A stretch of 64,000 nt of DNA from Planctomycetota bacterium (lineage in GTDB: Bacteria > Planctomycetota > UBA8108 > JACQVS01), in the NCBI GenBank assembly GCA_028280485.1, contig JANQLS010000090.1, positions 1 through 64,000 on the forward strand. The letters are read 5' to 3'. Positions within the stretch are counted from its first letter, which is position 1; every line of letters begins with the position of its first letter. Shown here one piece after another: positions 1-64,000 of the stretch. A program made the translations under genes and the position numbers. Under the pieces are notes generated by a model. It saw nothing but the letters and a program-made list of their open reading frames with translations. It made no database searches and had not been told where the DNA came from.

Positions 1-96
1 AACGAGTTTCCCTCACCAACGGCACTCAATGTAACCGTTTCCTTCAACCCTTACCTGGTAAGGGGATGATGGTGGCTGGTGGTTACCAGGTAGGGG

Positions 97-1575
97 TTAG
101 AAGGTTTGGTAGTTTCCGTCTGCGGAATTTGAAGCATCTTTTGAGGTTATCTTCGGTTTGACAGGACTCAGCATGTTTTGGGTGATGATGCAAAAGTGGC
201 TTTTTCCGTGGACTTCGATGGTACCAGGTAGGGTGTTGAGGGTTTTTTCGTTTCGTCTTACGATCGTGCACCCCTGAACTCTTGATCGAACGACATCTTT
301 AAAAACGACACCTCGGTATCGAGGGTCTAATATCTGACAATCGTTGATTTGTATGTTTTCGCTTTTGTGAGCTTCGATCACTCCGCCAAATTCTTTAGAG
401 CCGGCGAAGCAGTTTTCAAAAATGGAGTCTGCAATGATGACTCCATCACACTCCGAAATATAGATTCCATCAACGTACTCTGAATTATCGCCATAATATC
501 GTTTGCCCCTTGAGCTAGGATTCCAGTCGATCGTGTTTCCGCTGAAAACAATATTATTGGATCGCTCGACTCTCAATGTACGGTCCGTCGCTGAATACAA
601 GCTATTGCCGGTGATAGAAACTCCTCGACAGCGATCTAAATGTATGCCGTCCTGTTGGCTGCCCAGTAAATTTCCGGTGATCGCCAAAAGCCCTCCACTT
701 AAATAATTCTCACCGCCAAGGATTCTAACATTTGCGCCCTTGGGACTGGGGCGAGCTTGAATCGTGTTTCCTGTTATCGATCCTTCTCTAAAGGAGGTTC
801 CCTTCTCCTGATTGTCGATCAATATATCAGCAGAGCCTTCGTTATTTTCGTCGTAGTTATACTCAATATCATTTCCAGTAATTTGAAAATTCCGCATCTC
901 GCCCCCCCAAATTTTAATTCCGGCATGTGGGTTATAACTGATGTGGTTATTGGAAATAATAGCCTGATGAAGGTTCACACGATCAAAAAAGATCCCCGTC
1001 TCAAGATTGTGGTAAATGTGACAATGGGAGATGATCGGATTTCGATTTCTTTTCGAGAGTACAATTCCGTGTTGGCATCTTCGAATCAAAAGTGAAGTGA
1101 TGGTCGCTTGCATTGTCCCTTCAACTTGAAGTCCGATGGCTTCTGCATTGGCTCCACGAATTTCGAACCCGCTGATGAGGGGCATGCGCTCTTGATTCCA
1201 AACGATATCTTTAAAACCCTTAGGGTCAGCCGTACTGTTATGGCTACCGTGAAAAAAGAATGCCGGTCCTTTACCCGCCATGACGACCCGGGCGGAGCCA
1301 TCTCCAACGATGCTTGTCGTACCAATTTCACTTAGCGTCAGATGAATCGTTTTTGATATTCGGTAGCTTCCCTTCGATAAAAAAATGTGACCCGCCTTAG
1401 AGGCCACCGCTTTAATGAAGGCATTCGAATCATCGGTTTTACCGTCACCCTTAGCACCAAAACTTTTGATGTCGTGGATTGTTGAGCTTTCTTGATCTTC
1501 TAATGAAGCCAACATTCCAGGGTTCATTGCAGTTGTTATTCCAAGCCCCTTGCGAACAAATTGACGGCGGTCCAT
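97..1575 (-). CDS. Tat-exported right-handed beta-helix / pectate-lyase-3-like protein
   Basis: 492 aa ORF; N-term MDRRQFVRKGLGI (Tat-like), FGAKGDGKTDDSNAFIKAV motif of Pectate_lyase_3 family, repeated ITGNxI/ISGN rungs. Confidence 0.8.
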   Translation of the reverse strand: MDRRQFVRKGLGITTAMNPGMLASLEDQESSTIHDIKSFGAKGDGKTDDSNAFIKAVASKAGHIFLSKGSYRISKTIHLTLSEIGTTSIVGDGSARVVMAGKGPAFFFHGSHNSTADPKGFKDIVWNQERMPLISGFEIRGANAEAIGLQVEGTMQATITSLLIRRCQHGIVLSKRNRNPIISHCHIYHNLETGIFFDRVNLHQAIISNNHISYNPHAGIKIWGGEMRNFQITGNDIEYNYDENNEGSADILIDNQEKGTSFREGSITGNTIQARPSPKGANVRILGGENYLSGGLLAITGNLLGSQQDGIHLDRCRGVSITGNSLYSATDRTLRVERSNNIVFSGNTIDWNPSSRGKRYYGDNSEYVDGIYISECDGVIIADSIFENCFAGSKEFGGVIEAHKSENIQINDCQILDPRYRGVVFKDVVRSRVQGCTIVRRNEKTLNTLPGTIEVHGKSHFCIITQNMLSPVKPKITSKDASNSADGNYQTF

Positions 1576-1645
1576 AAATTCAACCTATGCTAGTGTGATT
1601 TCGTTATGATCTTGATCAAAGAATCTCTATGATGCAGGAATTGAA

Positions 1646-3226
1646 ATGAAGTTCCCCATGTGTCGATTACCCGGTGCGTCTGTCACCCGTGTAAAACTTA
1701 TTCTTCAATATTATAGTGCATTCAAATTGAAAGGATCAACGTTGAAGCTAGTCCTCCCTAATCTGGTTCACTTTCGAACCTTATTAACCTTAGTCTTAAT
1801 TTTCGGAAGCCTTGTAGTTGATTCTCACACGCCTTGCATGGCGATTGAATCCAAGATAAAAGTGCTCCTCATCGAAGATGCCACTTCTGATGTTTCAAAG
1901 AAGTTAAGCCTTGAGAAGATGATGAAGTCTTCGTCACGTATGGAACCACGAAAGGTTTCATGGGACCAATTGACTCAAGAAGATTTGGCGTGGGCTGGTT
2001 GTCTTCTGCTGGGAGGAATTAAAAATAAGGAACCTCATTCAAAATTGAATTCTGTTATTCAAGCCGTGGGAAATGGGACGGGACTCGTCTGTTCTCAAGA
2101 GGCCCTCCGCTCTTGGCCAAGTTCAAAAGAATTCTCCCAACTCATCCATCGTAAAAACATTGTCACTGTTGAAAAAGATAATACCATTCCTTTGGCGATA
2201 GCAACGTTAAATCAAAGGCAAGATCTTACTCAGAGTGTCCCGCATTTTATTCATGAGGGATACAAATCAAAGGTCGTTCCAGTTTTAAGAACACTATCGA
2301 TATTAAAGTCTGCACCCTTGAATGCTGAAGTCAAAGATCATTCCTCCTTACCCGCTAGAATGTGGCTCGGGATTTTTAACAATGGAAGAATTTGTGTGAG
2401 TGATCTGTCAACTCATACCGGCCCTTCAAAAGATTTAGTTCAAACCTTACTTCTTCGCGGGATCGAGTGGTCCGCCTCCGGGAATGCATTTCGATCTCGA
2501 TCACTCATCACAACAAAGGTGAAGGGCAAATTTGTATTAGCTGCAGATAAGCTTGGCAGCAAAGACACGGGTTTGGTTAAGGGATTAAAGCCAATGAAAG
2601 GCTTTTATAGAGGACGTGAAGTCTCTCAAACGATGAGTTTTCACGGTGCCAGTTGGTTGACAAGGTCTGAGCGTGAAATTGAGGAAGAGCCTGAAAAGGT
2701 TTTAGATGCTATCAAAATTAAACCTGGTGAGTCGCTTTGTGACTTGGGAGCAGGGAATGGCTACTTCACATTAAGAATGGCAAAGCGAGTCGGAGCTGAG
2801 GGAAAGGTTTTTGCAGTCGACATTCAAAAAGAAATGTTAGATCTCCTTAAAAAGCGTCAAGAAGAGGCCGGTATCAAAAACATCGTTCCTATCCTCTCGA
2901 CTTTTAAAGATTCTAAATTACCTCCCAACTCAGTGGATCTCGTTTTGTTTGTCGATGTCTACCATGAACTCTCTCACCCTCAAGAAGTGATGAGTTCGGT
3001 TCATAAAGCGATGAAGAAAAATGGAAGGGTGGTGTTAGTGGAATATCGTGGGGAAGATCCTCTCGTGATGATCAAACCTCGGCATCGAATGTTAGAACGT
3101 CAAGCGATTGCAGAACTCCAAGCCCAAGGATTTAAATGGATTAAAACTCACAATTTTTTAAAGAGTCAGCACATCATTGAATTTCGAGTAGAGAAGAAAA
3201 CAGAATCGAAAGAGAAGAAAAAATAA
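1646..3226 (+). CDS. ThuA-like domain fused to SAM-dependent methyltransferase
   Basis: 526 aa; C-term LCDLGAGNGYFTLRMAKRVG..VFAVDIQKEML is a class I methyltransferase motif I region; N-terminal ~300 aa resembles ThuA-like fold (LLLGG, ARMWLGIFNNGRICVSDLSTH...LLRGIEWSA). Confidence 0.7.
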   Translation: MKFPMCRLPGASVTRVKLILQYYSAFKLKGSTLKLVLPNLVHFRTLLTLVLIFGSLVVDSHTPCMAIESKIKVLLIEDATSDVSKKLSLEKMMKSSSRMEPRKVSWDQLTQEDLAWAGCLLLGGIKNKEPHSKLNSVIQAVGNGTGLVCSQEALRSWPSSKEFSQLIHRKNIVTVEKDNTIPLAIATLNQRQDLTQSVPHFIHEGYKSKVVPVLRTLSILKSAPLNAEVKDHSSLPARMWLGIFNNGRICVSDLSTHTGPSKDLVQTLLLRGIEWSASGNAFRSRSLITTKVKGKFVLAADKLGSKDTGLVKGLKPMKGFYRGREVSQTMSFHGASWLTRSEREIEEEPEKVLDAIKIKPGESLCDLGAGNGYFTLRMAKRVGAEGKVFAVDIQKEMLDLLKKRQEEAGIKNIVPILSTFKDSKLPPNSVDLVLFVDVYHELSHPQEVMSSVHKAMKKNGRVVLVEYRGEDPLVMIKPRHRMLERQAIAELQAQGFKWIKTHNFLKSQHIIEFRVEKKTESKEKKK

Positions 3227-3270
3227 GTTGATGTGTTCCTGTAGAATAGCAGGAACGAATTCATTCTATT

Positions 3271-4365
3271 CTACCTTTGATAAATCGATACGTACTGATA
3301 GGGGAGTTGAAGGATGGTCAACGCGAGGGAAGTACCATACGTAGTCCCTACGTGATCTCCCATCCAAGCGCCATCGCCTTGTTGACGTGAAAGTAACGTA
3401 TCCGATATTTCTTTAAAATAATTCGACCAGCCCGAGCCGCCTTGTTGGTATTTAGCCTGCGCATAGTAGAGGTGTGCGTAGAAATAATGACCCGATTGAG
3501 TTTGGTAAACCGATAGATTTTGATCGCAAAACCTCATACTCCGAGCCGCAAGAGGGCTATCATACTTTCCGGCATTATATAAGGTCGCAACGGCGGCAGC
3601 TGTGATCGCAGGTCGAGGTCCCCAATTACTTTGCAAGCTATAATTGATGCTCCCATCGGGACGAGAAGTACGTTCAATGTATTGAATGGCCCGCTTGATG
3701 GTGGAAGGAGGAACGTGAACTCCCGCATTCCGGCAAGCCCGTAATGCTTGAATTTGAGTTACAGTAACTGAGCCTTCATCGGCATCTTGATTGGGTGAAT
3801 AGAGCCAACCCCCGGCTCGACTCTGACTTCGCGAGGTTAATCGGATAGCCTTGTGAAGGGCATCGCGAATTTTAAATTGTCGGCGATGACTTTCTTCGTT
3901 TCCGTAAACTTCAGCTAAAAACATGGTGGCAAAACCATGACCGTGCATACAGTTGCCAGATTCGGCTGGAGTGGCAATCAAACCCGAAGACTGGCTGTTG
4001 TTCAGTAGAAAGTCGGTAGCTTTTCTTATGTTCGTCGCGTACGGACCTCGAGTAGAGGTGCTTCCCGACCCGAGAAAGGCCATCCCGGCCAATGCCGTCA
4101 TGGCAGTTGGGTACCGTCCATAGCCACCGTTATTATTCCATGAGCCATCTCCATTTTGAGTTCGAGCCAGAAATCGAAGCCCTCGATGGATAGATTTTTC
4201 AACTTGGAAGCTCACCCCTTTGGGGCGGCTTCTACTTGAAGACTGTGCGAATACCAAATTCCCCTCCAGTGAATTCAATGCAGACCAAGTGAGTCCCAAT
4301 TGAATGCAGTCAGTGAGAAATCGTCTACGGTTCGACTTTGAAGTTCTGTCCATCTTCTGGCTCAT
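3271..4365 (-). CDS. Tat-exported prenyltransferase/squalene-oxidase-repeat (alpha/alpha toroid) protein
   Basis: 364 aa; repeated QNGDGSWNNNGGYGRYPTAMTALAGMAFL / QSRAGGWLYSP / RPDGSINYSL / QQGDGAWMGDHVGTTYGTSLALTIL motifs; twin-Arg RRRFLTD. Confidence 0.75.
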   Translation of the reverse strand: MSQKMDRTSKSNRRRFLTDCIQLGLTWSALNSLEGNLVFAQSSSRSRPKGVSFQVEKSIHRGLRFLARTQNGDGSWNNNGGYGRYPTAMTALAGMAFLGSGSTSTRGPYATNIRKATDFLLNNSQSSGLIATPAESGNCMHGHGFATMFLAEVYGNEESHRRQFKIRDALHKAIRLTSRSQSRAGGWLYSPNQDADEGSVTVTQIQALRACRNAGVHVPPSTIKRAIQYIERTSRPDGSINYSLQSNWGPRPAITAAAVATLYNAGKYDSPLAARSMRFCDQNLSVYQTQSGHYFYAHLYYAQAKYQQGGSGWSNYFKEISDTLLSRQQGDGAWMGDHVGTTYGTSLALTILQLPYQYVSIYQR

Positions 4366-4373
4366 CCGTCTTC

Positions 4374-5624
4374 TTATTCTTCCTCTTGGGGCTCTGCTTT
4401 AACTTTAACTTTAAATGAACCGGATACTTGACCACTTCGATAGGCGAGAGCGAAATAAATCTTACCGCTTCCCTTTGCTTTACCTGAAAATTTCGGTCCA
4501 ACTAAAAAGGGCTCTCCTTTTTTACCGATCTTGGCGACGAGAGAGGCTGGGGGGAAATTTTTAAAGTGGTTACCGCCTAAGTTTCTCGTTCCTCCGGGTC
4601 CAGCCGACCAACCGTAATTGACCAATTGAATCGTTCCTGAAGCTTCGATCACTAATGGAGATCCTTTCGTCACTTCCACTTTCGAGGCAAACCAATTGTT
4701 TTGGGGAGCCAAGTGGGTGGCGGGGAAATCGAACTCTGCTTGGTGTAAAGAGTGAGGTTGGAAAACGATACTGATAATGGATTTGCGGTGAGCTTGTAGC
4801 TTTCCGTACTTACTAGCGATTTCAAATTCTGAAGACACGATTTTGCCTTTGATAGTAAAGGCGGTCGTTACAACTTCATCGTCTTGGCCAGAAATGGGAT
4901 TTTCGGCTTCGTCGTCCGAGATTTCTTGGCCTTCATTTTCTTCTTCGATCTCTTTGATGAGTTTCTCAGATCGACTTTTAACTTCTTCATCATCGGATTT
5001 GGTCGCCTTCTTTAAAAGCTTTAAGGCATCGATACCAAATTGACGAAGATTCTCGGTGGCTTTTTCTCGGATCTCAAATTCTTCACTTTTCAGCTTTTCG
5101 ATTTCAGCCTCAATTTTCGTATCTAATCCTGGATCTTTTAGGCGAGCAAAGCGAATGCGAACGAGGTCGCTTCTCGGTACTTTTAATACCCCATATAGAG
5201 TTTTAATTTCTAGTACAGCTAATTTAGGATCGCCACTAATCCGAGTTCCATCGTACATGCGAAAAATGGGAATAGCTGGCTTTTTGACCTTCTTAGGCTT
5301 GGGTGCGGCCTTCTTTTCCTCTTTGTTCTCGGTCTTTTTATCCTCAGATTTTTCGCCCTTCTTGGTTAATACTTTTTTTGCTCCCTCCAATATTTTTTTA
5401 ACCGTAGCCTTAGCCTTGGCTTCTTTTACCTTCTCTTTGACGGCTTCAACCTTGTCTTCAGCATCCGCTTGAGCAGATACCGATGAGGTCATTGACAGCA
5501 TCCAACAGCTAATGAGAAAAAGGATCGCAATGGCGAAGGGGGATGGATTTGATAGCGTTTTCATATTCATCTCTTTCGGTGGGACTGAATGTTTAATCCT
5601 GTTCATTGTCGAGTTAGTATTCAT
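4374..5624 (-). CDS. Secreted Lys/Glu-rich hypothetical protein with PA-IL/LecA-like C-terminal region
   Basis: 416 aa; signal peptide, charged low-complexity segment, C-term LVAKIGKKGEPFLVGPKFSGKAKGSGKIYFALAYR...GSFKVKVK pattern. Confidence 0.55.
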   Translation of the reverse strand: MNTNSTMNRIKHSVPPKEMNMKTLSNPSPFAIAILFLISCWMLSMTSSVSAQADAEDKVEAVKEKVKEAKAKATVKKILEGAKKVLTKKGEKSEDKKTENKEEKKAAPKPKKVKKPAIPIFRMYDGTRISGDPKLAVLEIKTLYGVLKVPRSDLVRIRFARLKDPGLDTKIEAEIEKLKSEEFEIREKATENLRQFGIDALKLLKKATKSDDEEVKSRSEKLIKEIEEENEGQEISDDEAENPISGQDDEVVTTAFTIKGKIVSSEFEIASKYGKLQAHRKSIISIVFQPHSLHQAEFDFPATHLAPQNNWFASKVEVTKGSPLVIEASGTIQLVNYGWSAGPGGTRNLGGNHFKNFPPASLVAKIGKKGEPFLVGPKFSGKAKGSGKIYFALAYRSGQVSGSFKVKVKAEPQEEE

Positions 5625-5631
5625 CCTTAGA

Positions 5632-8600
5632 TTAAAAATCTAAGTCGTCGAGATCATCGAGTTGTACTCTGATTTTAACTTCGGGTTCAGCCGGCTTTTC
5701 ATCAGAGGATGTCGTATTAGAAGGCTTGTTCTTTTTAGTGTGTTTTTCAGTTTTTGAATCTGTATTGGCATCTAACTTTTCTTCGCCCGACTCTTCCGCC
5801 TCGGCTTGGTTCTTTTCTAGTCGGTAAAGTCCGAAGCCTTCTGAGTTTCCCATGGCGATGGAAACTTTCCCGCTTTCATGATCTTTCACAAAGGCTATTT
5901 TAGGATACATACCCGTACCTTTATTGGCGATCTCATGGGAGAACTGGCTTTCAAGTTTTCCCGTTTCCAGATCAAAGATAATCCACTGGCTGCTCCACTT
6001 CTGATTTTCTTCTGCCAGGTTGAGATTCAAATAAAGTTTGTTTCCTACTCTACGGGCTGAGTTTCTAAGAGTGACGCCGTTTTCACCTATCGACACTTCC
6101 TCAATCTTTTCTCCCTTTGAATTGAGCTTAATAAAGTGCAATTTTTTTCCTGATTGAGTGAAGGTCGCTCTGTAGGCCGTCGTCGATGTTGTCGAGCTCG
6201 ACTCGGAGGCGAATAAAGCCCAGTAAGTGGCAGTTGAATCATTTTCAGAATGGAATTCATAGACTCCTTTTGGCAGCGACATGGGAGGAATAGTGATTTC
6301 CCATAACAATCTTCCACTTTTTGCCGTACGCGATTGTAGTTTTCCGGTTCGGGTGACGATCCATATCTCAGTTGAAGTTGCTCGAGCTATAGGGCCGTTT
6401 TGTCCTTGATCTTGGGGCAGGGTCCAAAGTGATTTTTGAGAATGAAGATCGATGACTTCGGTCTGGGTTGTTGTCGTGAACACTGCGAAGTGACCGGGGA
6501 CGATTTGAGAGTCCATCAAGTTTTTGTTCTTCTCATCGAGTCGAATGAAAGTGTCGGTCTCTTTGGTATGAAGGCGTTTCTGTAAAAAGTCGGGTCGACG
6601 AATGAGGAGACCACTGGGAGAGAGAGTCATCGTCACTACTCGATCTCCATGAGGCAAAAACGTACCGGTAGGTTTTCCTGAGTGTTGGTCTGAACGAAGA
6701 ATCATCTTTCCTGATTCCAAGTGGAACCCTGTTAAGGAACCATCGGTTTGAGAGACTAAGACTCGATTCTTGCTGGGCTCAAAAAGTGCTCGTGGAAATA
6801 AGTTACCTGAAACTCTGTTGAGGCTGCTACGACTCCACCCGCGACCGGCTTGATTCTGATAGAGCTTTTGAAGTTCGTGATCGTAGTTATGGCGCCAACC
6901 GATTTTAGGTACATCGAATTTCTTTGCTGGGCTGGGTTCATCTTTGGAGTCCGTGCCTTCATCGGAAGCGATATCACTTTCTGTTGTATTCTTTTGGGGG
7001 ATAAGAATTTGATAGATCCCCGCTGCCGTAAACAGAAGAGCGCTTGAGCCTTTGAAGAAAACTTTACCGGGTTCTTCCAAATGAGATTTCAATCCGGCTT
7101 TCGCTTTTTCTACATCCGGGTATTCAGGAAGTTCTAACTTCCCAAGAAGATTCCCTTCAGTATCCGTGAAATGTAAATTGCCAGCATAGATAGAGAGAAC
7201 CCAAGGTAAGGGATCAGAAGTTTCGGTGGTTTCAACCAAGAATCCTTGATCGAGACTTTTCCAGGTGATCTCCTTCCACGATAAATCTTCTTTCGCTTTA
7301 GTTTTTAATTGAGCCAGGAGTTCACTCGGAAGAGAAGATTCGACTTCCAGGTGAGCGGCTAAGGCTTGTTTTAATTCTTGAATTTCTTCGAGTTCTAAAC
7401 TTTCAGGAAATCGATCGGTCAATAAATTTAACCAACCATGACAAGCGATGAGATCTCCTCGATCCAGGGTCAGGGCAATTAAATACGCTAAGGCTTCAGC
7501 GCTTTTCTCATCGTGACCGTTCTCAAAAACAAACTTTTTCAATTCGTAGTGACGGTTGCTGGGGCGGTCTGAAAGTTGTTGTAGATCTTTCGTTGGGAGG
7601 GAATGGGTCTCAGGTTCAAAGTCGTTTGTTTTTTGGAGGTGAACCAATGAATCTAAAAGGTAACGCTTCAATTGAGTTTGACTTCCGAATGGAGTCAAAA
7701 ATGAGCTATTACCAGAACGATCCTCCGACGGTTTAAGAAGTTGGGTGTAGTGTTCAAAGGCTTGTTGAGGATTCAATTCTTCTAATGATAAACCCATCTC
7801 TAAATTGAGGCTGAGTCGTTCGTCATCCGTCCATTTAATTTTTTTTAATTGGAGGAGTCTCTTTAGAGAATCAGGGCGTTGTTGGCTTGTTGAGTTGAGC
7901 GCTGTGTCGGCTAAGACTGCTTTGACTTCAGCTAAGGTGATTTCGGATTGAGTTTGGGATAGTATTTTTTCCCCTAATTTGAAACTTTCTTCGAATTTTC
8001 CTTCTGCGGCTAACAATCTAGCCTTTTCGAGGAATTTGCGATCTCCTGCCTCCTCGATGGTTTTTCGAGTCGTTTCTAAAGGCTCGACTAAAGCAATACC
8101 CCACTTGCCTGAAATAACTAAGCGGTGTTGATTCTGGCTGCCTTCTGGAAGATGAGTTAGCGCGAGGTTTCCTGGACGAGGTGAGGGGAAGCGAGAATCG
8201 ATCCAGCCGAGTTTTTGGATCTCCTTTCCCGATTCCTTATCGAGAACAACTAAGCCTTCCTCTACTGCGACAAAGATTTTCTTGTTGGTGACGAATCCAC
8301 CTCCGCTCAATCCATCGAATTCCGGAGTTTCGTAAATGGGTTCGCCGGTTGTCAGTGAAAGTGCCTGAATGGTTTTATTGCCCCAATAAATTCGTTTTTC
8401 ATCGGCGCCTAGAACAAAGGCTTGTCCATTATCGATGTTTTTTCGCCAGAGAGTTTTCCCGGTGGATTTATCGAGAACAAAAAGTTCTTTCGAGTTGAGA
8501 GGAGTACAAACGATCGCATCGCCGACCGAAATCAAACGTTCACGTTTAAAGCGATTGAACTGAACGTGCGCTGAAGATCGGTATCGAGTCCACCAACGAA

Positions 8601-10497
8601 GTTTTCCCGTTAGGGTGTTGACTTGACTCACGATTCCCATGCCCAAGCTGCAGGTGGCAAGATCGCCATCGATCGTCAAGCTGGGTAGAGGTTCGGCTCG
8701 ATAGAAAATAGCTTGCCAGTTGTTGAGCCCAAAATCATGAAGGCGCGTAATCCACTGCTTCTTCCCTTTTTCACTTAGGCCGATCAAGAAAACGGCATTG
8801 TTATGAATCGCTGGGGCTACCCAGCCTCCCTTTTTTAATGGAGCCGGAGGAGAAACAAAAACGAATGATTTTAAAATGGGATCTTCTTCTTCTTCACCCC
8901 CGATGTGCCATCGGATTTTTCCCGTTTTTAAATCGTAGGCAACGATTTTATTCGGTGTGAATTTTGTCTTTCTGTAATTAGGAAAACCATCCGTATCGAT
9001 AACGATGATCGATCCTTTTGCGAGAGTGACGGAAGAGGATCTTGAATGGGGTTTACTTCGGTAGGAATAGTAGTAATAGTTGTTCGTCGGTTGTTGAATT
9101 TTTCCGTCGTGAACTTGAACTTGCCAAGCGACCTTGCCAGATTTGGCTTCTAATGTGTAGAGGTCGTTTTTATAGCGAACGACAATGTAGCCGTCTTGGC
9201 TTCCTAAATGAATGGGGGGACTTATGAAGCTCGTTCGTTGTGCTTTTTTTGACTGTAGAAGTTTTTGAATGCTAGGAGGCTTGGTATCTTTTTCTTCTGG
9301 AGTTTCTCCTTCGAAGGGGAAGACCCATTCGGCTTTGGCCCCTAGAAGAGCTTTTGAATCGACAGTGTAGTTTAACGATCGTTGATCTTGTCGGCCGGTC
9401 GGCCCCGTCCATTCGAATGCTTCTGAAGTGGGGCTTCGATCTTGTGTTCTTTTAAATAGAGCGTGCTCCCGAAGCTGATGACCTGAAAGAGGTTGCCCTC
9501 CCAAAGTGAAAATAGCATCGGCAAATTTTTCTTCTAAAACTTTGAGTGCAGAATGAGTCTCTTGAACTTCATCGAGCAAAACGGAGCAAAGAGCCACTTT
9601 TAAGTGAAGCAATGATAGGCTGAGAAGTTGTTCTTGATCTTCCTCTTCAGGGAAAGCTTTTTGGGCTTGCTCATCCGTTGAAATTAGAAAGTTGTAGACT
9701 TCTTTAGCTTGTTCGATCAGTCCCACATCGAAGGATCGATTGGCGGCATGCTCTAAGGCTAATCGGCCGCTCAGGGTGAGAGGGTAGCGGAGATGAACTT
9801 TTCTCAGCTCGGGAATCGATTTTAAAAAGCTGATTTTTAATGCGGTATTTAAAGCCAGCTTGGCCGGGGGGTGGTAGGTGGCCTGATAAACTTGCTGACC
9901 TTCAGTCGGGAGTTTTTCGAGAGAGTGTCGAATGTAATCGACGACTGGAAGGTAATGAATTCCATCGTCTGAGTGAACTAAGGTTTGGATTTTATCTAAA
10001 TCGACATTGATCTCTACTTCGTCCTCCACTTCTTCTTCATTGAAGAAGCCAGGGAAGATGGGGAAGGCTCTGAAGTTTCCTCCGACCCAACCTCCGCCAA
10101 CGATATCTTCATCACTAGCTTCAGGTTCAGGTTCTGGCTCAGGTTCTTCTTCTTCGGATTGGGGACTGATCGTTCGAGACAGAGTTTCATCGATTAGCTC
10201 TAATCCTTCATTCCATTTCTTTTCTTCAAAGAGCTTATTGATTCGAGTGAAAACCATTTGGTTTTTGGGGTCGGTTTTAGCGATTGCTGGTCCTCGGTAA
10301 TCGTGCGGAACATCTCCGTGGGGATCTTGAGGATTCTTTTCTGCTTTTACCTGTCCATGAATATTGGGCGAATCAATTAAAGAGATTCCTAAAAGGAAAA
10401 AGCAGACCGCTAGAATTGAAAGCTCAGCACGTTTGAGTTTCGTAAAATGAAAGCGCATGAATAAAGAACTGAAAGCAGGATATTCGTTTCTTGGCAT
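5632..10497 (-). CDS. Giant PQQ-like beta-propeller repeat protein
   Basis: 1621 aa; many GxVxWxxxxxxG propeller blades (SGKVAWQVQV, TGKIRWHIGG, TGKLRWWTRY, TGKTLWRKNI, SGRLLWEITI). Confidence 0.75.
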   Translation of the reverse strand: MPRNEYPAFSSLFMRFHFTKLKRAELSILAVCFFLLGISLIDSPNIHGQVKAEKNPQDPHGDVPHDYRGPAIAKTDPKNQMVFTRINKLFEEKKWNEGLELIDETLSRTISPQSEEEEPEPEPEPEASDEDIVGGGWVGGNFRAFPIFPGFFNEEEVEDEVEINVDLDKIQTLVHSDDGIHYLPVVDYIRHSLEKLPTEGQQVYQATYHPPAKLALNTALKISFLKSIPELRKVHLRYPLTLSGRLALEHAANRSFDVGLIEQAKEVYNFLISTDEQAQKAFPEEEDQEQLLSLSLLHLKVALCSVLLDEVQETHSALKVLEEKFADAIFTLGGQPLSGHQLREHALFKRTQDRSPTSEAFEWTGPTGRQDQRSLNYTVDSKALLGAKAEWVFPFEGETPEEKDTKPPSIQKLLQSKKAQRTSFISPPIHLGSQDGYIVVRYKNDLYTLEAKSGKVAWQVQVHDGKIQQPTNNYYYYSYRSKPHSRSSSVTLAKGSIIVIDTDGFPNYRKTKFTPNKIVAYDLKTGKIRWHIGGEEEEDPILKSFVFVSPPAPLKKGGWVAPAIHNNAVFLIGLSEKGKKQWITRLHDFGLNNWQAIFYRAEPLPSLTIDGDLATCSLGMGIVSQVNTLTGKLRWWTRYRSSAHVQFNRFKRERLISVGDAIVCTPLNSKELFVLDKSTGKTLWRKNIDNGQAFVLGADEKRIYWGNKTIQALSLTTGEPIYETPEFDGLSGGGFVTNKKIFVAVEEGLVVLDKESGKEIQKLGWIDSRFPSPRPGNLALTHLPEGSQNQHRLVISGKWGIALVEPLETTRKTIEEAGDRKFLEKARLLAAEGKFEESFKLGEKILSQTQSEITLAEVKAVLADTALNSTSQQRPDSLKRLLQLKKIKWTDDERLSLNLEMGLSLEELNPQQAFEHYTQLLKPSEDRSGNSSFLTPFGSQTQLKRYLLDSLVHLQKTNDFEPETHSLPTKDLQQLSDRPSNRHYELKKFVFENGHDEKSAEALAYLIALTLDRGDLIACHGWLNLLTDRFPESLELEEIQELKQALAAHLEVESSLPSELLAQLKTKAKEDLSWKEITWKSLDQGFLVETTETSDPLPWVLSIYAGNLHFTDTEGNLLGKLELPEYPDVEKAKAGLKSHLEEPGKVFFKGSSALLFTAAGIYQILIPQKNTTESDIASDEGTDSKDEPSPAKKFDVPKIGWRHNYDHELQKLYQNQAGRGWSRSSLNRVSGNLFPRALFEPSKNRVLVSQTDGSLTGFHLESGKMILRSDQHSGKPTGTFLPHGDRVVTMTLSPSGLLIRRPDFLQKRLHTKETDTFIRLDEKNKNLMDSQIVPGHFAVFTTTTQTEVIDLHSQKSLWTLPQDQGQNGPIARATSTEIWIVTRTGKLQSRTAKSGRLLWEITIPPMSLPKGVYEFHSENDSTATYWALFASESSSTTSTTAYRATFTQSGKKLHFIKLNSKGEKIEEVSIGENGVTLRNSARRVGNKLYLNLNLAEENQKWSSQWIIFDLETGKLESQFSHEIANKGTGMYPKIAFVKDHESGKVSIAMGNSEGFGLYRLEKNQAEAEESGEEKLDANTDSKTEKHTKKNKPSNTTSSDEKPAEPEVKIRVQLDDLDDLDF

Positions 10498-10826
10498 CTC
10501 TCACTTGACTCATCAGAAGTGAGTGAGGGCCCGTGCCCATCAATGTTTTAAGTCTGGCTGATTTCTCGATAGCGGAGCAGAAGGTTTGAGTCCGATTGAG
10601 TGCCCAGCTAAGTAGATGATTGTGATGTTCATTCAGCTGGGATTTGAACCGGTTTTTTTAGCCCCAAACTCTTTATTCAATTGATGATAGGGGGAGTCGC
10701 ATCCCAGACAAAGCGATTTTTAACAATTGTGCTTTAAAGTTGCGGAAAACTCGGGAATGTACCGAGTTTTTGATGCTTTTTCGCTGATTGGAAGACGGGG
10801 GGATTCGGCCGAAATTATTGACGAAA

Positions 10827-11693
10827 TTATTGAAATTGATCTTTAAAGTGATTCCAGACCGCGAATCCCAAACAGACTGCCGTCAGCCCAGTGGTGAGGA
10901 GGCAGGGGATTTTCCACTTTTGAGTCGTTTGACTGGTCGTATACCGAGGTACGAAATAGCCGAGGAGGGCTCCGGCAACAAGCCCACCGATGTGGCCGGC
11001 GTGATCGATGTTAACTCTTCCGCCGATTCCCATTGAGATCAGAACGATGATGACAATATTGAAACCAATTTGGCGGAACAGATCTTTATCTTTGTGTCGA
11101 AAGCTGTAGCCGAGTAAGACGCCAAACAACCCGAAGACCGCACCTGAAGCCCCCACGGCGCCAGGAAGTCCGTAAGGGAGTTGGCTGAGGACATCGGACA
11201 TGGAGTAAGCTCTATCTGTGAACCAAATGGTGAAGTAATCGTAACTTCGATGACCATTTACATTGAGCCAAATCGATCCAAATCGCCAGCAGACAGAGGC
11301 GATTGAACCAATGAAGCCGCTGATTAAATAGACAGAGAGGAATCGGGCCGTCCCCACTAGGGGTTCTAACACTTTTCCCATTTGAAACAAGATATAACAG
11401 TTCATACCGACATGAAGGAACCCAGCGTGAAGAAAGGTGGCAGCCATGATTCTCCAGTACTGACCCGTAAGCGTTTCCTTCATGGAGGCAGAGCCCAAAA
11501 CGTAGGTGACATCGGGGTGAATGTTTTGGACAAAACCCTGACCGACCTGTGCTTTAATTTGATCGGGAAGCTTGCCGTGCATGATCCACTCGAGCGCAAA
11601 AAATGCAAAGTTCACCATGAGTAGGCCCGCGAGGCCGGGGAAGATATCGATGAAATTCCCTTGGGTTGGGCGATGGTTCGCAGTGGCGTTCAA
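10827..11693 (-). CDS. Rhomboid-family intramembrane serine protease
   Basis: 288 aa multi-TM; GASGAVFGLFG catalytic Ser motif and HAGHIGGLVAGALLGY. Confidence 0.9.
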   Translation of the reverse strand: MNATANHRPTQGNFIDIFPGLAGLLMVNFAFFALEWIMHGKLPDQIKAQVGQGFVQNIHPDVTYVLGSASMKETLTGQYWRIMAATFLHAGFLHVGMNCYILFQMGKVLEPLVGTARFLSVYLISGFIGSIASVCWRFGSIWLNVNGHRSYDYFTIWFTDRAYSMSDVLSQLPYGLPGAVGASGAVFGLFGVLLGYSFRHKDKDLFRQIGFNIVIIVLISMGIGGRVNIDHAGHIGGLVAGALLGYFVPRYTTSQTTQKWKIPCLLTTGLTAVCLGFAVWNHFKDQFQ

Positions 11694-12027
11694 TGGTGGC
11701 TCCTGAGGGGAAAGTTGCTGAGGATTTTGGTTTTAATCAAATTGAATTATAAATAGTTCTAGTCGATTTAACAGGGCGAACTTCTCGGCGAAAGCTCATG
11801 GTTCTCATCGGCTTCAGATTCGACTAAATGTTGATTAATTCTTCTTGGTGACATTGATGCTTTTTCAGGTATCGGGTTTCATATCCAGTTCAAAGAAAGT
11901 CGTCGGTTCACCCTCTGAGCCGGCTTTAACAATGAAATTAACTTTCGTACTAAGAATTTAGTACGTATGACGCGAAGAGTCTCTTGGAACATTAAAGCAT
12001 TGACATGCCTAAGTTCTGGCTCACGGG

Positions 12028-13173
12028 GTGAGCCGACGACTAGAGACTACAAAATACGTGAAATCCGAATTTGCTCCCCACCAATTACCTGAAAACTTAG
12101 ACCGCATTTTACGCGCGACCAGTCGGTCGGTGTATTTGACGCTGAAGGTGGTCCCACGGTCGATGCGCCAGCAACTGATGCTGGCCTACCTTTTTTGTCG
12201 AGCGGCGGACACGATTGCAGATACTGCGGTCTTACCTCCTGAGAGGCGAGTGGAGTTTTTGGAGTTGTTTCGAGGGCAATTCGAATCTGGACCTGATAGC
12301 TCATCGATTCAACCTATTTTGGAATGGGCGAAGAGTGCGACGGGGGAGGGATTTTCTCCTGCCGAGAAGGATCTTTTAGAAAATTTAGAACAGTGTTTTG
12401 AGATTTTTTCAGGCTATTCGCCTCGTGATAAAGCCATCTTTAAACAGCTCCTGACGACATTGACGCAGGGTATGGCTTTAGATTTGAAGGTTTTTCCTTC
12501 TGAGAAGGAAGCAGAGCAAGAGGGGAAATTGGCCTGGCTTCAAAGCGATGAGGATCTCGATCGGTATTGTTACTTTGTTGCGGGTTGTGTCGGTGAGTTT
12601 TGGACCGATCTGCAATTGGAGCATGTTTCTTCCCTGAGGCAATTGACGCGTGAGGAGTTTTTAGAGGAGGGGATTCGATTTGGGAAAGGGCTCCAGATGA
12701 CGAATGTCCTACGGGATTTACCCGAGGATCTTCGGATCGGGAGGTGCTACATCCCGTTTGACCGGCTTCAGGCTCAAGGTTTGGAGCCCCAGGAGTTGAA
12801 AGAGGGGTTGCGAGTTGAGGCGGGGAAAACTCCCTCGATTCGAATAGACTTGGTTGAAAAACTTAAGCCTATATACAGTGATCTATTGGATTTAACTCTC
12901 GGTCACTTTGAAGCGGGTTGGAGGTATACCCTCAAGTTACCGCGTAGAACTCCACGATTGAGATTGGCTTGTGCCTGGCCCCTGTTGATCGGCTTAGAGA
13001 CCCTCGCGCTACTGAGAAAAGGGACTGAGGAATTGTTGATGGGCGAGCGATTGAAGATCCCGAGGTCGAAAGTCTATCAGCTCGTTTTAGCCTCCAGCTG
13101 GAGAGTTTTTTCAAACGATGCCCTCGACTACCTTTACCGGAGCCTCGAGAGAGAAGCTAAAGGGGAGCTTTAA
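12028..13173 (+). CDS. Squalene/phytoene synthase family protein
   Basis: 381 aa; DTIADT and LQMTNVLRDLPEDLRIGRCYIP Asp-rich motifs. Confidence 0.85.
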   Translation: MSRRLETTKYVKSEFAPHQLPENLDRILRATSRSVYLTLKVVPRSMRQQLMLAYLFCRAADTIADTAVLPPERRVEFLELFRGQFESGPDSSSIQPILEWAKSATGEGFSPAEKDLLENLEQCFEIFSGYSPRDKAIFKQLLTTLTQGMALDLKVFPSEKEAEQEGKLAWLQSDEDLDRYCYFVAGCVGEFWTDLQLEHVSSLRQLTREEFLEEGIRFGKGLQMTNVLRDLPEDLRIGRCYIPFDRLQAQGLEPQELKEGLRVEAGKTPSIRIDLVEKLKPIYSDLLDLTLGHFEAGWRYTLKLPRRTPRLRLACAWPLLIGLETLALLRKGTEELLMGERLKIPRSKVYQLVLASSWRVFSNDALDYLYRSLEREAKGEL

Positions 13174-13225
13174 AATGAGGCACAATGCCCTCGCCCAATC
13201 CAACAAGTTCAAACCCGAAGACCCT

Positions 13226-13636
13226 TACCTGGTAAGGTGAGCTTGCTCTGAATTGAGGCGTTTTCTGAAGTAGCTCAGTCCCCTTTCCCGTTACCAGGTA
13301 ACCGTATTCTCCAGCTCCAGTTATTAGAGATTTCAACCTTTGGACCGCTACCTGGTAGCGTCAATGTTGAGGGAGCAACCCTTAGGGAACAAGGGAACAA
13401 CCCTTACCAGGTAACAGTTTGAAGGAAGATGGTGTTTTTGTAAGTTTTTTAATATTAGTTATTTAGGTTGTTTCTTGATCATGGAGAGTGAATTATAGCC
13501 CCTTACCAGGTAGCGGATAAAGATTCGACTTTAATAAGTAAAGTCGCTACCAGGTAGCGGATTTTGGCGGATTTTGGGCTGGAGTTGGCTTACCAGGTAG
13601 GGGAGAAAAGCCGGGTTGGGGAAGGCTTACCGGGTA
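13226..13636. repeat. Dense cluster of TACC-W-GGTA palindromes
   Basis: Exact copies start at 13226, 13292, 13349, 13405, 13504, 13548, 13591; variant TACCGGGTA at 13628. Confidence 0.95.
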
Positions 13637-13698
13637 GCGGGTGTGGGGGAGTTTCGACTGATTAAGTAAATAATGTTAATTAAATGTGTGATTAAGCC

Positions 13699-14685
13699 AT
13701 GCTACAAAATGAATCAGGCTCGGGCCGAGGGAAACTCAAGGTCGTCGTCTTCTGTGAGATTCAAAAACCTCAGCTTGATTTGCTCCATCAAGCTCGATTT
13801 GAGGTCATTTGTCATGAAGAGAGAGCCGTCGATCTCATCAAAAAAGAGCTTGAAGACGCAGATGGTGCGGTTTCAGGGGTTTACGTCCAATTCGATGAAG
13901 AACTCCTCCAGGCTTGTCCTCATTTGAGAGTCATCGGGCGAATGGGGGTCGGGGTCGACAATATCGACCTCGAAGCGGCCACTCGACACAACGTGCAAGT
14001 GGTCAACACTCCTCTCCCGATCATCGAGCCCGTGGCGGAACACACCCTGGCCCTTATGCTAGCACTCTCTCGAAATTTGATCATCGGGGATAAAAATGTC
14101 CGCGAGGGAAAATTCCGTCACAGTTCCGATGCTCCCTTCGCTGAACTTAAAGGGAAAACCCTGGGGATCATCGGTTTCGGCAATACAGGGAAACGCCTGG
14201 CTGAAATCGCCAAAAACGGCCTCGGGATGAACGTGATCTTTTATGATCCCGTGCCGGTTCCTTCAGAAACTCAATCGGAAATGGGAGTCCAAGCTTGTAC
14301 CTTTGAGGAGGTTTTAGCCCAGGGCGACTACATCTCTCTGCATGTGAGCCTCTCAGAAAAAACCGTTAAGCTTTTTAGTCATAAAGAGTTCCAGCTCATG
14401 AAGGACTCTTCGCGGCTCATCAATTGTTCCCGTGGCCCTGTAGTTGATGAAGAAGCTCTCATCGAAGCCTTAAAGAGTCAAACCATCGCTGGAGCTGCCA
14501 TAGATGTCTTTGAACAAGAGCCGCCCAACCCCGACAATCCGCTCCTTTCGATGCCCAACGTTATATTGACCCCCCATCGAGCTGGGCAGAGCAGTGAAAG
14601 TCTCATCGGCTGTTCCCGTGTTGCTGAAGATGTTGTTCGAGTTCTCCGCGGGGAAGAACCTCGATTTCCAGTGAACAATCTTTAA
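13699..14685 (+). CDS. D-isomer specific 2-hydroxyacid dehydrogenase (phosphoglycerate dehydrogenase-like)
   Basis: 328 aa; GKTLGIIGFGNTGKRLA Rossmann, VGVDNIDLEAA, NCSRGPVVDEEALIEAL, ILTPHRAG motifs. Confidence 0.85.
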   Translation: MLQNESGSGRGKLKVVVFCEIQKPQLDLLHQARFEVICHEERAVDLIKKELEDADGAVSGVYVQFDEELLQACPHLRVIGRMGVGVDNIDLEAATRHNVQVVNTPLPIIEPVAEHTLALMLALSRNLIIGDKNVREGKFRHSSDAPFAELKGKTLGIIGFGNTGKRLAEIAKNGLGMNVIFYDPVPVPSETQSEMGVQACTFEEVLAQGDYISLHVSLSEKTVKLFSHKEFQLMKDSSRLINCSRGPVVDEEALIEALKSQTIAGAAIDVFEQEPPNPDNPLLSMPNVILTPHRAGQSSESLIGCSRVAEDVVRVLRGEEPRFPVNNL

Positions 14686-15233
14686 TTTCAGCGGTCTAAC
14701 CCTTAGAAGCTGATTAAAAAATCAAGCTCAGACGCGCCAGGGGAAAGCCCAATTGGGCTAAACCCTAAATTTCTCGTCGTTCGGTTCCGAACGAGGGGTT
14801 TTATTGGCCTGGATGATTCGGTAAAATGCATGTTTGGCATTTACCCCTTCTAACGAGGAACTCTTCTAAAGAAGAACACCGCAATCCATAGTTCTTTCAT
14901 TCTTGTGAGAATTAGGGAGTTCTGGGGGACACTCTCAGCCTCACCATTTTCCCTTAAGAAGGAATTAGGGTGAACCTCAAGTCATTTACTTGGGAGAATT
15001 CATCTGGTTCTTAAGGAGTCTCATTGGTGTCTGAGAAAGACTTGACTTACGTCCATCACAAAAAGATTCTCATCGGAAAAGATCGAAAACGATCGTTGAA
15101 CTCAACGATTCATTATCTAAAAAGATGAGTGAGGATTTTGACTCCAAAGTCTAAGAATCTAATCACAACGGTCTGTTTGATTGATCTTGTTCTTTGGATT
15201 TAAGATCCCAACATTCGCTCAAAGGAGAGCTTC

Positions 15234-15785
15234 ATGACTTTCGGTAACCGCGACAAGGAGCGATTTTGGATCGCCTTAACCGTGCGTTTTGCATTCGGAA
15301 TGATGTTCCTGATTGCTGCATTAAATATCTTTACTTATTTCGACCGGAAAGATCCGCCAGACAATCCTGATCGATCAGCTACGGCCTATTTTCAATCCAG
15401 TCTTACGCACTTCGTCACCGATTTAAAAGCTCCCTATGAAAACAGTTGGATGAGCTTTAAATGGGCGACGTTTCCCGTTAAGAAAAATGAGGCCCTCAAC
15501 GCCAATATCGGTGCTCCTATCGGAATGCGATTTGTCGAGTGGTTCCTCTATTCCATGCCTTTCATCCTCTTAATACTGTCGATATGCCTCCTCACGGGTT
15601 TGGCCTATCGATTCGCCCTGAGAGCATCCGCGTTCTACATGGTGATTTTAGGCTTAGGAAAATACGCAATCGGAGATACCGCCACGACGGCCCAAGACTT
15701 CATTTTTGCAGCTTTCATTTGTATCGGACTGTTCTTAACAGCTCGTGAAAACAATGAAGCCACTGAAGATACCGTCGCGTTCTAA
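15234..15785 (+). CDS. DoxX-like integral membrane protein
   Basis: 183 aa, ~4 TM segments, RFAFGMMFLIAALN...LRASAFYMVILGLGKY pattern. Confidence 0.55.
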   Translation: MTFGNRDKERFWIALTVRFAFGMMFLIAALNIFTYFDRKDPPDNPDRSATAYFQSSLTHFVTDLKAPYENSWMSFKWATFPVKKNEALNANIGAPIGMRFVEWFLYSMPFILLILSICLLTGLAYRFALRASAFYMVILGLGKYAIGDTATTAQDFIFAAFICIGLFLTARENNEATEDTVAF

Positions 15786-15819
15786 TTTCTCTCGTAGACG
15801 ACTAGGTGCTGATTGAGAT

Positions 15820-16854
15820 TTGAACTTTTCATCCGAAGAGAGCTCCAATCATAGATTTTGGGAGAACTACAGTTCACTCGCTTCAGTGAAAAGTTACCAG
15901 CAATCCATGCTGGGTACTTGGAACAGCTTGATCCTGGTCGACGCAGATTCGAATCCTGGCCTAAAGGGTAAGGATCTCGATTCTGCGGCTTCTTCCGCCT
16001 TCAGCCTGATGCAAAGGTACGAAGAAGAGTTATCAAAGTTTGATCCAGACAGTGAAGTCTCGTTGATGAATTCACTGGCTGCATCCCAAAGAGTGGGAGT
16101 CTCGAGCACTCTTTGGGAGCTCTTAATTCTTTCCAAGAAATTTTGGGAAGTGTCTCGAGGCACTTTTGATCCCAGTATTGCCCCACTGATGCAGGCCTGG
16201 GGATTTGATTCGGGTCACCCCCGAGTGCCCACTGAATCAGAGCTCCAAAGTCTTCGAGCGATTTGCGGATTTGAAAACGTTTCACTTTTTGAAGAAGACT
16301 CAACGGTCTCCTTTAAAAAAGTGGGTGTTTCTATCGATCTTGGAGCTATCGGCAAAGGCTGGATCGTCGATCGAGTCGTCGAGCATCTTCAAGAACTCGG
16401 TGTTCATTCAGGCGCATTGATCAGTGGCCGATCCACGATCGTCTGTTGGGGGCAAGCCCCTCAAGAGAGGTCTTGGAGAATCGGCGTTGCTAATCCTTTC
16501 GAGCCCGATGAGCCATTAGTTGAATTAGAAATTGAATCGGGAGCGATCTCCTCGACGGCAGTCTACGAGAAGCAATTCGAATATGACGGTAAAACTTACG
16601 GTCATGTCATCGATCCCCGAACGAGCCAACCGATAGACAGCTGTTTAGCGGTGACGGTTTGGACCCCCAAGGCTGTTGAGGGGGATGCAGCTTCGACAGC
16701 ACTGTTTGTCTTAGGGCGAACGAATGGCGAAGAAGTCTTGCCTGACTTTGGTCGGGTGAGTGCTTTAGTCGTCGAAGAAGATTCCTCGAGCTGGGGAGGA
16801 TTAAAATCGACCGAACTCTACTCGGGCGATCCTGGCTGGAATCTCATCCGATGA
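15820..16854 (+). CDS. apbE: FAD:protein FMN transferase (ApbE family)
   Basis: 344 aa, TTG start; SKFDPDSEVSLMN, VSIDLGAIGKGWIVD, GKTYGHVIDPRTSQPI, GDAASTALFVLG motifs. Confidence 0.85.
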   Translation: MNFSSEESSNHRFWENYSSLASVKSYQQSMLGTWNSLILVDADSNPGLKGKDLDSAASSAFSLMQRYEEELSKFDPDSEVSLMNSLAASQRVGVSSTLWELLILSKKFWEVSRGTFDPSIAPLMQAWGFDSGHPRVPTESELQSLRAICGFENVSLFEEDSTVSFKKVGVSIDLGAIGKGWIVDRVVEHLQELGVHSGALISGRSTIVCWGQAPQERSWRIGVANPFEPDEPLVELEIESGAISSTAVYEKQFEYDGKTYGHVIDPRTSQPIDSCLAVTVWTPKAVEGDAASTALFVLGRTNGEEVLPDFGRVSALVVEEDSSSWGGLKSTELYSGDPGWNLIR

Positions 16855-17043
16855 AGGATCCAAGGTGAATTCATCGACACTAAGTCAGTCAATACAGAAA
16901 TAAAGCTTTTGAATTCTATGAACTCAGAAGCTTTGGTTTAACAACTAGATAATTGAACCAAATAACCCGATGGGTGTTTTGGTTTCGTCCCTGCGACTTT
17001 TATTTTTCTTGTCGAAAGTAAGTCCAGGTACAAAGGAGGAAGC

Positions 17044-18621
17044 ATGGCTTCTAATGATGTCTCCCGGCGAAGTTTTATCAGCAACTCCACGTTCACTGCT
17101 GCCGGAGTCGCAACGGGTTTATCTTACTACTTCTCTCGCGATAACACTCCTTATCCCGAGGCCGACACCGTAAAGGTGGGCTTCATCGGAATCGGCGCCC
17201 GGGGTGGCGCGCTCTTGAGAGCGATGTTGAGAGTTCCCTGCTCACAGGTCGTTCATATCTGCGATGTACGGGAGTCGATGCAGATCGAGAAGCAAAAGAA
17301 CGTTCAAGATTTCGCAAAGATCAATAAGCCCAATAACCGTCATATAGATCCCGCTTATCTTGAAAATAAGAATCTTCCTTTAAGAACGCCAAATTGGCGT
17401 GACGTGATCAACGATCCCAATGTGGATGCGGTTGTTATCGCAACGCCTCAATATTTACACGGCCCGATGGCGATCGCCGCTTTAGAGGCGGGTAAGTCGG
17501 TCTACTGTGAAAAAGCGATGGCTTACACTGTCGGCGAATGTAAAGACTTATTTCGCTTGGCCACCGAACGAAGAAAGACGCAAGTTTTTCAAGTTGGGCA
17601 TCAACGACACTATTCGAAGATGTACCGCAAGGTTAAAGAGATGGTCTTGGGTGGGCGAATCGGTAATGTCGTCGCCGCGAGAGCTCAGTGGAATCGTAAC
17701 GATGAAATTCGTCGTCCCTGTGAACGACCTGAATTAGAAAAGCTTATTAACTGGCGACTCTATAAAGAATTCAATGGTGGCTTGATGAGTGAGTTTGCGA
17801 GTCACCAAATCGATGTGATCAACATGTTGTTGGGAACGCATCCTGAATCCGTGTGTGGAATGGGTGGTCAAGATTATCCTCGTTATAAAGATGATCGTAC
17901 GACCACCGACAACGTTCACGTGATTTTAAATTACATGAACGATTGGAAGGAACACGTTAAAGACGCCAATGGAGAATGGCGCTTTGAAGCTAAAAAAGAT
18001 GCTCAAGGAAACACTACCAAGTTCCCTGCGCGATTTAGCTATATGTCGATCATGATGAACTCCTTACTAAGACCTTCAGAAATCATCTTCGGTGACGAAG
18101 GTTCCATCCAAATTACTTTGGGTGGAGGTGATTTTTGGAAAGAAGCGAAAGTTCTTAAGAAGCCTGACAAGATTGCTCAAGGAACCAACCCATTCGGTTC
18201 TCACCAAAAGAGTATCATGCTTTCAGGGAGTACGGTTGTCGGCGTAGGCAAAGGCTTGCCTCCAAGTGATGAAGCCATTGAAAATAAATATGATCGTACC
18301 GATTGGACTCAATTCATCGGTAAGATTCCAGGTGGTCACTCTCCCCAAGAAACACTCTTAGCCTTGAACAGTTTCTTAAACTGTATTCGACGAGCTAAGA
18401 AGGGATTGGATTACCACGTTTCGGCTAACGTTAAAGTCGGTCTTTGGGGAGCGATTCCTGATATCATGGCGAACATCGCAATGGAAGAAGGGCGCACTGT
18501 TAAATGGAGTGAGTTCTTTGATGAGAGCTGGGATAAAGAATGGGCTAAGTGGCCTGACCTATCGGTCGAGGAAACTGAAAAGCTGGAAGCAGCTCCTCCC
18601 AAGGATAAAAAGGTCACTTGA
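17044..18621 (+). CDS. Tat-exported Gfo/Idh/MocA family oxidoreductase
   Basis: 525 aa; RRSFISNSTFTAAG signal, VGFIGIGARGGAL Rossmann, YCEKAMAYTVGECKDL. Confidence 0.9.
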   Translation: MASNDVSRRSFISNSTFTAAGVATGLSYYFSRDNTPYPEADTVKVGFIGIGARGGALLRAMLRVPCSQVVHICDVRESMQIEKQKNVQDFAKINKPNNRHIDPAYLENKNLPLRTPNWRDVINDPNVDAVVIATPQYLHGPMAIAALEAGKSVYCEKAMAYTVGECKDLFRLATERRKTQVFQVGHQRHYSKMYRKVKEMVLGGRIGNVVAARAQWNRNDEIRRPCERPELEKLINWRLYKEFNGGLMSEFASHQIDVINMLLGTHPESVCGMGGQDYPRYKDDRTTTDNVHVILNYMNDWKEHVKDANGEWRFEAKKDAQGNTTKFPARFSYMSIMMNSLLRPSEIIFGDEGSIQITLGGGDFWKEAKVLKKPDKIAQGTNPFGSHQKSIMLSGSTVVGVGKGLPPSDEAIENKYDRTDWTQFIGKIPGGHSPQETLLALNSFLNCIRRAKKGLDYHVSANVKVGLWGAIPDIMANIAMEEGRTVKWSEFFDESWDKEWAKWPDLSVEETEKLEAAPPKDKKVT

Positions 18622-18655
18622 TCGTTTAATCTAAAAAGTTCTAAGTATTGAATTT

Positions 18656-18698
18656 AAAAAAGCGGCGAGAATTCTTAAGAGTTCTCGCCGCTTTTTTT
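18656..18698. terminator. Intrinsic (likely bidirectional) terminator
   Basis: AAAAAAGCGGCGAGAA-ttcttaagag-TTCTCGCCGCTTTTTTT between convergent genes. Confidence 0.9.
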
Positions 18699-18723
18699 AT
18701 TTTGTGTCAGTGGTTAAAGAAGA

Positions 18724-19926
18724 TTAGTTGTCAGTAGCTTCTTCTTCAGCAGCTTCTTCTTCAGCTTCGTCGTTTTCTTCTTCTTCCTCAGCTTTTTCAT
18801 TTTCTTCTGCTTCTTCAGATTCTTCTTCTTTGGTTTCCTCAGTTTCTGTTTCGGCTTCTTCTTTAGCCTCTTCAGAGGATTCTTCTTTAGCATTTTCAGC
18901 GGCTTTAGTGCCGGTTGCTTTAATCACTGAAGAGAGAATCGTGTTAAAGAAGAGTTCATCGATTAAACCATTGTGCGTATAGAGAACCTTACCGTTTTTG
19001 TCGATGAAGAGGGTCGTTGGGAAGAAGGGGATCTCTAGGGGTTTAACGAAGCTTCGATCGACGATGCCATATTTCGTTTTTAGGCCGAGGTGTTTGACGT
19101 ATTCAGGGGTTTGCTTGATGCTTTCTTGGTCATCTTTGAAGTATTGGTAGAAGAGCGTTCTGACCGGAATGGTGCTTTCGCTTTTCTCTGCGACTTTATT
19201 GATGGTGTCGACGACTTCGGTCATGCCTTCGTGATGGATTCTGGTGATCACGAGTGCTACTGGGCGATCTTTCAGCTCATCGGGAGAGTATCCACCTTTG
19301 TCAGAGAGGCTTTTAGGTAGATTAGTAATGGTGTAGGCATCTTTATTGGCGAGGCTTTGCTTAAGCTTTTCTTCGATATCTTTGGCTTGTTGATCTCGGA
19401 ACTGCTTTTTGAGCTTGTTGACCCGTTCTAAGAACTCTTTTGACTGACGGATCTCAGTGGGAATCAGAGAGGCGAATTCAAAGGTGAAGGGATTCGACCA
19501 GCCTTCTTCTATAGCTTTGTCAAACCAATCCAAGCAGCCGTAATCTTTAGCCTCTTTAGCTCCCTCGAGGCCTTTAACGCCCAAGAGGCCTTTCATGACG
19601 GCCATGGCCCAGGCAGCGTATGCGCGTAAATCTTTATCATCGGCATGCTTGGAATTGTGATAGGCGGCCCATGCCACATCCCAGGCTCTAGGTAGTTTTG
19701 AATTCTGTAAGAGTCGGCGGATCTGGTTTTTAGATCGGCTTTTAGCCTGGATGCTTTTGCCTTTGTCAGGCGCTTTCTTTTTTGGGGCTTCTTTTTTGGC
19801 CTCTTTAGAATCTCCAGCGGTTTTTTTGGAGGCTTGATCCTTATTAGCGTCTTTGTCTTGAGCCAGCGCCCAAGAATTTGAAAGACTGACAGCTACGATC
19901 AATAAAAGACGTAAAAACATGGTCAT
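18724..19926 (-). CDS. Secreted thioredoxin-fold-like (TlpA-type) protein with Glu-rich C-terminal tail
   Basis: 400 aa; signal peptide, KPLEIPFFPTTLFIDKNGKVLYTHNGL motif; ~50 aa E-rich tail. Confidence 0.65.
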   Translation of the reverse strand: MTMFLRLLLIVAVSLSNSWALAQDKDANKDQASKKTAGDSKEAKKEAPKKKAPDKGKSIQAKSRSKNQIRRLLQNSKLPRAWDVAWAAYHNSKHADDKDLRAYAAWAMAVMKGLLGVKGLEGAKEAKDYGCLDWFDKAIEEGWSNPFTFEFASLIPTEIRQSKEFLERVNKLKKQFRDQQAKDIEEKLKQSLANKDAYTITNLPKSLSDKGGYSPDELKDRPVALVITRIHHEGMTEVVDTINKVAEKSESTIPVRTLFYQYFKDDQESIKQTPEYVKHLGLKTKYGIVDRSFVKPLEIPFFPTTLFIDKNGKVLYTHNGLIDELFFNTILSSVIKATGTKAAENAKEESSEEAKEEAETETEETKEEESEEAEENEKAEEEEENDEAEEEAAEEEATDN

Positions 19927-20547
19927 ACTTAACCTTTTGATTTGCTCTCAATACGAGATTTGAGCTAAGGAGTGAAATAGTTCGGTGAATATTGAGGGGA
20001 GGTCTGATTCAGAGGCCCTTCATAGATTAACTATCTATTATAGCTTCAAGGAACACTCATCTAAAGCCTGCAAGGGGCCAGAATATCGCTATTTTTAAAA
20101 CATTTGACGCTCGGTCAAGCGCTTCATTCAAAGCCAGAATTTAATAAAAAAGGGCGAGATCGATTTGGGCGATTCCTCTCGATGGGAAGGCTCTCCACGT
20201 CCTTCCTGAGTTGATGCTTGCTTAGGGCCCAAAGGGCACTCTCTTGCAGAAATCAGAGTTCCTCACCCTGAGCTTGTTCCCTGCTATTCAATGATTAAAA
20301 CCTCCCTCACTTGTTCGGCTTTGAGCCAAGGTTAGGCCTGCAAAAAGATTAATTTATGTTCATTATCGCCCTTTTTAAGAGATTAATAAATGTGCATTGA
20401 CGCGATGGTCACCTTCTTCAGCAGTCCCATTCCGTTACCTGGTAGCGGTTCAGATCCAGCGATTTAAATTTTTAAGATTAATTAAATAAAAAAGATGTGA
20501 TTTTAATTGTGAACCCTGGGTTGGGGATGTGGAAGTTTTTTGGAGAG

Positions 20548-20563
20548 TGGCAAGGGGTGTGCT
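20548..20563 (+). promoter_or_regulatory. Sigma54 (-24/-12) promoter for glnK-amtB
   Basis: TGGCAaggggtgTGCT: GG-N10-GC spacing intact, ~78 nt upstream of the P-II gene start. Confidence 0.75.
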
Positions 20564-20640
20564 TTCATTGGGCGTGGGGTTATTAATTGTGTTATTTGCA
20601 CTGCACTTTATTTGTTCATTAGGATAAATCGGAGCTGATT

Positions 20641-20988
20641 ATGAAACTGATCACCGCCATTATTCAACCCGCTCGGTTGGAAGCTTTGAGGCAATCGCTT
20701 CAAGCAAATGGGATTTTTGGAATGACCGTCACTGATGCCCATGGTGTGGGACGTCAGCGCGGACACACTGAGGTATACCGCGGCCATGAATATGAAGTCA
20801 ATCTTGTCAAAAAGGTCAAGGTCGACATCGCCGTTGAAGATCACGACGTAGAGAAAGCGGTTGAGTACATCATTAAAGCGGCACGCTCTGGCATCGAAGG
20901 CAAGATCGGGGATGGAAAGATCTTTATCCTCCCGCTTGAAGATGTTGTCCGTATCCGGACGGGCGAAGTTGGGGCGGCTGCGGTTTAG
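20641..20988 (+). CDS. glnK: P-II family nitrogen regulatory protein
   Basis: 115 aa; MKLITAIIQPARLEALRQSL, GRQRGHTEVYRGHEYEV T-loop, GKIGDGKIFILPLEDVVRIRTGE. Confidence 0.95.
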   Translation: MKLITAIIQPARLEALRQSLQANGIFGMTVTDAHGVGRQRGHTEVYRGHEYEVNLVKKVKVDIAVEDHDVEKAVEYIIKAARSGIEGKIGDGKIFILPLEDVVRIRTGEVGAAAV

Positions 20989-21026
20989 GGCAATTTAGTT
21001 AAAGAAATAAAAAATAGTCAATTCGC

Positions 21027-22520
21027 ATGAGGAATGGAGTTCAAGCCATCATGAAATTTTTTAAACTCAGTCAATTAGCATTGCTGTTAACGTTAGCGCT
21101 TCCTGCGCTACTTGGTGCTCAAGAAACAACTGAAGCAGCCCCTGAAGCTGCGGCTCTTGATGATGTGGATATCTTGTGGACCTGTATTGCGGCATTTTTA
21201 GTGTTCTTTATGCAGGCAGGATTTGCTTTCGTAGAAGGTGGATTCACTCGCGCTAAAAACCTTTGCAACATCTTGATGAAGAACGTAATGGACTTATCCG
21301 TTGGGTCTATTGCATTCTTTGCTATTGGTTTTGGATTGATGTTCGGTTTAGGAAATGAGTTCATAGGAACAAGCAGTTTCTTCTTCGATCCAACCATAGA
21401 ATCCATCGAAGTGCCTGTCGCAGAAGGTTCCTCTGAAACAAAACTGGTAACAGCCGCAGAAGCTGCTGGAAAGTCAGAAGGATTTGGATGGGCTTTTATT
21501 CTGTTCCAGACGGTATTCGCGGCTACAGCAGCCACGATTGTGTCTGGGGCAATGGCCGAACGAACAAAGTTCGTTGCTTACCTATGCTATTCAGCTGCAA
21601 TCTGTATTATCGTGTACCCCATTTTCGGCCACTGGGCATGGGGAAGCTTGTTTTTCGGGACTGAAAGTTCAGCGGCAGGCTGGTTAGAAGGTATGGGTTT
21701 CGCTGATTTTGCAGGTTCTACTGTCGTTCACTCCGTTGGGGGATGGGCTGCATTAGCCGGAGCGATCGTAATCGGTCCTCGCCTCGGAAAATATGTCAAT
21801 GGTAAAGCTCGACCCATTCCCGGTCACAACATGGCCATGGGAGCCTTAGGTGTCTTGGTTCTTTGGTTAGGTTGGTTCGGCTTCAATGCTGGAAGTACAA
21901 CTGCGATTAAAGGTGGTGATTTTGCTTCGATCGCATTTGTAACGAATCTCGCCGCAGCGGCTGGAGCAGTTGGTGCAATGATCACTTCATGGACTCTCTT
22001 CAAGAAGCCTGATATCTCGATGACCTTGAATGGTGCTCTCGCCGGTTTAGTCTCAATTACCGCTGGCTGTAATGCTATTGGAGCTGGTTGGTCATTGTTG
22101 GTTGGATTTCTTGGAGGAATCACAGTTGTCCTTTCCGTTCTTTTCATTGAGAAGCTCAAAATCGATGATCCCGTTGGTGCTATTTCCGTGCACGGAGTTT
22201 GTGGAGCATGGGGAACTCTCGCAGTAGGTCTCTTCGCTAAGGAAGTCGGTCTCTTTACTGGTGGTAGTGCCGCTCAACTGGGTACCCAAGCTATTGGAGT
22301 ACTCGTCGCCATGGGTTGGACCCTCGCCGTCTCCTTCCCAATCTTCCTTACTATTAAATACACCGTCGGTCTCAGAGTATCTGAAGAAGAAGAGCGTATC
22401 GGACTCGACCTCGTCGAACACGGTATGGCTGCCTATCACCCTAATGAAATGGGTTTAACTTCAGGTGTTGAGAGCCAAGATCCTGGCGTCATGGGTCAAC
22501 CGGTTCCCGCTAACAACTAA
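21027..22520 (+). CDS. amtB: Ammonium transporter
   Basis: 497 aa multi-TM; FVEGGFTRAKN, HSVGGWAALAGAI, GWFGFNAGS, SVHGVCGAWGTLAVGLF. Confidence 0.95.
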   Translation: MRNGVQAIMKFFKLSQLALLLTLALPALLGAQETTEAAPEAAALDDVDILWTCIAAFLVFFMQAGFAFVEGGFTRAKNLCNILMKNVMDLSVGSIAFFAIGFGLMFGLGNEFIGTSSFFFDPTIESIEVPVAEGSSETKLVTAAEAAGKSEGFGWAFILFQTVFAATAATIVSGAMAERTKFVAYLCYSAAICIIVYPIFGHWAWGSLFFGTESSAAGWLEGMGFADFAGSTVVHSVGGWAALAGAIVIGPRLGKYVNGKARPIPGHNMAMGALGVLVLWLGWFGFNAGSTTAIKGGDFASIAFVTNLAAAAGAVGAMITSWTLFKKPDISMTLNGALAGLVSITAGCNAIGAGWSLLVGFLGGITVVLSVLFIEKLKIDDPVGAISVHGVCGAWGTLAVGLFAKEVGLFTGGSAAQLGTQAIGVLVAMGWTLAVSFPIFLTIKYTVGLRVSEEEERIGLDLVEHGMAAYHPNEMGLTSGVESQDPGVMGQPVPANN

Positions 22521-22537
22521 TAAGTAGTAATCCCATT

Positions 22538-22584
22538 AGTGAGCTTCGAAGTTACCTCCCTACCAAACTTCGAAGCTCACTTTT
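22538..22584 (+). terminator. Hairpin terminator after amtB
   Basis: AGTGAGCTTCGAAGTT ... AACTTCGAAGCTCACT followed by TTTT. Confidence 0.75.
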
Positions 22585-23234
22585 CATTCCTTCCTCTTTC
22601 ATTCTGAGCACTTACCGAAATCAAGCCTTGAGAAACGATCTAAGCTTAGACTGTTTCTTGTCTTACAGACCTCTTTTCTTGATGCGGGGCCCCCTTTTTA
22701 CATGTGTGGATGCGTGCTGATGAGGGGGCCCACTTTAAATCGAGATTAAGAAATCTTTACAAATATTGGGTCGAGCAAGGTATGTTGTTAGGCTTTCTAA
22801 CAGGGGCTTTAGGCGCTTATTGGATTCCCTAAGCCTTTTTGGTTTAAAGCTTAATGAGGTTTGGCTATAGGCCTGAACTGAGATTTCAGGAAGGTGGGGT
22901 TCGGTTAAGAGAGTGTTAAGGAGCCCATAAAAATAATCATAAAATCGTTAAGGCGCCATTTTCCAGTGCCGATAAGTGATCAGGAATCAAAAGTGCCCGT
23001 AATCTTTGTTCAAAGAGAACGAGATTTAGGCGCGAAGAGGTAAGCCTCTTCTGATTCTTGTGACTAAACAGGGAAAAGAGGTTTTAAGAACATGGGGTGA
23101 TTCGATTTTTCTAAATTGAATCTCGTCTTAAAACGCAAACGCTTCAGAACCTGGTCACCTGAAAAAGGTTTTCAGGATCCTCGAGAAGTTCTCGAGGGGG
23201 TTTATAAGAAGAGAGGCTCTTAGGATTTTCCTCT

Positions 23235-24605
23235 GTGAGAGGGGAAATGAGATCCTCATTTAGTCTGCATTCTTTCGGAGGAAGCATGCTTAGGATAGTG
23301 TCAACGACAAGGCGAAAGCTTCTATTGCAATCTTTCGCTCTAATCTTAGGGGCGGTTGTCGCTTGCCCGGGACTTTTTGCTGAAGATTCTGCTAAACAGC
23401 AAGAAACTTCACGAAATGGTTTAGATCTCAATGCCCTATCAAGCTTGGGATCATCACAAATGGGTGACCACCACGGTGGTGGAGGTCTTCTCAGCGGCTG
23501 GACAGTTGCCGGATTTATCGATACTGCATTTACATACAACTTCGATAATCCGCGCAGCAGAGAAAATAGGCTTAGAATTTTCGATACCCGTCATTCAAGC
23601 TTTGATCTTCATGCTGTGAGGATCGAACTTGCTAAAGGGGCTACCGCGGAAATGCCCGTTGGTGCAGAGTTCATTGTAACTGCAGGTCAAGACGCTGCAG
23701 GGATCCACTCCACTGGATTGAGCGATGGTGATATCGATATCACCTCCGCAAATATTCAGGTACTCATTCCTGGAGAAATCCCAGGAATTAGTGGTGGAAC
23801 CTTAAAGATTGGTAAATTTGAGACCACCATTGGTGGCGAGGTTATCAATAGTGCTGCTAACCCGAACTACTCGCGTTCAATCCTGTTCGGTAAAGCAATC
23901 CCATTCACCCATACCGGTATTCTTTTTAGTAATGAAGCTGCCGATGGTCTGGTTTCATACAATGCTGGTATTGTCAATGGTTGGGATAACACTGCTGACA
24001 ACAATAACAGTAAAAGCCTCATGGCTGGATTTGGTTTAGCTCCGTGTGAGGAGTTTAGCTTTGCATTGAATGGAATCATCGGTCCAGAAGAAGATGATGA
24101 TGAATCATCTTATAAAGCCGTATTAGATTTTACCGCAACCGCAAAAATTCCAGATGCTGGATTAGAAATCTCTTTAAACGCAGACATTGGAACTAATAGT
24201 GGTAACTCTACTATCGATCCCAATGGAGACACAGATTCTACCGCGATGACGGGAATGGGCGATGACTTCACCATTTTGTCATCTAAATGGTATGGCTTTG
24301 CTGCTATTGCGAATTTTAATTTAGCGACTCTGGGGACAGGTTGCCTGGATAACTGTTTCGTCGCTCTAAGAGGTGAAGTTTTCTGGGATCCAGATGGTAC
24401 CCAAGTCGGCTTGTCAACAGGCTCAGGGTTAGCTCAAAGGTATAGCGAAGTAACGCTAACTTTCGGCTGGAGACCTTACAGCAATCTTCTAACTCGTCTT
24501 GAGTTCCGACATGATGTTGCTGATGCTCAAGTCTTTGATGAAGGTAGTGGAAACATGTCCAATCATCAAAACACTATCGCAGTAAATACTGTACTCAGCT
24601 TCTGA
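23235..24605 (+). CDS. Outer-membrane beta-barrel porin
   Basis: 456 aa; signal peptide, alternating beta-barrel strands, GTLKIGKFETTIGGEV, terminal aromatic (NTVLSF). Confidence 0.75.
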   Translation: MRGEMRSSFSLHSFGGSMLRIVSTTRRKLLLQSFALILGAVVACPGLFAEDSAKQQETSRNGLDLNALSSLGSSQMGDHHGGGGLLSGWTVAGFIDTAFTYNFDNPRSRENRLRIFDTRHSSFDLHAVRIELAKGATAEMPVGAEFIVTAGQDAAGIHSTGLSDGDIDITSANIQVLIPGEIPGISGGTLKIGKFETTIGGEVINSAANPNYSRSILFGKAIPFTHTGILFSNEAADGLVSYNAGIVNGWDNTADNNNSKSLMAGFGLAPCEEFSFALNGIIGPEEDDDESSYKAVLDFTATAKIPDAGLEISLNADIGTNSGNSTIDPNGDTDSTAMTGMGDDFTILSSKWYGFAAIANFNLATLGTGCLDNCFVALRGEVFWDPDGTQVGLSTGSGLAQRYSEVTLTFGWRPYSNLLTRLEFRHDVADAQVFDEGSGNMSNHQNTIAVNTVLSF

Positions 24606-24640
24606 TTTTTTAAAGAATCATTAACTGAACTTCGAAATCA

Positions 24641-24683
24641 AAACGCCCCACGAGAAGCTTTGCTTCGCGTGGGGCGTTTTTTT
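24641..24683 (+). terminator. Intrinsic terminator
   Basis: AACGCCCCACGAGAAGC-TTTGCTTCGCGTGGGGCG-TTTTTTT. Confidence 0.85.
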
Positions 24684-24898
24684 GTTGTCGGTGTTCAAAG
24701 TCATCGTCCCGCTCCGCGGGGCGATTTTTGCATTCACGAATAATAGTTAAACTCCAATATGATTTAAAAAGAGGTTCTGAGAGAGTTGTGAAATGACTAG
24801 CAACCGATGAGAGTATGAATATACTCGATCGAACCATTTTTGAATTTTCAGATAATTATCGTCGTGAGGGGCCGCCTCGCGGAGCGAGACGACTACTA

Positions 24899-26926
24899 TT
24901 AATTTTCAATAAAATCAAAGTAGCCGATACACATTTCGTTCCAAGTTTGATTTCCCCAGAAAACAGGCTTGGAATATTGTTTCTTCGTCAATGCAGGGTT
25001 GCTTGAAGAGTTGTTGAAAATGGCGGTGCAATAAAGCATCGCACCTTTGGGTGCAGTGACGGGTTTTTTAAAGACATAAGAGCCTTGCCAGCCAAAATCA
25101 TAGAGAGGCACATTTAAAAGAATTTGAGTCTTCTTTTGGGAGGCTAATTTTTCGAGATTCTTGAGGTCGGACTCTTGAGTGTATTGCTCTTTTAACTTCT
25201 TGTAGACTTCCTCGGGAAGCGTTCCTACATAAGAAAGCTTTTTCGTTCGTTGATCGAACTTCAATCTCGATAAGGATTGAGGAGGGAGCTTTGAATAATC
25301 GGGTTGGCTTGAGATATCCACTTCATGAGGGAGGAGGAGTTCGTACTTGAAGCCTTGTCCTCTTAGATGCATGTGAGGTAGTAAGCTGAGAAGTTGAGTT
25401 TCACGTCGAAATCGGTAGTTCGCATAAACCTTATGAGCTTCAGCATTCGGAGGAATGATCAGTCCGACTTGGTTCACCGCACTTTTCGTTTTGACGATGT
25501 TTGTTCTTGAAGGTTTGTCGGTAAATTTGAAGCCGACTTTGGAGCGATCTTTAGTTCGCTTGCCGTTCGTCGTGTAATGAATTTGAAGGATGAGTTCGGC
25601 GCCGGCCGGAAGTCTTTTTGCCGTTCCCTTGGGATAAATAGTTGGCTCGCTACCAGGTACCATGATCGCAAAGTAACCATGGGCTCCGCCGCGAGTTTCA
25701 CGTTGCCAGCCGCGAGGATTCTTGGGGTCGACCGCAAAAACTAAGATGTGATGCACGACGCTTCGATCGCCGGCTTTAACTTCGGATGCTTGGATCCATT
25801 TGTCTTCATTAAAGTTTGTTTTTATTCGAGCCCACTTGTAGTTCAGTGTTCCGGTTGCGGGAATATCGTTGGCATAATTCATTTCAAACACTGCGTCGGG
25901 AGTTCCAATTTGCCAGCCGGATGTGAATTTTTTAGGTTGGGGAGCATCTTTGGGATTCCCTCGAGGAGCTCCGGCTTCGATCCATTTCAAGATGATCGAT
26001 CGTTCTTCTTCAGTTAAGCTTCGATCGTTGGAAAAGTGATTCTTATGTTTGGGCGAGGCGTGCCATGGAGGCATTCTGCGATTCTCAACCACCTCTTCGA
26101 TCATGAATGCCCAGTTGTCGACATCATTGAAGGTAAGAAGCGAAAAGGGGGCAATTTCATTGGGACGATGGCAACTTTGGCATCGACTTTGAATGATCGG
26201 TTCGACGTCTCGGTGATAGGTAAGCTCAGTAGAAGCCTTTGTTACTTTCTTTTTAATGTGAATGGCACAGCCGATGGCAGGGGTCGTCTTTATAAGAACT
26301 GGGCGATTCATTAAGGCTGAATCTAAAGCGTCGATAAGGTAGTTTTTTTCGGGGCGATCTTTTCTTAATCCTACAGATCGTTTTCCTAATGAGTACTGAT
26401 CATCGACAGCACCACGGTAGAGCGTGTTTCCTTTTGGGTCTAAAACAAAAACTTCGGTTGTTCGGGTGACTTGAAGTTGTTGTGCCAGAGTTTGTTGGGC
26501 GTCTTTGAGAATGGGGAAGCTCAGTTTGAATTCGGATTTAAACTTTGAAAGTTTTTTGACCGAGTCTTGCGGGTTGGCATTGACCCCTAGGACAACGACT
26601 CCCTTTGCGGAATAGTTATGGTGAATCTTTTCTAAGCGCTGAGAGTAAAGTTCAGAGATAGGGCAGCCTAAACCATTGAAGGCGAGGACGATGGCTTTTT
26701 TATTCTTATAAGCAGATAAGTTAACTACCTTTCCTTCGGTGTCCTTCAATTTCAGTTTAACTTTTTTGGGGAGCTTGACTGCTTGAAGGAGGTCTTTTGC
26801 GTTCAGGGTAGTTCCAAGGAAGAGTTGGGAAATCAGAAGACCCAAAACCGAAAGGAAAAGGTGGCTTTGATTAAACTTTTGCATGATGAATTTGATGATG
26901 GGGTAAGTATTAGTGGTTCTTTTCAC
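24899..26926 (-). CDS. Redoxin-domain + c-type cytochrome (CQSCH) + copper type II monooxygenase-like protein
   Basis: 675 aa; AFNGLGCPISELYSQRL redoxin region, IIQSRCQSCHRPNEIAPFSL heme motif, MPPWH, LLPHMHLRGQGFKYE. Confidence 0.8.
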   Translation of the reverse strand: MKRTTNTYPIIKFIMQKFNQSHLFLSVLGLLISQLFLGTTLNAKDLLQAVKLPKKVKLKLKDTEGKVVNLSAYKNKKAIVLAFNGLGCPISELYSQRLEKIHHNYSAKGVVVLGVNANPQDSVKKLSKFKSEFKLSFPILKDAQQTLAQQLQVTRTTEVFVLDPKGNTLYRGAVDDQYSLGKRSVGLRKDRPEKNYLIDALDSALMNRPVLIKTTPAIGCAIHIKKKVTKASTELTYHRDVEPIIQSRCQSCHRPNEIAPFSLLTFNDVDNWAFMIEEVVENRRMPPWHASPKHKNHFSNDRSLTEEERSIILKWIEAGAPRGNPKDAPQPKKFTSGWQIGTPDAVFEMNYANDIPATGTLNYKWARIKTNFNEDKWIQASEVKAGDRSVVHHILVFAVDPKNPRGWQRETRGGAHGYFAIMVPGSEPTIYPKGTAKRLPAGAELILQIHYTTNGKRTKDRSKVGFKFTDKPSRTNIVKTKSAVNQVGLIIPPNAEAHKVYANYRFRRETQLLSLLPHMHLRGQGFKYELLLPHEVDISSQPDYSKLPPQSLSRLKFDQRTKKLSYVGTLPEEVYKKLKEQYTQESDLKNLEKLASQKKTQILLNVPLYDFGWQGSYVFKKPVTAPKGAMLYCTAIFNNSSSNPALTKKQYSKPVFWGNQTWNEMCIGYFDFIEN

Positions 26927-27048
26927 TCACTCTATCAAACCACTTGAAAACAGGCTCATCAACCGGTAGGTGGGAGTTGAAATGTAAGAGTTTGTCGGGC
27001 TGGAATGAGGTGACTGTATTTATAGTTTTGAAGTAAGTTCGCGCCCCG

Positions 27049-27194
27049 CAAGCCCGAAGCTTTAGCGAGGGATAACGAAGAGTGTGAAATTCCAGGTCGT
27101 TGTGGATTTGTGATCATCGTGGGATTTCTTTTTTAAGCTAATTTGCCGCCATTTATTTTCCGCTTTGCTGACCCTCGTTGACACTTCGGGCTTG
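27049..27194. repeat. AGCCCGAAGC...GCGAGGG family inverted repeat
   Basis: CAAGCCCGAAGCTTTAGCGAGGG (27049-27071) vs CCCTCGTTGACACTTCGGGCTTG (27172-27194), arms 23 nt with mismatched centre. Confidence 0.7.
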
Positions 27195-27290
27195 AATTAT
27201 GGAATTTTCCAATAAATCCAGGCCTCACTAGAAGGAAGTTAGCTAGGCTTTGGAGCTGGGAGCCCGATATTAATAATAGATAAGAGAGGG

Positions 27291-28031
27291 ATGCTTATCT
27301 TGATATTGGAGCTCCTCATGGCGCTTATTCGATCTATTTTGTTAGCTTTAATCGGACTGTCCGTTATCGGTTGTTCGACGGTGGAATTATCCCGTGCGGA
27401 TCGATTGTCGATTCAAACTGTCTATATTAAAAAAGACGTCTGGCTGGAAGAGTCAATTGAGTATGACGGAGGGACCTTAGAGGGATATGATCCTTTTCCT
27501 CTCCTTCTCTATTCGATGCCGATCACGCGAGAGCTATTAATTCTTTATGCTTTGACTCCCCCTGGGATGTGGCAAGTGAGTCAGGCGTATGACGCGATGA
27601 GTGAGGCTTTTACTGAGAGGATGGAGAGGCGGGGAATCTTTGTTGGGGAAATCGCCCGAGACCGGATGCTCAACCGGATGAAAAAATTAAAAGTCTTTCC
27701 GGTGGTCGAGCTTCAGCCGGCAGGGTTTCAGCAGGGGCACTTAGATCGGGGCGAAGCGTTCTTAGACTTGAAGGTGCGAGCGGGAATTGACGCGCCTCGC
27801 TGGACTTTGACCCCGGGGGTTCGACCTTGGGTTGAGGTAGAGGGGACGTTGACCGACCATGAAGGTCGGGTGTTGTGGAGACAGTCGGGGGAAGTTTCGA
27901 TTTACGACTCTTCTGTTCCGACCTACGAGGGTCAAAAGCTCTTCGACCAGCCCAGTTTGTTCAAAGATGCCATCTACATCTCTATACCCATGGCTATAAA
28001 AGAGTTAATTCAAAAATTTAAAAAGACTTAG
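27291..28031 (+). CDS. Putative lipoprotein
   Basis: 246 aa; LIGLSVIGCSTVELS lipobox. Confidence 0.6.
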   Translation: MLILILELLMALIRSILLALIGLSVIGCSTVELSRADRLSIQTVYIKKDVWLEESIEYDGGTLEGYDPFPLLLYSMPITRELLILYALTPPGMWQVSQAYDAMSEAFTERMERRGIFVGEIARDRMLNRMKKLKVFPVVELQPAGFQQGHLDRGEAFLDLKVRAGIDAPRWTLTPGVRPWVEVEGTLTDHEGRVLWRQSGEVSIYDSSVPTYEGQKLFDQPSLFKDAIYISIPMAIKELIQKFKKT

Positions 28032-28069
28032 GGCACAATCCACTGAACCCAGGGTATGCCCATCCCCGT

Positions 28070-28501
28070 TACCAGGTAATCCCTTTCTTTCTCGCTACCT
28101 GGTAACGTGAATGGGGTGAATTTGTCCTCTTTTCACTCATTTCTACCACTCCCTCAAAACTCAATATTAATTAACTCGTAGGGTCAAAATTCACACCTCT
28201 GATCCCTACCAGGTAGCCTTGCTGGATTAGTTCTGCTACCTGGTAAGGGGAACTGTTTTGTTTTGAGGCATCTCGGTGTGGTTTAAATCTCATAATTTAT
28301 TTAGTCAACGGGGCATAGGATTAAGGTCTCCAGTCGTCAGCTCCTCGCAGGAAATCTTCTCCAAGAGGTCCAAATCTCTACCAACCGGATTCTATTTACG
28401 AGCCCACTACTCCGGTACCTGGTACCGGAAAATGTCGCCCGCCCCGCCCGGCCGAGTACCGGAATATTGCCAATAAATTGAAGATGGAGTCTTACCTGGT
28501 A
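28070..28501. repeat. Cluster of six TACC-W-GGTA palindromes
   Basis: Exact copies at 28070, 28096, 28207, 28237, 28416 (19-bp palindrome TCCGGTACCTGGTACCGGA, 28411-28429) and 28493. Confidence 0.9.
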
Positions 28502-29049
28502 AGGGTAGATAGGGGAGGTGTTGCTTTGTTTTGATACAGTTTTTATTTGAACTGGGATTGAGCTTAAAATAATTCTTAAACCCTGGGTTGGGATTTGAGC
28601 CAGAAGTTCTTAATCACCGATTATGCCATAAGATATTATATAAAAATGTATTAAGTTGATTTCGGGTGGCGAGATGGAGGGGGGGATATGAACCCTGGGT
28701 GGGATTTTGGGGAGAATGTTGCACTTGAGTTGTTGCAATCAATCATTTGTTCGGGTATACAAACAAGTGATTGGCGCTTTGAACTGGTGCTAGCTGTCTG
28801 GTCCCCTTGTTGGTCGAGGCTTCCCGCAGTAAATGGCACAGAAATAGCACCGTTCAGAATCGATCACGTAAATCGAGTCAATTCAATCAGATCCAATGGG
28901 ATGAGGTCCTTTTGAGAACGGCCTTAGGCCTGGGTTCACTCCCGCTTTGAATCTGGTGAATGAATGAAACTTTAAAGGACAATCAGCCCTTTCTACATTA
29001 AGAACGGCTCCTGACCGTCCCGCTAATAAATAACGACAGAGGAAATCCC

Positions 29050-29394
29050 ATGTGGAATGAAAATGCTGCCAAACGGGTGGCGTCTTCTGAGACAGCGCCT
29101 TCTCAAGGCAGAGAAGAAAACCGACGCATCGAAGTGAACCGTGTTTTTGAAGAAGATGGTTCTTCTTACGTTCTTCTTCAGGATATGAGCTTCGGGCCGG
29201 GAGTCGGTTGGTACCCCCAAAAAACAATTCGACTCGATGGTGAACAGGTTGAAGCGTTATTAAAAAAATTGTGCTGTGAGCATAAGTCGAATAAGGCCCA
29301 AAAAGAAGATTTGGTTCGCCCTGAGAATTGGACTCAAACCGAATCCAGGTCTACAGCTCAAGTCATCAACTTTCCCGCGAATAAGCTAGATTAA
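29050..29394 (+). CDS. Hypothetical small protein
   Basis: 114 aa ORF followed by an intrinsic terminator. Confidence 0.5.
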   Translation: MWNENAAKRVASSETAPSQGREENRRIEVNRVFEEDGSSYVLLQDMSFGPGVGWYPQKTIRLDGEQVEALLKKLCCEHKSNKAQKEDLVRPENWTQTESRSTAQVINFPANKLD

Positions 29395-29427
29395 TTCCTC
29401 TCACCTTTCGGTGAGTTTAAAAAAAAG

Positions 29428-29472
29428 AAAACCCATTAAGGCAAAATCAAATAAGCCTTAATGGGTTTTTTT
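29428..29472. terminator. Intrinsic (bidirectional) terminator
   Basis: AAAACCCATTAAGGC ... GCCTTAATGGGTTTTTTT between convergent genes. Confidence 0.85.
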
Positions 29473-29531
29473 GTATCTATTTCAAAATCTGTGGGTGCTT
29501 TGATGAATTCCTGTTATTAAACAGAAACTAA

Positions 29532-29987
29532 TTAGCCTGCTTTTTGACCGGATTCAGCACCCGAAATTTCGATGTTACGCTGAGAGAGAAATTTCTCGAT
29601 TTCCCATACGTCTTCTTGTTCGGCCATGATTTGTTCTTCGATCATGAACTGAATGGGAGAAGCATCTTCAGCGGCAGCGTGGGCAGCGCGGTATGCAGCT
29701 AAGGCTTCTTTTTCAGTTTCAAGGTCGACTTCTAACATCGTGGTGAGATCCGTAGCTTGACGAACACTGGCTACTTCAATCGTGGGTACTCCACCGATGT
29801 TCACAATCCAATCAGCGACTTTTTTAGCGTGATCTCGTGCTTCTTCACTGGCTTCAGTGAAAAAACCTTCGTAGACCTTTCGATCGGTACCTTGGATCAA
29901 AGCGCTGTGTTGGTTGTACTGAACGACAGCAGCGTATTCGATGCTCAATGCTTGATTGAGATGGTCGATAAGTTTTTGATTTGCCAT
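29532..29987 (-). CDS. Ferritin-like / bacterioferritin-family protein
   Basis: 151 aa; LNQALSIEYAAVVQYNQHS, EASEEARDHAKKVADWI, IMAEQEDVWEIEKFL. Confidence 0.85.
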   Translation of the reverse strand: MANQKLIDHLNQALSIEYAAVVQYNQHSALIQGTDRKVYEGFFTEASEEARDHAKKVADWIVNIGGVPTIEVASVRQATDLTTMLEVDLETEKEALAAYRAAHAAAEDASPIQFMIEEQIMAEQEDVWEIEKFLSQRNIEISGAESGQKAG

Positions 29988-30440
29988 GTATTTTCCTTAA
30001 CGAATTGACCTTAATTGGCCCAGCAATATCCAGCTGTATTTAATATCAGGCTGAGCATTCGGTTGTTTTTCATCTGAAACTCAGCTTATGAATTTTGGTT
30101 TTTTGTGAGAGCGTCAAATAATCTCTGAGCTACGAGCAGCTCAATTTGCTCTCTCTATATAGAATCCTAACATCCTCAAAAAATGCTGCAAGGCATTATG
30201 AATACAGAACTTTTGTCATATCTACTGACCATTTGTTCGGTATAGCGAACGGCCTTTTACCCACTAGCAAACTCAAAACTCTATCCTCTGGCGCCTTCTC
30301 GTTTTCTGTACTTTTTAAATTCGGGCACCAGTGTGGGTATCTTAAGCTTGTTTCCATGCGATCCGGCCTGATATAAAGAAATTAAGTATTTCCACTCGAA
30401 ATTCCCCCGTCAAATCAAGTTCTACCCATCAGGATGACAA

Positions 30441-31367
30441 ATGGATCGCAGAAACTTTATCAAAACATCTTCCGCCGGACTCATCACCGCAGCTACTGGT
30501 TCTACTCTTCTTAACGCAAATCCCATCAAAGAAGATTCTAAGAAAAAGCTATTCGATATCAGTTTGGCTCAATGGTCTTTCAACAAATCCCTCTTTGGTC
30601 GTGGGGGTCGAAAGAAAATGGATAACCTCGATTATGCCAAGGCTGCACGCAAGCTGGGAATCGGCGCTATCGAATACGTTAACCAGTTCTTTAAAGATAA
30701 AGCCCGCAATGAAAAGTACCTCGCCGAAATGAAAAAACGCGCGAAGGGTGAAGGGGTCAAAAGCCTCCTGATCATGGTTGATGGCGAAGGGCGTTTGGGT
30801 GATCCCGATAGTAAAAGAAGAGCACAAGCCGTTGAGAACCATCACCGTTGGGTCGTAGCTGCTTGGTACTTGGGTTGTCATTCGATTCGCGTCAATGCTG
30901 GAAGTAAGGGATCTTACGAAGAGCAGATGAAACTCGCCGCTGATGGCCTTCGAAGTCTAAGTGAATATGGTGATAAGTATGGAATCAATGTGATCGTTGA
31001 AAATCACGGCGGCTTATCCTCCAACGGAGCTTGGTTAGCTGGAGTCATGAAGCAAGTGAACCACCCTCGCTGTGGAACCTTGCCTGACTTTGGAAACTTC
31101 AGAATTGGTGGAAACGAATGGTACGATCGTTACAAGGGTGTCAAAGAACTCATGCCCTATGCTAAGGCTGTGAGCGCCAAGTCCCACGACTTCGATGACA
31201 AAGGTAACGAAACTAAAACCGATTATTTCAAAATGATGAAGATTGTTTTGGATGCTGGTTACAAAGGTTACGTTGGAATTGAGTATGAAGGCGGTCGCTT
31301 AAATGAAGTCGATGGCATCACGGCGACGAAGAAGCTCCTTGAACGCGTTCGAGATAAATTGAGTTAA
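30441..31367 (+). CDS. Tat-exported sugar phosphate isomerase/epimerase (TIM barrel)
   Basis: 308 aa; [46 protein letters not shown]. Confidence 0.85.
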
Positions 31368-31391
31368 GCTTTAATTTGAAATTGATTCATT

Positions 31392-31437
31392 AAAAAAAGC
31401 CCAAGCGAAAGGTGCGTCTTTCGCTTGGGCTTTTTTT
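31392..31437. terminator. Bidirectional intrinsic terminator
   Basis: AAAAAAAGCCCAAGCGAAAG-gtgcgt-CTTTCGCTTGGGCTTTTTTT between convergent genes. Confidence 0.95.
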
Positions 31438-31455
31438 ATGACGTGAAATGGAAAA

Positions 31456-31899
31456 CTAAACTTCTGATAGATCCACCGTACGGTATTTCAATTCCCACTC
31501 TTTCATCCATACCGCCGAATCGGGTTTAACGCGGTACAAAATGTATCGTTCATCTTCAGGTCCCTCTGAGAAGAAACCTCGCCAGAGCTTGGGGCTTAAA
31601 GTCGTTTCCATCAATCGCTCTTTCTCTTCGATCGATTCCACTAATTCTGCTTTTCCCTTAAGGCGAACTTGCCAGTGTTCGTTGTCGACAAAGCAAAGTT
31701 CAACGTTGGGGTTGTTTTCAATTTCTTCGATCTTGCTCGTGTCTTTGTGGCTCGGAACGAGTATTGAAAAATCGTCTTGGAGGAACGCGCAAACAGGTCG
31801 AACTCGAGGCGCAGTGCCATCTGCCGATACGGTTGCTAATTGACCGTACACACAACTTTTGATGATTCTCCGAACGGCTTCTAATGGTGTTTCGCTCAT
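31456..31899 (-). CDS. Pyridoxamine 5'-phosphate oxidase family protein
   Basis: 147 aa; YGQLATVSADGTAPRVRPV, NPNVELCFVDNEHWQVRLKGKAELV. Confidence 0.85.
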   Translation of the reverse strand: MSETPLEAVRRIIKSCVYGQLATVSADGTAPRVRPVCAFLQDDFSILVPSHKDTSKIEEIENNPNVELCFVDNEHWQVRLKGKAELVESIEEKERLMETTLSPKLWRGFFSEGPEDERYILYRVKPDSAVWMKEWELKYRTVDLSEV

Positions 31900-31954
31900 C
31901 TTAACTCTAAGAATTGGGCTAAAGTATATGTATGGGTTAATTAAACGAGGTAGC

Positions 31955-33088
31955 TTAGAGGTTCTCTTCTATGAGATCTACCTTTATTTTGGTTGGCTTA
32001 AATTTCAAGGCACGATCTAAGAACTGATAGGAAGCTTTTCTCGCCCGTGGAGGGAAGTCATGTTTCGCCTCGGGATAGATCGCTTTAACTTGATCCTTCA
32101 CCTTGTAGAGTTTCCAAACTTCTTCAATCCTGGGCATCGCTCGCCGTACTCCCTTCACTTCAAAGTTACTATCACCTGTGGGTGAGCTCGTAAGAAAGGC
32201 CCGTGGAGCGATCGTCGAGATCAGTCCATAGAAATCAAAGGGGACCTTATCTGGATCCAACTGGTACTTCGTATTTAAAAGTGGCATATAGCGGTCACTC
32301 GTCCAACCTTTTATTTTCCCATCGTAGTAATCATGAAAGGGTGTCCAGCCGCAACTGGTGACCATCACTTGTATTCTTTGATCAAAGGCGCTCAAGAAGA
32401 TAGCGTTGTGACCACCGAGGGAATGACCGATAGCTCCAATGCGATTAGGATCGACTTCAGGACGGGCTTGAAGGTAGTCCACACACCTCATGTGATTAAA
32501 GATGCCCTTCATCGTGCCTGAAACATAAGGGATCTTTTTAAAATCAAACTTCTTGAGGTCACCAAAAGAAGGGTAATCAGGCGCGATCACAACGTACCCT
32601 CGCTCAGCTAACTCGGTAGCGTAATTCCGATTTGGGAGGGGGCCTTCACCCGCAACGATACGCTTACCCAAGGGAGAAGTGGGGTGGAGGGCGATGATCC
32701 CGGGGCGCTTGTCTGTCTCAGCGATATTTTTAGGGAGGTAAAAATGCGCTGAAATGCGATCTCCGTCCCCAGAATTCAACCACAGATGCCATCGCGAGAA
32801 AGAGTTATAGTCTTTCTTTAAGCTCAGTTTGGGTTGAAGTGGTCCTAAATTTTTTCTTGAGGGTAGAGCTCCGGCAGCAGCTTGAAAGCCCTTGAGGATG
32901 GCTTCTCTTTTCAATTTCCACTGCTTAAGAGTTCTTATCTTTAGAACTGAGCCATCCTTTTGAATGGTTTTCAGGGGATGGCTGTGGGGGTAGTTGGGTG
33001 GGGGGTCCTTACCTAATAGCTCGCTTGTACTGACGATTACAAATAAGAATGCTATTAGGTGAAGAGTGACACGGATGGATGGACACAT
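31955..33088 (-). CDS. Exported alpha/beta hydrolase (dienelactone hydrolase/acetyl xylan esterase-like)
   Basis: IGAIGHSLGGHNAIFLSAFD nucleophile elbow; start moved to Met25 of the listed ORF to avoid overlap with the upstream gene. Confidence 0.75.
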   Translation of the reverse strand: MCPSIRVTLHLIAFLFVIVSTSELLGKDPPPNYPHSHPLKTIQKDGSVLKIRTLKQWKLKREAILKGFQAAAGALPSRKNLGPLQPKLSLKKDYNSFSRWHLWLNSGDGDRISAHFYLPKNIAETDKRPGIIALHPTSPLGKRIVAGEGPLPNRNYATELAERGYVVIAPDYPSFGDLKKFDFKKIPYVSGTMKGIFNHMRCVDYLQARPEVDPNRIGAIGHSLGGHNAIFLSAFDQRIQVMVTSCGWTPFHDYYDGKIKGWTSDRYMPLLNTKYQLDPDKVPFDFYGLISTIAPRAFLTSSPTGDSNFEVKGVRRAMPRIEEVWKLYKVKDQVKAIYPEAKHDFPPRARKASYQFLDRALKFKPTKIKVDLIEENL

Positions 33089-33098
33089 TGAGTCGTTC

Positions 33099-33857
33099 TT
33101 ACACATTCGGTTTGGGTCGAATGTAATAGGATCCATCTTGAATCCCCTTCGCTCGAACATCGGTGAGAATTTGAGCTAACTTCTCAGGGGAGACTTTTTG
33201 GGTTTCGTCTAAGTGTAACTTTTTTGTCTTTTCAGAAGAGCGGAATCCGAAGGCTGTAATTCTCATTCCCCGTTTTGTAATGATCGGCTCGGGAGGAAAG
33301 AATTCATCCACTTGAGGAAGGTTTTCCGGATTCATAAAAACGTAGGTTCGATCGGGTTGCTTCTTACTTGTAATGGGATAAGCCAGTAAATGTTGAAGGT
33401 AAGGTTCAATCGAAACTGAAAGTTTCTCGGCAGGGAGAGAATTATAACAACAGCGCTTTTCTGCACTCTTTCCCCAGCGGGTTCGAAGTGCCGTTTTATA
33501 TCGTTCATTCGGTTGGTAAAAGAAGATGGAGATGGGTTGAGAATCCATCATAGTTCCCAAATGCTTTTGCGACTCAAGCATTTCGCCTAAAAGTTCATCG
33601 AGTAAATAGGTTCGACCTTCAGAGGTTTCGAAGAACTTAGCCAGGGCGATTGATTGAGGAATCGAGATGTCTTCTTCTAAGATCCATTCATTGACGAGAC
33701 TCTGATCCTGTCGAATATCATGGAGAAGGAATTGAGCGTGAATTTTGTCTTTAAAGAGATAAGAAACGACAGCGACGCAGACCAAGGATAGAAGAACTGT
33801 GCTGAAAAAGATGCGCCGCATTTTTGAGTTCGATTTTTTAGCCATGATAAAACTCAA
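33099..33857 (-). CDS. Hypothetical membrane-anchored protein
   Basis: 252 aa with N-terminal TM segment. Confidence 0.55.
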   Translation of the reverse strand: MSFIMAKKSNSKMRRIFFSTVLLSLVCVAVVSYLFKDKIHAQFLLHDIRQDQSLVNEWILEEDISIPQSIALAKFFETSEGRTYLLDELLGEMLESQKHLGTMMDSQPISIFFYQPNERYKTALRTRWGKSAEKRCCYNSLPAEKLSVSIEPYLQHLLAYPITSKKQPDRTYVFMNPENLPQVDEFFPPEPIITKRGMRITAFGFRSSEKTKKLHLDETQKVSPEKLAQILTDVRAKGIQDGSYYIRPKPNV

Positions 33858-33956
33858 ATCGATACAGAGTTCAAAAACTGTTTAGGTCACGTTTCATTTT
33901 AATTCTGGTCATTTTAATTCCGACAAAGGCAGCAGGAACTACCCACCAGCATAAAA

Positions 33957-33997
33957 GAAGGTGGGTGAGAACTCGTAGAAAATTCTCACCCACCTTC
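33957..33997. terminator. Hairpin terminator
   Basis: GAAGGTGGGTGAGAA ... TTCTCACCCACCTTC. Confidence 0.75.
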
Positions 33998-34039
33998 GTG
34001 AATTTAAGCTTTTAAATCTCTTTATTTAAAGCTGGTCGA

Positions 34040-35353
34040 TTAAAGCACCCAGGGGCCTCGATAGTTGACGGCTTTGAGGAGACGATCAGCTTCAGGGTCG
34101 CCGATGATGGTTTCCTTCTTCGGATCCCATTTTAGAACTCTTCCGCCTAAGGCTTCAGAAACCATTCCTAAGTGGCCAGGAGTGATCGAGCGGTGACCGG
34201 TCTCAGCGGGGCAGATACACTCTTTGCGGCTCTTGACGCTTGCGAGGAAGTTCTTGTGGTGCTCCGGTGAGTTGTAGAGCTTGATGTCGCCAGGATTGAA
34301 ATCGCCTTTGGTCCAATTTTTATCGGAAGCTTCGAAGGCGCCCCTCGAGACGAAGACCCAGCCATTCTCGCCGATGAATTTGGCTCCACGACGGAATCGG
34401 TTAGAGATTCTCCAATCGATGCCACCTTCGTATTCGCAGATGACTTCATACTTCCAGGCAGAGTCGTAGATTTCTCGATTTTCACCCTTAGCGTAGTCGA
34501 AACCCGTAGCCTTAATGGTTTTGGGGCCGCTCTTATCGAAATCCAATCCCCAGTGAGCGATGTCATTGTGGTGACCGATCCAATCCATCAACTGGCCGCC
34601 ACCGTAGTTGAGGTTCCAGCGCCAATGGAAATGGAAGCGAGCGGGACGGAAGGGAAGTTTTTTCGAAGGACCACACCAGAAGTCGTAATCGACGTGCGCG
34701 GGTGGATCTTGAATTTTGGGATCACCATGTGGTTTTTGGTGACCGGTGGGGAGACCGACTTCAACTTTTTTGATCTTACCTAAGACGCCATTGCGAACGA
34801 TTTCACAAGCTTTTCTGAATTGACGGCGATTCGATCGTTGTTGGCTACCGGTTTGGAAGATGACTTTATTTTTGCGAACGGCTTCGACGACGGCTTGTCC
34901 TTCGCGGAAGGTGTGCGTGATCGGTTTTTGACAGTAGATATCTTTTTTCTTATTAGCAGCTTCTACACAGGCTAAAGCATGCCAGTGATCAGGAGTCGCG
35001 ATACAGATCGCATCGATATCTTTGTGACCGATGAGTTCGCGATAATCTTTATAGGTGGCGCAATCTTCGTTCTTTTGAATCTTGTTGATTTCGCCAGCAG
35101 CTCGCTTGAGGTTGTTCTTGTCGACATCACAAACGGCTACGACTTGGCAGTCAGCGTTGCGGGCGAATTCGCGAGTGTTTCCTCTTCCCATTCCTCCTAC
35201 ACCTATGGTTCCCAAGGTGATACGTTCACTGGGAGCGATGGCATTTCCCAGTCCTAATGCGGAACTAGGAGCTAGGAGGGGTGCTGCGAGAGCCGTCGAT
35301 GTTGCCGCGATAAAATCACGACGTGAAACTTTATGAATGATTTTCTTCGCCAT
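34040..35353 (-). CDS. Tat-exported Gfo/Idh/MocA family oxidoreductase
   Basis: 437 aa; SRRDFIAATSTALAAP, LGTIGVGGMGRGN, YCQKPITHTFREGQ. Confidence 0.9.
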   Translation of the reverse strand: MAKKIIHKVSRRDFIAATSTALAAPLLAPSSALGLGNAIAPSERITLGTIGVGGMGRGNTREFARNADCQVVAVCDVDKNNLKRAAGEINKIQKNEDCATYKDYRELIGHKDIDAICIATPDHWHALACVEAANKKKDIYCQKPITHTFREGQAVVEAVRKNKVIFQTGSQQRSNRRQFRKACEIVRNGVLGKIKKVEVGLPTGHQKPHGDPKIQDPPAHVDYDFWCGPSKKLPFRPARFHFHWRWNLNYGGGQLMDWIGHHNDIAHWGLDFDKSGPKTIKATGFDYAKGENREIYDSAWKYEVICEYEGGIDWRISNRFRRGAKFIGENGWVFVSRGAFEASDKNWTKGDFNPGDIKLYNSPEHHKNFLASVKSRKECICPAETGHRSITPGHLGMVSEALGGRVLKWDPKKETIIGDPEADRLLKAVNYRGPWVL

Positions 35354-36056
35354 GGGTGAACCTCAGTTCTATTTTTGGAAACGGTGGAGATTTCTTATTC
35401 TCGAAGCTGCCTATTTGATTCGCTATGAGTTTCTCTTGAGACCCATGTGCGAGTGGCTTCAGGTGACTTCTGGAATGCGTATTACGTTGACCTTCTTCAG
35501 CGATACCCTCTTTCAAAGCGTTAGCTTAGAGCGGAGTTAAGCGGGCTTAATAAATAAGTTATGCCTCGAATTCCCAATTAAAGAATGAGCTTCAATTGAT
35601 TTGTCGATTCAAAGTCAAATCGTCAATCGTTGAATTCTGGGGAATAAAAGGCACGGATTCGTAGGAGATTACGAACCTATTCAACCGCAGTTTGGATCAA
35701 CAAAACGGCAGTGTTATGCCTTGAGACACATATAGATCTAGAATTAGTACGCTGACAGTGGTTTTAGATTCCTCTATAATACCCCTAAGGCCGGCTTGAG
35801 GGAAAGGCTGAAAAAGCCCTCTATTATTAGATTTACGAATGAAAGTGAGTTTTATTCAGTCTGTACTTCAGATTGAATTCCGGGCGCTCGTCATCAAGGT
35901 CATGACTTTAGCCGAGTAATACCCTATTCGAGGGGCCAGAGTTGGGCCAAGAATAGGGTTTAGGGTCTGATATTTGGGCTGAAAGTCTCTTTAATCACAA
36001 GGAATAGTTTTGAATCGAGGGCCTTCGATTCTTGGTGAATCAACAGGATGTAAAAC

Positions 36057-36728
36057 ATGAGTAAAAAGATATTTTCCCCTGATCGTCGCTTGTTTTTGGG
36101 TCAAATGGCGTTAGGAGCCGCTGCTTTTACCACTCCGGGTTTGTTTGCAGAAGAATTAATCAAAACGCCTCCTCAAGGAGAAGGGCCTTTCTATCCCGAC
36201 AAGCTTCCGTTAGATACTGACAATGACTTGATCATTCTCAATAAAAATATTACCCCTGCAGTTGGAACGATCACTCATCTGACGGGTAAAGTTTTAGACA
36301 TTAAAGGCAATCCGGTAAGGAATGCAGTTGTTGAGATTTGGCAGTGTGATAGTGGAGGGGCTTACCTTCACAGTAAATCGGGGAACAAAGATAAAGAAGA
36401 TAAGAATTTTCAGGGCTTCGGTCGCTTCTTGACGGGCTTAAAGGGTGAGTTTTACTTCCGCACGATTCTTCCCGTTTCCTACCCGGGTCGCCCGCCACAT
36501 ATCCATGTCATCGTGAAAAAGGGGAAGAAGCGTTTATTGACGACCCAGCTCTACAACAAGGCCGAAAAGAAGGCCAACGAAAAGGACGGTTTGTTCCGAA
36601 GGGTTAAAGATCCAAAAGCTCGGGCGACCCTCTTGTTGGATTTTAAAAAGATGCCCAAGTCTAAAATCGGTGAGTTGGCGGCTAATGCGACGATTGTTGT
36701 TGGTTTGACGCCGGATGAGGGTGAGTGA
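36057..36728 (+). CDS. Intradiol ring-cleavage dioxygenase-like protein
   Basis: 223 aa; GKVLDIKGNPVRNAVVEIWQCDSGGAYLH, FYFRTILPVSYPGRPPHIHVIV. Confidence 0.85.
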   Translation: MSKKIFSPDRRLFLGQMALGAAAFTTPGLFAEELIKTPPQGEGPFYPDKLPLDTDNDLIILNKNITPAVGTITHLTGKVLDIKGNPVRNAVVEIWQCDSGGAYLHSKSGNKDKEDKNFQGFGRFLTGLKGEFYFRTILPVSYPGRPPHIHVIVKKGKKRLLTTQLYNKAEKKANEKDGLFRRVKDPKARATLLLDFKKMPKSKIGELAANATIVVGLTPDEGE

Positions 36729-36753
36729 GGTTCAATAGATCGGTCGCATTCTT

Positions 36754-36781
36754 GTAGCCAAATTCGCCAGAATTTGGGCTA
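36754..36781. repeat. GTAGCC-family intergenic hairpin
   Basis: GTAGCCAAATTC-gcca-GAATTTGGGCTA; relatives at 59661 and 63404. Confidence 0.6.
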
Positions 36782-36928
36782 AATTAATTTGAATTGATCC
36801 TGTAGCGCCACCCCTTGTGGGTGGCCTTTTTTTACGGGACGAATTAGCGGTGAAGGTGGCTATGGTTTTCGGGGCAAGCCCTGCCCCTACAGTTCGCAGA
36901 TAGAGTTAAGACAACCTAACGTAGTTCA

Positions 36929-37531
36929 TCAATCCACCCTTGTGATCGGAACATAATCTTCATCTTGATATTCCACATCCTCAAGTTCACCATCTAATAA
37001 ATGCAATTTGTGAGCTGGAAGAAAGAGTAACTCAGAATAATCTCTTTGATAATAGACGGTTTTCCACTCCGCTAAATTGCCGCCAATAAACTGACAGCAC
37101 ACGATCAATGTTTCTGTTTTCATCATGAATTGAAATCTTGCAGATAAGTATTTTAGCTTAATTTCAAAGCTTTGGTGGCCATCTATCGAAATTGAAATGG
37201 TTTCTCGGTCATCGATAAGGGTTGTGAGGGTAAATTGCTCTGGAGAAAAACTAGGAAATGAGCTTTTAAGTTGGTTTTGCTCGGAGAAAAAGAGCGAATC
37301 AGCGCAGATCGTATTTTGATATAGGTAGCTCTTATTATTCTTCCTGAATTGAAATTCAGTTAATAGGTGGGATGGGAGGTCATATTCTTGGATGTTAAAG
37401 GGGCCAAGATTAGGTGAGATTGAAAGTTTTCCCTCCATCATTTCGTCGGCATTAATGGTTAAGGTGTTTCCATTTTGTTCGACCTGTTGAACACCCTTTC
37501 TGCAGTTGAATCGAATGTCTATAGCGGTCAT
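36929..37531 (-). CDS. Hypothetical protein
   Basis: 200 aa uninterrupted ORF in tandem with the next gene. Confidence 0.5.
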   Translation of the reverse strand: MTAIDIRFNCRKGVQQVEQNGNTLTINADEMMEGKLSISPNLGPFNIQEYDLPSHLLTEFQFRKNNKSYLYQNTICADSLFFSEQNQLKSSFPSFSPEQFTLTTLIDDRETISISIDGHQSFEIKLKYLSARFQFMMKTETLIVCCQFIGGNLAEWKTVYYQRDYSELLFLPAHKLHLLDGELEDVEYQDEDYVPITRVD

Positions 37532-37538
37532 GAATTTC

Positions 37539-38399
37539 TTATTCTGCTAGGAATCTCAGGTAAGATCCGCCAGATTGATTTGCTAAATCAATAAGGAATT
37601 GTGGGATTTCATCAATGCGGGGATATAAGCAGTGAATAGGAATAAGTTCTGAATTGAGTGTTTTTACTCTACTCAATACTTCGTCGAGATAATCAAGTCC
37701 TCCATTTCCTGGGCACGTTGCCCACCCGTTATGAAACAGAAAAATAGATTTTGATTTTGAATCAGATTTACTTGAGAACTCAAAAACTGTTTCTAATCCT
37801 TTTCCTACACAAGTACCTCCACCCCGAAAAACTGAATCCATCCAAGCAATTGATGTTGCGATATTTTCTTCGGTAGCTTTTACAGGGTTTCCGTTTGAAG
37901 GAAATTGCAGAACGCCGCGATCAAAAAATGCGACAGCAAAATCGTCATTCGGATTAAGCGTATTTAAATTATCAATAATATGATCCTTAAATCTTGTTAA
38001 TGCTTCACCAACGCTTGACGAGCGCTGACCAACGAAATAATACCCCCTTGATATGCATCTGCCATTCTCCTCGCATGTCAACTCATCCTCAGTCTCGTCC
38101 TTCCCACAATCTGGAAACGGTTGTGCCGGAGCCATCCCGCCTAAGAAAAGATAATTAATCGGGGCGATCCCATCGCTCAGGTCCAAAATCCCATCATCGT
38201 TCACATCGAGGGCGTCTTGGCAGGTGATGGCTTGACCCAAAAATAGGTGTCTAAGGGTGAAGATGGCATCGGTGATATTAATTTTTTGGTCGCCGTTGGA
38301 GTCCCCTCGAACGAAGCTCGCATCTTGGGCTTGAGTCTGATGGTCGGGGGTGAGGAGAATTAAAAGGGTGAATCCTGTCAGGATTGCCAGTCGTTTCAT
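37539..38399 (-). CDS. Exported dockerin-like repeat protein with VWA-like C-terminal domain
   Basis: 286 aa; GDSNGDQKINITDAIFTLRHLFLG and DVNDDGILDLSDGIAPINYLFLG EF-hand-like repeats; FAVAFFDRGVLQF...GGGTCVGKGLE VWA-like. Confidence 0.65.
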   Translation of the reverse strand: MKRLAILTGFTLLILLTPDHQTQAQDASFVRGDSNGDQKINITDAIFTLRHLFLGQAITCQDALDVNDDGILDLSDGIAPINYLFLGGMAPAQPFPDCGKDETEDELTCEENGRCISRGYYFVGQRSSSVGEALTRFKDHIIDNLNTLNPNDDFAVAFFDRGVLQFPSNGNPVKATEENIATSIAWMDSVFRGGGTCVGKGLETVFEFSSKSDSKSKSIFLFHNGWATCPGNGGLDYLDEVLSRVKTLNSELIPIHCLYPRIDEIPQFLIDLANQSGGSYLRFLAE

Positions 38400-38594
38400 T
38401 GGAGTGCCCGATTTCGTTCAGCTGTTAATACGGTTAATAGGCCCAGTTTTAAAACATGGTAACGGAGGGTGTTTTATTCTTCAAAGTACTAAATTGAAGT
38501 CTGTGATGATGGGAAAATAGCTCAAATTTGATCATATAAAAAAATATAAATATATAGAAATAATTATACTTAATTAGGATTTTTAACCTCAATT

Positions 38595-38633
38595 CCCTTA
38601 CCAGGTAGCGGGAGAAACGCTACCTGGTAAGGG
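38595..38633. repeat. Paired TACC-W-GGTA palindromes forming a perfect 16-bp hairpin
   Basis: CCCTTACCAGGTAGCG (38595-38610) - ggagaaa - CGCTACCTGGTAAGGG (38618-38633). Confidence 0.95.
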
Positions 38634-38702
38634 GGGCTTAATTTTTTAAGATATTAATTAATAATGTTTTATGATTTATCCTGTCCGAATCTGAATCAAA
38701 AG

Positions 38703-38718
38703 TGGCACGCCATGTGTT
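38703..38718 (+). promoter_or_regulatory. Possible sigma54 promoter upstream of the Ro60 gene
   Basis: TGGCACGccatGTGTT; -24 element perfect, -12 element degenerate (GTGTT vs TTGCW); ~70 nt upstream of ATG. Confidence 0.4.
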
Positions 38719-38788
38719 TTATAGTCTCTCGTCTGACGCGGTCAGGCAAATCACTGCCCTTCGGGGCTAAACGAAACGGAGGCAAATC

Positions 38789-40363
38789 ATGGCATATAAA
38801 GACTTATTCAATACTTTAGTTTCAAAACTTCCTAAGACCGACACCGCCAACGAGGCTGGGGGCCAAGCTTACCGCTTAGCTCCAAAACACGCTCTGGCGC
38901 AGTACGCAGTGACCGGTTGTATGAACTCAACCTTCTACGCATCGGCTCAATTGCAATTAGATCGAGTCTTGGCATTGTGTAACGAAATCGAACCCGAGTT
39001 CATCGCGAAGGTGGCGCTCTACGCTCGAAATCGTGGGTACATGAAAGACTTGCCCGCGTTGCTGGTCGCATACTTGGCTTCAAAGCAACCTGGCCTTATG
39101 GCTGAGGTTTTCGATCGAGTGATCGACAACCCCAAAATGCTTCGAAACTTCGTTCAAATTGTTCGAAGTGGAGTCACTGGGCGTCGAAGTTTGGGGTCGC
39201 TGCCCAAGCGAATGATTCTTCAATGGTTGGAGAAGCGTTCTGACGAGCAACTCTTTATTGGCTCAGTAGGAAACACTCCTTCTTTGGCGGACATCATCAA
39301 GATGGTTCACCCCAAGCCAAAAACCAAGTCTCGTGAAGCATTGTTCGGATACCTCTTAGGTCGGAGCTACGACGCTGAGGCTCTTCCTCAAGTGGTTCGA
39401 GATTTTGAGGCTTACAAGAATGCTGAAGATCGAAGAATGCTTGAGACTCCCGATGTCCCTTTCCAATTCTTAACCAGCTTAGATCTGGCGGATTGGGAAT
39501 GGCGTCAAATCGCTCGCTACGCTCCTTGGCAGATGACTCGAATGAACTTAAACGCGTTTGCTTCGCACAATGTGTTTAAGGACCTTGAGATCACCAAGTT
39601 GGTGGCTGATCGATTGCGCGATTCTGAAAAGGTTCGTCGAGCCAAAGTGTTCCCTTACCAACTTTTGGTCGCAAGTCAAAGCGCGCGTTCGGATGTTCCT
39701 TATGCGATTCGTTCAGCATTGGAAGATGCGTTGGAGGTCGCCTTGGAGAATGTTCCTGAGATCAAAGGAAAGGTTTATGTTTTCCTCGATATCTCTGGAT
39801 CGATGCATTCGCCCGTTACTGGGTATCGCCGTGGATCGACAACTGCTGTTCGTTGTATTGACGTTGCCTCATTATTGGCTTCGGCACTCGTAAAGAAAAA
39901 TCCTCAAACGGAGGTCATCCCTTTCGAGTCTCGTGCTTACGAGTTCAAGTTGGATGTGACCGAACGGGTGCTCGTCAACGCTCAACGCTTAGCGAGCTTG
40001 CCTTGTGGCGGAACCAACTGTTCAGCTCCGTTGGCGCTTCTTAACCGAAGAAAAGATCAGGGTGACTTAGTGATCTACGTCTCCGATAACGAGTCTTGGA
40101 TCGATTCTCCTTACTACGGTCACTTCGGTGGAAAGGCGACTCGAACTCTTCAAGAGTGGAGTTTGTTCAAGCGTCGAAGCCCTGAGGCAAAAATGATCTG
40201 TATCGACATTCAACCCTACGCCAACACTCAAGCTAAGGAACGAGAAGACATCATCAACGTCGGTGGCTTCTCGGATCAAGTGTTTAACTTGATCGCCGAA
40301 GTGGCGAGTGGAAACGCAACTGAGAATCATTGGGTGAACCTTATTGATGCCCAAAGGCTCTGA
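38789..40363 (+). CDS. rsr: Ro60/TROVE-domain RNA-binding protein with C-terminal VWA (MIDAS) domain
   Basis: 524 aa; HEAT-like TROVE region (VALYARNRGYMKDLPALLVAYLA, RNFVQIVRSGVTGRRSLG..PKRMILQWL), VWA DISGSMHSPVTG. Confidence 0.93.
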   Translation: MAYKDLFNTLVSKLPKTDTANEAGGQAYRLAPKHALAQYAVTGCMNSTFYASAQLQLDRVLALCNEIEPEFIAKVALYARNRGYMKDLPALLVAYLASKQPGLMAEVFDRVIDNPKMLRNFVQIVRSGVTGRRSLGSLPKRMILQWLEKRSDEQLFIGSVGNTPSLADIIKMVHPKPKTKSREALFGYLLGRSYDAEALPQVVRDFEAYKNAEDRRMLETPDVPFQFLTSLDLADWEWRQIARYAPWQMTRMNLNAFASHNVFKDLEITKLVADRLRDSEKVRRAKVFPYQLLVASQSARSDVPYAIRSALEDALEVALENVPEIKGKVYVFLDISGSMHSPVTGYRRGSTTAVRCIDVASLLASALVKKNPQTEVIPFESRAYEFKLDVTERVLVNAQRLASLPCGGTNCSAPLALLNRRKDQGDLVIYVSDNESWIDSPYYGHFGGKATRTLQEWSLFKRRSPEAKMICIDIQPYANTQAKEREDIINVGGFSDQVFNLIAEVASGNATENHWVNLIDAQRL

Positions 40364-40372
40364 GTTGCAAAA

Positions 40373-40592
40373 GTTGAGACAAGCCCCAGTGGGCTTGCCT
40401 CAACCTCTTCAGCAAATCTGCGATTTGCTTTCGCTCCGCTAAATGTAGGCTTTTAGCATACATTCGCGGTCGAGTTGATCCTAACTCGGAAAAGCTTCGA
40501 TGTGCCGAAGCTTTGTAGCAAAGATCCGAAGTGGTTTCACTTCGGTAAATGAGCTCTTGAGCCGTTTGACCTATTTTCAAGAGCTCGTTTTT
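40373..40592 (+). repeat. Array of consecutive hairpins in the Ro60 3' region, ending in a terminator
   Basis: Hairpins 40373-40404, 40411-40429, 40442-40464, 40471-40488, 40491-40514, 40526-40545, 40551-40586, last followed by GTTTTT. Confidence 0.85.
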
Positions 40593-40833
40593 CTAAACCT
40601 TATTCCTCGCTGGTTTGGGGGGTTTGAATCGCTGAACACCTTATACCCAAGCTCCCTGGCCAGCAATTTTTTTGATTTGAACCTTATAGACGTAGAAGTT
40701 TGCCCTTTTGAAAGATGTGCGGTGAAGTAAAAGAGGATTAGAAGTAGAAGCTTGTTAAAAGATGCGAAGTAAGAACTTATAGAGTTGAAGCGCGGTGAAG
40801 TAGAAGTTTAAGACAACAAGAAGTAATAGTTTT

Positions 40834-40919
40834 GTTGATGATCGAGTCGAATGCCCTAGGGACTACATTGAAATGAAAAGCCAAACGTCTCTAGACCGTT
40901 TGTCGACTCGATCTTCAAC
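40834..40919 (+). ncRNA. Y-RNA-like ncRNA, copy 1 (short, no tRNA-like module)
   Basis: Lower stem GTTGAtGATCGAGTCGA (40834-40850)/TCGACTCGATCtTCAAC (40903-40919); AUGCC internal loop; upper stem CTAGGGAC (40856)/GTCTCTAG (40887). Confidence 0.75.
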
Positions 40920-40980
40920 TTTCCCAGATCACATTGGGTGGTTGAAGAAAAAGTGGGTACTTGGGGCAACGCAAAGAATT

Positions 40981-41123
40981 GTGACGAATGCTGATGGAAC
41001 TACATGGATATTGACCCGTAGGTTGTGAGTTCGAGTCTCACCAGCTGCACCATAGGTGGCTGTAGCTCAAAGGTAGAGCAACGTAATGTAATTGTTTCAT
41101 TTAACCCTTGTCGTCACGTTTTT
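40981..41123 (+). ncRNA. Y-RNA-like ncRNA, copy 2, with permuted tRNA-like module
   Basis: Lower stem GTGACGA (40981)/TCGTCAC (41111) then GTTTTT; upper stem GATGGAAC (40993)/GTTTCATT (41094) and TACAT/ATGTA; T-arm GTGAG-TTCGAGT-CTCAC (41025-41041), acceptor CAGCTGC (41042)/GTGGCTG (41056), D-arm GCTC-AAAGGTA-GAGC (41065-41079). Confidence 0.88.
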
Positions 41124-41137
41124 ATATTCGTAATGAA

Positions 41138-41461
41138 TCATCCCCACATTGAAGGAAACAACAACCAGAAATGGATTAGGAAGTGACCCCAGAGAACCGC
41201 ACCAGCGCTCAGGCTTTTCGATTTAAATAATGCAATAAAGCCAAAGATGATTCCCACAGTTGCATCGAGCAAGATAAAGGAAAAGCCAATGAGGGCGCCT
41301 AAATAAGCGATAGGTGTAGGAAATATTCCGAGGAGAATTAATCCAAATCCAATCTGGGTAATAAGGCTTAAAATTAATGCGATGGCTGAGATCCAAAAGC
41401 AAACTCTCCCTTTCTTAGGATCTTTGTGGTGTGTCAGGGTTTGAAATATCGGATCAGCCAT
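41138..41461 (-). CDS. Small multi-TM membrane protein, family member 1
   Basis: 107 aa; CFWISAIALIL...SKSLSAGAVLWGHFLIHFW; shares layout with ten further ORFs in 41.8-49.7 kb. Confidence 0.7.
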   Translation of the reverse strand: MADPIFQTLTHHKDPKKGRVCFWISAIALILSLITQIGFGLILLGIFPTPIAYLGALIGFSFILLDATVGIIFGFIALFKSKSLSAGAVLWGHFLIHFWLLFPSMWG

Positions 41462-41498
41462 GATCTTAAGAATGAATTATTTATGTTATTCAATGGTA

Positions 41499-41577
41499 GA
41501 TTGAAACGAATGCCTTAGGGACTACATGCCCTCGACTTCTAATCGAACTGTCTCTAAACTTCCTTGTCGTTTCGATC
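41499..41577 (+). ncRNA. Y-RNA-like ncRNA, copy 3 (short)
   Basis: Lower stem GATTGAAACGA (41499)/TCGTTTCGATC (41567); AUGCC loop; upper stem TTAGGGAC (41515)/GTCTCTAA (41550). Confidence 0.75.
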
Positions 41578-41608
41578 TGCCGTGATATTTCTTAGTTTTC
41601 GTTTCGGT

Positions 41609-41732
41609 ACTCGCGAATGCCAGTGGGAATACATGGTAGAGGCGGATTTCTCCGCCGGGGTTCGAGGCCCCAACTCACATTGGAAAAACTCTGATTGAGA
41701 AAAATCTCACTACCCTTTGTCGCGAGTTTTTT
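41609..41732 (+). ncRNA. Y-RNA-like ncRNA, copy 4 (long, with T-arm-like hairpin)
   Basis: Lower stem ACTCGCGA (41609)/TCGCGAGT (41720) then TTTTTT; upper stem AGTGGGA (41622)/TCTCACT (41705); hairpin GGCGGA-TTTC-TCCGCC and T-arm-like GGGG-TTCGAGG-CCCC (41657-41671). Confidence 0.8.
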
Positions 41733-41843
41733 AGGGCTGATGAAAACCCTAAATTCATAACCGTTTTTAAGTCAGTTATTTCACGATAAATTAGAAAATT
41801 CTGCTGGGATTTTTGCTCAAGTTTCCTGTTCTAATATTTTAAC

Positions 41844-42233
41844 TTAACGGTAAACCCACCACTCAATAAGTAGAAATAGAAGTGCAATAAGAGAAGCCCA
41901 GATCCACCAAAATTGAATAGCAACTTGGGCGATACAGAGATACAGCATCGATTTTTTTCGTGTTCGCATATGACAAATCATCCCCGATGATAATCCAATC
42001 GCTGCGATTATCATGGCGAGGATTATTCCAATTGCATAGCCGTCTTTTGGATGATAGCGAGGGTCTTCAATTTGAACGTTTAATATTGCCAAAAAAATAA
42101 TAGTTCCATGAGTAAATATTCCGAAAGCTAACGAGGCAATGCTAACCCAAAAAGGAATCGTTATATTTCTGGGAATGCGGTGATCTGTTTCAATCGGTGG
42201 GATTGAATTATAGTCTTCTGGTGGTTCCGTCAT
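41844..42233 (-). CDS. Small multi-TM membrane protein, family member 2
   Basis: 129 aa; IPFWVSIASLAFGIFTHG. Confidence 0.7.
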   Translation of the reverse strand: MTEPPEDYNSIPPIETDHRIPRNITIPFWVSIASLAFGIFTHGTIIFLAILNVQIEDPRYHPKDGYAIGIILAMIIAAIGLSSGMICHMRTRKKSMLYLCIAQVAIQFWWIWASLIALLFLLIEWWVYR

Positions 42234-42274
42234 TAACCGAAAAAATTCACTCGCTGTTTGCCACTTAATTCATT

Positions 42275-42628
42275 TTATAAGTTCCCCATAGCGTAAAGAA
42301 TCGATAATGGGAATCCAACAACAAATAGATTTCCAAACCAAATTAGGAAGCCTTTTAAATCGCCTGCTCTAACCCAATAGATCGTGCTGGATATAAAGCC
42401 GACCAAGGTGATTACTGAGATGATCATCAATCCATAAACGTAAGCTGCTATGGCATCCCAGCCCTTAATAATTCCAGTGGAAATAGTGACTACCAACAAA
42501 ATTTCCAAGAATAGATTCAGGCCGATGGCAACGATGGTAATCCAAAACGATTTTGGGGCGTGGAAGGACTCTTTCTTTGGTAGTTCATTGATGATCGGAG
42601 TGGGAGAGTTGTAGTCGCTGGTGTTCAT
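42275..42628 (-). CDS. Small multi-TM membrane protein, family member 3
   Basis: 117 aa; KSFWITIVAIGLNL. Confidence 0.7.
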   Translation of the reverse strand: MNTSDYNSPTPIINELPKKESFHAPKSFWITIVAIGLNLFLEILLVVTISTGIIKGWDAIAAYVYGLMIISVITLVGFISSTIYWVRAGDLKGFLIWFGNLFVVGFPLSILYAMGNL

Positions 42629-42640
42629 GGTCTACTACTT

Positions 42641-43015
42641 TCAAATAGAACTCAGGCCAAGAGAGACGATCGTGACGAAAGCAGGCACGACCATACTTAA
42701 GATAAATACAAAGCCACTGGTGAGAGAGCGCGATTTTATTAAGAAAATAAAACTTGTGATGAAGCCTATGATTGCTGAGCCCAGGGCTGCAAAGAGGAAA
42801 AAGGGAAGCCCAAAAGTGCTCACTACTAATAAGACCATTGAGCTTTGACTGAATATCATTGCGACCAATAGGAAGGCCAGGATCAGAAAGTTCAAGAAGA
42901 TCGCCCAAAGGGATTGAGCTAAGTACTTTCCGTACTTTGAATCTGACTTCGGGATGCATCCGCTGAGAATTTCAGTGATTGAAAGACGATCTTGATTCTT
43001 CATTGATAATCTCAA
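42641..43015 (-). CDS. Small multi-TM membrane protein, family member 4
   Basis: 124 aa; SLWAIFLNFLIL...KSRSLTSGFVFILSMVVPAFV. Overlapping frame 42585..42959 considered less likely. Confidence 0.65.
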   Translation of the reverse strand: MRLSMKNQDRLSITEILSGCIPKSDSKYGKYLAQSLWAIFLNFLILAFLLVAMIFSQSSMVLLVVSTFGLPFFLFAALGSAIIGFITSFIFLIKSRSLTSGFVFILSMVVPAFVTIVSLGLSSI

Positions 43016-43063
43016 TTCTTTTAAACTTAAAATTGCAGTTAATGTCGAGAGTTCTACGCATCT

Positions 43064-43489
43064 TTAAAAATTCTGTATGATAAACGGAATTGCGGGGGCG
43101 AGGAAATTTAGAGCGAATACTGCGTAGCCCAAGGCGGACTCACGCAGGGCTTGAAACATTGCACTGGCGAGAAATCCCAAACCTGTAATTGCGGCCAAAG
43201 GTAAGTACATACGAAAATAATTGATTAATACCTCAACTGATTGAAATAGATTTGCATTCTTCCAATCAGAGATGAAGTTATGTGATAAAGAGCTTGAGAA
43301 AACAAAGCTCTCAACACAGAAGGCGATTGCAATAAAAAGATAGATGCCGGCGAAGAAGTCAGTTCTAAGATTTGTTTTCCTCTCACTGCTAAGTGAATCG
43401 GATAAGAGCTTGCTCCTTTTTAAGCGTAGTTGTTCTCTTTGATTTGCTAAGGCTGAGATTGCTTTCATGTTTTGCATTTGAGACTCCAT
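43064..43489 (-). CDS. Small multi-TM membrane protein, family member 5
   Basis: 141 aa; ESALGYAVFALNFLAPAIPFI. Confidence 0.7.
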   Translation of the reverse strand: MESQMQNMKAISALANQREQLRLKRSKLLSDSLSSERKTNLRTDFFAGIYLFIAIAFCVESFVFSSSLSHNFISDWKNANLFQSVEVLINYFRMYLPLAAITGLGFLASAMFQALRESALGYAVFALNFLAPAIPFIIQNF

Positions 43490-43510
43490 TCATTCGAAAA
43501 TCTTGAGCGA

Positions 43511-43924
43511 TCAGAAATACTTGATGGCGACGAAGGGAAGAAAAGGCGCGATTGTATTCAAGGTGAGAGCGATTCCTCCCAGCAATGATCCCTTTCTGGC
43601 TAAGGTGAACGCGCTAATGACGACGCCGATTCCAGTCAATAGCCCCACTCCAATCAAGCCAATGCCGCCCCAGATCATGAGCGCAAGGTAACCGTAGCTA
43701 GAAGTAGCTTCCCACTCGTCCAAGAATTTCATAAGTAAAAAACTGGTACAAGCCAAGTTGAAAAAGAAGTAGAGCGTTGCTGGAGTCAAAAATGCGATAT
43801 CGGCGATTTTGGACTCTTTAGGCTCTTTGATATTCCTTGGAATAATGCTGTGCTCTGCTAATTCATTCATGGTTTGTTCTTTTTTTTCTGAGTTGAGTTT
43901 TTTTATTAAATCGAAGAGCTTCAT
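43511..43924 (-). CDS. Small multi-TM membrane protein, family member 6
   Basis: 137 aa; KGSLLGGIALTLNTIAPFLPFV. Confidence 0.7.
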   Translation of the reverse strand: MKLFDLIKKLNSEKKEQTMNELAEHSIIPRNIKEPKESKIADIAFLTPATLYFFFNLACTSFLLMKFLDEWEATSSYGYLALMIWGGIGLIGVGLLTGIGVVISAFTLARKGSLLGGIALTLNTIAPFLPFVAIKYF

Positions 43925-43933
43925 TTTTTTACC

Positions 43934-44353
43934 TCAGGCGAATTGGAGGTAGAGGGGAATCGCGGGAGTGGCTATGTTAAAGATCACACCGAGGATCCCC
44001 TTAAAGGTGCCTGAGCCTGCGCTTTCCCTAGTCGCCGTTATCATTCCCCAGCACATAATTCCGACAATCGGAATGAGTAAGAAGGCGTGATAGAGCATTA
44101 CCCAAAGTATTTCGATTCCCCATGCAGCGTCTGCTCTCGCGTTGAAGTTTAGAATCAACAACCAGCTGAAAACCATATTCATCCCGCCGATCATCATGCC
44201 GGGAATCATTGCGCTGAGGGCAGCAGCTTCAGCTTCTTGCTTAGCTCCGTTTAAGTATTCAGTTCTTTCGTTATTAGCGATTTTGTTCATGACGACTCTC
44301 CATTCATTCAAGGTTTTTAGGACAGCGATCTCTAAAAGCAAGGTAGGTGCCAA
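43934..44353 (-). CDS. Small multi-TM membrane protein, family member 7
   Basis: 139 aa; SGTFKGILGVIFNIATPAIPLYLQ. Confidence 0.7.
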   Translation of the reverse strand: MAPTLLLEIAVLKTLNEWRVVMNKIANNERTEYLNGAKQEAEAAALSAMIPGMMIGGMNMVFSWLLILNFNARADAAWGIEILWVMLYHAFLLIPIVGIMCWGMITATRESAGSGTFKGILGVIFNIATPAIPLYLQFA

Positions 44354-44561
44354 ATGAAGAACGTTTTCTTAAGTGATTATAAATTAATGGGATATGATTG
44401 GTTTGTTGAGGGCCGGTTGATGCTGAGATTTAGCGATGTACAAATGGTGTTTGCAGATGTGCAAAGGATGAGGGGGCTATAGAATCGTATTTCAGCTTAT
44501 AGGATCCGTCCATCGAATGATGCATTGGGTGTAGCAAAAGGGTCGAATCAAATTAAAAATT

Positions 44562-44862
44562 CCCTTAGTAAGCCCGGAGCGTAAGCGACGGGATCTCTTC
44601 TTAGAACTCTCTCTATAAATTTATCCCTGAGAGCTTTGCCCTTTTTCGTCTTAATCTAATTTATAGTTTACCCCGTGTCCCGTCGCTTACGCTCCGAGGC
44701 TGTGAGTTTTTAGGACTTCCAACTTAACTAGCCCGAAGCGCTAGCGAGGGAAGTACCCCTCGCTAGCGCTTCGGGCTAGTTAAGACCGTATTTCTACTAT
44801 TTTGGAATCCGGCTCTAACTAAGCTTGATAAATATTCACAGCCTCTCCGGGCTTACTAAGGC
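44562..44862. repeat. Nested inverted-repeat element (AGCCCGAAGC/GCGAGGG family)
   Basis: Innermost perfect 27-bp IR 44724-44750/44757-44783 (6-nt loop); outer arms CCTTAGTAAGCCCGGAG / CTCCGGGCTTACTAAGG and TCCCGTCGCTTACGCTCCG partner. Confidence 0.85.
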
Positions 44863-45005
44863 CTAAGTTCGTAATAATCGATAAGTCAGGGGTGAGAGGG
44901 TGAGGTGCGAATGGTTATCAGTAAGAAGATATCGTTCAATGTTCACCCATCTAAATTCTTACGAATTCGGCTACGAATCAAAACGGAATTTGGGTTGGTA
45001 ATAAA

Positions 45006-47648
45006 TCAGCAATAACTCTCAATCTCTTGTGAATCTAAAAAGCTCACACAATTTTCAAATTCTTCATTCATAGCTTCCAGAACGTTTCTAGCAAATTCAA
45101 AGTCATTCGTGTTTTTGACTTCTTCTAAGGTACTGGCTAACTCGGCCAATCGTTCGGCAGAAACCGTTGAAGCTGAGCCTTTAAGTGAATGAGCTAATCG
45201 TGAAGATTGAGCACTATCTTGAGCTGAGATTGCTTGATCTAATTCGATTAAAGTGGTCTTTGAATTTTTCTGGAATACCTCGAGAACTTGTGAGGCTGTT
45301 GACACTTGACCCATGCATCGTTGTAAGAGATTAGAAATCATCACTGGGCAAGAAGTATCCTCTCCTTGAGTGAGCTCTTCGATGGTATCCAACAAATCTT
45401 TGGGATCGACGGGTTTAGACATAAAAGCGTCGGCCCCGATTTTGATACACGCTTCTTTGTCAGATTCAAAGGCGTTGGCCGTCAACATAATGATGGGCAC
45501 ATGAGCTTCCGTTTTTTCTTCGTGCTCCCGAATGCGCTGGATGGCTTCCATTCCATCCATGACGGGCATTCTCATATCCATCAAGATGGCGTCGCAGGTT
45601 CCTCGTCCATAGGATTCAACGGCAGCCTTCCCGTTATCTACTATCTCATAGGAATAGCCGACTGATTGAAGGATATCACCCACAACGATCTGATTGACCT
45701 CATTGTCTTCAGCAACCAGGATATGTTTGTTTACGGGTTTTTTGTCGGCAGGAATAATGGGATCGATCATTACTACTTCATGGGTTGTCTCTTCTCCGTT
45801 GAGTGCTGAAATAATGGTGTCGAAGAGTTCTGAAGGAAAGATGGGTTTACGAACGGTGTACTTGAATTCAGGTTCTGATTCTTTGTCAAAGGCGGTGATA
45901 CCAATCGTTTTGTGTTTGAAAGCAGAAGCTGAGTTGAGAGTGTCCTTATTATCCATGTCGACGAGGATAAATTTAACTTGATCCGTTTCATCGATGAATT
46001 CTTGAGTTCCTGGTTGATGAAGCAATGGAACGGGCTTCATTTTCCAAGCATCCACCAGCTCAGTCAGAAATTTACCTTGTTGTAGGTCATCACTCAAAAT
46101 GGCAATGGGAAGGTTGATGAGCTGCTGGTATTGAGTTTTGGCGGGTCGATCAACTTGTTCACTGTCGCGTTGAATTTTGATGTTGAACTTAAATGTTGAA
46201 CCCTGGCCTGGCTTACTTGAAGCGGAGATTTCTCCGTCCAGCAAATTCACGAGATGCTTACAGATCGCTAAACCCAATCCGGTTCCACTTAATTTTTCCG
46301 GAGTGAGGGCTTCGACCTGAGTAAAGGCATCAAAGAGGGAGTCTATTTCATCTTTGGGAATTCCAATTCCAGTATCCGAGACTTCGAACAGAATATTCTC
46401 GTATCCGTCTTCAGTCAGTTTGAATTGGGCATCACGAGAAACCTTGATCGATACGCTTCCTTGATGAGTGTATTTGATCGCGTTATGAATGAGGTTTACG
46501 ATGACTCGACGAAGTTTATGAGAATCTCCATAGAATGTCGCTTGTAAGCTAGGGTCTATAAAACAGAGTAAGTTGAGTCCTTTAGAGCGCGCTTCCTGGA
46601 AGAGAGTTTCGATGACTTCTTCAACTAGCTTGGAAAGAGAGAAAGACGCACGATCGAGCCCCATCTTTCCGGCTTCAATTTTTGAGAAGTCTAAAATATC
46701 GTTGATCAGTTTAATCAGTGATTCTGCCGACCGAACGGCGATGTCGACTTGTCGAGATTGTTTGGCTTGAAGCGATGAATTCTTAAGTAACCGAAGCATG
46801 CCCAGCACGCCGTTCATCGGAGTACGGATCTCGTGGCTCATTCGAGCTAGGAAATCACTTTTTGCTCGATTGGCTTCTTCGGCGGTGGCTTTAGCTTCTT
46901 TGAGTTCCTCAGCATATCGCTGGCTTGTTTCTTCGTGTTCTCGTCGTAGGGTGATATCTTCGGCCAAACCTACGAGACGAACCGGCTTTCCAGCGGAGTC
47001 GTAAATGGGTGAACCGCGATCGTGGATCCAGCGGATCGATCCATCGGGTTGTCGAATACGATAGATCTCATCGTATTCACCATTTTCTAACATCTTGAAG
47101 AAAGACTTTTCAGTTCTCTCTTGATCGTCAGGATGAACGGCGCGGGACCACTCCAGGGGATCTTTAAATAATGATTCTCGGGTTCGTTTCCAGACCGTTT
47201 CGTAGGCTGGGCTGATGTACATCAAACTGAAGTCTTTAGCACTGATCACCCAAAAAACAACGGGAGCCTTATCTACGGATTCAATGAGCCAGCGTTCACG
47301 GTCCGAAAGCTGAACGACCTGAGTTTTTAACTGGGATAAAAAGTACCAAACTCCCACTGTCAAAACCGCTAGCGTTATTTCTTCAACGATCATGTAAGTG
47401 GAAATTTCTTTGTTCGCAAAGCTAGAGCCAATGGCAATCAGCGACAAAAAGATGAAGAACTTGCCCAGCTGAACTTGAGCGGCACTCACTGCAGCAGCAA
47501 TATAGAGAGCCCCTACGATGATGGGAGTACCAAATAACCAATCAGTAATTCCTGCACTCACCAAGCAAAACATAGTGGTGAAGTTTAGAAAGGTTTCTTT
47601 CCAAATGATAGATTTTGAATCTTTTGAAGTTGCCATAGTAGGATTCAA
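45006..47648 (-). CDS. Hybrid sensor histidine kinase (TM, PAS, HisKA, HATPase, REC, HPt)
   Basis: 880 aa; MSHEIRTPMNGVLGML, FEVSDTGIGIPKDE, GTGLGLAICKHLV, DAILMDMRMPVMDGMEAI, AHSLKGSASTVSAERLA. Confidence 0.95.
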   Translation of the reverse strand: MNPTMATSKDSKSIIWKETFLNFTTMFCLVSAGITDWLFGTPIIVGALYIAAAVSAAQVQLGKFFIFLSLIAIGSSFANKEISTYMIVEEITLAVLTVGVWYFLSQLKTQVVQLSDRERWLIESVDKAPVVFWVISAKDFSLMYISPAYETVWKRTRESLFKDPLEWSRAVHPDDQERTEKSFFKMLENGEYDEIYRIRQPDGSIRWIHDRGSPIYDSAGKPVRLVGLAEDITLRREHEETSQRYAEELKEAKATAEEANRAKSDFLARMSHEIRTPMNGVLGMLRLLKNSSLQAKQSRQVDIAVRSAESLIKLINDILDFSKIEAGKMGLDRASFSLSKLVEEVIETLFQEARSKGLNLLCFIDPSLQATFYGDSHKLRRVIVNLIHNAIKYTHQGSVSIKVSRDAQFKLTEDGYENILFEVSDTGIGIPKDEIDSLFDAFTQVEALTPEKLSGTGLGLAICKHLVNLLDGEISASSKPGQGSTFKFNIKIQRDSEQVDRPAKTQYQQLINLPIAILSDDLQQGKFLTELVDAWKMKPVPLLHQPGTQEFIDETDQVKFILVDMDNKDTLNSASAFKHKTIGITAFDKESEPEFKYTVRKPIFPSELFDTIISALNGEETTHEVVMIDPIIPADKKPVNKHILVAEDNEVNQIVVGDILQSVGYSYEIVDNGKAAVESYGRGTCDAILMDMRMPVMDGMEAIQRIREHEEKTEAHVPIIMLTANAFESDKEACIKIGADAFMSKPVDPKDLLDTIEELTQGEDTSCPVMISNLLQRCMGQVSTASQVLEVFQKNSKTTLIELDQAISAQDSAQSSRLAHSLKGSASTVSAERLAELASTLEEVKNTNDFEFARNVLEAMNEEFENCVSFLDSQEIESYC

Positions 47649-47978
47649 CTAAAAGCTTTAGTTGATGTTGTTGAAAAGCACTTCACTAACATCAAGAACA
47701 GATAGAAATGGATAAGTATTTAGATGACGCTCCCGAGAGAGGAATCAAACGGGGGGCGGTTCTATTTATTAAAGCCGTTTTTATAATCTCAAATCGGCCT
47801 CTCCGATACTCAATTCAATTGAGCCAAGCCCTCAAATTGTCACGAGTTAGAGATGCTAGAGTTATCGACATTTTTGGGGTAATTCTTCAAGTAAGCTGAT
47901 GTTCTTTAAGTCTGATAATGGGTCGAGAAGAAATATGGGTTTTGATCAGGATACTTAGTTAATAAAAGGCTATCAGGG

Positions 47979-48332
47979 CTATAGCATCGAAAGTAGAACA
48001 GCCCAAACACATACCGATATATTTGCGATAAACAAAATCCAAGAAGCTTTTCTTTTGCACTCAAACCAAGCTCGAACTGCGGCGGTCATGCCTGCGATTC
48101 CGATAATTGGCATGCATAAGAAGCCATAAAAAACTAGGTGATCTAATATTGGAATTAAAGATCCCATAAATTTCTCAAATTCAGGATAGTAATTGAGGGC
48201 GATGCAGAAGGATAGGAATAATAAGTTCACAAAAAAAGCGATGCCTGAAGCCCAAAAGCTAATTGAAAGAGTTCGGCTGTCACTCCTAAGAATCTCGGTA
48301 TCAATTGGGAGAAGGCTGTTCTTTCTTTGCAT
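47979..48332 (-). CDS. Small multi-TM membrane protein, family member 8
   Basis: 117 aa; N-term MQRKNSLLPIDTEILRSDSRTLSISFWASGIAF. Confidence 0.75.
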   Translation of the reverse strand: MQRKNSLLPIDTEILRSDSRTLSISFWASGIAFFVNLLFLSFCIALNYYPEFEKFMGSLIPILDHLVFYGFLCMPIIGIAGMTAAVRAWFECKRKASWILFIANISVCVWAVLLSML

Positions 48333-48432
48333 TAACTCTTAATTCATTATGCCTTGTCGGGTTTAGGTTGAAGGGTCGCCTTCCACTCTAAGGTGCTTTC
48401 CTGGACATTGAAATCAGGAAAGTCATATGATT

Positions 48433-48786
48433 TCACGCAAGGTAGGCTAAGAGTACCCAGATAACTGTGAGTAAATTTAGACCCATTACAAGGAGGGCCA
48501 TTCTCTTTCCAGACCCGGTCCAAGCCAAGATCCCCATATAAAATCCGAAAACCCCGACCACTGACATAAATAAATATCCTACCAACTCGGTAGGATTAAG
48601 AAGTGTAAATAGGGATTTAATTGAATCCAGACTATCGGGAAAGTGGTCAGAAAAAAAACTAAGCGACTGAACGATTACGCTACCTAAAAGGGTGATGACT
48701 GAAAGCCAAAAAGTCGGTGGATAAGGCTGGCCGGTACTCTTGAGAACCTCTGGATCAATCGGATGTTGATTGTTCTTACTTTGCAT
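48433..48786 (-). CDS. Small multi-TM membrane protein, family member 9
   Basis: 117 aa; MQSKNNQHPIDPEVLKSTGQPYPPTFWLSVITL. Confidence 0.75.
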   Translation of the reverse strand: MQSKNNQHPIDPEVLKSTGQPYPPTFWLSVITLLGSVIVQSLSFFSDHFPDSLDSIKSLFTLLNPTELVGYLFMSVVGVFGFYMGILAWTGSGKRMALLVMGLNLLTVIWVLLAYLA

Positions 48787-48868
48787 CGGTTCTTAAACCT
48801 AGTTGAAATTAACGCAACAAAGAGTCTTCTAAGCGAAGTTAGTAACGTAGGCGTTTTTTAATCCATAG

Positions 48869-49237
48869 TTATCCAATTAGACTCATTGCAGCTAAGACTA
48901 GGAGTACCCAGCCTACCGAAAGTGGATTTAAAATTATTAGGGCTAAAGCCGTTTTCTTCCCACATTCTACCCATGCTTTTGTACCAGTATAAAAACCAAC
49001 AACTCCAATTACTGTTAAATTCAGAAATCCAAGCATCCAAGTAGGATCGAAATAAACGAGGAGGAATTCAATCGAACCAAAAATATCAGGAGAGTTATAA
49101 GCAATGTAGCAAAGGGATTGCCCTGAAATACTGATTAGAAAAGTCGCCATCGAAATCCAATAACTAATGGGAATAGGTTGCCCATCACTCTTAAGCACTT
49201 CTGGATCAATCGGAAGAGGATTTTCCTTATCTGGCAT
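48869..49237 (-). CDS. Small multi-TM membrane protein, family member 10
   Basis: 122 aa; MPDKENPLPIDPEVLKSDGQPIPISYWISMATF. Confidence 0.75.
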   Translation of the reverse strand: MPDKENPLPIDPEVLKSDGQPIPISYWISMATFLISISGQSLCYIAYNSPDIFGSIEFLLVYFDPTWMLGFLNLTVIGVVGFYTGTKAWVECGKKTALALIILNPLSVGWVLLVLAAMSLIG

Positions 49238-49313
49238 TGTTAACTAAAACGCTCAATTAAGTATGTTGCATTCTTGACAATAAAAACGCACCTTCCAATT
49301 TAAGTCATAATTA

Positions 49314-49712
49314 TCACAAATCGTATAAACCCAATCCCACAGTAAGCCCTAATACAAATTCCCATAAACCACGGATCAAACGGCTGAAAGTAAGTAAATT
49401 TAAGATAATTAGAACAATTGCTGCTTTCTTTTCGGAGTCTCTCCATGCTCTTATCCCAGAGTGAATCCCGAAGAATCCAAGGCCACTCAAGAACAGAACA
49501 CCTTCCATTTTCTGAGGGGTAAAAAACACGATAAAGAAATCAGAATTGAATGATTCATTGAGGCCTAGGGAATAATAACAATAACTCAGAGATTGACCTG
49601 CTGTGCTGATGATGAATGTAGCCAAAGAGATCCAAAAATGAATTGGAAAAGGTTTCAATTCACTCTTTAGCAAATCTGAAGAAATGGGAATTTGTTCTTC
49701 TAATTCTCGCAT
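49314..49712 (-). CDS. Small multi-TM membrane protein, family member 11
   Basis: Start reassigned to Met50 of the listed 181-aa ORF (MRELEEQIPISSDLLKSELKPFPIHFWISLATF) by alignment to members 8-10; a terminator lies in the removed extension. Confidence 0.75.
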   Translation of the reverse strand: MRELEEQIPISSDLLKSELKPFPIHFWISLATFIISTAGQSLSYCYYSLGLNESFNSDFFIVFFTPQKMEGVLFLSGLGFFGIHSGIRAWRDSEKKAAIVLIILNLLTFSRLIRGLWEFVLGLTVGLGLYDL

Positions 49713-49756
49713 GGATTCTTGAGTCGCTTGAAAATTTGTTGATGCACTTATCCCAT

Positions 49757-49787
49757 AAAAAAACGCCTTCCACTGGAAGGCGTTTTT
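49757..49787. terminator. Intrinsic terminator downstream of the suf operon
   Basis: AAAAAACGCCTTCC-act-GGAAGGCGTTTTT. Confidence 0.85.
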
Positions 49788-49792
49788 AACTC

Positions 49793-50284
49793 TTAAAGCA
49801 TACCGGTTTGAAGTTTCGCAACTTCTGACATCATTCCGGGATTCCAGGGGGGATCCCAAACGAGTTCCACCTTCACTTTGGTGAGACCTGGTATGGAGGC
49901 GATCTTTGTTTCAACTTCACCTGGCAATGATCCCGCTACGGGGCAGGCCGGAGTGGTGAGGGTCATTCGAATGTAAGCTTCTCCCCGACGCTTGACCTTC
50001 ACATCGTAGATCATCCCCATTTCGTAGATGCTCGCGGGAATTTCGGGGTCATAAACCGATTGAAGTACGGCGACGATGTTCTTGTTCATCACTTCAGTGT
50101 CGATTCCCTCACCTTCAGGTAAATCATCTTCTTCATCCCAAACGAAGGCTTCAGCTTGCGCTGCTTCGGGTGTACCTTCAGCCGGGGGTTGAGGATTTGA
50201 AGTGACGGGAAGATCGGAGTTATCAGGAGTCGTGTTTTCGGTATCTTTGGGTTCTTCCATGAGATTTCTCTTATGATGAATCAA
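49793..50284 (-). CDS. sufT: SufT / DUF59-family Fe-S assembly protein
   Basis: 163 aa; LQSVYDPEIPASIYEMGMIYDV, MTLTTPACPVAGSLPGEVE, VELVWDPPWNPGMMSE. Confidence 0.85.
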   Translation of the reverse strand: MIHHKRNLMEEPKDTENTTPDNSDLPVTSNPQPPAEGTPEAAQAEAFVWDEEDDLPEGEGIDTEVMNKNIVAVLQSVYDPEIPASIYEMGMIYDVKVKRRGEAYIRMTLTTPACPVAGSLPGEVETKIASIPGLTKVKVELVWDPPWNPGMMSEVAKLQTGML

Positions 50285-50288
50285 GCGA

Positions 50289-51527
50289 TTAAGCCAAGAT
50301 CGACTTTGCTTTTTCTAATGCGGAAGCTAAAGCCACTATATCAGCTTCAGTCGTGTACAAGCCGACTGAGGCTCTGATCGTGGCTGGAACTTTAAAGTGA
50401 TCCATGATCGGTTGAGTACAGTGATGGCCGGCTCGAATCGCGATGCCTTCTAAGTCTAAGATCGCGGCTATATCGTGGGGGTGATGATTCTCTAATGTGA
50501 ATGAAAGCACTCCTGCCCGGTTGGAAGCTTCACCCACCCAATTCAATCCATCGATCTTTGAAAGCTCCTTGAATCCAAACTCAAGTAAATCACTTTCGTA
50601 TTTCGCGATATTTTCGATCCCAATTTCTTCAACGTATTCCAAGGCTTTTCCCAGGCCGATCACACCAGCCATATTCGGGGTTCCCGCTTCAAAGCGTTCA
50701 GGGGGAGCTTGGAATTGAGATTTTTCGAAGGTGACATCCGTGATCATTCCGCCACCTGATTGGTAGGGAGTCATCGTCTCTAAGAGCTCATATTTTCCGT
50801 AGAGAACTCCCACCCCAGTGGGGCCGTAGATTTTGTGACCGCTGAAGGTGAAGAAGTCACAATCCATTTGGCGCACATCGATAGGAGCGTGGGGAGTCGA
50901 TTGAGCGCCATCGATTAAAACAACAGCCCCAACCTTTTTAGCCTCACGAATGATCTCCTCGACAGGGTTCACTGTTCCGAGGGAGTTCGATGTATGAGTC
51001 ACCGCCACAATTTTAGTGCGTTCATTGAGGAGCTTTAAATACTCCTCCATGATCAGTTCTCCCTTGTCGTCGATTGGGATGACTCGAAGTTTAGCTTCGC
51101 GTTCTTCGCAAATGAGCTGCCAAGGAAGGATGTTGGAGTGATGCTCCATCTCGCTGATGAGGACTTCATCGCCGCTTGAAAGATTCTTTCGGCCGTAAGA
51201 GGAAGCTACGAGATTGATAGATTCCGTCGTCCCTCGTGTGAAGACGATTTCTTTAGAATCTTTGGCGTTGATGAAACGTTGAACGATATGTCGGGCTTCT
51301 TCGTAGGCAGAAGTCGCTCTCTCACTCAGGGCGTGGATGCCACGGTGTATGTTGGCATTATCTTGAAGATAGTATTCTTTTATCTTCTCGATAACTACAT
51401 CCGGTTTCTGAGTGCTCGCGGCATTATCCAGATAGATTAAGGGTTTGCCGTGAATTTTTTGCTGCAGAATCGGGAACTGAGCGCGACGTGCGTTAACGTC
51501 ATAGGGAGCTTGATGCACTGTGGTCAT
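50289..51527 (-). CDS. sufS: Cysteine desulfurase SufS
   Basis: 412 aa; YLDNAASTQKPDVVI, FTRGTTESINLVA, DFFTFSGHKIYGPTGVGVLYG, RAGHHCTQP. Confidence 0.95.
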   Translation of the reverse strand: MTTVHQAPYDVNARRAQFPILQQKIHGKPLIYLDNAASTQKPDVVIEKIKEYYLQDNANIHRGIHALSERATSAYEEARHIVQRFINAKDSKEIVFTRGTTESINLVASSYGRKNLSSGDEVLISEMEHHSNILPWQLICEEREAKLRVIPIDDKGELIMEEYLKLLNERTKIVAVTHTSNSLGTVNPVEEIIREAKKVGAVVLIDGAQSTPHAPIDVRQMDCDFFTFSGHKIYGPTGVGVLYGKYELLETMTPYQSGGGMITDVTFEKSQFQAPPERFEAGTPNMAGVIGLGKALEYVEEIGIENIAKYESDLLEFGFKELSKIDGLNWVGEASNRAGVLSFTLENHHPHDIAAILDLEGIAIRAGHHCTQPIMDHFKVPATIRASVGLYTTEADIVALASALEKAKSILA

Positions 51528-52879
51528 GAGACCTCCACTAAAGCGGCTCCGTCTTGTTGGAGTTTTTTGTAGACGAATTGTTCAATCGTCTCTTTGACTT
51601 CTTCAACGGGTAGTTGCTCGATCACTTCCCGAGCGAAAGCGATGGTGAGCAGTTTTTGTGCGACATCTTCAGGGATACCCCGAGTGCGCAGATAGAACAA
51701 GGCATCATCGTCGAGTTGGCCGATCGTGGCGCCGTGAGTACAACGTACATCGTCGGCGTAGATCTCCAATTCAGGCTTGGTGTTCATGATGGCATCGTCT
51801 GAAAGCACTAAGCTTTGATTCGATTGCATCGCGTCGGTTTTTTGGGCGTCCTGAGCCACATAGATCTTACCGTTGAAAACACCACGAGCTTTTTCAGCGA
51901 GAATGTTTTTGTAGGTCTCAAAGCTATTACAGTGAGGCTCGGCGTGAACGATTCGAGTGTGATTATCGATGAGTTGTTCACCGTTACCTAAAACTAAGCC
52001 GTTGAGCGTACATTCGATATTCGTTCCCCCAAGATGGGCTGAGATATCGTTTCGAGTCAATCGACCACCGAGGCATACATTGTGGCTATTGAAGTTACTG
52101 TCTTGTTCCTGCGAGATCGCTAATGAAGCGATGTGGTAAGACGATTCGTCTTCTCGAGTGATCTTCAAGTGATCGAGATGAGCGTTCGCTTCGAGGGAAA
52201 CCTCGCCGACTGCATTCGTAAACCGAGTGCTTGAACTTTTTAAGCTGACGTAATCTTCGATGACCGTCGCCTTAGATTCGGCTTCGGCGTGAATGAGGAC
52301 GCGGGAATTTGCCATCGTGTCTTGGCTTTGAGCTGAAGAGACAAAAAGCAAATGGAGAGGCTTTTTGATTTGAGCCTTTTTCGAGATGCGAATGTAAATT
52401 CCATCCGACATGAACGCCGTATTCATTGCCACGAAGGGGTGATTTTGGAAGACGGCGCGTTTGCCGATTTGGCTTTCAATTTCTTGGCTTCGTTGAGAGT
52501 GCATCAAGGAATAGAGGCTACTCAATTCGATGCCTTCTTCTAAGTCTGCGTACTCTGAGAGCTCGTTTGAGAAGAAGCCATCGACAAAAACCAATTTGTA
52601 AGCATCTAAGTTGGGGAATTCAAACGGGGCGAGATCACTAGGGCTCACCGAGTTTTTTGCCTCGGGTGAAGCTGGGGCAAATTGATGCTTTTTGAAAGCC
52701 GTCAGATTTGTGTATTTCCATTCTTCATGGCGTTGAGTCGGGATGCCGAGCTCGTTAAATTTGGCCATGGCCTCTTCTCGTAGAGGCTGAGCCCAAATCC
52801 CACCGTTTTGAGACCAACGTTGAGTGAGCTCTTTGTAATTATTGAGGTAGATTTCTGGAGTATTTTTGAGGTCGGACAT
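51524..52879 (-). CDS. sufD: Fe-S assembly protein SufD
   Basis: 451 aa; RHEEWKYTNL, YADDVRCTHGATIGQLDDDALFYLRTRGI. Confidence 0.95.
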   Translation of the reverse strand: MSDLKNTPEIYLNNYKELTQRWSQNGGIWAQPLREEAMAKFNELGIPTQRHEEWKYTNLTAFKKHQFAPASPEAKNSVSPSDLAPFEFPNLDAYKLVFVDGFFSNELSEYADLEEGIELSSLYSLMHSQRSQEIESQIGKRAVFQNHPFVAMNTAFMSDGIYIRISKKAQIKKPLHLLFVSSAQSQDTMANSRVLIHAEAESKATVIEDYVSLKSSSTRFTNAVGEVSLEANAHLDHLKITREDESSYHIASLAISQEQDSNFNSHNVCLGGRLTRNDISAHLGGTNIECTLNGLVLGNGEQLIDNHTRIVHAEPHCNSFETYKNILAEKARGVFNGKIYVAQDAQKTDAMQSNQSLVLSDDAIMNTKPELEIYADDVRCTHGATIGQLDDDALFYLRTRGIPEDVAQKLLTIAFAREVIEQLPVEEVKETIEQFVYKKLQQDGAALVEVS

Positions 52880-52989
52880 GACCTTGAACCCTGATTTCTT
52901 TGTCGGTCGAATCTGGGCCTTGTGCTTCGATTCGACGGTTGATTTTCTTTAAACTTCTTACGTTTTACGTTCTTACCAAGGAGGAGATA

Positions 52990-53745
52990 TCAGGCAGCGC
53001 CGACTGATTCTTCGATCCAGGAGTAACCTTTTGCTTCTAACTCTAAGGCCAGTTCCTTGTCGCCTGATTTGACGATCTTTCCTTTGTGAAGAACGTGGAC
53101 GAAGTCAGGGACGATGTAATCTAAGAGACGTTGATAGTGAGTGACAACGACGAATGAGCGTTCGGGTGAACGAAGCCGATTGACTCCTTCAGCGACGACT
53201 TTTAAAGCATCGATGTCGAGGCCACTATCTGTTTCGTCTAAAAGGGCGAGTTGGGGTTCTAAGACCGACATTTGAAAGACTTCATTTCGTTTTTTCTCAC
53301 CACCGGAGAAGCCTTCATTGACTGCGCGATGAAGGAATTTTTCATCCATTTCGACTTCCTTCATTTTGGTCTTTACCAATTTGAGGAACTCCATGGCATC
53401 GATTTCATCCTCACCGTTGTATTTCCTCTTGGCATTGACGGCAGCCTTGAGAAAGTAAGAATTGGAAACGCCGGGGATTTCTACGGGGTATTGGAAAGCT
53501 AAGAACAATCCTTCACAGGCGCGCTCTTCTGCTTCAAGCTCTAATAAATCGTTACCTTTGTACAGAACTTCTCCTCCGGTAACTTCATATTCTTCTCGCC
53601 CAGCTAGAACTTGAGCGAGAGTACTTTTACCTGAACCGTTGGGGCCCATGATGGCGTGTACCTCACCAGGATTGACGGTGAGGTTAATTCCGTTGAGGAT
53701 TTGAATGTCTTCTACTTTTGCTTGTAAGTTTTTGATCTCGAGCAT
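52990..53745 (-). CDS. sufC: Fe-S assembly ATPase SufC
   Basis: 251 aa; IMGPNGSGKSTLAQVLAG, FSGGEKKRNEVFQM, LLDETDSGLDIDAL. Confidence 0.97.
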   Translation of the reverse strand: MLEIKNLQAKVEDIQILNGINLTVNPGEVHAIMGPNGSGKSTLAQVLAGREEYEVTGGEVLYKGNDLLELEAEERACEGLFLAFQYPVEIPGVSNSYFLKAAVNAKRKYNGEDEIDAMEFLKLVKTKMKEVEMDEKFLHRAVNEGFSGGEKKRNEVFQMSVLEPQLALLDETDSGLDIDALKVVAEGVNRLRSPERSFVVVTHYQRLLDYIVPDFVHVLHKGKIVKSGDKELALELEAKGYSWIEESVGAA

Positions 53746-53813
53746 TTTTAGAGTCTCGACTTTGAGTAATGAGTTTTTACTTAGTTTATTCTTTGTTTAG
53801 GTAGGATTTGACT

Positions 53814-55259
53814 TTATCCCACACTGCCTTCCAAGCTCACGCTGAGCAGTTTTTGCGCTTCGATGGCGAATTCCATGGGGAGTTCGCGGAAAACTTCTTT
53901 GCAAAATCCATTTACGATCATGCTGATAGCGTCTTCCATATCGATACCGCGTTGGCGAAGATAAAACAATTGATCCTCACCAATTTTTGAAGTGGTCGCT
54001 TCGTGTTCAACTTTAGCGGTTTTGTTCATTGCTTCAATGTAAGGGAAAGTGTGAGCGCCACAGCGATCCCCGATCAACATCGAATCGCATTGTGAAAAGT
54101 TACGCGCGTTGGTCGCGCCTTTTAAAACTTTCACTAAACCGCGATAAGAGTTTTGACCTCTCCCGGCGGAAATGCCTTTGGAGATGATCGTGCTCTTTGT
54201 GTTTTTACCGACGTGAACCATTTTGGTTCCGGTGTCGGCTTGTTGGTAATTGTTGGTGACGGCGACAGAGTAGAATTCTCCGATCGAGTTGTCTCCTTGA
54301 AGGATACAGCTGGGATACTTCCAGGTAACGGCTGAACCGGTCTCAACTTGAGTCCAGGAGATCTTTGAGTTGTGACCTTTGCAAAGACCTCTTTTGGTAA
54401 CGAAGTTATAGATTCCACCTTTTCCATCCTTGTCACCGGGATACCAGTTTTGAACGGTGGAGTATTTGATTTGAGCGTCGTCTAAGGCGACTAACTCAAC
54501 GACGGCTGCGTGGAGTTGGTTTTCATCTCTTTGAGGAGCCGTACAACCTTCTAAGTAACTAACGTAGCTGGATTCTTCCGCCACGATCAAAGTTCTCTCA
54601 AACTGACCTGTTCCGGCAGCGTTGATGCGGAAGTAAGTGGAGAGCTCCATGGGGCAACGTACGCCTTTTGGAATGAAGCAGAACGAACCATCGCTAAAGA
54701 CGGCGCTGTTGAGCGCGGCGTAAAAGTTGTCGGTATAAGGAACGACTGTACCGAGATACTTTTTGATAAGTTCAGGATGATCTTGAACGGCTTCAGAGAA
54801 GGAGCTGAAGATGATGCCCTGTTCGGCGAGTTCCTTTTTAAAGGTTGTCGCTACTGAAACGCTGTCGAAGACCGCATCGACGGCGACGCCTGAGATTCGC
54901 TTTTGTTCATCGATCGAAATTCCGAGCTTGTCGAATGTGGCGCGGAGTTCGGGATCGACTTCATCTAAGCTTTCGAGTTTCTTCTTTGGCTTAGGAGCAG
55001 AGTAGTAGACGATTTCGTTGAAATCGACTTTCGGGTAATCGACCTTGGGCCAACGAGGCTCTTGAAGAGTTAACCAATGGCGGTAGGCCTTCAATCTGAA
55101 CTCCAAGAGGAATTCAGGTTCTTTTTTGATCGCAGAGATTTTACGAATGATGTCTTCATTGAGTCCCGGGGGAATACTTTCGTTTTCGATGTCTGTTACG
55201 AAACCGTACTTGTATTCGCGATTGGAAAGCTCATGAATGGACTCGGTGCTTGAGGTCAT
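53814..55259 (-). CDS. sufB: Fe-S assembly scaffold SufB
   Basis: 481 aa; [57 protein letters not shown]. Confidence 0.97.
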
Positions 55260-55288
55260 CGAAGCTCCTCGATTCTTTTGGTTTAGTC

Positions 55289-55891
55289 TTATTCTTGATT
55301 GTTGAGTGAGAGTGAATTTTCAAACCGGGGCTGAGTGGTGAAATTCTCCAGTTGAATATTGGGGAGGTGTTCCGCTTTTTGGAGATACGTTTCTAACCAC
55401 CGACTCATATCCTTTTCGGGAAGTATAAGTTCAGCTAGTGTGGTTTGAGTTAGAAGATGGTCGACGATCATTTGGATGCCCGACCATAGAGTGCGAACGG
55501 AGCAATCACTGGTGTGCACGCAATTGTTGCGGTCACCGCTGAAGCGTTCGCAGACTTTTTTGTCGTAGATTTTGGTGCCGAGAGCGGCTAGGACTTCCGA
55601 GACGTTGATTTTTTGTGGAGGTCTCGAAAGACGGTAGCCACCTTTACATCCCCGGACGCTCTGGACGAGACCTGACTTGCCTAAGAGGCGAATCAGTTTC
55701 CCGGCGTACTGCGTGGAGATGCCTTCGATCTCGGCGATATCGTTGATGGTGAGCGAGGTTGTGGGGGTGCTGTCATCGGACTCAAACGATGGAGCAGTGG
55801 AGTCGGGTGAGGACTCCGCTTCATTTGACTCGGCTCGGGCTAAGCAGAGGATGCACCTTAAACCGTACTCTTCTTGAGCTGTGAGTTTCAT
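55289..55891 (-). CDS. Rrf2-family transcriptional regulator (likely Fe-S sensing)
   Basis: 200 aa; [49 protein letters not shown] Cys cluster; heads the suf operon. Confidence 0.9.
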
Positions 55892-56425
55892 AATCGAGAG
55901 TGATTAACTTTCGAGGCTGAAGACGAATAATTGTTTTAAGATATTACAAATTAATACCTTGTGTCGTTTTGAGGGGGAAGCCTTCGCAGGTGTGTCTCGC
56001 AAATCTCCTCTCACTCTTCTTCATTTCAGTGGTGTTTAAGGATTTATTCCTTCCCTAAAGCGACGCTGAAATCTTATTAAGTCATTTATAAGTAAATGCT
56101 TAAGTGTGTAGAGGAGCTGTGGCTGAGGAACTGAGCTGGAAGAGCAGTCTGAATCCCATCCTCAAAAATAGCTACAATAGTGTAGTGTTTCTATATCGCT
56201 TGACAAGAGGAAATATTACAAAACTGTGAATGTTTATTAAATCTTTATTCCCAAACACTATACATAGTTTTCTTCTCTGCTTTGAGTTCCATTTCTATCG
56301 AATTATTAACTTCTTAAGACCGATCTGATTGCAATCGTCGGAATTGTGAATGAGTTCGTTAACAACTTGTGGATTCTTCAGCCCAAAATTCCTCGAGTTT
56401 TCCACCCACCCCACTCCCCAACCTC

Positions 56426-56698
56426 TACCTGGTAACGGACTCTGGCTTACCAGGTAGCGGGATGGGGGTGGTGATTTGTAAATTGTAAAAGGGGCAAATG
56501 GAAGCAGAGCACGAACCCTGGGTTCGGATGGGAGAGAATTTCAGAATTGCGAAAACAGATTTAAGGTTCAGCACTGAAATGAGTTAAGTTAAGAAGCTTA
56601 TTTTTCTACTCGAACCCAGGGTTCGGAAGGGATTTGAGCTTGGAATGGAAATTGGCTCGATAGGCGGTAGAATCCCAGTTCGTTTCCGTTACCTGGTA
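56426..56698. repeat. Cluster of TACC-W-GGTA and AACCC-W-GGGTT palindromes
   Basis: TACCTGGTA 56426, TACCAGGTA 56448, CGAACCCTGGGTTCG 56512-56526, CGAACCCAGGGTTCG 56611-56625, TACCTGGTA 56690. Confidence 0.9.
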
Positions 56699-56954
56699 AG
56701 GGGTGGGGAGGGAGCGAGTGAGCTCTATTGGGCTATTAACGATTGTTGAAAATTGGCGGCTTGTTTCTCTGAATTCGCCTGCTTTTGAAGGTGGTTTGAG
56801 TGAGAAAGTTGGTCGACGTTGAAGAATGAGACGGGATGTCCGAGTTCGTTCCTTTTGGTTGAGACTGTTCGAGTGCTCACGGCTTCCGTCAACTCGACGC
56901 GCCGCAGTTCATTGAAGATTAAAATTTAATAAGAGATTTTTCAGGAGTTGATTC

Positions 56955-58628
56955 ATGACTTTCGATCCACGCCACAAAAGCCGAGTTCTACTCGATGGCC
57001 CAGACCGAGCGGGCGCTCGTGCGATGATGAAGGCCATCGGCTTCACCGACCGTGACCTCAAACGGCCCCAGATCGGCGTCGCTCACTGTTGGATCGAAAC
57101 CATGCCCTGCAATTTCAACCACCGCGAGTTGGCCGAAAAAGTAAAAGAAGGCATTCGAGCTGCCGGGGGAACTCCCATCGAATTGAACACCATCGCAATT
57201 ACCGATGGCATCACCATGGGAACCGAAGGTATGAAAGCTTCCCTGGTCAGTCGCGACCTGGTTGCCGATTCGGTCGAACTCGTTGCTCGCGGACACATGT
57301 TCGATGGACTCGTCACCATCTCGGGTTGTGATAAAACGATCCCCGGGATGGTTATGGCGATGGCTCGATTAGACATCCCCTCGGTTATGCTCTACGGTGG
57401 TTCGATCCATCACGGTGAGCACAACGGCTGTCCGATTACGATTCAAGAAGTCTTCGAAGCCATCGGAAGTCGAAACGCAGGGAAGATGGGCGAGAAAGAA
57501 TTTAAACAAATCGAGAACAACGCCTGCCCTGGTGCTGGAGCTTGTGGAGGTCAGTTCACCGCGAATACCATGGCGACCGCTTTTGAGATGATGGGAATTT
57601 CACCCATGGGCTTCAATGGCGTTCCGGCAACGGACAACGCTAAGGCCGAGACCGCCGTCCAAACAGGTAAACTCGTCATGAAGCTCCTTAAAAAGGGTAT
57701 GACTCCTCGTCAGATTATTACCAAGAAAAGTATCCAGAACGCCATCGCCGGGGTCATGGCTACCGGTGGTTCTACCAACGCTGTTCTCCATCTTTTAGCC
57801 GTCGCGCACGATGCGGGAATCAAGCTCAACATCAATGACTTTGATCGTATCTCCAAAAACACCCCTGTTGTTGCAAATCTCAAACCCTGGGGAAGGTACA
57901 CTGCAGTAGAGATGTTTGAAGCTGGAGGAATGGCTGTTGTCGCGAAGCGTTTACTTGATGAAGGTAAACTTCATGCCGACGAAATCACGGTGACTGGAAA
58001 AACGATCGCCCAAGAAGCAAGAAAAGCGAAACCACCTAAAGGACAACAAGTTTTCTGTCCTAAAGGTGAGGTGATCAAGCCTCACGGTGGGATCGGAATC
58101 CTTAAAGGAAACATCGCGACCGAAGGTTGTGTCATCAAGCTTTCAGGTCAATCGAAGACCGGTCATCGTGGCCCGGCTCGAGTTTTCAATAAAGAAGAAG
58201 ATGCTTTCAAAGCTATTAAAGACGGCAAGATCAAAGCCGGCGATGTCATCGTCATACGTTATGAAGGTCCCATCGGAGGACCAGGTATGCGCGAGATGCT
58301 CCATGTTACGGGTGCTCTTCAAGGAGCGGGTCTCGGAGATAGTGTAGCTCTTATGACTGATGGTCGTTTCTCAGGAGCGACGCATGGTTTTATGATCGGT
58401 CACATCTGCCCTGAAGCCGCTACCGGAGGTCCTATCGCCGCTCTTAAAAATGGTGATATCATTAATATCGATGTCAAGAAACGTCGCCTCGATGTTGAAC
58501 TCTCTGAAAGCGAACTTAAGAAGCGCCTGGCAAAATGGAAAGAACCTAAGCCAAAATACCCTAAAGGTGTTTACGCCAAATACGCTAAGTGTGTTTCTTC
58601 TGCTTCTGAAGGCGCGGTTACCTGCTAA
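56955..58628 (+). CDS. ilvD: Dihydroxy-acid dehydratase
   Basis: 557 aa; [49 protein letters not shown]. Confidence 0.96.
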
Positions 58629-58650
58629 ATTTTTTGAACGATATCCAATC

Positions 58651-58694
58651 CTAAGCGGATGAAAGTTTCTTCATACGAACTTTCATCCGCTTAG
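58651..58694. terminator. Hairpin terminator after ilvD
   Basis: CTAAGCGGATGAAAGTT ... AACTTTCATCCGCTTAG. Confidence 0.75.
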
Positions 58695-58705
58695 TTTCTT
58701 CCCTC

Positions 58706-59644
58706 ATGAAAGGCTCTCTCATGTCTTCAAAAAGAATTTCCGCTCAAGCTCTGTTCGTACTTGTCGCATTTCTCTTGTTACAAATAGAGAGCAGCCTATT
58801 CGCCGAAAAGAAAAACATACTTCTGTGGCCCGAAGGGGCGCCAGGTGCAGTCGGAACTGAAGATAAGGATAAGCCTCTTCTCATTCCTTATCCGGCTGAT
58901 CCCAAGAACAATACCGGGGCTGCAATCGTCGTTTGTCCTGGAGGAGGTTACGGTCACTTAGCCATGGATCACGAAGGCCATCAAGTTGCCAAGTGGCTGA
59001 ACTCGTTTGGTGTCAGCGCCTTTATTCTCAAATACCGAATCGCTCCCCGTTACCACTACCCAGCTCCGATTCTCGATGCTCAAAGAGCGTTACGTACTGT
59101 TCGTTCTCGTGCTCAAGAATGGAAGATCGATGCTTCTCGAATCGGTATTTTAGGTTTTTCAGCGGGAGGGCACTTAGCTTCATCGGCAGGAACGCATTTC
59201 GATATGGGGAAAAAGGATGCAAAAGATCCTATCGATAGAGTCAGTTGTCGCCCCGATTTTATGGTCCTGGTCTATCCTGTCATTTCATTCACGACGGAGT
59301 ACACGCACAAAGGTTCGAGGAGGAATTTTTGTGGAGAGAAACTTTCCACCGACTTGATGGAAAAGTTTTCCAATGAAAAACAAGTGACCGATCTCACACC
59401 TCCCACATTCTTGATGCACTCTTCAGGTGATAAACCGGTTCCACCCGAAAATAGCATTCTCTTCTATATGGCCTTAAGGAAGTTCAATATTCCCGCTGAG
59501 CTTCACATATATGAGCAAGGTCGCCACGGTTATGGTTTAGGTGGTAACGATCCCGTCCTTCGAACTTGGCCGAAAAGGTGTCAAGACTGGTTGGGTAAAA
59601 GAGGCTTACTTAAGAAGAAAGTCGAAGTCAAACGAAGGGCCTAA
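58706..59644 (+). CDS. Exported alpha/beta hydrolase (acetyl esterase-like)
   Basis: 312 aa; VVCPGGGYGHLA, GILGFSAGGHLASS. Confidence 0.85.
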   Translation: MKGSLMSSKRISAQALFVLVAFLLLQIESSLFAEKKNILLWPEGAPGAVGTEDKDKPLLIPYPADPKNNTGAAIVVCPGGGYGHLAMDHEGHQVAKWLNSFGVSAFILKYRIAPRYHYPAPILDAQRALRTVRSRAQEWKIDASRIGILGFSAGGHLASSAGTHFDMGKKDAKDPIDRVSCRPDFMVLVYPVISFTTEYTHKGSRRNFCGEKLSTDLMEKFSNEKQVTDLTPPTFLMHSSGDKPVPPENSILFYMALRKFNIPAELHIYEQGRHGYGLGGNDPVLRTWPKRCQDWLGKRGLLKKKVEVKRRA

Positions 59645-59660
59645 TGCTTCCTTAAAGCCC

Positions 59661-59687
59661 GTAGCCAAACTTTTTCAAATTCGGCTA
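59661..59687. repeat. GTAGCC-family intergenic hairpin
   Basis: GTAGCCaAActttttCAAATTCGGCTAC. Confidence 0.55.
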
Positions 59688-59703
59688 CGAACGAGATCAA
59701 ATT

Positions 59704-59743
59704 AAAAAAGGCGCTCAGGTGAATCTCCTGAGCGCCTTTTTTT
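59704..59743. terminator. Bidirectional intrinsic terminator
   Basis: AAAAAAGGCGCTCAGG ... CCTGAGCGCCTTTTTTT between convergent genes. Confidence 0.9.
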
Positions 59744-59767
59744 AGGGTGTAGATAGGTCTAATTTGA

Positions 59768-62581
59768 TTAGTCGGTGATTCGAGGGTCGAGTTTGAGACC
59801 TTCGGTCGCCTTCTTCACCTTCTTTTTCTTTTCGATGAACTTGATATTGGTTAATCCTAATTTTGAGATTTCTCCGAAGGTTTCAATCACCGTCTTCATA
59901 GGAGTACCCTCATCAATGATCAAATTAATACCGTAGGTATGAGTGGCTTTCGGAAACTTCTTTTTGTTTTGAATCAGCATGTTTTTCAAAAACTCCAATG
60001 TTTGTTTCCTGGTTTTAGCCTTTGAATCTAGTTTTACTGCAAACTCATGATGTTGAGTTCTCCCCGAGTTCGTGTGGGACAACTGTCTAACGGTGGAGTT
60101 TTTGAAGGTAGGCTGAATTGGGGCACCCCCCTCAGGTGGATCTTCCTCATCTACAATTCCTTCACTAAATCCTCCCTCAGGAGGATATTGAGTTGCACGT
60201 TCATTGAAGGATCTCTTGCCACTTTTCTCAAGTTCTCGGCTCCATGTGGGTTGGAGTTCGTTCGGTCCATACCTCCAAGCCGGTAAAGATGTTTTCCGTC
60301 TTGAACTGTTGGATTGAGAGTCGAGGCTCAACAAGGTCTTAAGTAATTCCTGGTTTCCGATGTAAATGTCGAGAATCATTTCGTGACGATTTAAGGCTTC
60401 AAAGCTCGTAAAGCCTTTTTTGTGATTCGCTTTTAGAGTTTCCGATTGACGATTTAAGCGAGAGAGAACTCTTTGGTTAGTGTTGTAAGCCACCTGAACC
60501 ATCCGCTTGAGCATATCAAATTCTCTTTTAGCGGATTCCATTTCAATTTTGGCGATGTTAGTAGCTTCTCGGGCTGATAGTCCGCGACTACTTTTGGCAG
60601 CCGCAGTGTGAAATTTAAACTCAGCTAATTCGCTTTTCATTTTGGCTGAGCTGAGTGCAGATGCCAATTGAACGAGATCGAGAGAAAGAGATCCTTGAGG
60701 ATTGAACGAGCTGGCCCCTGAGCTGAACCGACTCGTTGATCGAGAGCCGGCTAAGAAATTTGAAGAGCTTGGGTTTGGATCGGTATCTTCAAAGCCAACT
60801 GTTCTTTTAACGGGTGGCTTATCTTCAGAGAAGCTGCCCTGTCGAGCGGTTGAGCCTCTTCGATTTCTACTATTTCTATTTTTTTTATTCCGAGCTCTCT
60901 TTTTAGATTCGGGACTAGAAATTCCAGTTTCTGAATCGTCGCTATCAGAGCTGATATCTCCTCCTAAATCATCCAAAGAAGCGGGAGGATCTTCAGGGCT
61001 GTCTGCGGTTTCGTTAATCGATTTAACGATATTAGTAATATCGGTGCTATCCTCTCCCGAATCCGAGGAGGGATCATCTAGACCTTCATTCGATTCTACT
61101 GAAATCTCTTCAGGAAAATCGGTGTCGTCTTGAGCGTCGAGTTGTTGTGCTGTCGTCCAAACAGAGACAAGCATTAAGGCGGCGAAGGAATTTCTCCAAC
61201 GCCGAGTGATATCGAGGGATTTCATAGTGTCATCTCCAGGGCTAGTAGGGGTGGTCCTGGCCAGGACAGTAGGTAGAGTTGCGAGGGTAACGAGAACTAA
61301 AAAGAAAGCCACTCGATGCGTCCAACGATGAGCTTTCTGACTTGATTTCCAAGTGACGGTCGAAGGTTCTAAAAGTCGAGATACGCGGCGACCCAAGGCT
61401 GAACGAAACTCTCCACCATCGGCAGAGAGAAGGTGAGCGTTGGCTTGGGGGTGCAGTTTTGATCCAAATCGCACTAAGCATTCGGCTAATGTTAATGGAC
61501 CTTCGTCTAAGTTTAAGCTGGCTTCATCGGCAGCAAATTCGTGTTCTTGGCGGAGCTTGTAATCGATCCACCAAATAGCCGGATTCCACCAAAATAAAAT
61601 GCAAAACAATTCACTGACTCGAATCCAAAACGGATCGGAGTGAACTAAGTGAGCCATTTCATGCGCCAGAATGACATCGAGTTCTTTCGAACTGCAATGT
61701 CGTTTGAATTCTTGAGGAAAAACTAAAGAGGGAGTGAAGAGCCCAAAAGTAAGGGGCATGCTAATTTTGGGGCTCGAGAATAATTGAGGTCGGATGGAGC
61801 TTTGGAGTCGAGAACAAATTTGATCGAGCGCCGATTCGATTTGTGGATCGTGAAGCTTGTTCAACTTCGATTTAAATCTCATGAGTCCGATTTGGCCCCA
61901 GAGGAATTTTAGCCCTAGAACCATCGATCCTCCTAGCCAGAGTAGGGCTAAGTAAAAGGGGACCATCGATTTAGGAATGAGGTTTGATGAAGATTCATTC
62001 GATGGGCTCGGGGAATTTAGGATCGCTACTTCGGTGATTTCTTCTGGTATTGAAGCTGGAATCTCTTCTCCTGCATCGAGGTTGCTCTTAGATGTGAGTT
62101 CCGTTGAAGGACTCGAGCTTTTTGGGTCTAAGTAAGTTCCGTGAGCCTCAGCGGTTAAGCTTTCATCGGGAAGAACGAAGGCTTCGTGATTTGGCTTGAA
62201 GAAGTGAGTGGGTTCCAAGGGAAGCGTTTGTGGTTCTTTTTCGATTTGAGACGCCGACTCGGAGCTGGGGATCGATTCTCTTGACTCGATCTCAAAGGAA
62301 GGTTGTGTCTTAGTAGAAGCAATACGAACATCTTCTAAGTTGGGCTGGGTCCAACTTTCACTGACGAGGCGGAAGGAATCGAAAGCAAAAGAAACCACTC
62401 CAAAGAGTTCACTCACACTCAGAATAAAAATCGAAACCAAAGAGATACGAAGAAGGCTAACTTTCCCAGTCGCACTTTTTTGGCGGGCCTGAAACCCCAT
62501 ATGCAAACCGATGATCGCTAGCGAAGCGATCAGGATGCACGTAATGGATTCAAGCCAAACTGGGAACAAGCCAAAATTCAT
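59768..62581 (-). CDS. blaR1: M56/BlaR1-family membrane metallopeptidase with long Ser-rich C-terminal region
   Basis: 937 aa; VILAHEMAHLVHSDPFWIRVSELFCILFWWNPAIWWIDYKLRQEHEFAADEA. Confidence 0.88.
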   Translation of the reverse strand: MNFGLFPVWLESITCILIASLAIIGLHMGFQARQKSATGKVSLLRISLVSIFILSVSELFGVVSFAFDSFRLVSESWTQPNLEDVRIASTKTQPSFEIESRESIPSSESASQIEKEPQTLPLEPTHFFKPNHEAFVLPDESLTAEAHGTYLDPKSSSPSTELTSKSNLDAGEEIPASIPEEITEVAILNSPSPSNESSSNLIPKSMVPFYLALLWLGGSMVLGLKFLWGQIGLMRFKSKLNKLHDPQIESALDQICSRLQSSIRPQLFSSPKISMPLTFGLFTPSLVFPQEFKRHCSSKELDVILAHEMAHLVHSDPFWIRVSELFCILFWWNPAIWWIDYKLRQEHEFAADEASLNLDEGPLTLAECLVRFGSKLHPQANAHLLSADGGEFRSALGRRVSRLLEPSTVTWKSSQKAHRWTHRVAFFLVLVTLATLPTVLARTTPTSPGDDTMKSLDITRRWRNSFAALMLVSVWTTAQQLDAQDDTDFPEEISVESNEGLDDPSSDSGEDSTDITNIVKSINETADSPEDPPASLDDLGGDISSDSDDSETGISSPESKKRARNKKNRNSRNRRGSTARQGSFSEDKPPVKRTVGFEDTDPNPSSSNFLAGSRSTSRFSSGASSFNPQGSLSLDLVQLASALSSAKMKSELAEFKFHTAAAKSSRGLSAREATNIAKIEMESAKREFDMLKRMVQVAYNTNQRVLSRLNRQSETLKANHKKGFTSFEALNRHEMILDIYIGNQELLKTLLSLDSQSNSSRRKTSLPAWRYGPNELQPTWSRELEKSGKRSFNERATQYPPEGGFSEGIVDEEDPPEGGAPIQPTFKNSTVRQLSHTNSGRTQHHEFAVKLDSKAKTRKQTLEFLKNMLIQNKKKFPKATHTYGINLIIDEGTPMKTVIETFGEISKLGLTNIKFIEKKKKVKKATEGLKLDPRITD

Positions 62582-62961
62582 GAATTCTTCTTTCTTTCAG
62601 CGATCAGCTTTTCTAGGCGTTTGAGTTCATTCGAATCGACATCTCGGGTTGTTAAAAGATGCTGCACCATACTGGTCAAGCTACCGTCGAACATTTTGTC
62701 GAGTACATCGTGGGCTAAGCTTTTAGAAACAGCTTCTTCATGAACTTCAGCTTTGTAGATAAACTTTCGTCCACGGGTTTGGTGGCTTACCAAATGGCGA
62801 GCTTCCATTTTGCGAAGCATCGTGGCCACGGTGGTGTAAGCCAAGTTCTCAGGGATCTCAGGATCTTCGTGAACTTCTGAAACACTGGCCTCTTTCTTAT
62901 TCCAGAGGACTTTCAGAATCTTCAGTTGAAGTTCACCGAGACGGATCTTCTCTTCTGACAT
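62578..62961 (-). CDS. blaI: BlaI/MecI/CopY-family transcriptional repressor
   Basis: 127 aa; LGELQLKILKVLWNKKEASVSEVHE, AYTTVATMLRKMEARHLVSHQTRGRKFIYKA. Confidence 0.93.
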   Translation of the reverse strand: MSEEKIRLGELQLKILKVLWNKKEASVSEVHEDPEIPENLAYTTVATMLRKMEARHLVSHQTRGRKFIYKAEVHEEAVSKSLAHDVLDKMFDGSLTSMVQHLLTTRDVDSNELKRLEKLIAERKKNS

Positions 62962-63024
62962 AACGACCTTTTTAATTTTGATGCATCTGTCTAAAGCTTG
63001 CCTAGAAAGATAGACGCTCCAGAT

Positions 63025-63062
63025 TAACTATTACCATGGTAGTATTACCGAGGTAATAGTTA
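63025..63062. promoter_or_regulatory. Candidate BlaI operator
   Basis: Perfect 11-bp IR TAACTATTACC (63025-63035)/GGTAATAGTTA (63052-63062) plus internal TTACCATGGTA, upstream of blaI. Confidence 0.65.
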
Positions 63063-63157
63063 GGGGCAAGAAGAAATTCTGAAGTTCATGAAATATTAGA
63101 GGGATGGAAATACGAAATTGGAGTGATGGATTAGAGCTAAGTCTAGTGACTGCACGA

Positions 63158-63358
63158 TGATCCCTCGCTCAGTGTTGATGGTCGCTTCGCTGCATCGTGT
63201 AAGTAAGCCTTCGGCTTACACACTCCCTAAAGGCTCGGGCTTGGGAGGCGAAGATTCCCTTCAAAGAAATAACTGCGGCAAGGGTTATCTCTCAAGGCAT
63301 CGAATCGCTATTAGGAGAATGACCAACCCTCCAAGCCCGAAGCTTGAGCGAGGGATCA
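63158..63358. repeat. ~200-bp element with 14-bp terminal inverted repeats (AGCCCGAAGC/GCGAGGG family)
   Basis: TGATCCCTCGCTCA (63158-63171) / TGAGCGAGGGATCA (63345-63358); internal CGGGCTTGG/CCAAGCCCG and GTAAGCC-ttc-GGCTTAC. Confidence 0.7.
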
Positions 63359-63403
63359 TTGAATGGCAATTCAGGCTATCCTGGTTTTAACGTACCTAAA
63401 AAA

Positions 63404-63431
63404 GTAGCCGAACTCGTTAGAGTTTGGCTAC
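63404..63431. terminator. GTAGCC-family hairpin, probable terminator of the minus-strand gene
   Basis: GTAGCCGAACTC-gtta-GAGTTTGGCTAC downstream of the 63460 stop codon. Confidence 0.65.
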
Positions 63432-63459
63432 TTAATCATTTTTGAGAATAGGGGAAGGC

Positions 63460-64000
63460 TTAGAAGTCGAATCCAATAATCGGATCGGCTACTACCCAAC
63501 CTTCTTGTTCGAGGATGGGGATGTCATCTTCTTCAATCTGAATTTGGTAGATGATGCCGCTTGAGCAAACTTCACAAGCAAGGCATACCGGGAGGGCACC
63601 AATACTATGATTGTAAACCGGGATGCCTTGGTCGTTGAGTTGTTCGACCACCTTGGGAAGGGGTGGAGTATCACAGGGTACGCACTGAACACAACCGTCA
63701 GGCTTACTCATCCAGGTGAGAACCGGATTGTCGTCGATCGTGCATTGCGGTACTTCACAATCTAGAAGGAAACCTTGTTCTGGGTTTCCGCATTCAGGAT
63801 GGGGGGCTGCAGGTGGTTCTTTTCCTAAGAAAAGATTCGACAGCATTAAAATGGAATCGGTGATTTCGATTTCACCATTGGCATCGGCATCTAAAGCTTC
63901 ACGACATTTAACCTCTTCACCCAAAAAGGTGTGGCTCAATGCGGTGATGGGATCAGCGATATCAAATTTGCTATCGGAATTCGCGTCACCTCTTATAAAT
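63460..64000 (-). CDS. Dockerin-like (LFLG) repeat exported protein, 5' end outside window
   Basis: Frame continues past listed Met to the window edge (FIRGDANSDSKFDIADPITALSHTFLGEEVKCREALDADANGEIEITDSILMLSNLFLG). Confidence 0.75.
   Translation of the reverse strand, partial: FIRGDANSDSKFDIADPITALSHTFLGEEVKCREALDADANGEIEITDSILMLSNLFLGKEPPAAPHPECGNPEQGFLLDCEVPQCTIDDNPVLTWMSKPDGCVQCVPCDTPPLPKVVEQLNDQGIPVYNHSIGALPVCLACEVCSSGIIYQIQIEEDDIPILEQEGWVVADPIIGFDF

Follow-up and report, generated by a model that had tools for sequence, protein, structure and literature searches.

Why is the stop codon of a Ro60 gene followed at once by seven hairpins in a row? The gene lies in the window, that is, the whole stretch of 64,000 nucleotides that was analysed, and an earlier note had described the hairpins as an array exceeding a simple terminator, suggesting a structured 3'UTR, a separate ncRNA or a ligand through which Ro60 acts on its own mRNA. 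All seven hairpins are present where that note had placed them. Folding with randomised controls, the check proposed there, gave an MFE of −96.7 kcal/mol for the 233 nt 3' of the stop codon (40364-40596), versus −60.1 ± 4.6 kcal/mol for 200 dinucleotide shuffles (z −7.9); none of the 200 folded as well, so the fold of the array goes far beyond chance, and the array does exceed a simple terminator. It is, in fact, composite, made up mostly of a copy of a dispersed repeat together with a probable terminator, as reported in the following list:

38789-40363, + strand, Ro60/Rsr gene with TROVE and vWA_Ro60 domains (Pfam PF25045, 47.6 bits; PF05731, 30.2 bits; both over the cut-off)
40373-40592, + strand, hairpin array, seven hairpins 3' of the Ro60 stop codon (Ro60 end, 40363)
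40365-40514, + strand, sense to Ro60, diverged repeat copy (covariance model R1, 116.4 bits; nhmmer 40369-40502, 110.5 bits)
40373-40404, + strand, HP1, first hairpin of the repeat, with covariation in 68 other copies
40411-40429, + strand, HP2, second hairpin of the repeat, with covariation in 68 other copies
40436-40469, + strand, HP3, third hairpin of the repeat, with covariation in 68 other copies
40470-40489, + strand, HP4, fourth hairpin and most conserved module of the repeat, loop ATCC
40491-40514, + strand, HP5, in the position of the fifth hairpin, its sequence not recognisable as repeat
40526-40545, + strand, HP6, unique sequence, with a terminator-like score on the − strand only
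40547-40592, + strand, HP7 with GTTTTT, hairpin to 40590 and T run to 40592, probable intrinsic terminator of Ro60

Judged by sequence, HP1-HP4 (40373-40489) are a diverged copy of a dispersed repeat of about 158 nt, whose orientation is defined by the A1/A2 consensus; at 116.4 bits with the covariance model, it is the single copy in the window. HP5 probably belongs to the same copy, given its position. The inverted repeats that end full copies are not recognisable here, and the boundary of the Ro60 copy is therefore blurred. A DNA search with 40488-40600 found no significant relative in the same genome, so that HP6 and HP7 are unique; nor did the DNA search support a derivation of HP5 and HP6 from REP palindromes, which a common CCGAAGCTTT, seen by eye, had suggested. 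HP7 has a 15-bp stem (−18.0 kcal/mol) and a loop of about 14 nt followed by the T run, thus combining the GC-containing stem and the U tract of an intrinsic terminator, and it was not listed by the consensus terminator scan because its loop is longer than the 3-8 nt to which the scan is limited. HP7 is likely to be the transcription terminator of Ro60 itself. As a description, a structured 3'UTR would hold on condition that transcription of Ro60 continues as far as HP7.

The repeat was searched for in the planctomycete-like genome to which the window belongs (9.37 Mb in 205 contigs). The region 40364-40600 gave 48 matches by DNA search, the query included, thus 47 other places, with 74-85% identity and all within query positions 7-130. 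A covariance model, built on 37 aligned copies including that of the window, matched 150 of the 150 candidates scored; the number of copies in the 9.37-Mb genome, at least 150, is a lower bound. The consensus unit measures about 158 nt and has five hairpins (HP1, GTTGAAACAAGCTCC/GGAGC..G.TTCAAC; HP2, AGCAAATC/GATTTGCT; HP3, CCGC..AACGTAGGCTC/GAGCCTACGTT.GCGG; HP4, CCGAGTTG-ATCC-CAACTCGG; HP5, TTAGTTCCTGTT/AACAGGAACTAA), and longer variants of about 190 nt carry an additional module in HP3. Several copies form tandems, and contig ends are a frequent location. Moreover, a second multi-hairpin subfamily of about 190-236 nt, found near a Y1 transposase gene (L205:411-646; G000:C182:16426-16661), shares ends and architecture with the five-hairpin repeat and differs in its inner modules; it has its own set of copies, many of them partial or full. 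An Rfam search with a good copy, at a relaxed threshold, returned chance-level matches only, and integron attC sites were rejected because the copies, with five hairpins each, occur on dozens of different contigs. In the genomes of 59 relatives, one of them of the same family, neither DNA nor model searches (the latter scoring up to 49 candidates per genome) found the repeat; its exact core was absent from the GTDB species contigs, a collection from which the window's own genome may have been withheld, and no copy adjoined Ro60 in any of the relatives searched. The repeat is apparently a new, modular, MITE-like family restricted to the species.

An alignment of 68 copies, from which that of the window was excluded, allowed us to evaluate the five hairpins by covariation. 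Paired cells amounted to 91.7%, changes on both sides were observed in 35 of the 58 pairs (shuffled mean, 15.7), and double-change cells were 199, versus 65 after shuffling and 25-45 with slid partners. All five hairpins contribute, as in the case of HP4, which appears as CCTGCTTG/CAAGCAGG in two copies. Since the copies are related, the shuffles by themselves overstate the significance; the slid controls retain this relatedness, but are biased towards a structure that was itself derived from these sequences. The structure of the repeat is conserved as structure. Template-switch correction of quasi-palindromes yields perfect short palindromes with compensatory changes, a pattern that fits what we observed, and a mutational process of this kind could have produced the covariation with no selection on the fold; on the other hand, the same five hairpins and their linkers are kept across copies, and the asymmetry of mismatches described below is not obviously expected from it, so that we regard this origin as improbable.

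The placement of the copies was directly counted with a simple ORF caller and a 100-aa cut-off, cut-offs of 70 and 120 aa being in agreement. Only 5 of 110 copies overlapped an ORF, the rest being intergenic. Between co-directional genes, counting one copy per intergenic region, 42 copies out of 50 had the orientation seen at Ro60 and 8 were reversed (p 1e-6). Of 57 copies preceded by a gene in the same sense, 26 start within 15 nt 3' of its stop codon, against 4 of 57 that lie within 15 nt before a same-sense start downstream. The copy at Ro60, at a distance of no more than 10 nt from the stop codon, is thus typical of the family. A replication-strand bias was rejected, the orientation showing no relation to GC skew in 33 non-tandem places. 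The architecture recalls the BOX elements of Streptococcus pneumoniae (PMC3049150), which are likewise modular, interspersed, intergenic hairpin repeats with mosaic variants, found near other repeats; the likeness is one of architecture only, with no known sequence relation and in a different phylum, and BOX is reported to be over-represented between convergent genes (PMC3049150), whereas most copies of the repeat lie between co-directional genes and in one orientation.

What we can explain least is the strand on which the repeat folds. Single changes from the consensus pairs gave A.C mismatches in 116 cases and G.T in 35, mostly in HP1-HP3 (38 versus 22 as distinct pair/type combinations), and the unpaired columns showed no bias in the A.C direction, but are nearly devoid of G. 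Because A.C reads as a G.U pair in the complement, it seems to be the strand opposite the upstream mRNA whose fold is constrained. In fact, in 67 of 68 copies it was the complementary strand that folded at lower energy (on average −75.8 versus −65.6 kcal/mol), and the Ro60 copy behaved likewise (40365-40519, −73.1 versus −62.1 kcal/mol). This apparently antisense location of the constrained fold may reflect an antisense RNA, an ssDNA intermediate, or the removal of those insertions that would place the stronger fold in an mRNA; a better-folding strand opposite the message sits badly with selection for a role at the mRNA level.

Read in this way, the repeat could be a dispersed ncRNA or ssDNA family whose functional fold lies opposite the neighbouring genes, and the array at Ro60 would be read on the − strand and would be no 3'UTR device. 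Besides the excess of A.C over G.T and the gain of about 10 kcal/mol in 67 of the 68 copies, the conserved linkers are purine-rich on the complementary strand, and the genome contains 11 matches to Y1 (HUH) transposases. However, the repeat has no Rfam match, a relative of it is found at one Y1 locus only, its orientation is unlinked to GC skew in the 33 non-tandem places, the direct-repeat signal in its flanks (see below) suggests a duplicating transposase, and the mismatch counts come from related and thus non-independent copies; altogether, we consider this reading rather unlikely. The broader proposal that this previously undescribed, genome-restricted family of at least 150 five-hairpin elements is a mobile structured RNA or ssDNA under strand-specific selection, with its conserved fold opposite the preceding genes, and that it shapes the 3' ends of many genes, Ro60 among them, is equally speculative.

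How the repeat may move was approached through its ends. Full copies end in the inverted repeats TTAGTTYCTGTTGA, which are lost to recognition in the Ro60 copy; in the 84 copies with both ends aligned, the ends are common and the flanks unrelated. The flanking 8-mers agree in direct register above permuted pairs (z 4.9; 0 of 1000 permutations), which may point to a short duplication of the target inside a site resembling CTAATTAG, though not to its exact length. A Pfam transposase search gave two DDE_Tnp_1 (PF01609) loci, neither with the ends of the repeat, and no matches to PF01610 or PF13358 in the genome; mobilisation by these DDE families was discarded, having no locus with matching ends. 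The ends were also absent at 10 of the 11 Y1 loci, L205 alone carrying a relative of the repeat, and mobilisation by the 11 Y1 transposases was rejected as well. The responsible transposase was not found among the Y1, PF01609, PF01610 and PF13358 families, and mobility thus rests on the distribution of the copies.

In this respect the repeat resembles the prokaryotic MITEs (Correia, Nezha, Chunjie, QMITE; PMC10969869), which are shorter than 500 bp, have terminal inverted repeats, no ORF and a high copy number, and are intergenic, with stable stem-loops, size variants and direct repeats at their flanks. The repeat is likewise short (158-190 nt), non-coding, intergenic (5 of 110 copies overlapping ORFs) and present in at least 150 copies, with terminal inverted repeats in the full copies, if not recognisably in the one at Ro60. 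Unlike them, it has no parent IS among the transposase families searched, each of its five hairpins covaries, and its terminal repeat is present three times, at both ends and in the inner arm of HP5. The REP/BIME elements with RAYT transposases (PMC3733652) are also of high copy number, intergenic and suspected of effects on mRNA, and REPs are typically near the 3' ends of genes. They are, however, single palindromes of 20-40 bp (PMC3733652), whereas the repeat is a five-hairpin unit of about 158 nt with inverted-repeat ends, and its ends are absent at 10 of 11 Y1 loci, so that it does not match the REP arrangement, in which a palindrome of that small size borders a RAYT gene. The same genome has REP-like palindromes around its Y1 transposase genes, a further point in common with REP/BIME (PMC3733652): the families CCCTCGCTAAAGCTTCGGGCTTG, CCCTCGCTAGCGCTTCGGGCTAGTTAA and CCCGTCGCTTACGCTCCGGGCTTACTAA often form inverted pairs, also flanking Y1 transposase genes, and occur in the window at 27051-27194, 44730-44779 and 63224-63353, as well as at L205, L206, L207 and L211. 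At three places (L050, L089 and L098) a REP-like palindrome has the five-hairpin repeat adjoining its tail.

If most of the array is a repeat, the RNA partners of Ro60 have to be looked for elsewhere, and candidates were found further downstream:

40838-40921, + strand, Y RNA without tRNA-like domain (fold z −4.65; CGAATGC..GGRACTACAT..TTGTCG), probable Ro60 partner
40978-41122, + strand, YrlA-type Y RNA with permuted tRNA-like domain (Rfam YrlA 54.7 bits, E 3.4e-11, below the gathering score of 69)
41498-41577, + strand, Y RNA without tRNA-like domain (fold z −3.04; shared motifs)
41607-41746, + strand, YrlA-like Y RNA, then TTTTTT (Rfam YrlA 30.7 bits, E 2.9e-4, below the gathering score; fold z −2.24)

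Both YrlA matches are below the Rfam gathering score and would thus be missed by default annotation; in fact, the whole window gave no Rfam match at that score. Within the array region and downstream, the CGAATGC...TTGTCG motifs occur only at 40838-41746, and about 475 nt, among them those of the repeat, separate the Ro60 stop codon from the first Y RNA. In the stretch between the terminator and this Y RNA (40684-40830) we noticed a run of GAAGTAGAAG-like imperfect direct repeats, and beside the cluster, on the − strand (41138-44353), a row of small predicted proteins (107-141 aa) that look hydrophobic on inspection by eye, two of which were searched against Pfam with no match. The Ro60 protein has 80 relatives, the best of them 66% identical, and the motif pair was found within 1.5 kb 3' of Ro60 in all the 24 relatives tested, beginning in most of them 20-260 nt after the stop codon; in four named relatives a YrlA match above the gathering score was obtained 3' of Ro60. 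The 3' regions of the relatives' Ro60 genes often fold better than shuffles too (z from −0.4 to −7.1), as expected from the Y RNAs present there. The four RNAs at 40838-41746, two of them YrlA-like, are likely the partners of Ro60.

The array itself, like the bacterial Y RNAs and YrlA (RF02553; PMC7790460), adjoins Ro60, but it has neither Y RNA motifs nor a tRNA-like domain, and the real Y RNAs are downstream of it. No YrlA match and no CGAATGC..TTGTCG signature were found at 40364-40596, nor any Rfam match at the gathering score, and the earlier note's comparison of GATCCGAAG with Y RNA motifs thus found no confirmation. A separate ncRNA was also left without support, the first ~126 nt of the array being one of at least 150 dispersed copies beside many other genes. 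As for an autoregulatory element, in which the hairpins would bind Ro60 on its own mRNA, what speaks for it is the position directly 3' of the Ro60 stop codon together with the strength of the fold (z −7.9). The same repeat, however, adjoins many other genes and was found near Ro60 in none of the relatives, and Y RNAs with shared motifs are encoded downstream, as the motif pair is in 24 of 24 relatives; we regard this explanation as very improbable, and a Ro60-specific role of the array as unlikely. The array is not preserved at the nearest Ro60 found, which, being merely 66% identical, is too distant for a strict comparison with a close relative.

We consider it quite probable that HP1-HP4, with HP5 probably included, are an old and diverged insertion of a MITE-like repeat no further than 10 nt 3' of the Ro60 stop codon, and that HP6 and HP7 are local sequence, the latter being the likely terminator. 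According to this explanation, the repeat would spread as a non-autonomous DNA element, as its inverted-repeat ends and the direct-repeat signal in the flanks suggest, would be tolerated just downstream of genes and, once transcribed, would enter the 3' ends of mRNAs as generic hairpins. There, these could possibly slow down exonucleases working in the 3'-to-5' direction, and protect neighbouring transcripts or uncouple them, an effect on mRNA that we propose tentatively. For Ro60, the idea of an autoregulatory ligand is removed, and a genome-restricted repeat now separates the gene from its Y RNA genes. Moreover, at least 150 natural copies allow conservation of structure, strand asymmetry and orientation bias to be measured, so that the reason why multi-hairpin repeats settle behind stop codons becomes directly testable.

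Follow-up and report, generated by a model that had tools for sequence, protein, structure and literature searches.

The gene at 38789-40363 of the window (the whole stretch of DNA that was analysed, 64,000 nt) is rsr, which encodes a bacterial Ro60 ortholog with a TROVE and a Ro60 vWA domain. Its product matches the Pfam families PF25045 (E 2e-12) and PF05731 (E 3e-7), as well as the PDB entries 2nvo (Rsr, E 1e-14) and 9l5y (TROVE protein, E 4e-20). The gene is single copy: searching the 9.37 Mb genome gave a single match. The occurrence of Ro60 is patchy: among 29 genomes from the same class 3 carry rsr, and it was absent from all nine other genomes of the same family or order that were searched. 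Downstream of rsr and on the same strand lie four Y RNA genes, grouped in two pairs with a small minus-strand gene between them. The features are listed below, with scores against models of three Y RNA classes (S, M and L) that are described further on.

38789..40363, plus strand: rsr, bacterial Ro60 ortholog (Pfam and PDB matches)
40547..40592, plus strand: terminator-like hairpin of 15 bp followed by GTTTTT (fold of 40380-40620, z -6.0), with a putative role in termination
40834..40919, plus strand: Y RNA copy 1, class S (stem only); S model 58.8 bits, M 43.2, L 45.8; fold z -4.65
40975..41123, plus strand: Y RNA copy 2, class L (YrlA-like), ending in GTTTTT; L model 116.4 bits (E 2e-29), S 43.9, M 55.2
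41138..41461, minus strand: small membrane protein ORF of 107 aa between the Y RNA pairs, 3 TM-like segments
41496..41580, plus strand: Y RNA copy 3, class S (stem only); S model 50.2 bits, M 36.4, L 49.8
41606..41732 (about 41730 by the closing stem), plus strand: Y RNA copy 4, class M, ending in TTTTTT; M model 52.6 bits (E 1e-11), L 41.0, S below threshold

All four copies carry the Ro60-binding base stem of bacterial Y RNAs, CGAAUG / UUGUCG. The head motif CGAATGCNNNNGGRANTACAT has exact matches at these four copies only within the 64 kb, and a scan for the head together with the closing stem gave 4 matches in the window versus 0.05 per shuffled window; no shuffled window had two such matches within 1 kb. 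Chance hairpins as the source of the four copies were rejected by the motif scan, by alignment shuffles and by the shuffled-window scan. The covariance models place the copies at 40841-40912, 40978-41120, 41500-41576 and 41607-41729. Copies 1 and 3 are without any T- or D-arm. Copy 2 has a T-arm (GTGAG-TTCGAGT-CTCAC), a 7-bp acceptor-like stem (CAGCTGC/GTGGCTG) and a D-arm (GCTC..GAGC), in the permuted order of YrlA, while in copy 4, which lacks a D-arm, a closed acceptor-like hairpin comes after the T-arm (GGGG-TTCGAGG-CCCC). With the middle part shuffled, a T-arm arose by chance in 7/2000 cases for copy 4 and 17/2000 for copy 2. U-runs follow copy 2 (GTTTTT, 41118-41123) and copy 4 (TTTTTT, 41727-41732), and none follow copies 1 and 3. 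No match in the window reached an Rfam gathering score, and ARAGORN found no tRNA in it.

The spacer is about 61-65 nt between copies 1 and 2 and about 30 nt between copies 3 and 4, and some 380 nt plus the minus-strand gene separate the two pairs. The ORF at 41138-41461 is probably real, as it resembles the neighbouring small membrane ORF at 41844-42233 (E 9e-5). An earlier note on this DNA had described four Y RNAs beside Ro60, arranged as two short-then-long pairs around a minus-strand membrane gene, with copies 1 and 3 stem only, copy 2 tRNA-like and copy 4 bearing a T-arm. Its coordinates, lengths, spacers and U-runs proved correct, the order being S, L, S, M, and our inspection of the T- and D-arms agrees with it. 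Furthermore, the ORF belongs to a run of at least seven small minus-strand membrane proteins of 107-141 aa (41138-44353 and 47979-48332), some of them distantly alike; no Pfam family was found for the three tested, that of 41138-41461 included.

A search of the own 9.37 Mb genome with the S and L models found no further Y RNAs. Matches of the L model on another contig (C199) were rejected as Y RNAs, being junctions inside a tRNA array. This array, at about 4-7 kb of the contig (L090-L094), holds at least 19 tRNA genes, including a gene with the anticodon CUA, and lies among ordinary metabolic genes; its tRNA-to-tRNA junctions mimic the permuted tRNA-like domain of YrlA.

The distance from rsr to copy 1 is about 470 nt. 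The 3' region of rsr (40380-40592) contains about seven strong hairpins in a row, matching no Rfam family, of which the last is the terminator-like hairpin; a consensus terminator scan with loops of up to 8 did not list it. The gap, with its hairpin row and terminator-like hairpin, makes it probable that the Y RNAs are not coupled to rsr here. Directly before copy 1 (40715-40830) are purine-rich degenerate repeats around GAAGTARAAG. A scan for sigma-70 promoters returned one match where 2.4 were expected, none above chance, and thus lends no support to the two separate transcripts that the pairs would form.

For comparison, 84 other rsr loci were assembled (80 from a contig search and 4 from the genomes of relatives). 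A loose stem scan of these loci gave 199 matches on the rsr strand versus 20 on the opposite strand, and a stricter scan 180 versus 5. The Y RNAs at rsr loci fall into three recurrent classes. Class S is YrlB-like and stem only, with a core of about 47-75 nt and the inner stem GGGAC/GUCUC. Class L has a T-arm, a 7-bp acceptor-like stem and a D-arm, with the inner stem GGAACUACAU ... GUUUC, and corresponds to YrlA (RF02553). In class M a T-arm is followed by a closed acceptor-like hairpin without a D-arm; its inner stem, GGGA[G/A/U]UACAUGG ... CUCUC, is recognised by a usually non-C letter before UACA and a CUCUC-type closing strand.

Alignments (A1-A3) and models (R1 for S, R2 for M, R3 for L) were built without the window. 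Both the covariation score of the pairings and the cells paired exceeded 500 of 500 shuffles in each class, although such shuffles leave relatedness in; when the structures were slid along the alignment only 33-54% of cells were paired, versus 94.8% (L), 89.0% (S) and 82.1% (M) in place. Class S showed 99 double-changed cells versus a shuffled mean of 36.7. The acceptor-like helix 4 of class M is the weakest, with 60% of cells paired as aligned, in part through a register that varies by a base. A classifier using the inner stem only reached 70% class accuracy across loci, versus 45% with labels shuffled within loci, which indicates that stem and top domain are co-inherited. A Y RNA whose M score exceeded both its L and its S score by at least 10 bits was present in 44 of 85 sources (two of which, L078 and L082, are apparently one genome), 24 of them outside the training set. 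The Y RNA matches of L082, which comes from a genome of the window's class, have the same bit scores as those of L078, a Planctomycetes genome, which points to Planctomycetota as the phylum of the window. Class S, assigned from features, was present in 64 of 83 loci. Some proteobacterial short Y RNAs (L051, L056, L061, L063, L071) have an M-type inner stem, GGGAGUACAU, without a T-arm, so that short RNAs may have more than one origin.

Copies 1 and 3 have the stem-only build and the inner stem, GGGACUACAU ... GUCUC, of class S; the L match of copy 3, only 0.4 bits below S, skips the domain. Neither matched the YrlB family RF02565 at E values up to 1. Copy 2 scores 54.7 bits (E 3e-11) against RF02553, below the gathering score of 69, and is YrlA-like by architecture. 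Copy 4 has the inner stem GGGAAUACAU ... AUCUCAC and the architecture of class M. It is a weak member, since most score 60-90 bits and its acceptor-like helix is weak and contains mismatches; it could be a decayed L RNA. Against RF02553 it reaches 30.7 bits, lacks the D-arm of YrlA and prefers the M model. The stem-only classifier called copy 2 L, copy 3 S and copy 4 M, and found copy 1 ambiguous.

In pairwise comparisons of 294 Y RNAs, copies 1 and 3 were mutual best matches, whereas copies 2 and 4 ranked 166th and 97th of 293 to each other. The best matches of copy 2 were L RNAs of other genomes, and those of copy 4 were M RNAs of other genomes. Judged by sequence, the long members thus belong to different ancient classes, and a duplication of the short (S) gene is likely.

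Layouts were compared over 98 clusters, in which classes were assigned from simple sequence features rather than covariance-model scores and related genomes are not independent. The RNA after a short one was long in 56 of 70 cases, where 43 would be expected under random order, and a short RNA came first in the cluster in 48 of 70 (22 expected). Short-then-long order is therefore a general rule among relatives. The median spacer between Y RNAs is 23 nt, which argues for common precursors. From the rsr stop to the first Y RNA the median is 62 nt, with at most 100 nt in 53 of 76 loci. A 3' U-run followed 41% of the long RNAs in last position and 24% of those further inside a cluster; for short RNAs the corresponding shares were 25% and 10%, and for random positions 2%. 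The claim that only long members have terminators thus holds in the window, but in relatives the U-run depends on both position and class, and the difference between short and long RNAs is a tendency that is partly positional.

The short-long-short-long order occurred in 1 of the 98 clusters, that of the window itself. None of the relatives has the doubled layout; the nine genomes of the same family or order, which lack rsr, offer no synteny comparison. The earlier note had suggested duplication of a bicistronic short/long unit, with the membrane gene lying between the two copies. On such a model the unit was duplicated once, and copy 4 would have started as a copy 2 and lost the D-arm by decay. 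Such an event would account for the short-long order and terminal U-run shared by both pairs, for the mutual best match of copies 1 and 3, and for copy 4 being only a weak M. Against it speak the low mutual ranks of the long copies, the M RNAs of other genomes as nearest kin of copy 4, its inner stem, which is of M type when taken by itself, the wide spread of class M and the absence of the doubled layout from the relatives. With long members in different classes the pairs would not be copies of one duplicated unit, and the close kinship of copies 1 and 3 combined with the distance between copies 2 and 4 makes duplication of the short gene likely and that of the short-long unit unlikely.

A whole Y cluster from another lineage, added by lateral transfer or recombination beside a resident one, would fit the patchy occurrence of Ro60, and also the distance between the pairs, which is far from the usual spacer. 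The two S copies are closer to each other than to any other S RNA, however, which favours duplication inside the genome, and we find transfer improbable too, if slightly less so than the copying of a whole unit. Quite implausible, in our judgement, is the view that only copy 2, and perhaps copy 4, is functional and that the short copies are remnants or parts of the leaders of the long RNAs. The short copies do lack a U-run of their own, and the published function is known for YrlA, but class S shows strong compensatory change, is found at most of the loci and includes the Rfam family YrlB. The reading that we consider probable is that one Ro60/Rsr has four Y RNA partners with a division of labour, made from an S-L and an S-M precursor, and that the present layout reflects an S gene that was duplicated and two older long classes that were regrouped.

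At twelve rsr loci, mostly from Acidobacteriota, rsr and its Y RNAs are preceded on the same strand by an array of some 11-32 tRNA genes covering most amino acids (L005, L015, L018, L032, L034, L036, L037, L038, L040, L041, L049 and L073, the array being upstream of rsr); a further locus, L029, has 9 tRNAs. Y RNAs also occur inside tRNA arrays (L034:2158, L073:4289, L018:3022, L005:3531, L036:4872, L029:5489). Three whole genomes checked for such arrays have 58-62 tRNA genes each, many scattered over other contigs, so that the rsr-linked array resembles a second set of tRNAs, kept in reserve and linked to Ro60 and Y RNA. At L040 (7872-7941), ARAGORN reported a tRNA-Ile within a Y RNA of class M, and Y RNAs can thus be misannotated as tRNAs.

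Two entries filed under phage preparations, OR851267.1 (L095) and OR845705.1 (L096), contain an enterobacterial chromosome region (rsr-rtcB) with the order rsr end, YrlB, YrlA, third Y RNA, rtcB. The YrlB scores 105.5 bits against RF02565 and is best as S; the YrlA scores 70.9 bits against RF02553 and is best as L. The third RNA, of class M, occupies 921-1037 in L095 and 1074-1190 in L096, between yrlA and rtcB.

This RNA scores 51.2 bits as M, 32.3 as L and not at all as S, folds alone into the M shape, reaches only 31.7 bits against RF02553 and has no Rfam family of its own. The rtcB is 83.6% identical to that of E. coli, and the Y region was not found in the E. coli genomes or plasmids searched; the source is therefore probably another enterobacterium. 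The pattern was likewise not found in the viral contigs searched. No RNA database searched has class M as its own family. Descriptions of the Salmonella operon (PMC7790460, PMC9879122) give yrlB and yrlA only; the founding papers on bacterial Y RNAs lie outside this comparison, which leaves the novelty of class M uncertain. As a tentative proposal, which we rate a little short of an even chance, class M may be a third ancient and undescribed class of bacterial Y RNA, extending from planctomycetes and acidobacteria to the enterobacterial repair operon, with one Ro60 using graded tRNA mimics (none, half, full) to select different tRNA-recognising partners.

Rsr is known to bind the lower stem of Y RNAs, and the tRNA-like domain of YrlA binds PNPase and is a substrate of the modifying enzymes TruB and DusA. 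In Deinococcus radiodurans Rsr, a Y RNA and PNPase form RYPER, which degrades structured RNA (PMC8394870, PMC4726728). At the present locus, the two bicistronic precursors would be co-transcribed and processed, and their products bound by a single Rsr, for which the stems of four interchangeable partners would compete. The common base stem, 5' CGAAUG ... UUGUCG 3', would bind Ro60, and the classes differ in their tops: nothing in S, a T-arm with an acceptor minihelix in M, and a circularly permuted tRNA-like body (T-arm, acceptor stem, D-arm) in L. By analogy with RYPER, L may link Rsr to PNPase, or to some other partner that recognises tRNA, so that structured RNA is degraded. Rsr occupied by S would have no such tether, and M, offering only the T-arm/acceptor face, may be recognised by fewer tRNA-binding proteins. 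It is plausible from these architectures that effector specificity differs by class. The pair layout would derive from S-gene duplication and regrouping of the older long classes rather than from copying of a whole S-long unit.

The published work compared has bacterial Ro60 acting through a single tRNA-mimicking Y RNA. If Ro60 can draw in each genome on short, half-tRNA and full tRNA mimics in ordered clusters, the purpose of the mimicry becomes testable class by class. The class models also make it possible to annotate Y RNAs for which Rfam has a weak listing or none, including the third enterobacterial RNA.

Copy 2 resembles YrlA (RF02553) in its Ro60-binding stem, inner stem, permuted T-arm, acceptor stem and D-arm, and location beside rsr. 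It differs in a longer link before the T-arm and its score below gathering, and in the window a short Y RNA and the stretch with the terminator-like hairpin lie between it and rsr. Copies 1 and 3 are, like YrlB (RF02565), short, stem only and ahead of a longer Y RNA, and the reference YrlB itself scores best as S; they do not match RF02565, whose Rfam model is narrow. RYPER, with Rsr and a tRNA-like Y RNA, is the likely mode of copy 2 by analogy, whereas copies 1, 3 and 4 have no full tRNA-like domain. The enterobacterial operon (OR851267.1) has the order S, L, M, and its third RNA shares the architecture of copy 4; it has one S and one cluster followed by rtcB, whereas the window has two S, two clusters and no rtcB seen adjoining. 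Expressed in enterobacterial terms, the set in the window comprises copies 1 and 3 as YrlB-like RNAs, copy 2 as YrlA and copy 4 as the M RNA.

Follow-up and report, generated by a model that had tools for sequence, protein, structure and literature searches.

The ro60 locus and its Y RNAs

The window, that is, the whole stretch of 64,000 nucleotides that was analysed, carries on its forward strand a ro60/rsr gene (38789-40363, +) encoding a protein of 524 amino acids with TROVE and Ro60 vWA domains (Pfam PF25045, E 2e-12; PF05731, E 3e-7), whose relatives in the PDB are 9l5y and the Deinococcus Rsr protein 2nvo. A Pfam TROVE search of the genome itself gave no match at E 0.001, which is a matter of sensitivity and not of absence, because hmmscan detects the TROVE domain above its cut-off. 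In a Ro60 tree the protein clusters with Phycisphaerae-like proteins, and the host is a planctomycete; among the genomes assembled for its phylum, one has the Y RNA that is also present in L070, a Planctomycetota MAG. The relatives checked have rtcR on the opposite strand, then ro60, the Y RNAs and rtcB, and some of them also rtcA; Salmonella is known to have this RNA-repair operon (PMC7790460). Neither rtcR nor rtcB adjoins ro60 in the window, and one RtcB is encoded on another contig. After the Y RNA cluster there is a run of small open reading frames on the reverse strand (41138-44353, -), apparently coding for membrane proteins of 107-141 amino acids, six of which were scanned against Pfam and gave no matches. 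ARAGORN found no tRNA in the window. Elsewhere in the genome, contig C199 packs about 20 tRNA genes densely into 2.1 kb (4448-6579, -); several isoacceptors have extra copies there, and one tRNA with anticodon CTA is called Pyl by ARAGORN.

Four Y RNAs, all on the forward strand, lie in tandem beside ro60. Copies 1 (40843-40910) and 3 (41501-41575) are compact and have no tRNA module; the former shows the GAATGC and TTGTCG motifs, and their minimum free energy (MFE) z-scores are -3.3 and -2.7, respectively. Copy 4 (41610-41729) contains a degenerate YrlA-like module with hairpins resembling a T-arm and an acceptor (RF02553, 30.7 bits, E 4e-4; MFE z -2.6). Copy 2 (40981-41117, about 137 nt), which begins 617 bases downstream of the end of ro60, is the one that holds the tRNA-like module, and the T-run GTTTTTAT follows its body. 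It is matched by the Rfam YrlA model RF02553 at 40981-41120 with 54.7 bits (cmscan E 4.2e-11 in the 1.9 kb searched and 4.9e-11 when all 9.4 Mb of the genome are counted), below the gathering score of 69, which is a curated threshold rather than a property of the RNA.

The MFE fold of 40981-41120 (-40.2 kcal/mol) holds all pairs of the module together with the Ro stem, and its stability is only moderately below that of shuffled sequences (z -1.47, 16/200). In this fold the outer Ro-binding stem (40981-40985/41113-41117, 7 bp) and the inner stem (40994-41000/41094-41100) are formed, and the stems flanking the two conserved Ro60-binding strands, the GAATGC bulge (40986-40991) and TTGTCG (41108-41113), are paired. 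An alternative fold, in which ACC pairs with GGU and the D-arm is broken, arises only when folding starts at 40985 and part of the outer stem is thereby lost; folded at full length, the RNA has the tRNA-like form as its MFE. Copy 2 is a Y RNA of the YrlA type, with Ro60 as its predicted partner.

The permuted tRNA-like module

Read from 5' to 3' on the forward strand, the module consists of a T-arm (41025-41041) with five of five pairs, GTGAG and CTCAC, around a TTCGAGT loop of consensus type, the acceptor 3' strand CAGCTGC (41042-41048, tRNA positions 66-72), the acceptor loop ACCATAG (41049-41055), the acceptor 5' strand GTGGCTG (41056-41062, tRNA positions 1-7), a UA linker (41063-41064) and a D-arm (41065-41079) with four of four pairs, GCTC and GAGC, around an AAAGGTA loop containing G18G19. 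The loop opens with the discriminator A73 and an encoded CCA (41049-41052, tRNA 73-76; CCA at 41050-41052), and its last three bases, TAG (41053-41055), are to judge from their place in the loop a presumed spacer that processing would remove. All seven acceptor positions are paired, five as Watson-Crick pairs and two as G.U: G1-C72, U2.G71, G3.U70, G4-C69, C5-G68, U6-A67 and G7-C66, followed by A73, C74, C75 and A76.

This order of T-arm, acceptor and D-arm had been put forward in the original prediction, and every pair is seen both in the sequence and in the full-length MFE. The fold also bears out that the Ro stem takes the place of an anticodon arm. The module is real, although its true limits are 41025-41079, and the span first proposed (41017-41083) includes a few extra flanking bases. 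Mimicry of tRNA by YrlA had likewise been invoked correctly: when it is superposed on tRNA, the crystal structure of Salmonella YrlA (6CU1) matches it in circularly permuted order (PMC11472068). Therefore, the circular permutation of a bacterial Y RNA is certainly already known and is not new here. What looks new is the position-specific CCA and the G3.U70/A73 alanine signature of the Y RNA modules. A search of the open literature, which did not extend to the original articles on Y RNA (Chen 2014, Wang 2018, Sim and Wolin 2018), turned up no paper that links Y RNA with alanyl-tRNA synthetase where bacterial tRNA-like RNAs are concerned.

Modules compared

A phylum-wide pattern search gave a canonical Y RNA in 8 of 399 genomes only, and the sample was therefore enlarged through metagenomes. 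The sources were 80 ro60 loci of named genomes, at least 120 metagenome stretches and 10 viral stretches, the last two groups being picked by a Y RNA pattern blind to the acceptor sequence. Among the matches listed there are 241 distinct modules, each preceded by the GAATGC motif of Y RNAs. The acceptor frame was fixed as the seven bases after the T-stem and the seven that end where the two-base linker to the D-arm begins, with at least six of the seven positions paired. The scan of the 80 Ro60 loci shows that the order T-arm, acceptor, D-arm adjoins most ro60 genes. Acceptor pairing is kept by the homologues as had been expected of them, all seven positions being paired in 210/241 modules under a finder that itself required at least six of seven.

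An alanine identity signature in the acceptor

Alanyl-tRNA synthetase (AlaRS) does not read the anticodon. The bacterial alanine identity set comprises A73, G2-C71, G3.U70, G4-C69 and G20 (PMC9976931). Copy 2 has G3.U70 (G at 41058, T at 41046), A73 (41049) and G4-C69 (G at 41059, C at 41045), and it misses the lesser determinants, with U2.G71 (T at 41057) in place of G2-C71 and U20 in place of G20. The original prediction had recognised the likeness to tRNA and missed that G3.U70 and A73 point specifically to alanyl-tRNA synthetase.

Across the 241 modules, G3.U70 is present in 59/107 of those with A73 versus 9/134 of the others (P 2e-17, a value which, like the other P-values, treats related sequences as independent). 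The association persists when each 80%-identity cluster is represented by a single module (P 1e-4), and also at the 75% level, where 14 clusters are left (P 0.01). No enrichment of G.U was found at other acceptor positions of the 241 modules; the 101 A73 modules that pair throughout the acceptor have 4, 4, 57, 9, 5, 3 and 1 wobbles at positions 1 to 7, respectively. Six A73 modules (L125, L183, L008, L049, L128 and L177) keep U70 with C3, U3 or A3 opposite it.

The class defined by G3.U70 and A73 has 60 modules with 21 acceptor duplexes, in which the pairs from 4:69 to 7:66 change in a compensatory way; G1-C72 is present in 59/60 modules, and G2-C71 likewise in 59/60. The window copy is the sole member with U2.G71 and may for that reason be a poor substrate, should charging occur in the class. 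In the other large class, 133 modules use 120 duplexes, and 44 of these modules close the loop with GNRA, UNCG or CUUG, compared with 0/60 in the alanine class. Hosts of the alanine class are Planctomycetota, Verrucomicrobiota and one acidobacterium, and the combination of G3.U70 and A73 was found in none of the 10 IMG/VR viral Y RNA loci. On the Ro60 tree the class label requires 11 changes, at least seven of them forced by well-supported branches, and several genomes contain tetraloop-type and alanine-type modules together.

The acceptors were also compared with host tRNA-Ala genes, namely those caught by one pattern or located in the same loci. In this comparison the free positions of the Y acceptor differ in 10 of 11 hosts, and the D-arms and T-arms in all 11. 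In the window genome, tRNA-Ala reads GGGGGAT/ATCCTCC-ACCA and the Y RNA GTGGCTG/CAGCTGC-ACCA. To judge by these sequences, the Y module is not a recent copy of tRNA-Ala.

Encoded CCA, loop length and tRNA 3' ends of the hosts

The proposal that the ACCA of the loop occupies tRNA positions 73-76 is supported by the whole set: CCA stands directly after the discriminator in 34/241 modules versus 5.2 expected from loop composition (P 9e-18), and at eight other loop offsets tested in the 241 modules no enrichment was found. Since the enrichment is confined to one offset, the encoded CCA is not due to chance, though literal ACCA is a minority state. As a family feature ACCA thus stands only in part, being literal in 15/108 A73 modules, many of which have A-N-C-A or neither. 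The looser motif N-C-A directly after the discriminator was observed in 74 of the 241 modules versus 19.5 expected. In the G3.U70 class, A-N-C-A opens the loop in 31/60 modules (5.4 expected) and literal CCA is present in 9/60. The enrichment extends outside the alanine class (25/181 modules).

Some modules depart from this scheme. In L140, L174, L182, L196, L199 and L204 a discriminator other than A (G or T) is followed directly by CCA; these are perhaps of other amino-acid identities, or relics. Besides, L057 (7111-7169) and L064 (7100-7157) show a G1.A72 mismatch and then A73-CCA.

Hosts were assigned a CCA mode by counting pattern matches to tRNA 3' ends, at least 10 matches being taken as encoding and at most 5 as non-encoding. 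Loops of the alanine class measure 6-14 nt in CCA-encoding hosts versus 11-40 nt in CCA-less hosts (Mann-Whitney P 3e-4), and N-C-A is found in 6/11 of the former versus 0/9 of the latter, a pattern which, on sequence grounds, would be expected of a true tRNA 3' end, but which is confounded by phylogeny. The alanine-class loops of CCA-less hosts contain no CCA. Among all non-tetraloop modules, CC at 74-75 occurs in 15/54 (CCA-encoding) versus 0/17 (CCA-less; P 0.015). Processing mode cannot be told apart from lineage here, because the CCA-less hosts of the class are all Planctomycetota; the three CCA-encoding planctomycetes agree with the pattern (7 nt in the window, 12 nt in L065 and 14 nt in L070). 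In the window genome ACCA is encoded both by a tRNA-Ala gene and by Y RNA copy 2. In CCA-less hosts tRNA-Ala is followed by a U-rich stretch of the same kind as that which opens the Y loop.

Comparison with known RNAs

The closest known RNA is YrlA (RF02553; 6CU1), with which copy 2 shares the neighbouring ro60 gene, the Ro stem with its GAATGC and TTGTCG strands and the permuted T-arm, acceptor and D-arm. It differs from YrlA in its score, which lies under the gathering cut-off, and in an acceptor that has G3.U70 and A73 and whose loop is unstructured and encodes CCA, where YrlA has a stable tetraloop.

Permuted tmRNA has alanine identity without an anticodon arm. As in the window RNA, the T-arm comes first, then the 3' strand of the acceptor with the place of the CCA, an intervening sequence, the 5' strand of the acceptor and the D-arm. 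Cutting of the tmRNA transcript leaves two pieces paired with each other (PMC11915505). The window RNA, in contrast, has no tag reading frame and no pseudoknots, and adjoins ro60. Its identification as a permuted tmRNA was rejected because RF00023 scores only 16.3 bits here and a separate, genuine tmRNA of standard type exists on contig C76 (192.9 bits).

In algae and archaea, circularly permuted tRNA genes likewise place the 3' half before the 5' half and have an intervening sequence of 1-74 nt in the acceptor loop, for whose removal RNase P and tRNase Z are possible enzymes (PMC3978253). The window RNA differs from them in that a Ro stem replaces the anticodon arm and there are no halves ligated to a tRNA; in the window, neither ARAGORN nor the fold gives an anticodon arm with a complete cloverleaf. 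A description as degenerate tandem tRNA genes was discarded too, because the acceptor strands pair at 7/7 positions and the Ro stem is present. With tRNA-Ala itself the module has in common G3.U70, A73, pairing of the G4-C69 type and a CCA encoded as in the tRNA-Ala of the host; it differs from it in the lack of an anticodon, in U2.G71 and U20, and in the other acceptor, T-arm and D-arm sequences.

Proposed mechanism and alternatives

The reading that we favour, tentatively and at somewhat less than an even chance, is that of a Y RNA with an alanine-tRNA acceptor whose loop is removed by tRNA end-processing enzymes and whose two-piece product is alanylated, cleavage and charging both being inferred steps. 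On this view the acceptor loop would act as an intervening sequence of the kind found in permuted tRNA genes and in permuted tmRNA. The cut before G1 would be made by RNase P, and the 3' side would be matured by way of the encoded CCA or, in genomes with CCA-less tRNA genes, through RNase Z and the CCA-adding enzyme. The product would be a two-piece Y RNA joined by its acceptor and Ro stems and ending in a free CCA 3' end, which alanyl-tRNA synthetase, needing no anticodon, could charge with alanine. Minihelices suffice for charging by this enzyme (PMC9976931). Against loop removal it may be argued that loops of 5-8 nt may be poor RNase P substrates. A plausible purpose, itself a guess, would be to provide the Ro60 particle with a tRNA-like end recognised by AlaRS or by translation factors, or to protect the new 3' end close to the nuclease that Y RNAs tether.

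The short loops of 5-8 nt found in many members would suit a molecule in which the loop stays closed, G3.U70 and A73 serving to bind AlaRS without charging, as a tether, decoy or sensor in the Ro60 particle. N-C-A after A73 is indeed missing in half of the class, and Y RNAs are known tethers, joining Ro60 to PNPase (PMC8394870). A closed loop, however, predicts neither CCA exactly at 74-76 nor loops of 20-40 nt, and leaves the absence of stable tetraloops in the class and the shift of loop length with host CCA encoding without explanation, for which reasons it is considered unlikely. It seems similarly improbable that the alanine-like acceptor and CCA are relics without a role, left by an origin from tandem tRNA genes (a 3' half, a spacer and the next 5' half). 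Such an origin would yield the order of the module, a spacer as loop and CCA wherever tRNA genes encode it, and G3.U70 would be expected if both tRNAs had been tRNA-Ala; the CCA enrichment outside the alanine class, mentioned above, also fits. On the other hand, the divergence of the Y acceptor from tRNA-Ala at free positions in nearly all hosts compared, and of the D- and T-arms in every one, speaks against it, and so does the retention of G.U at 3:70 with A73 over the 21 acceptor variants while neighbouring pairs covary, since a G.U that was a relic would be expected to drift.

It is quite improbable that copy 2 is an ordinary YrlA with a tRNA-like fold for binding PNPase or tRNA-modifying enzymes and nothing else, and that the acceptor details of this one copy are due to chance. 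In favour of this stand the fit of the fold to YrlA, the moderate Rfam score and the deviation of the window copy from its class at 2:71, but A73, CCA and G3.U70 jointly match a strong family-wide association.

If alanylation of the two-piece RNA takes place, tRNA-Ala and tmRNA would be joined by a third alanine-accepting bacterial RNA, an aminoacylated Y RNA of permuted, two-piece build from Planctomycetota, Verrucomicrobiota and some Acidobacteriota, often encoded in rtcR-ro60-rtcB operons. This wider claim is a real possibility, although we would sooner doubt it than rely on it. The maintenance of an alanine signature across three phyla would turn a structural resemblance into a concrete claim that can be quickly tested. 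If it is true, Ro60 particles would carry an amino acid, or would recruit the enzyme that attaches one; RNA quality control and RNA repair would be linked to translation, and the trick of tmRNA, alanine identity without an anticodon, would have been put to use independently.
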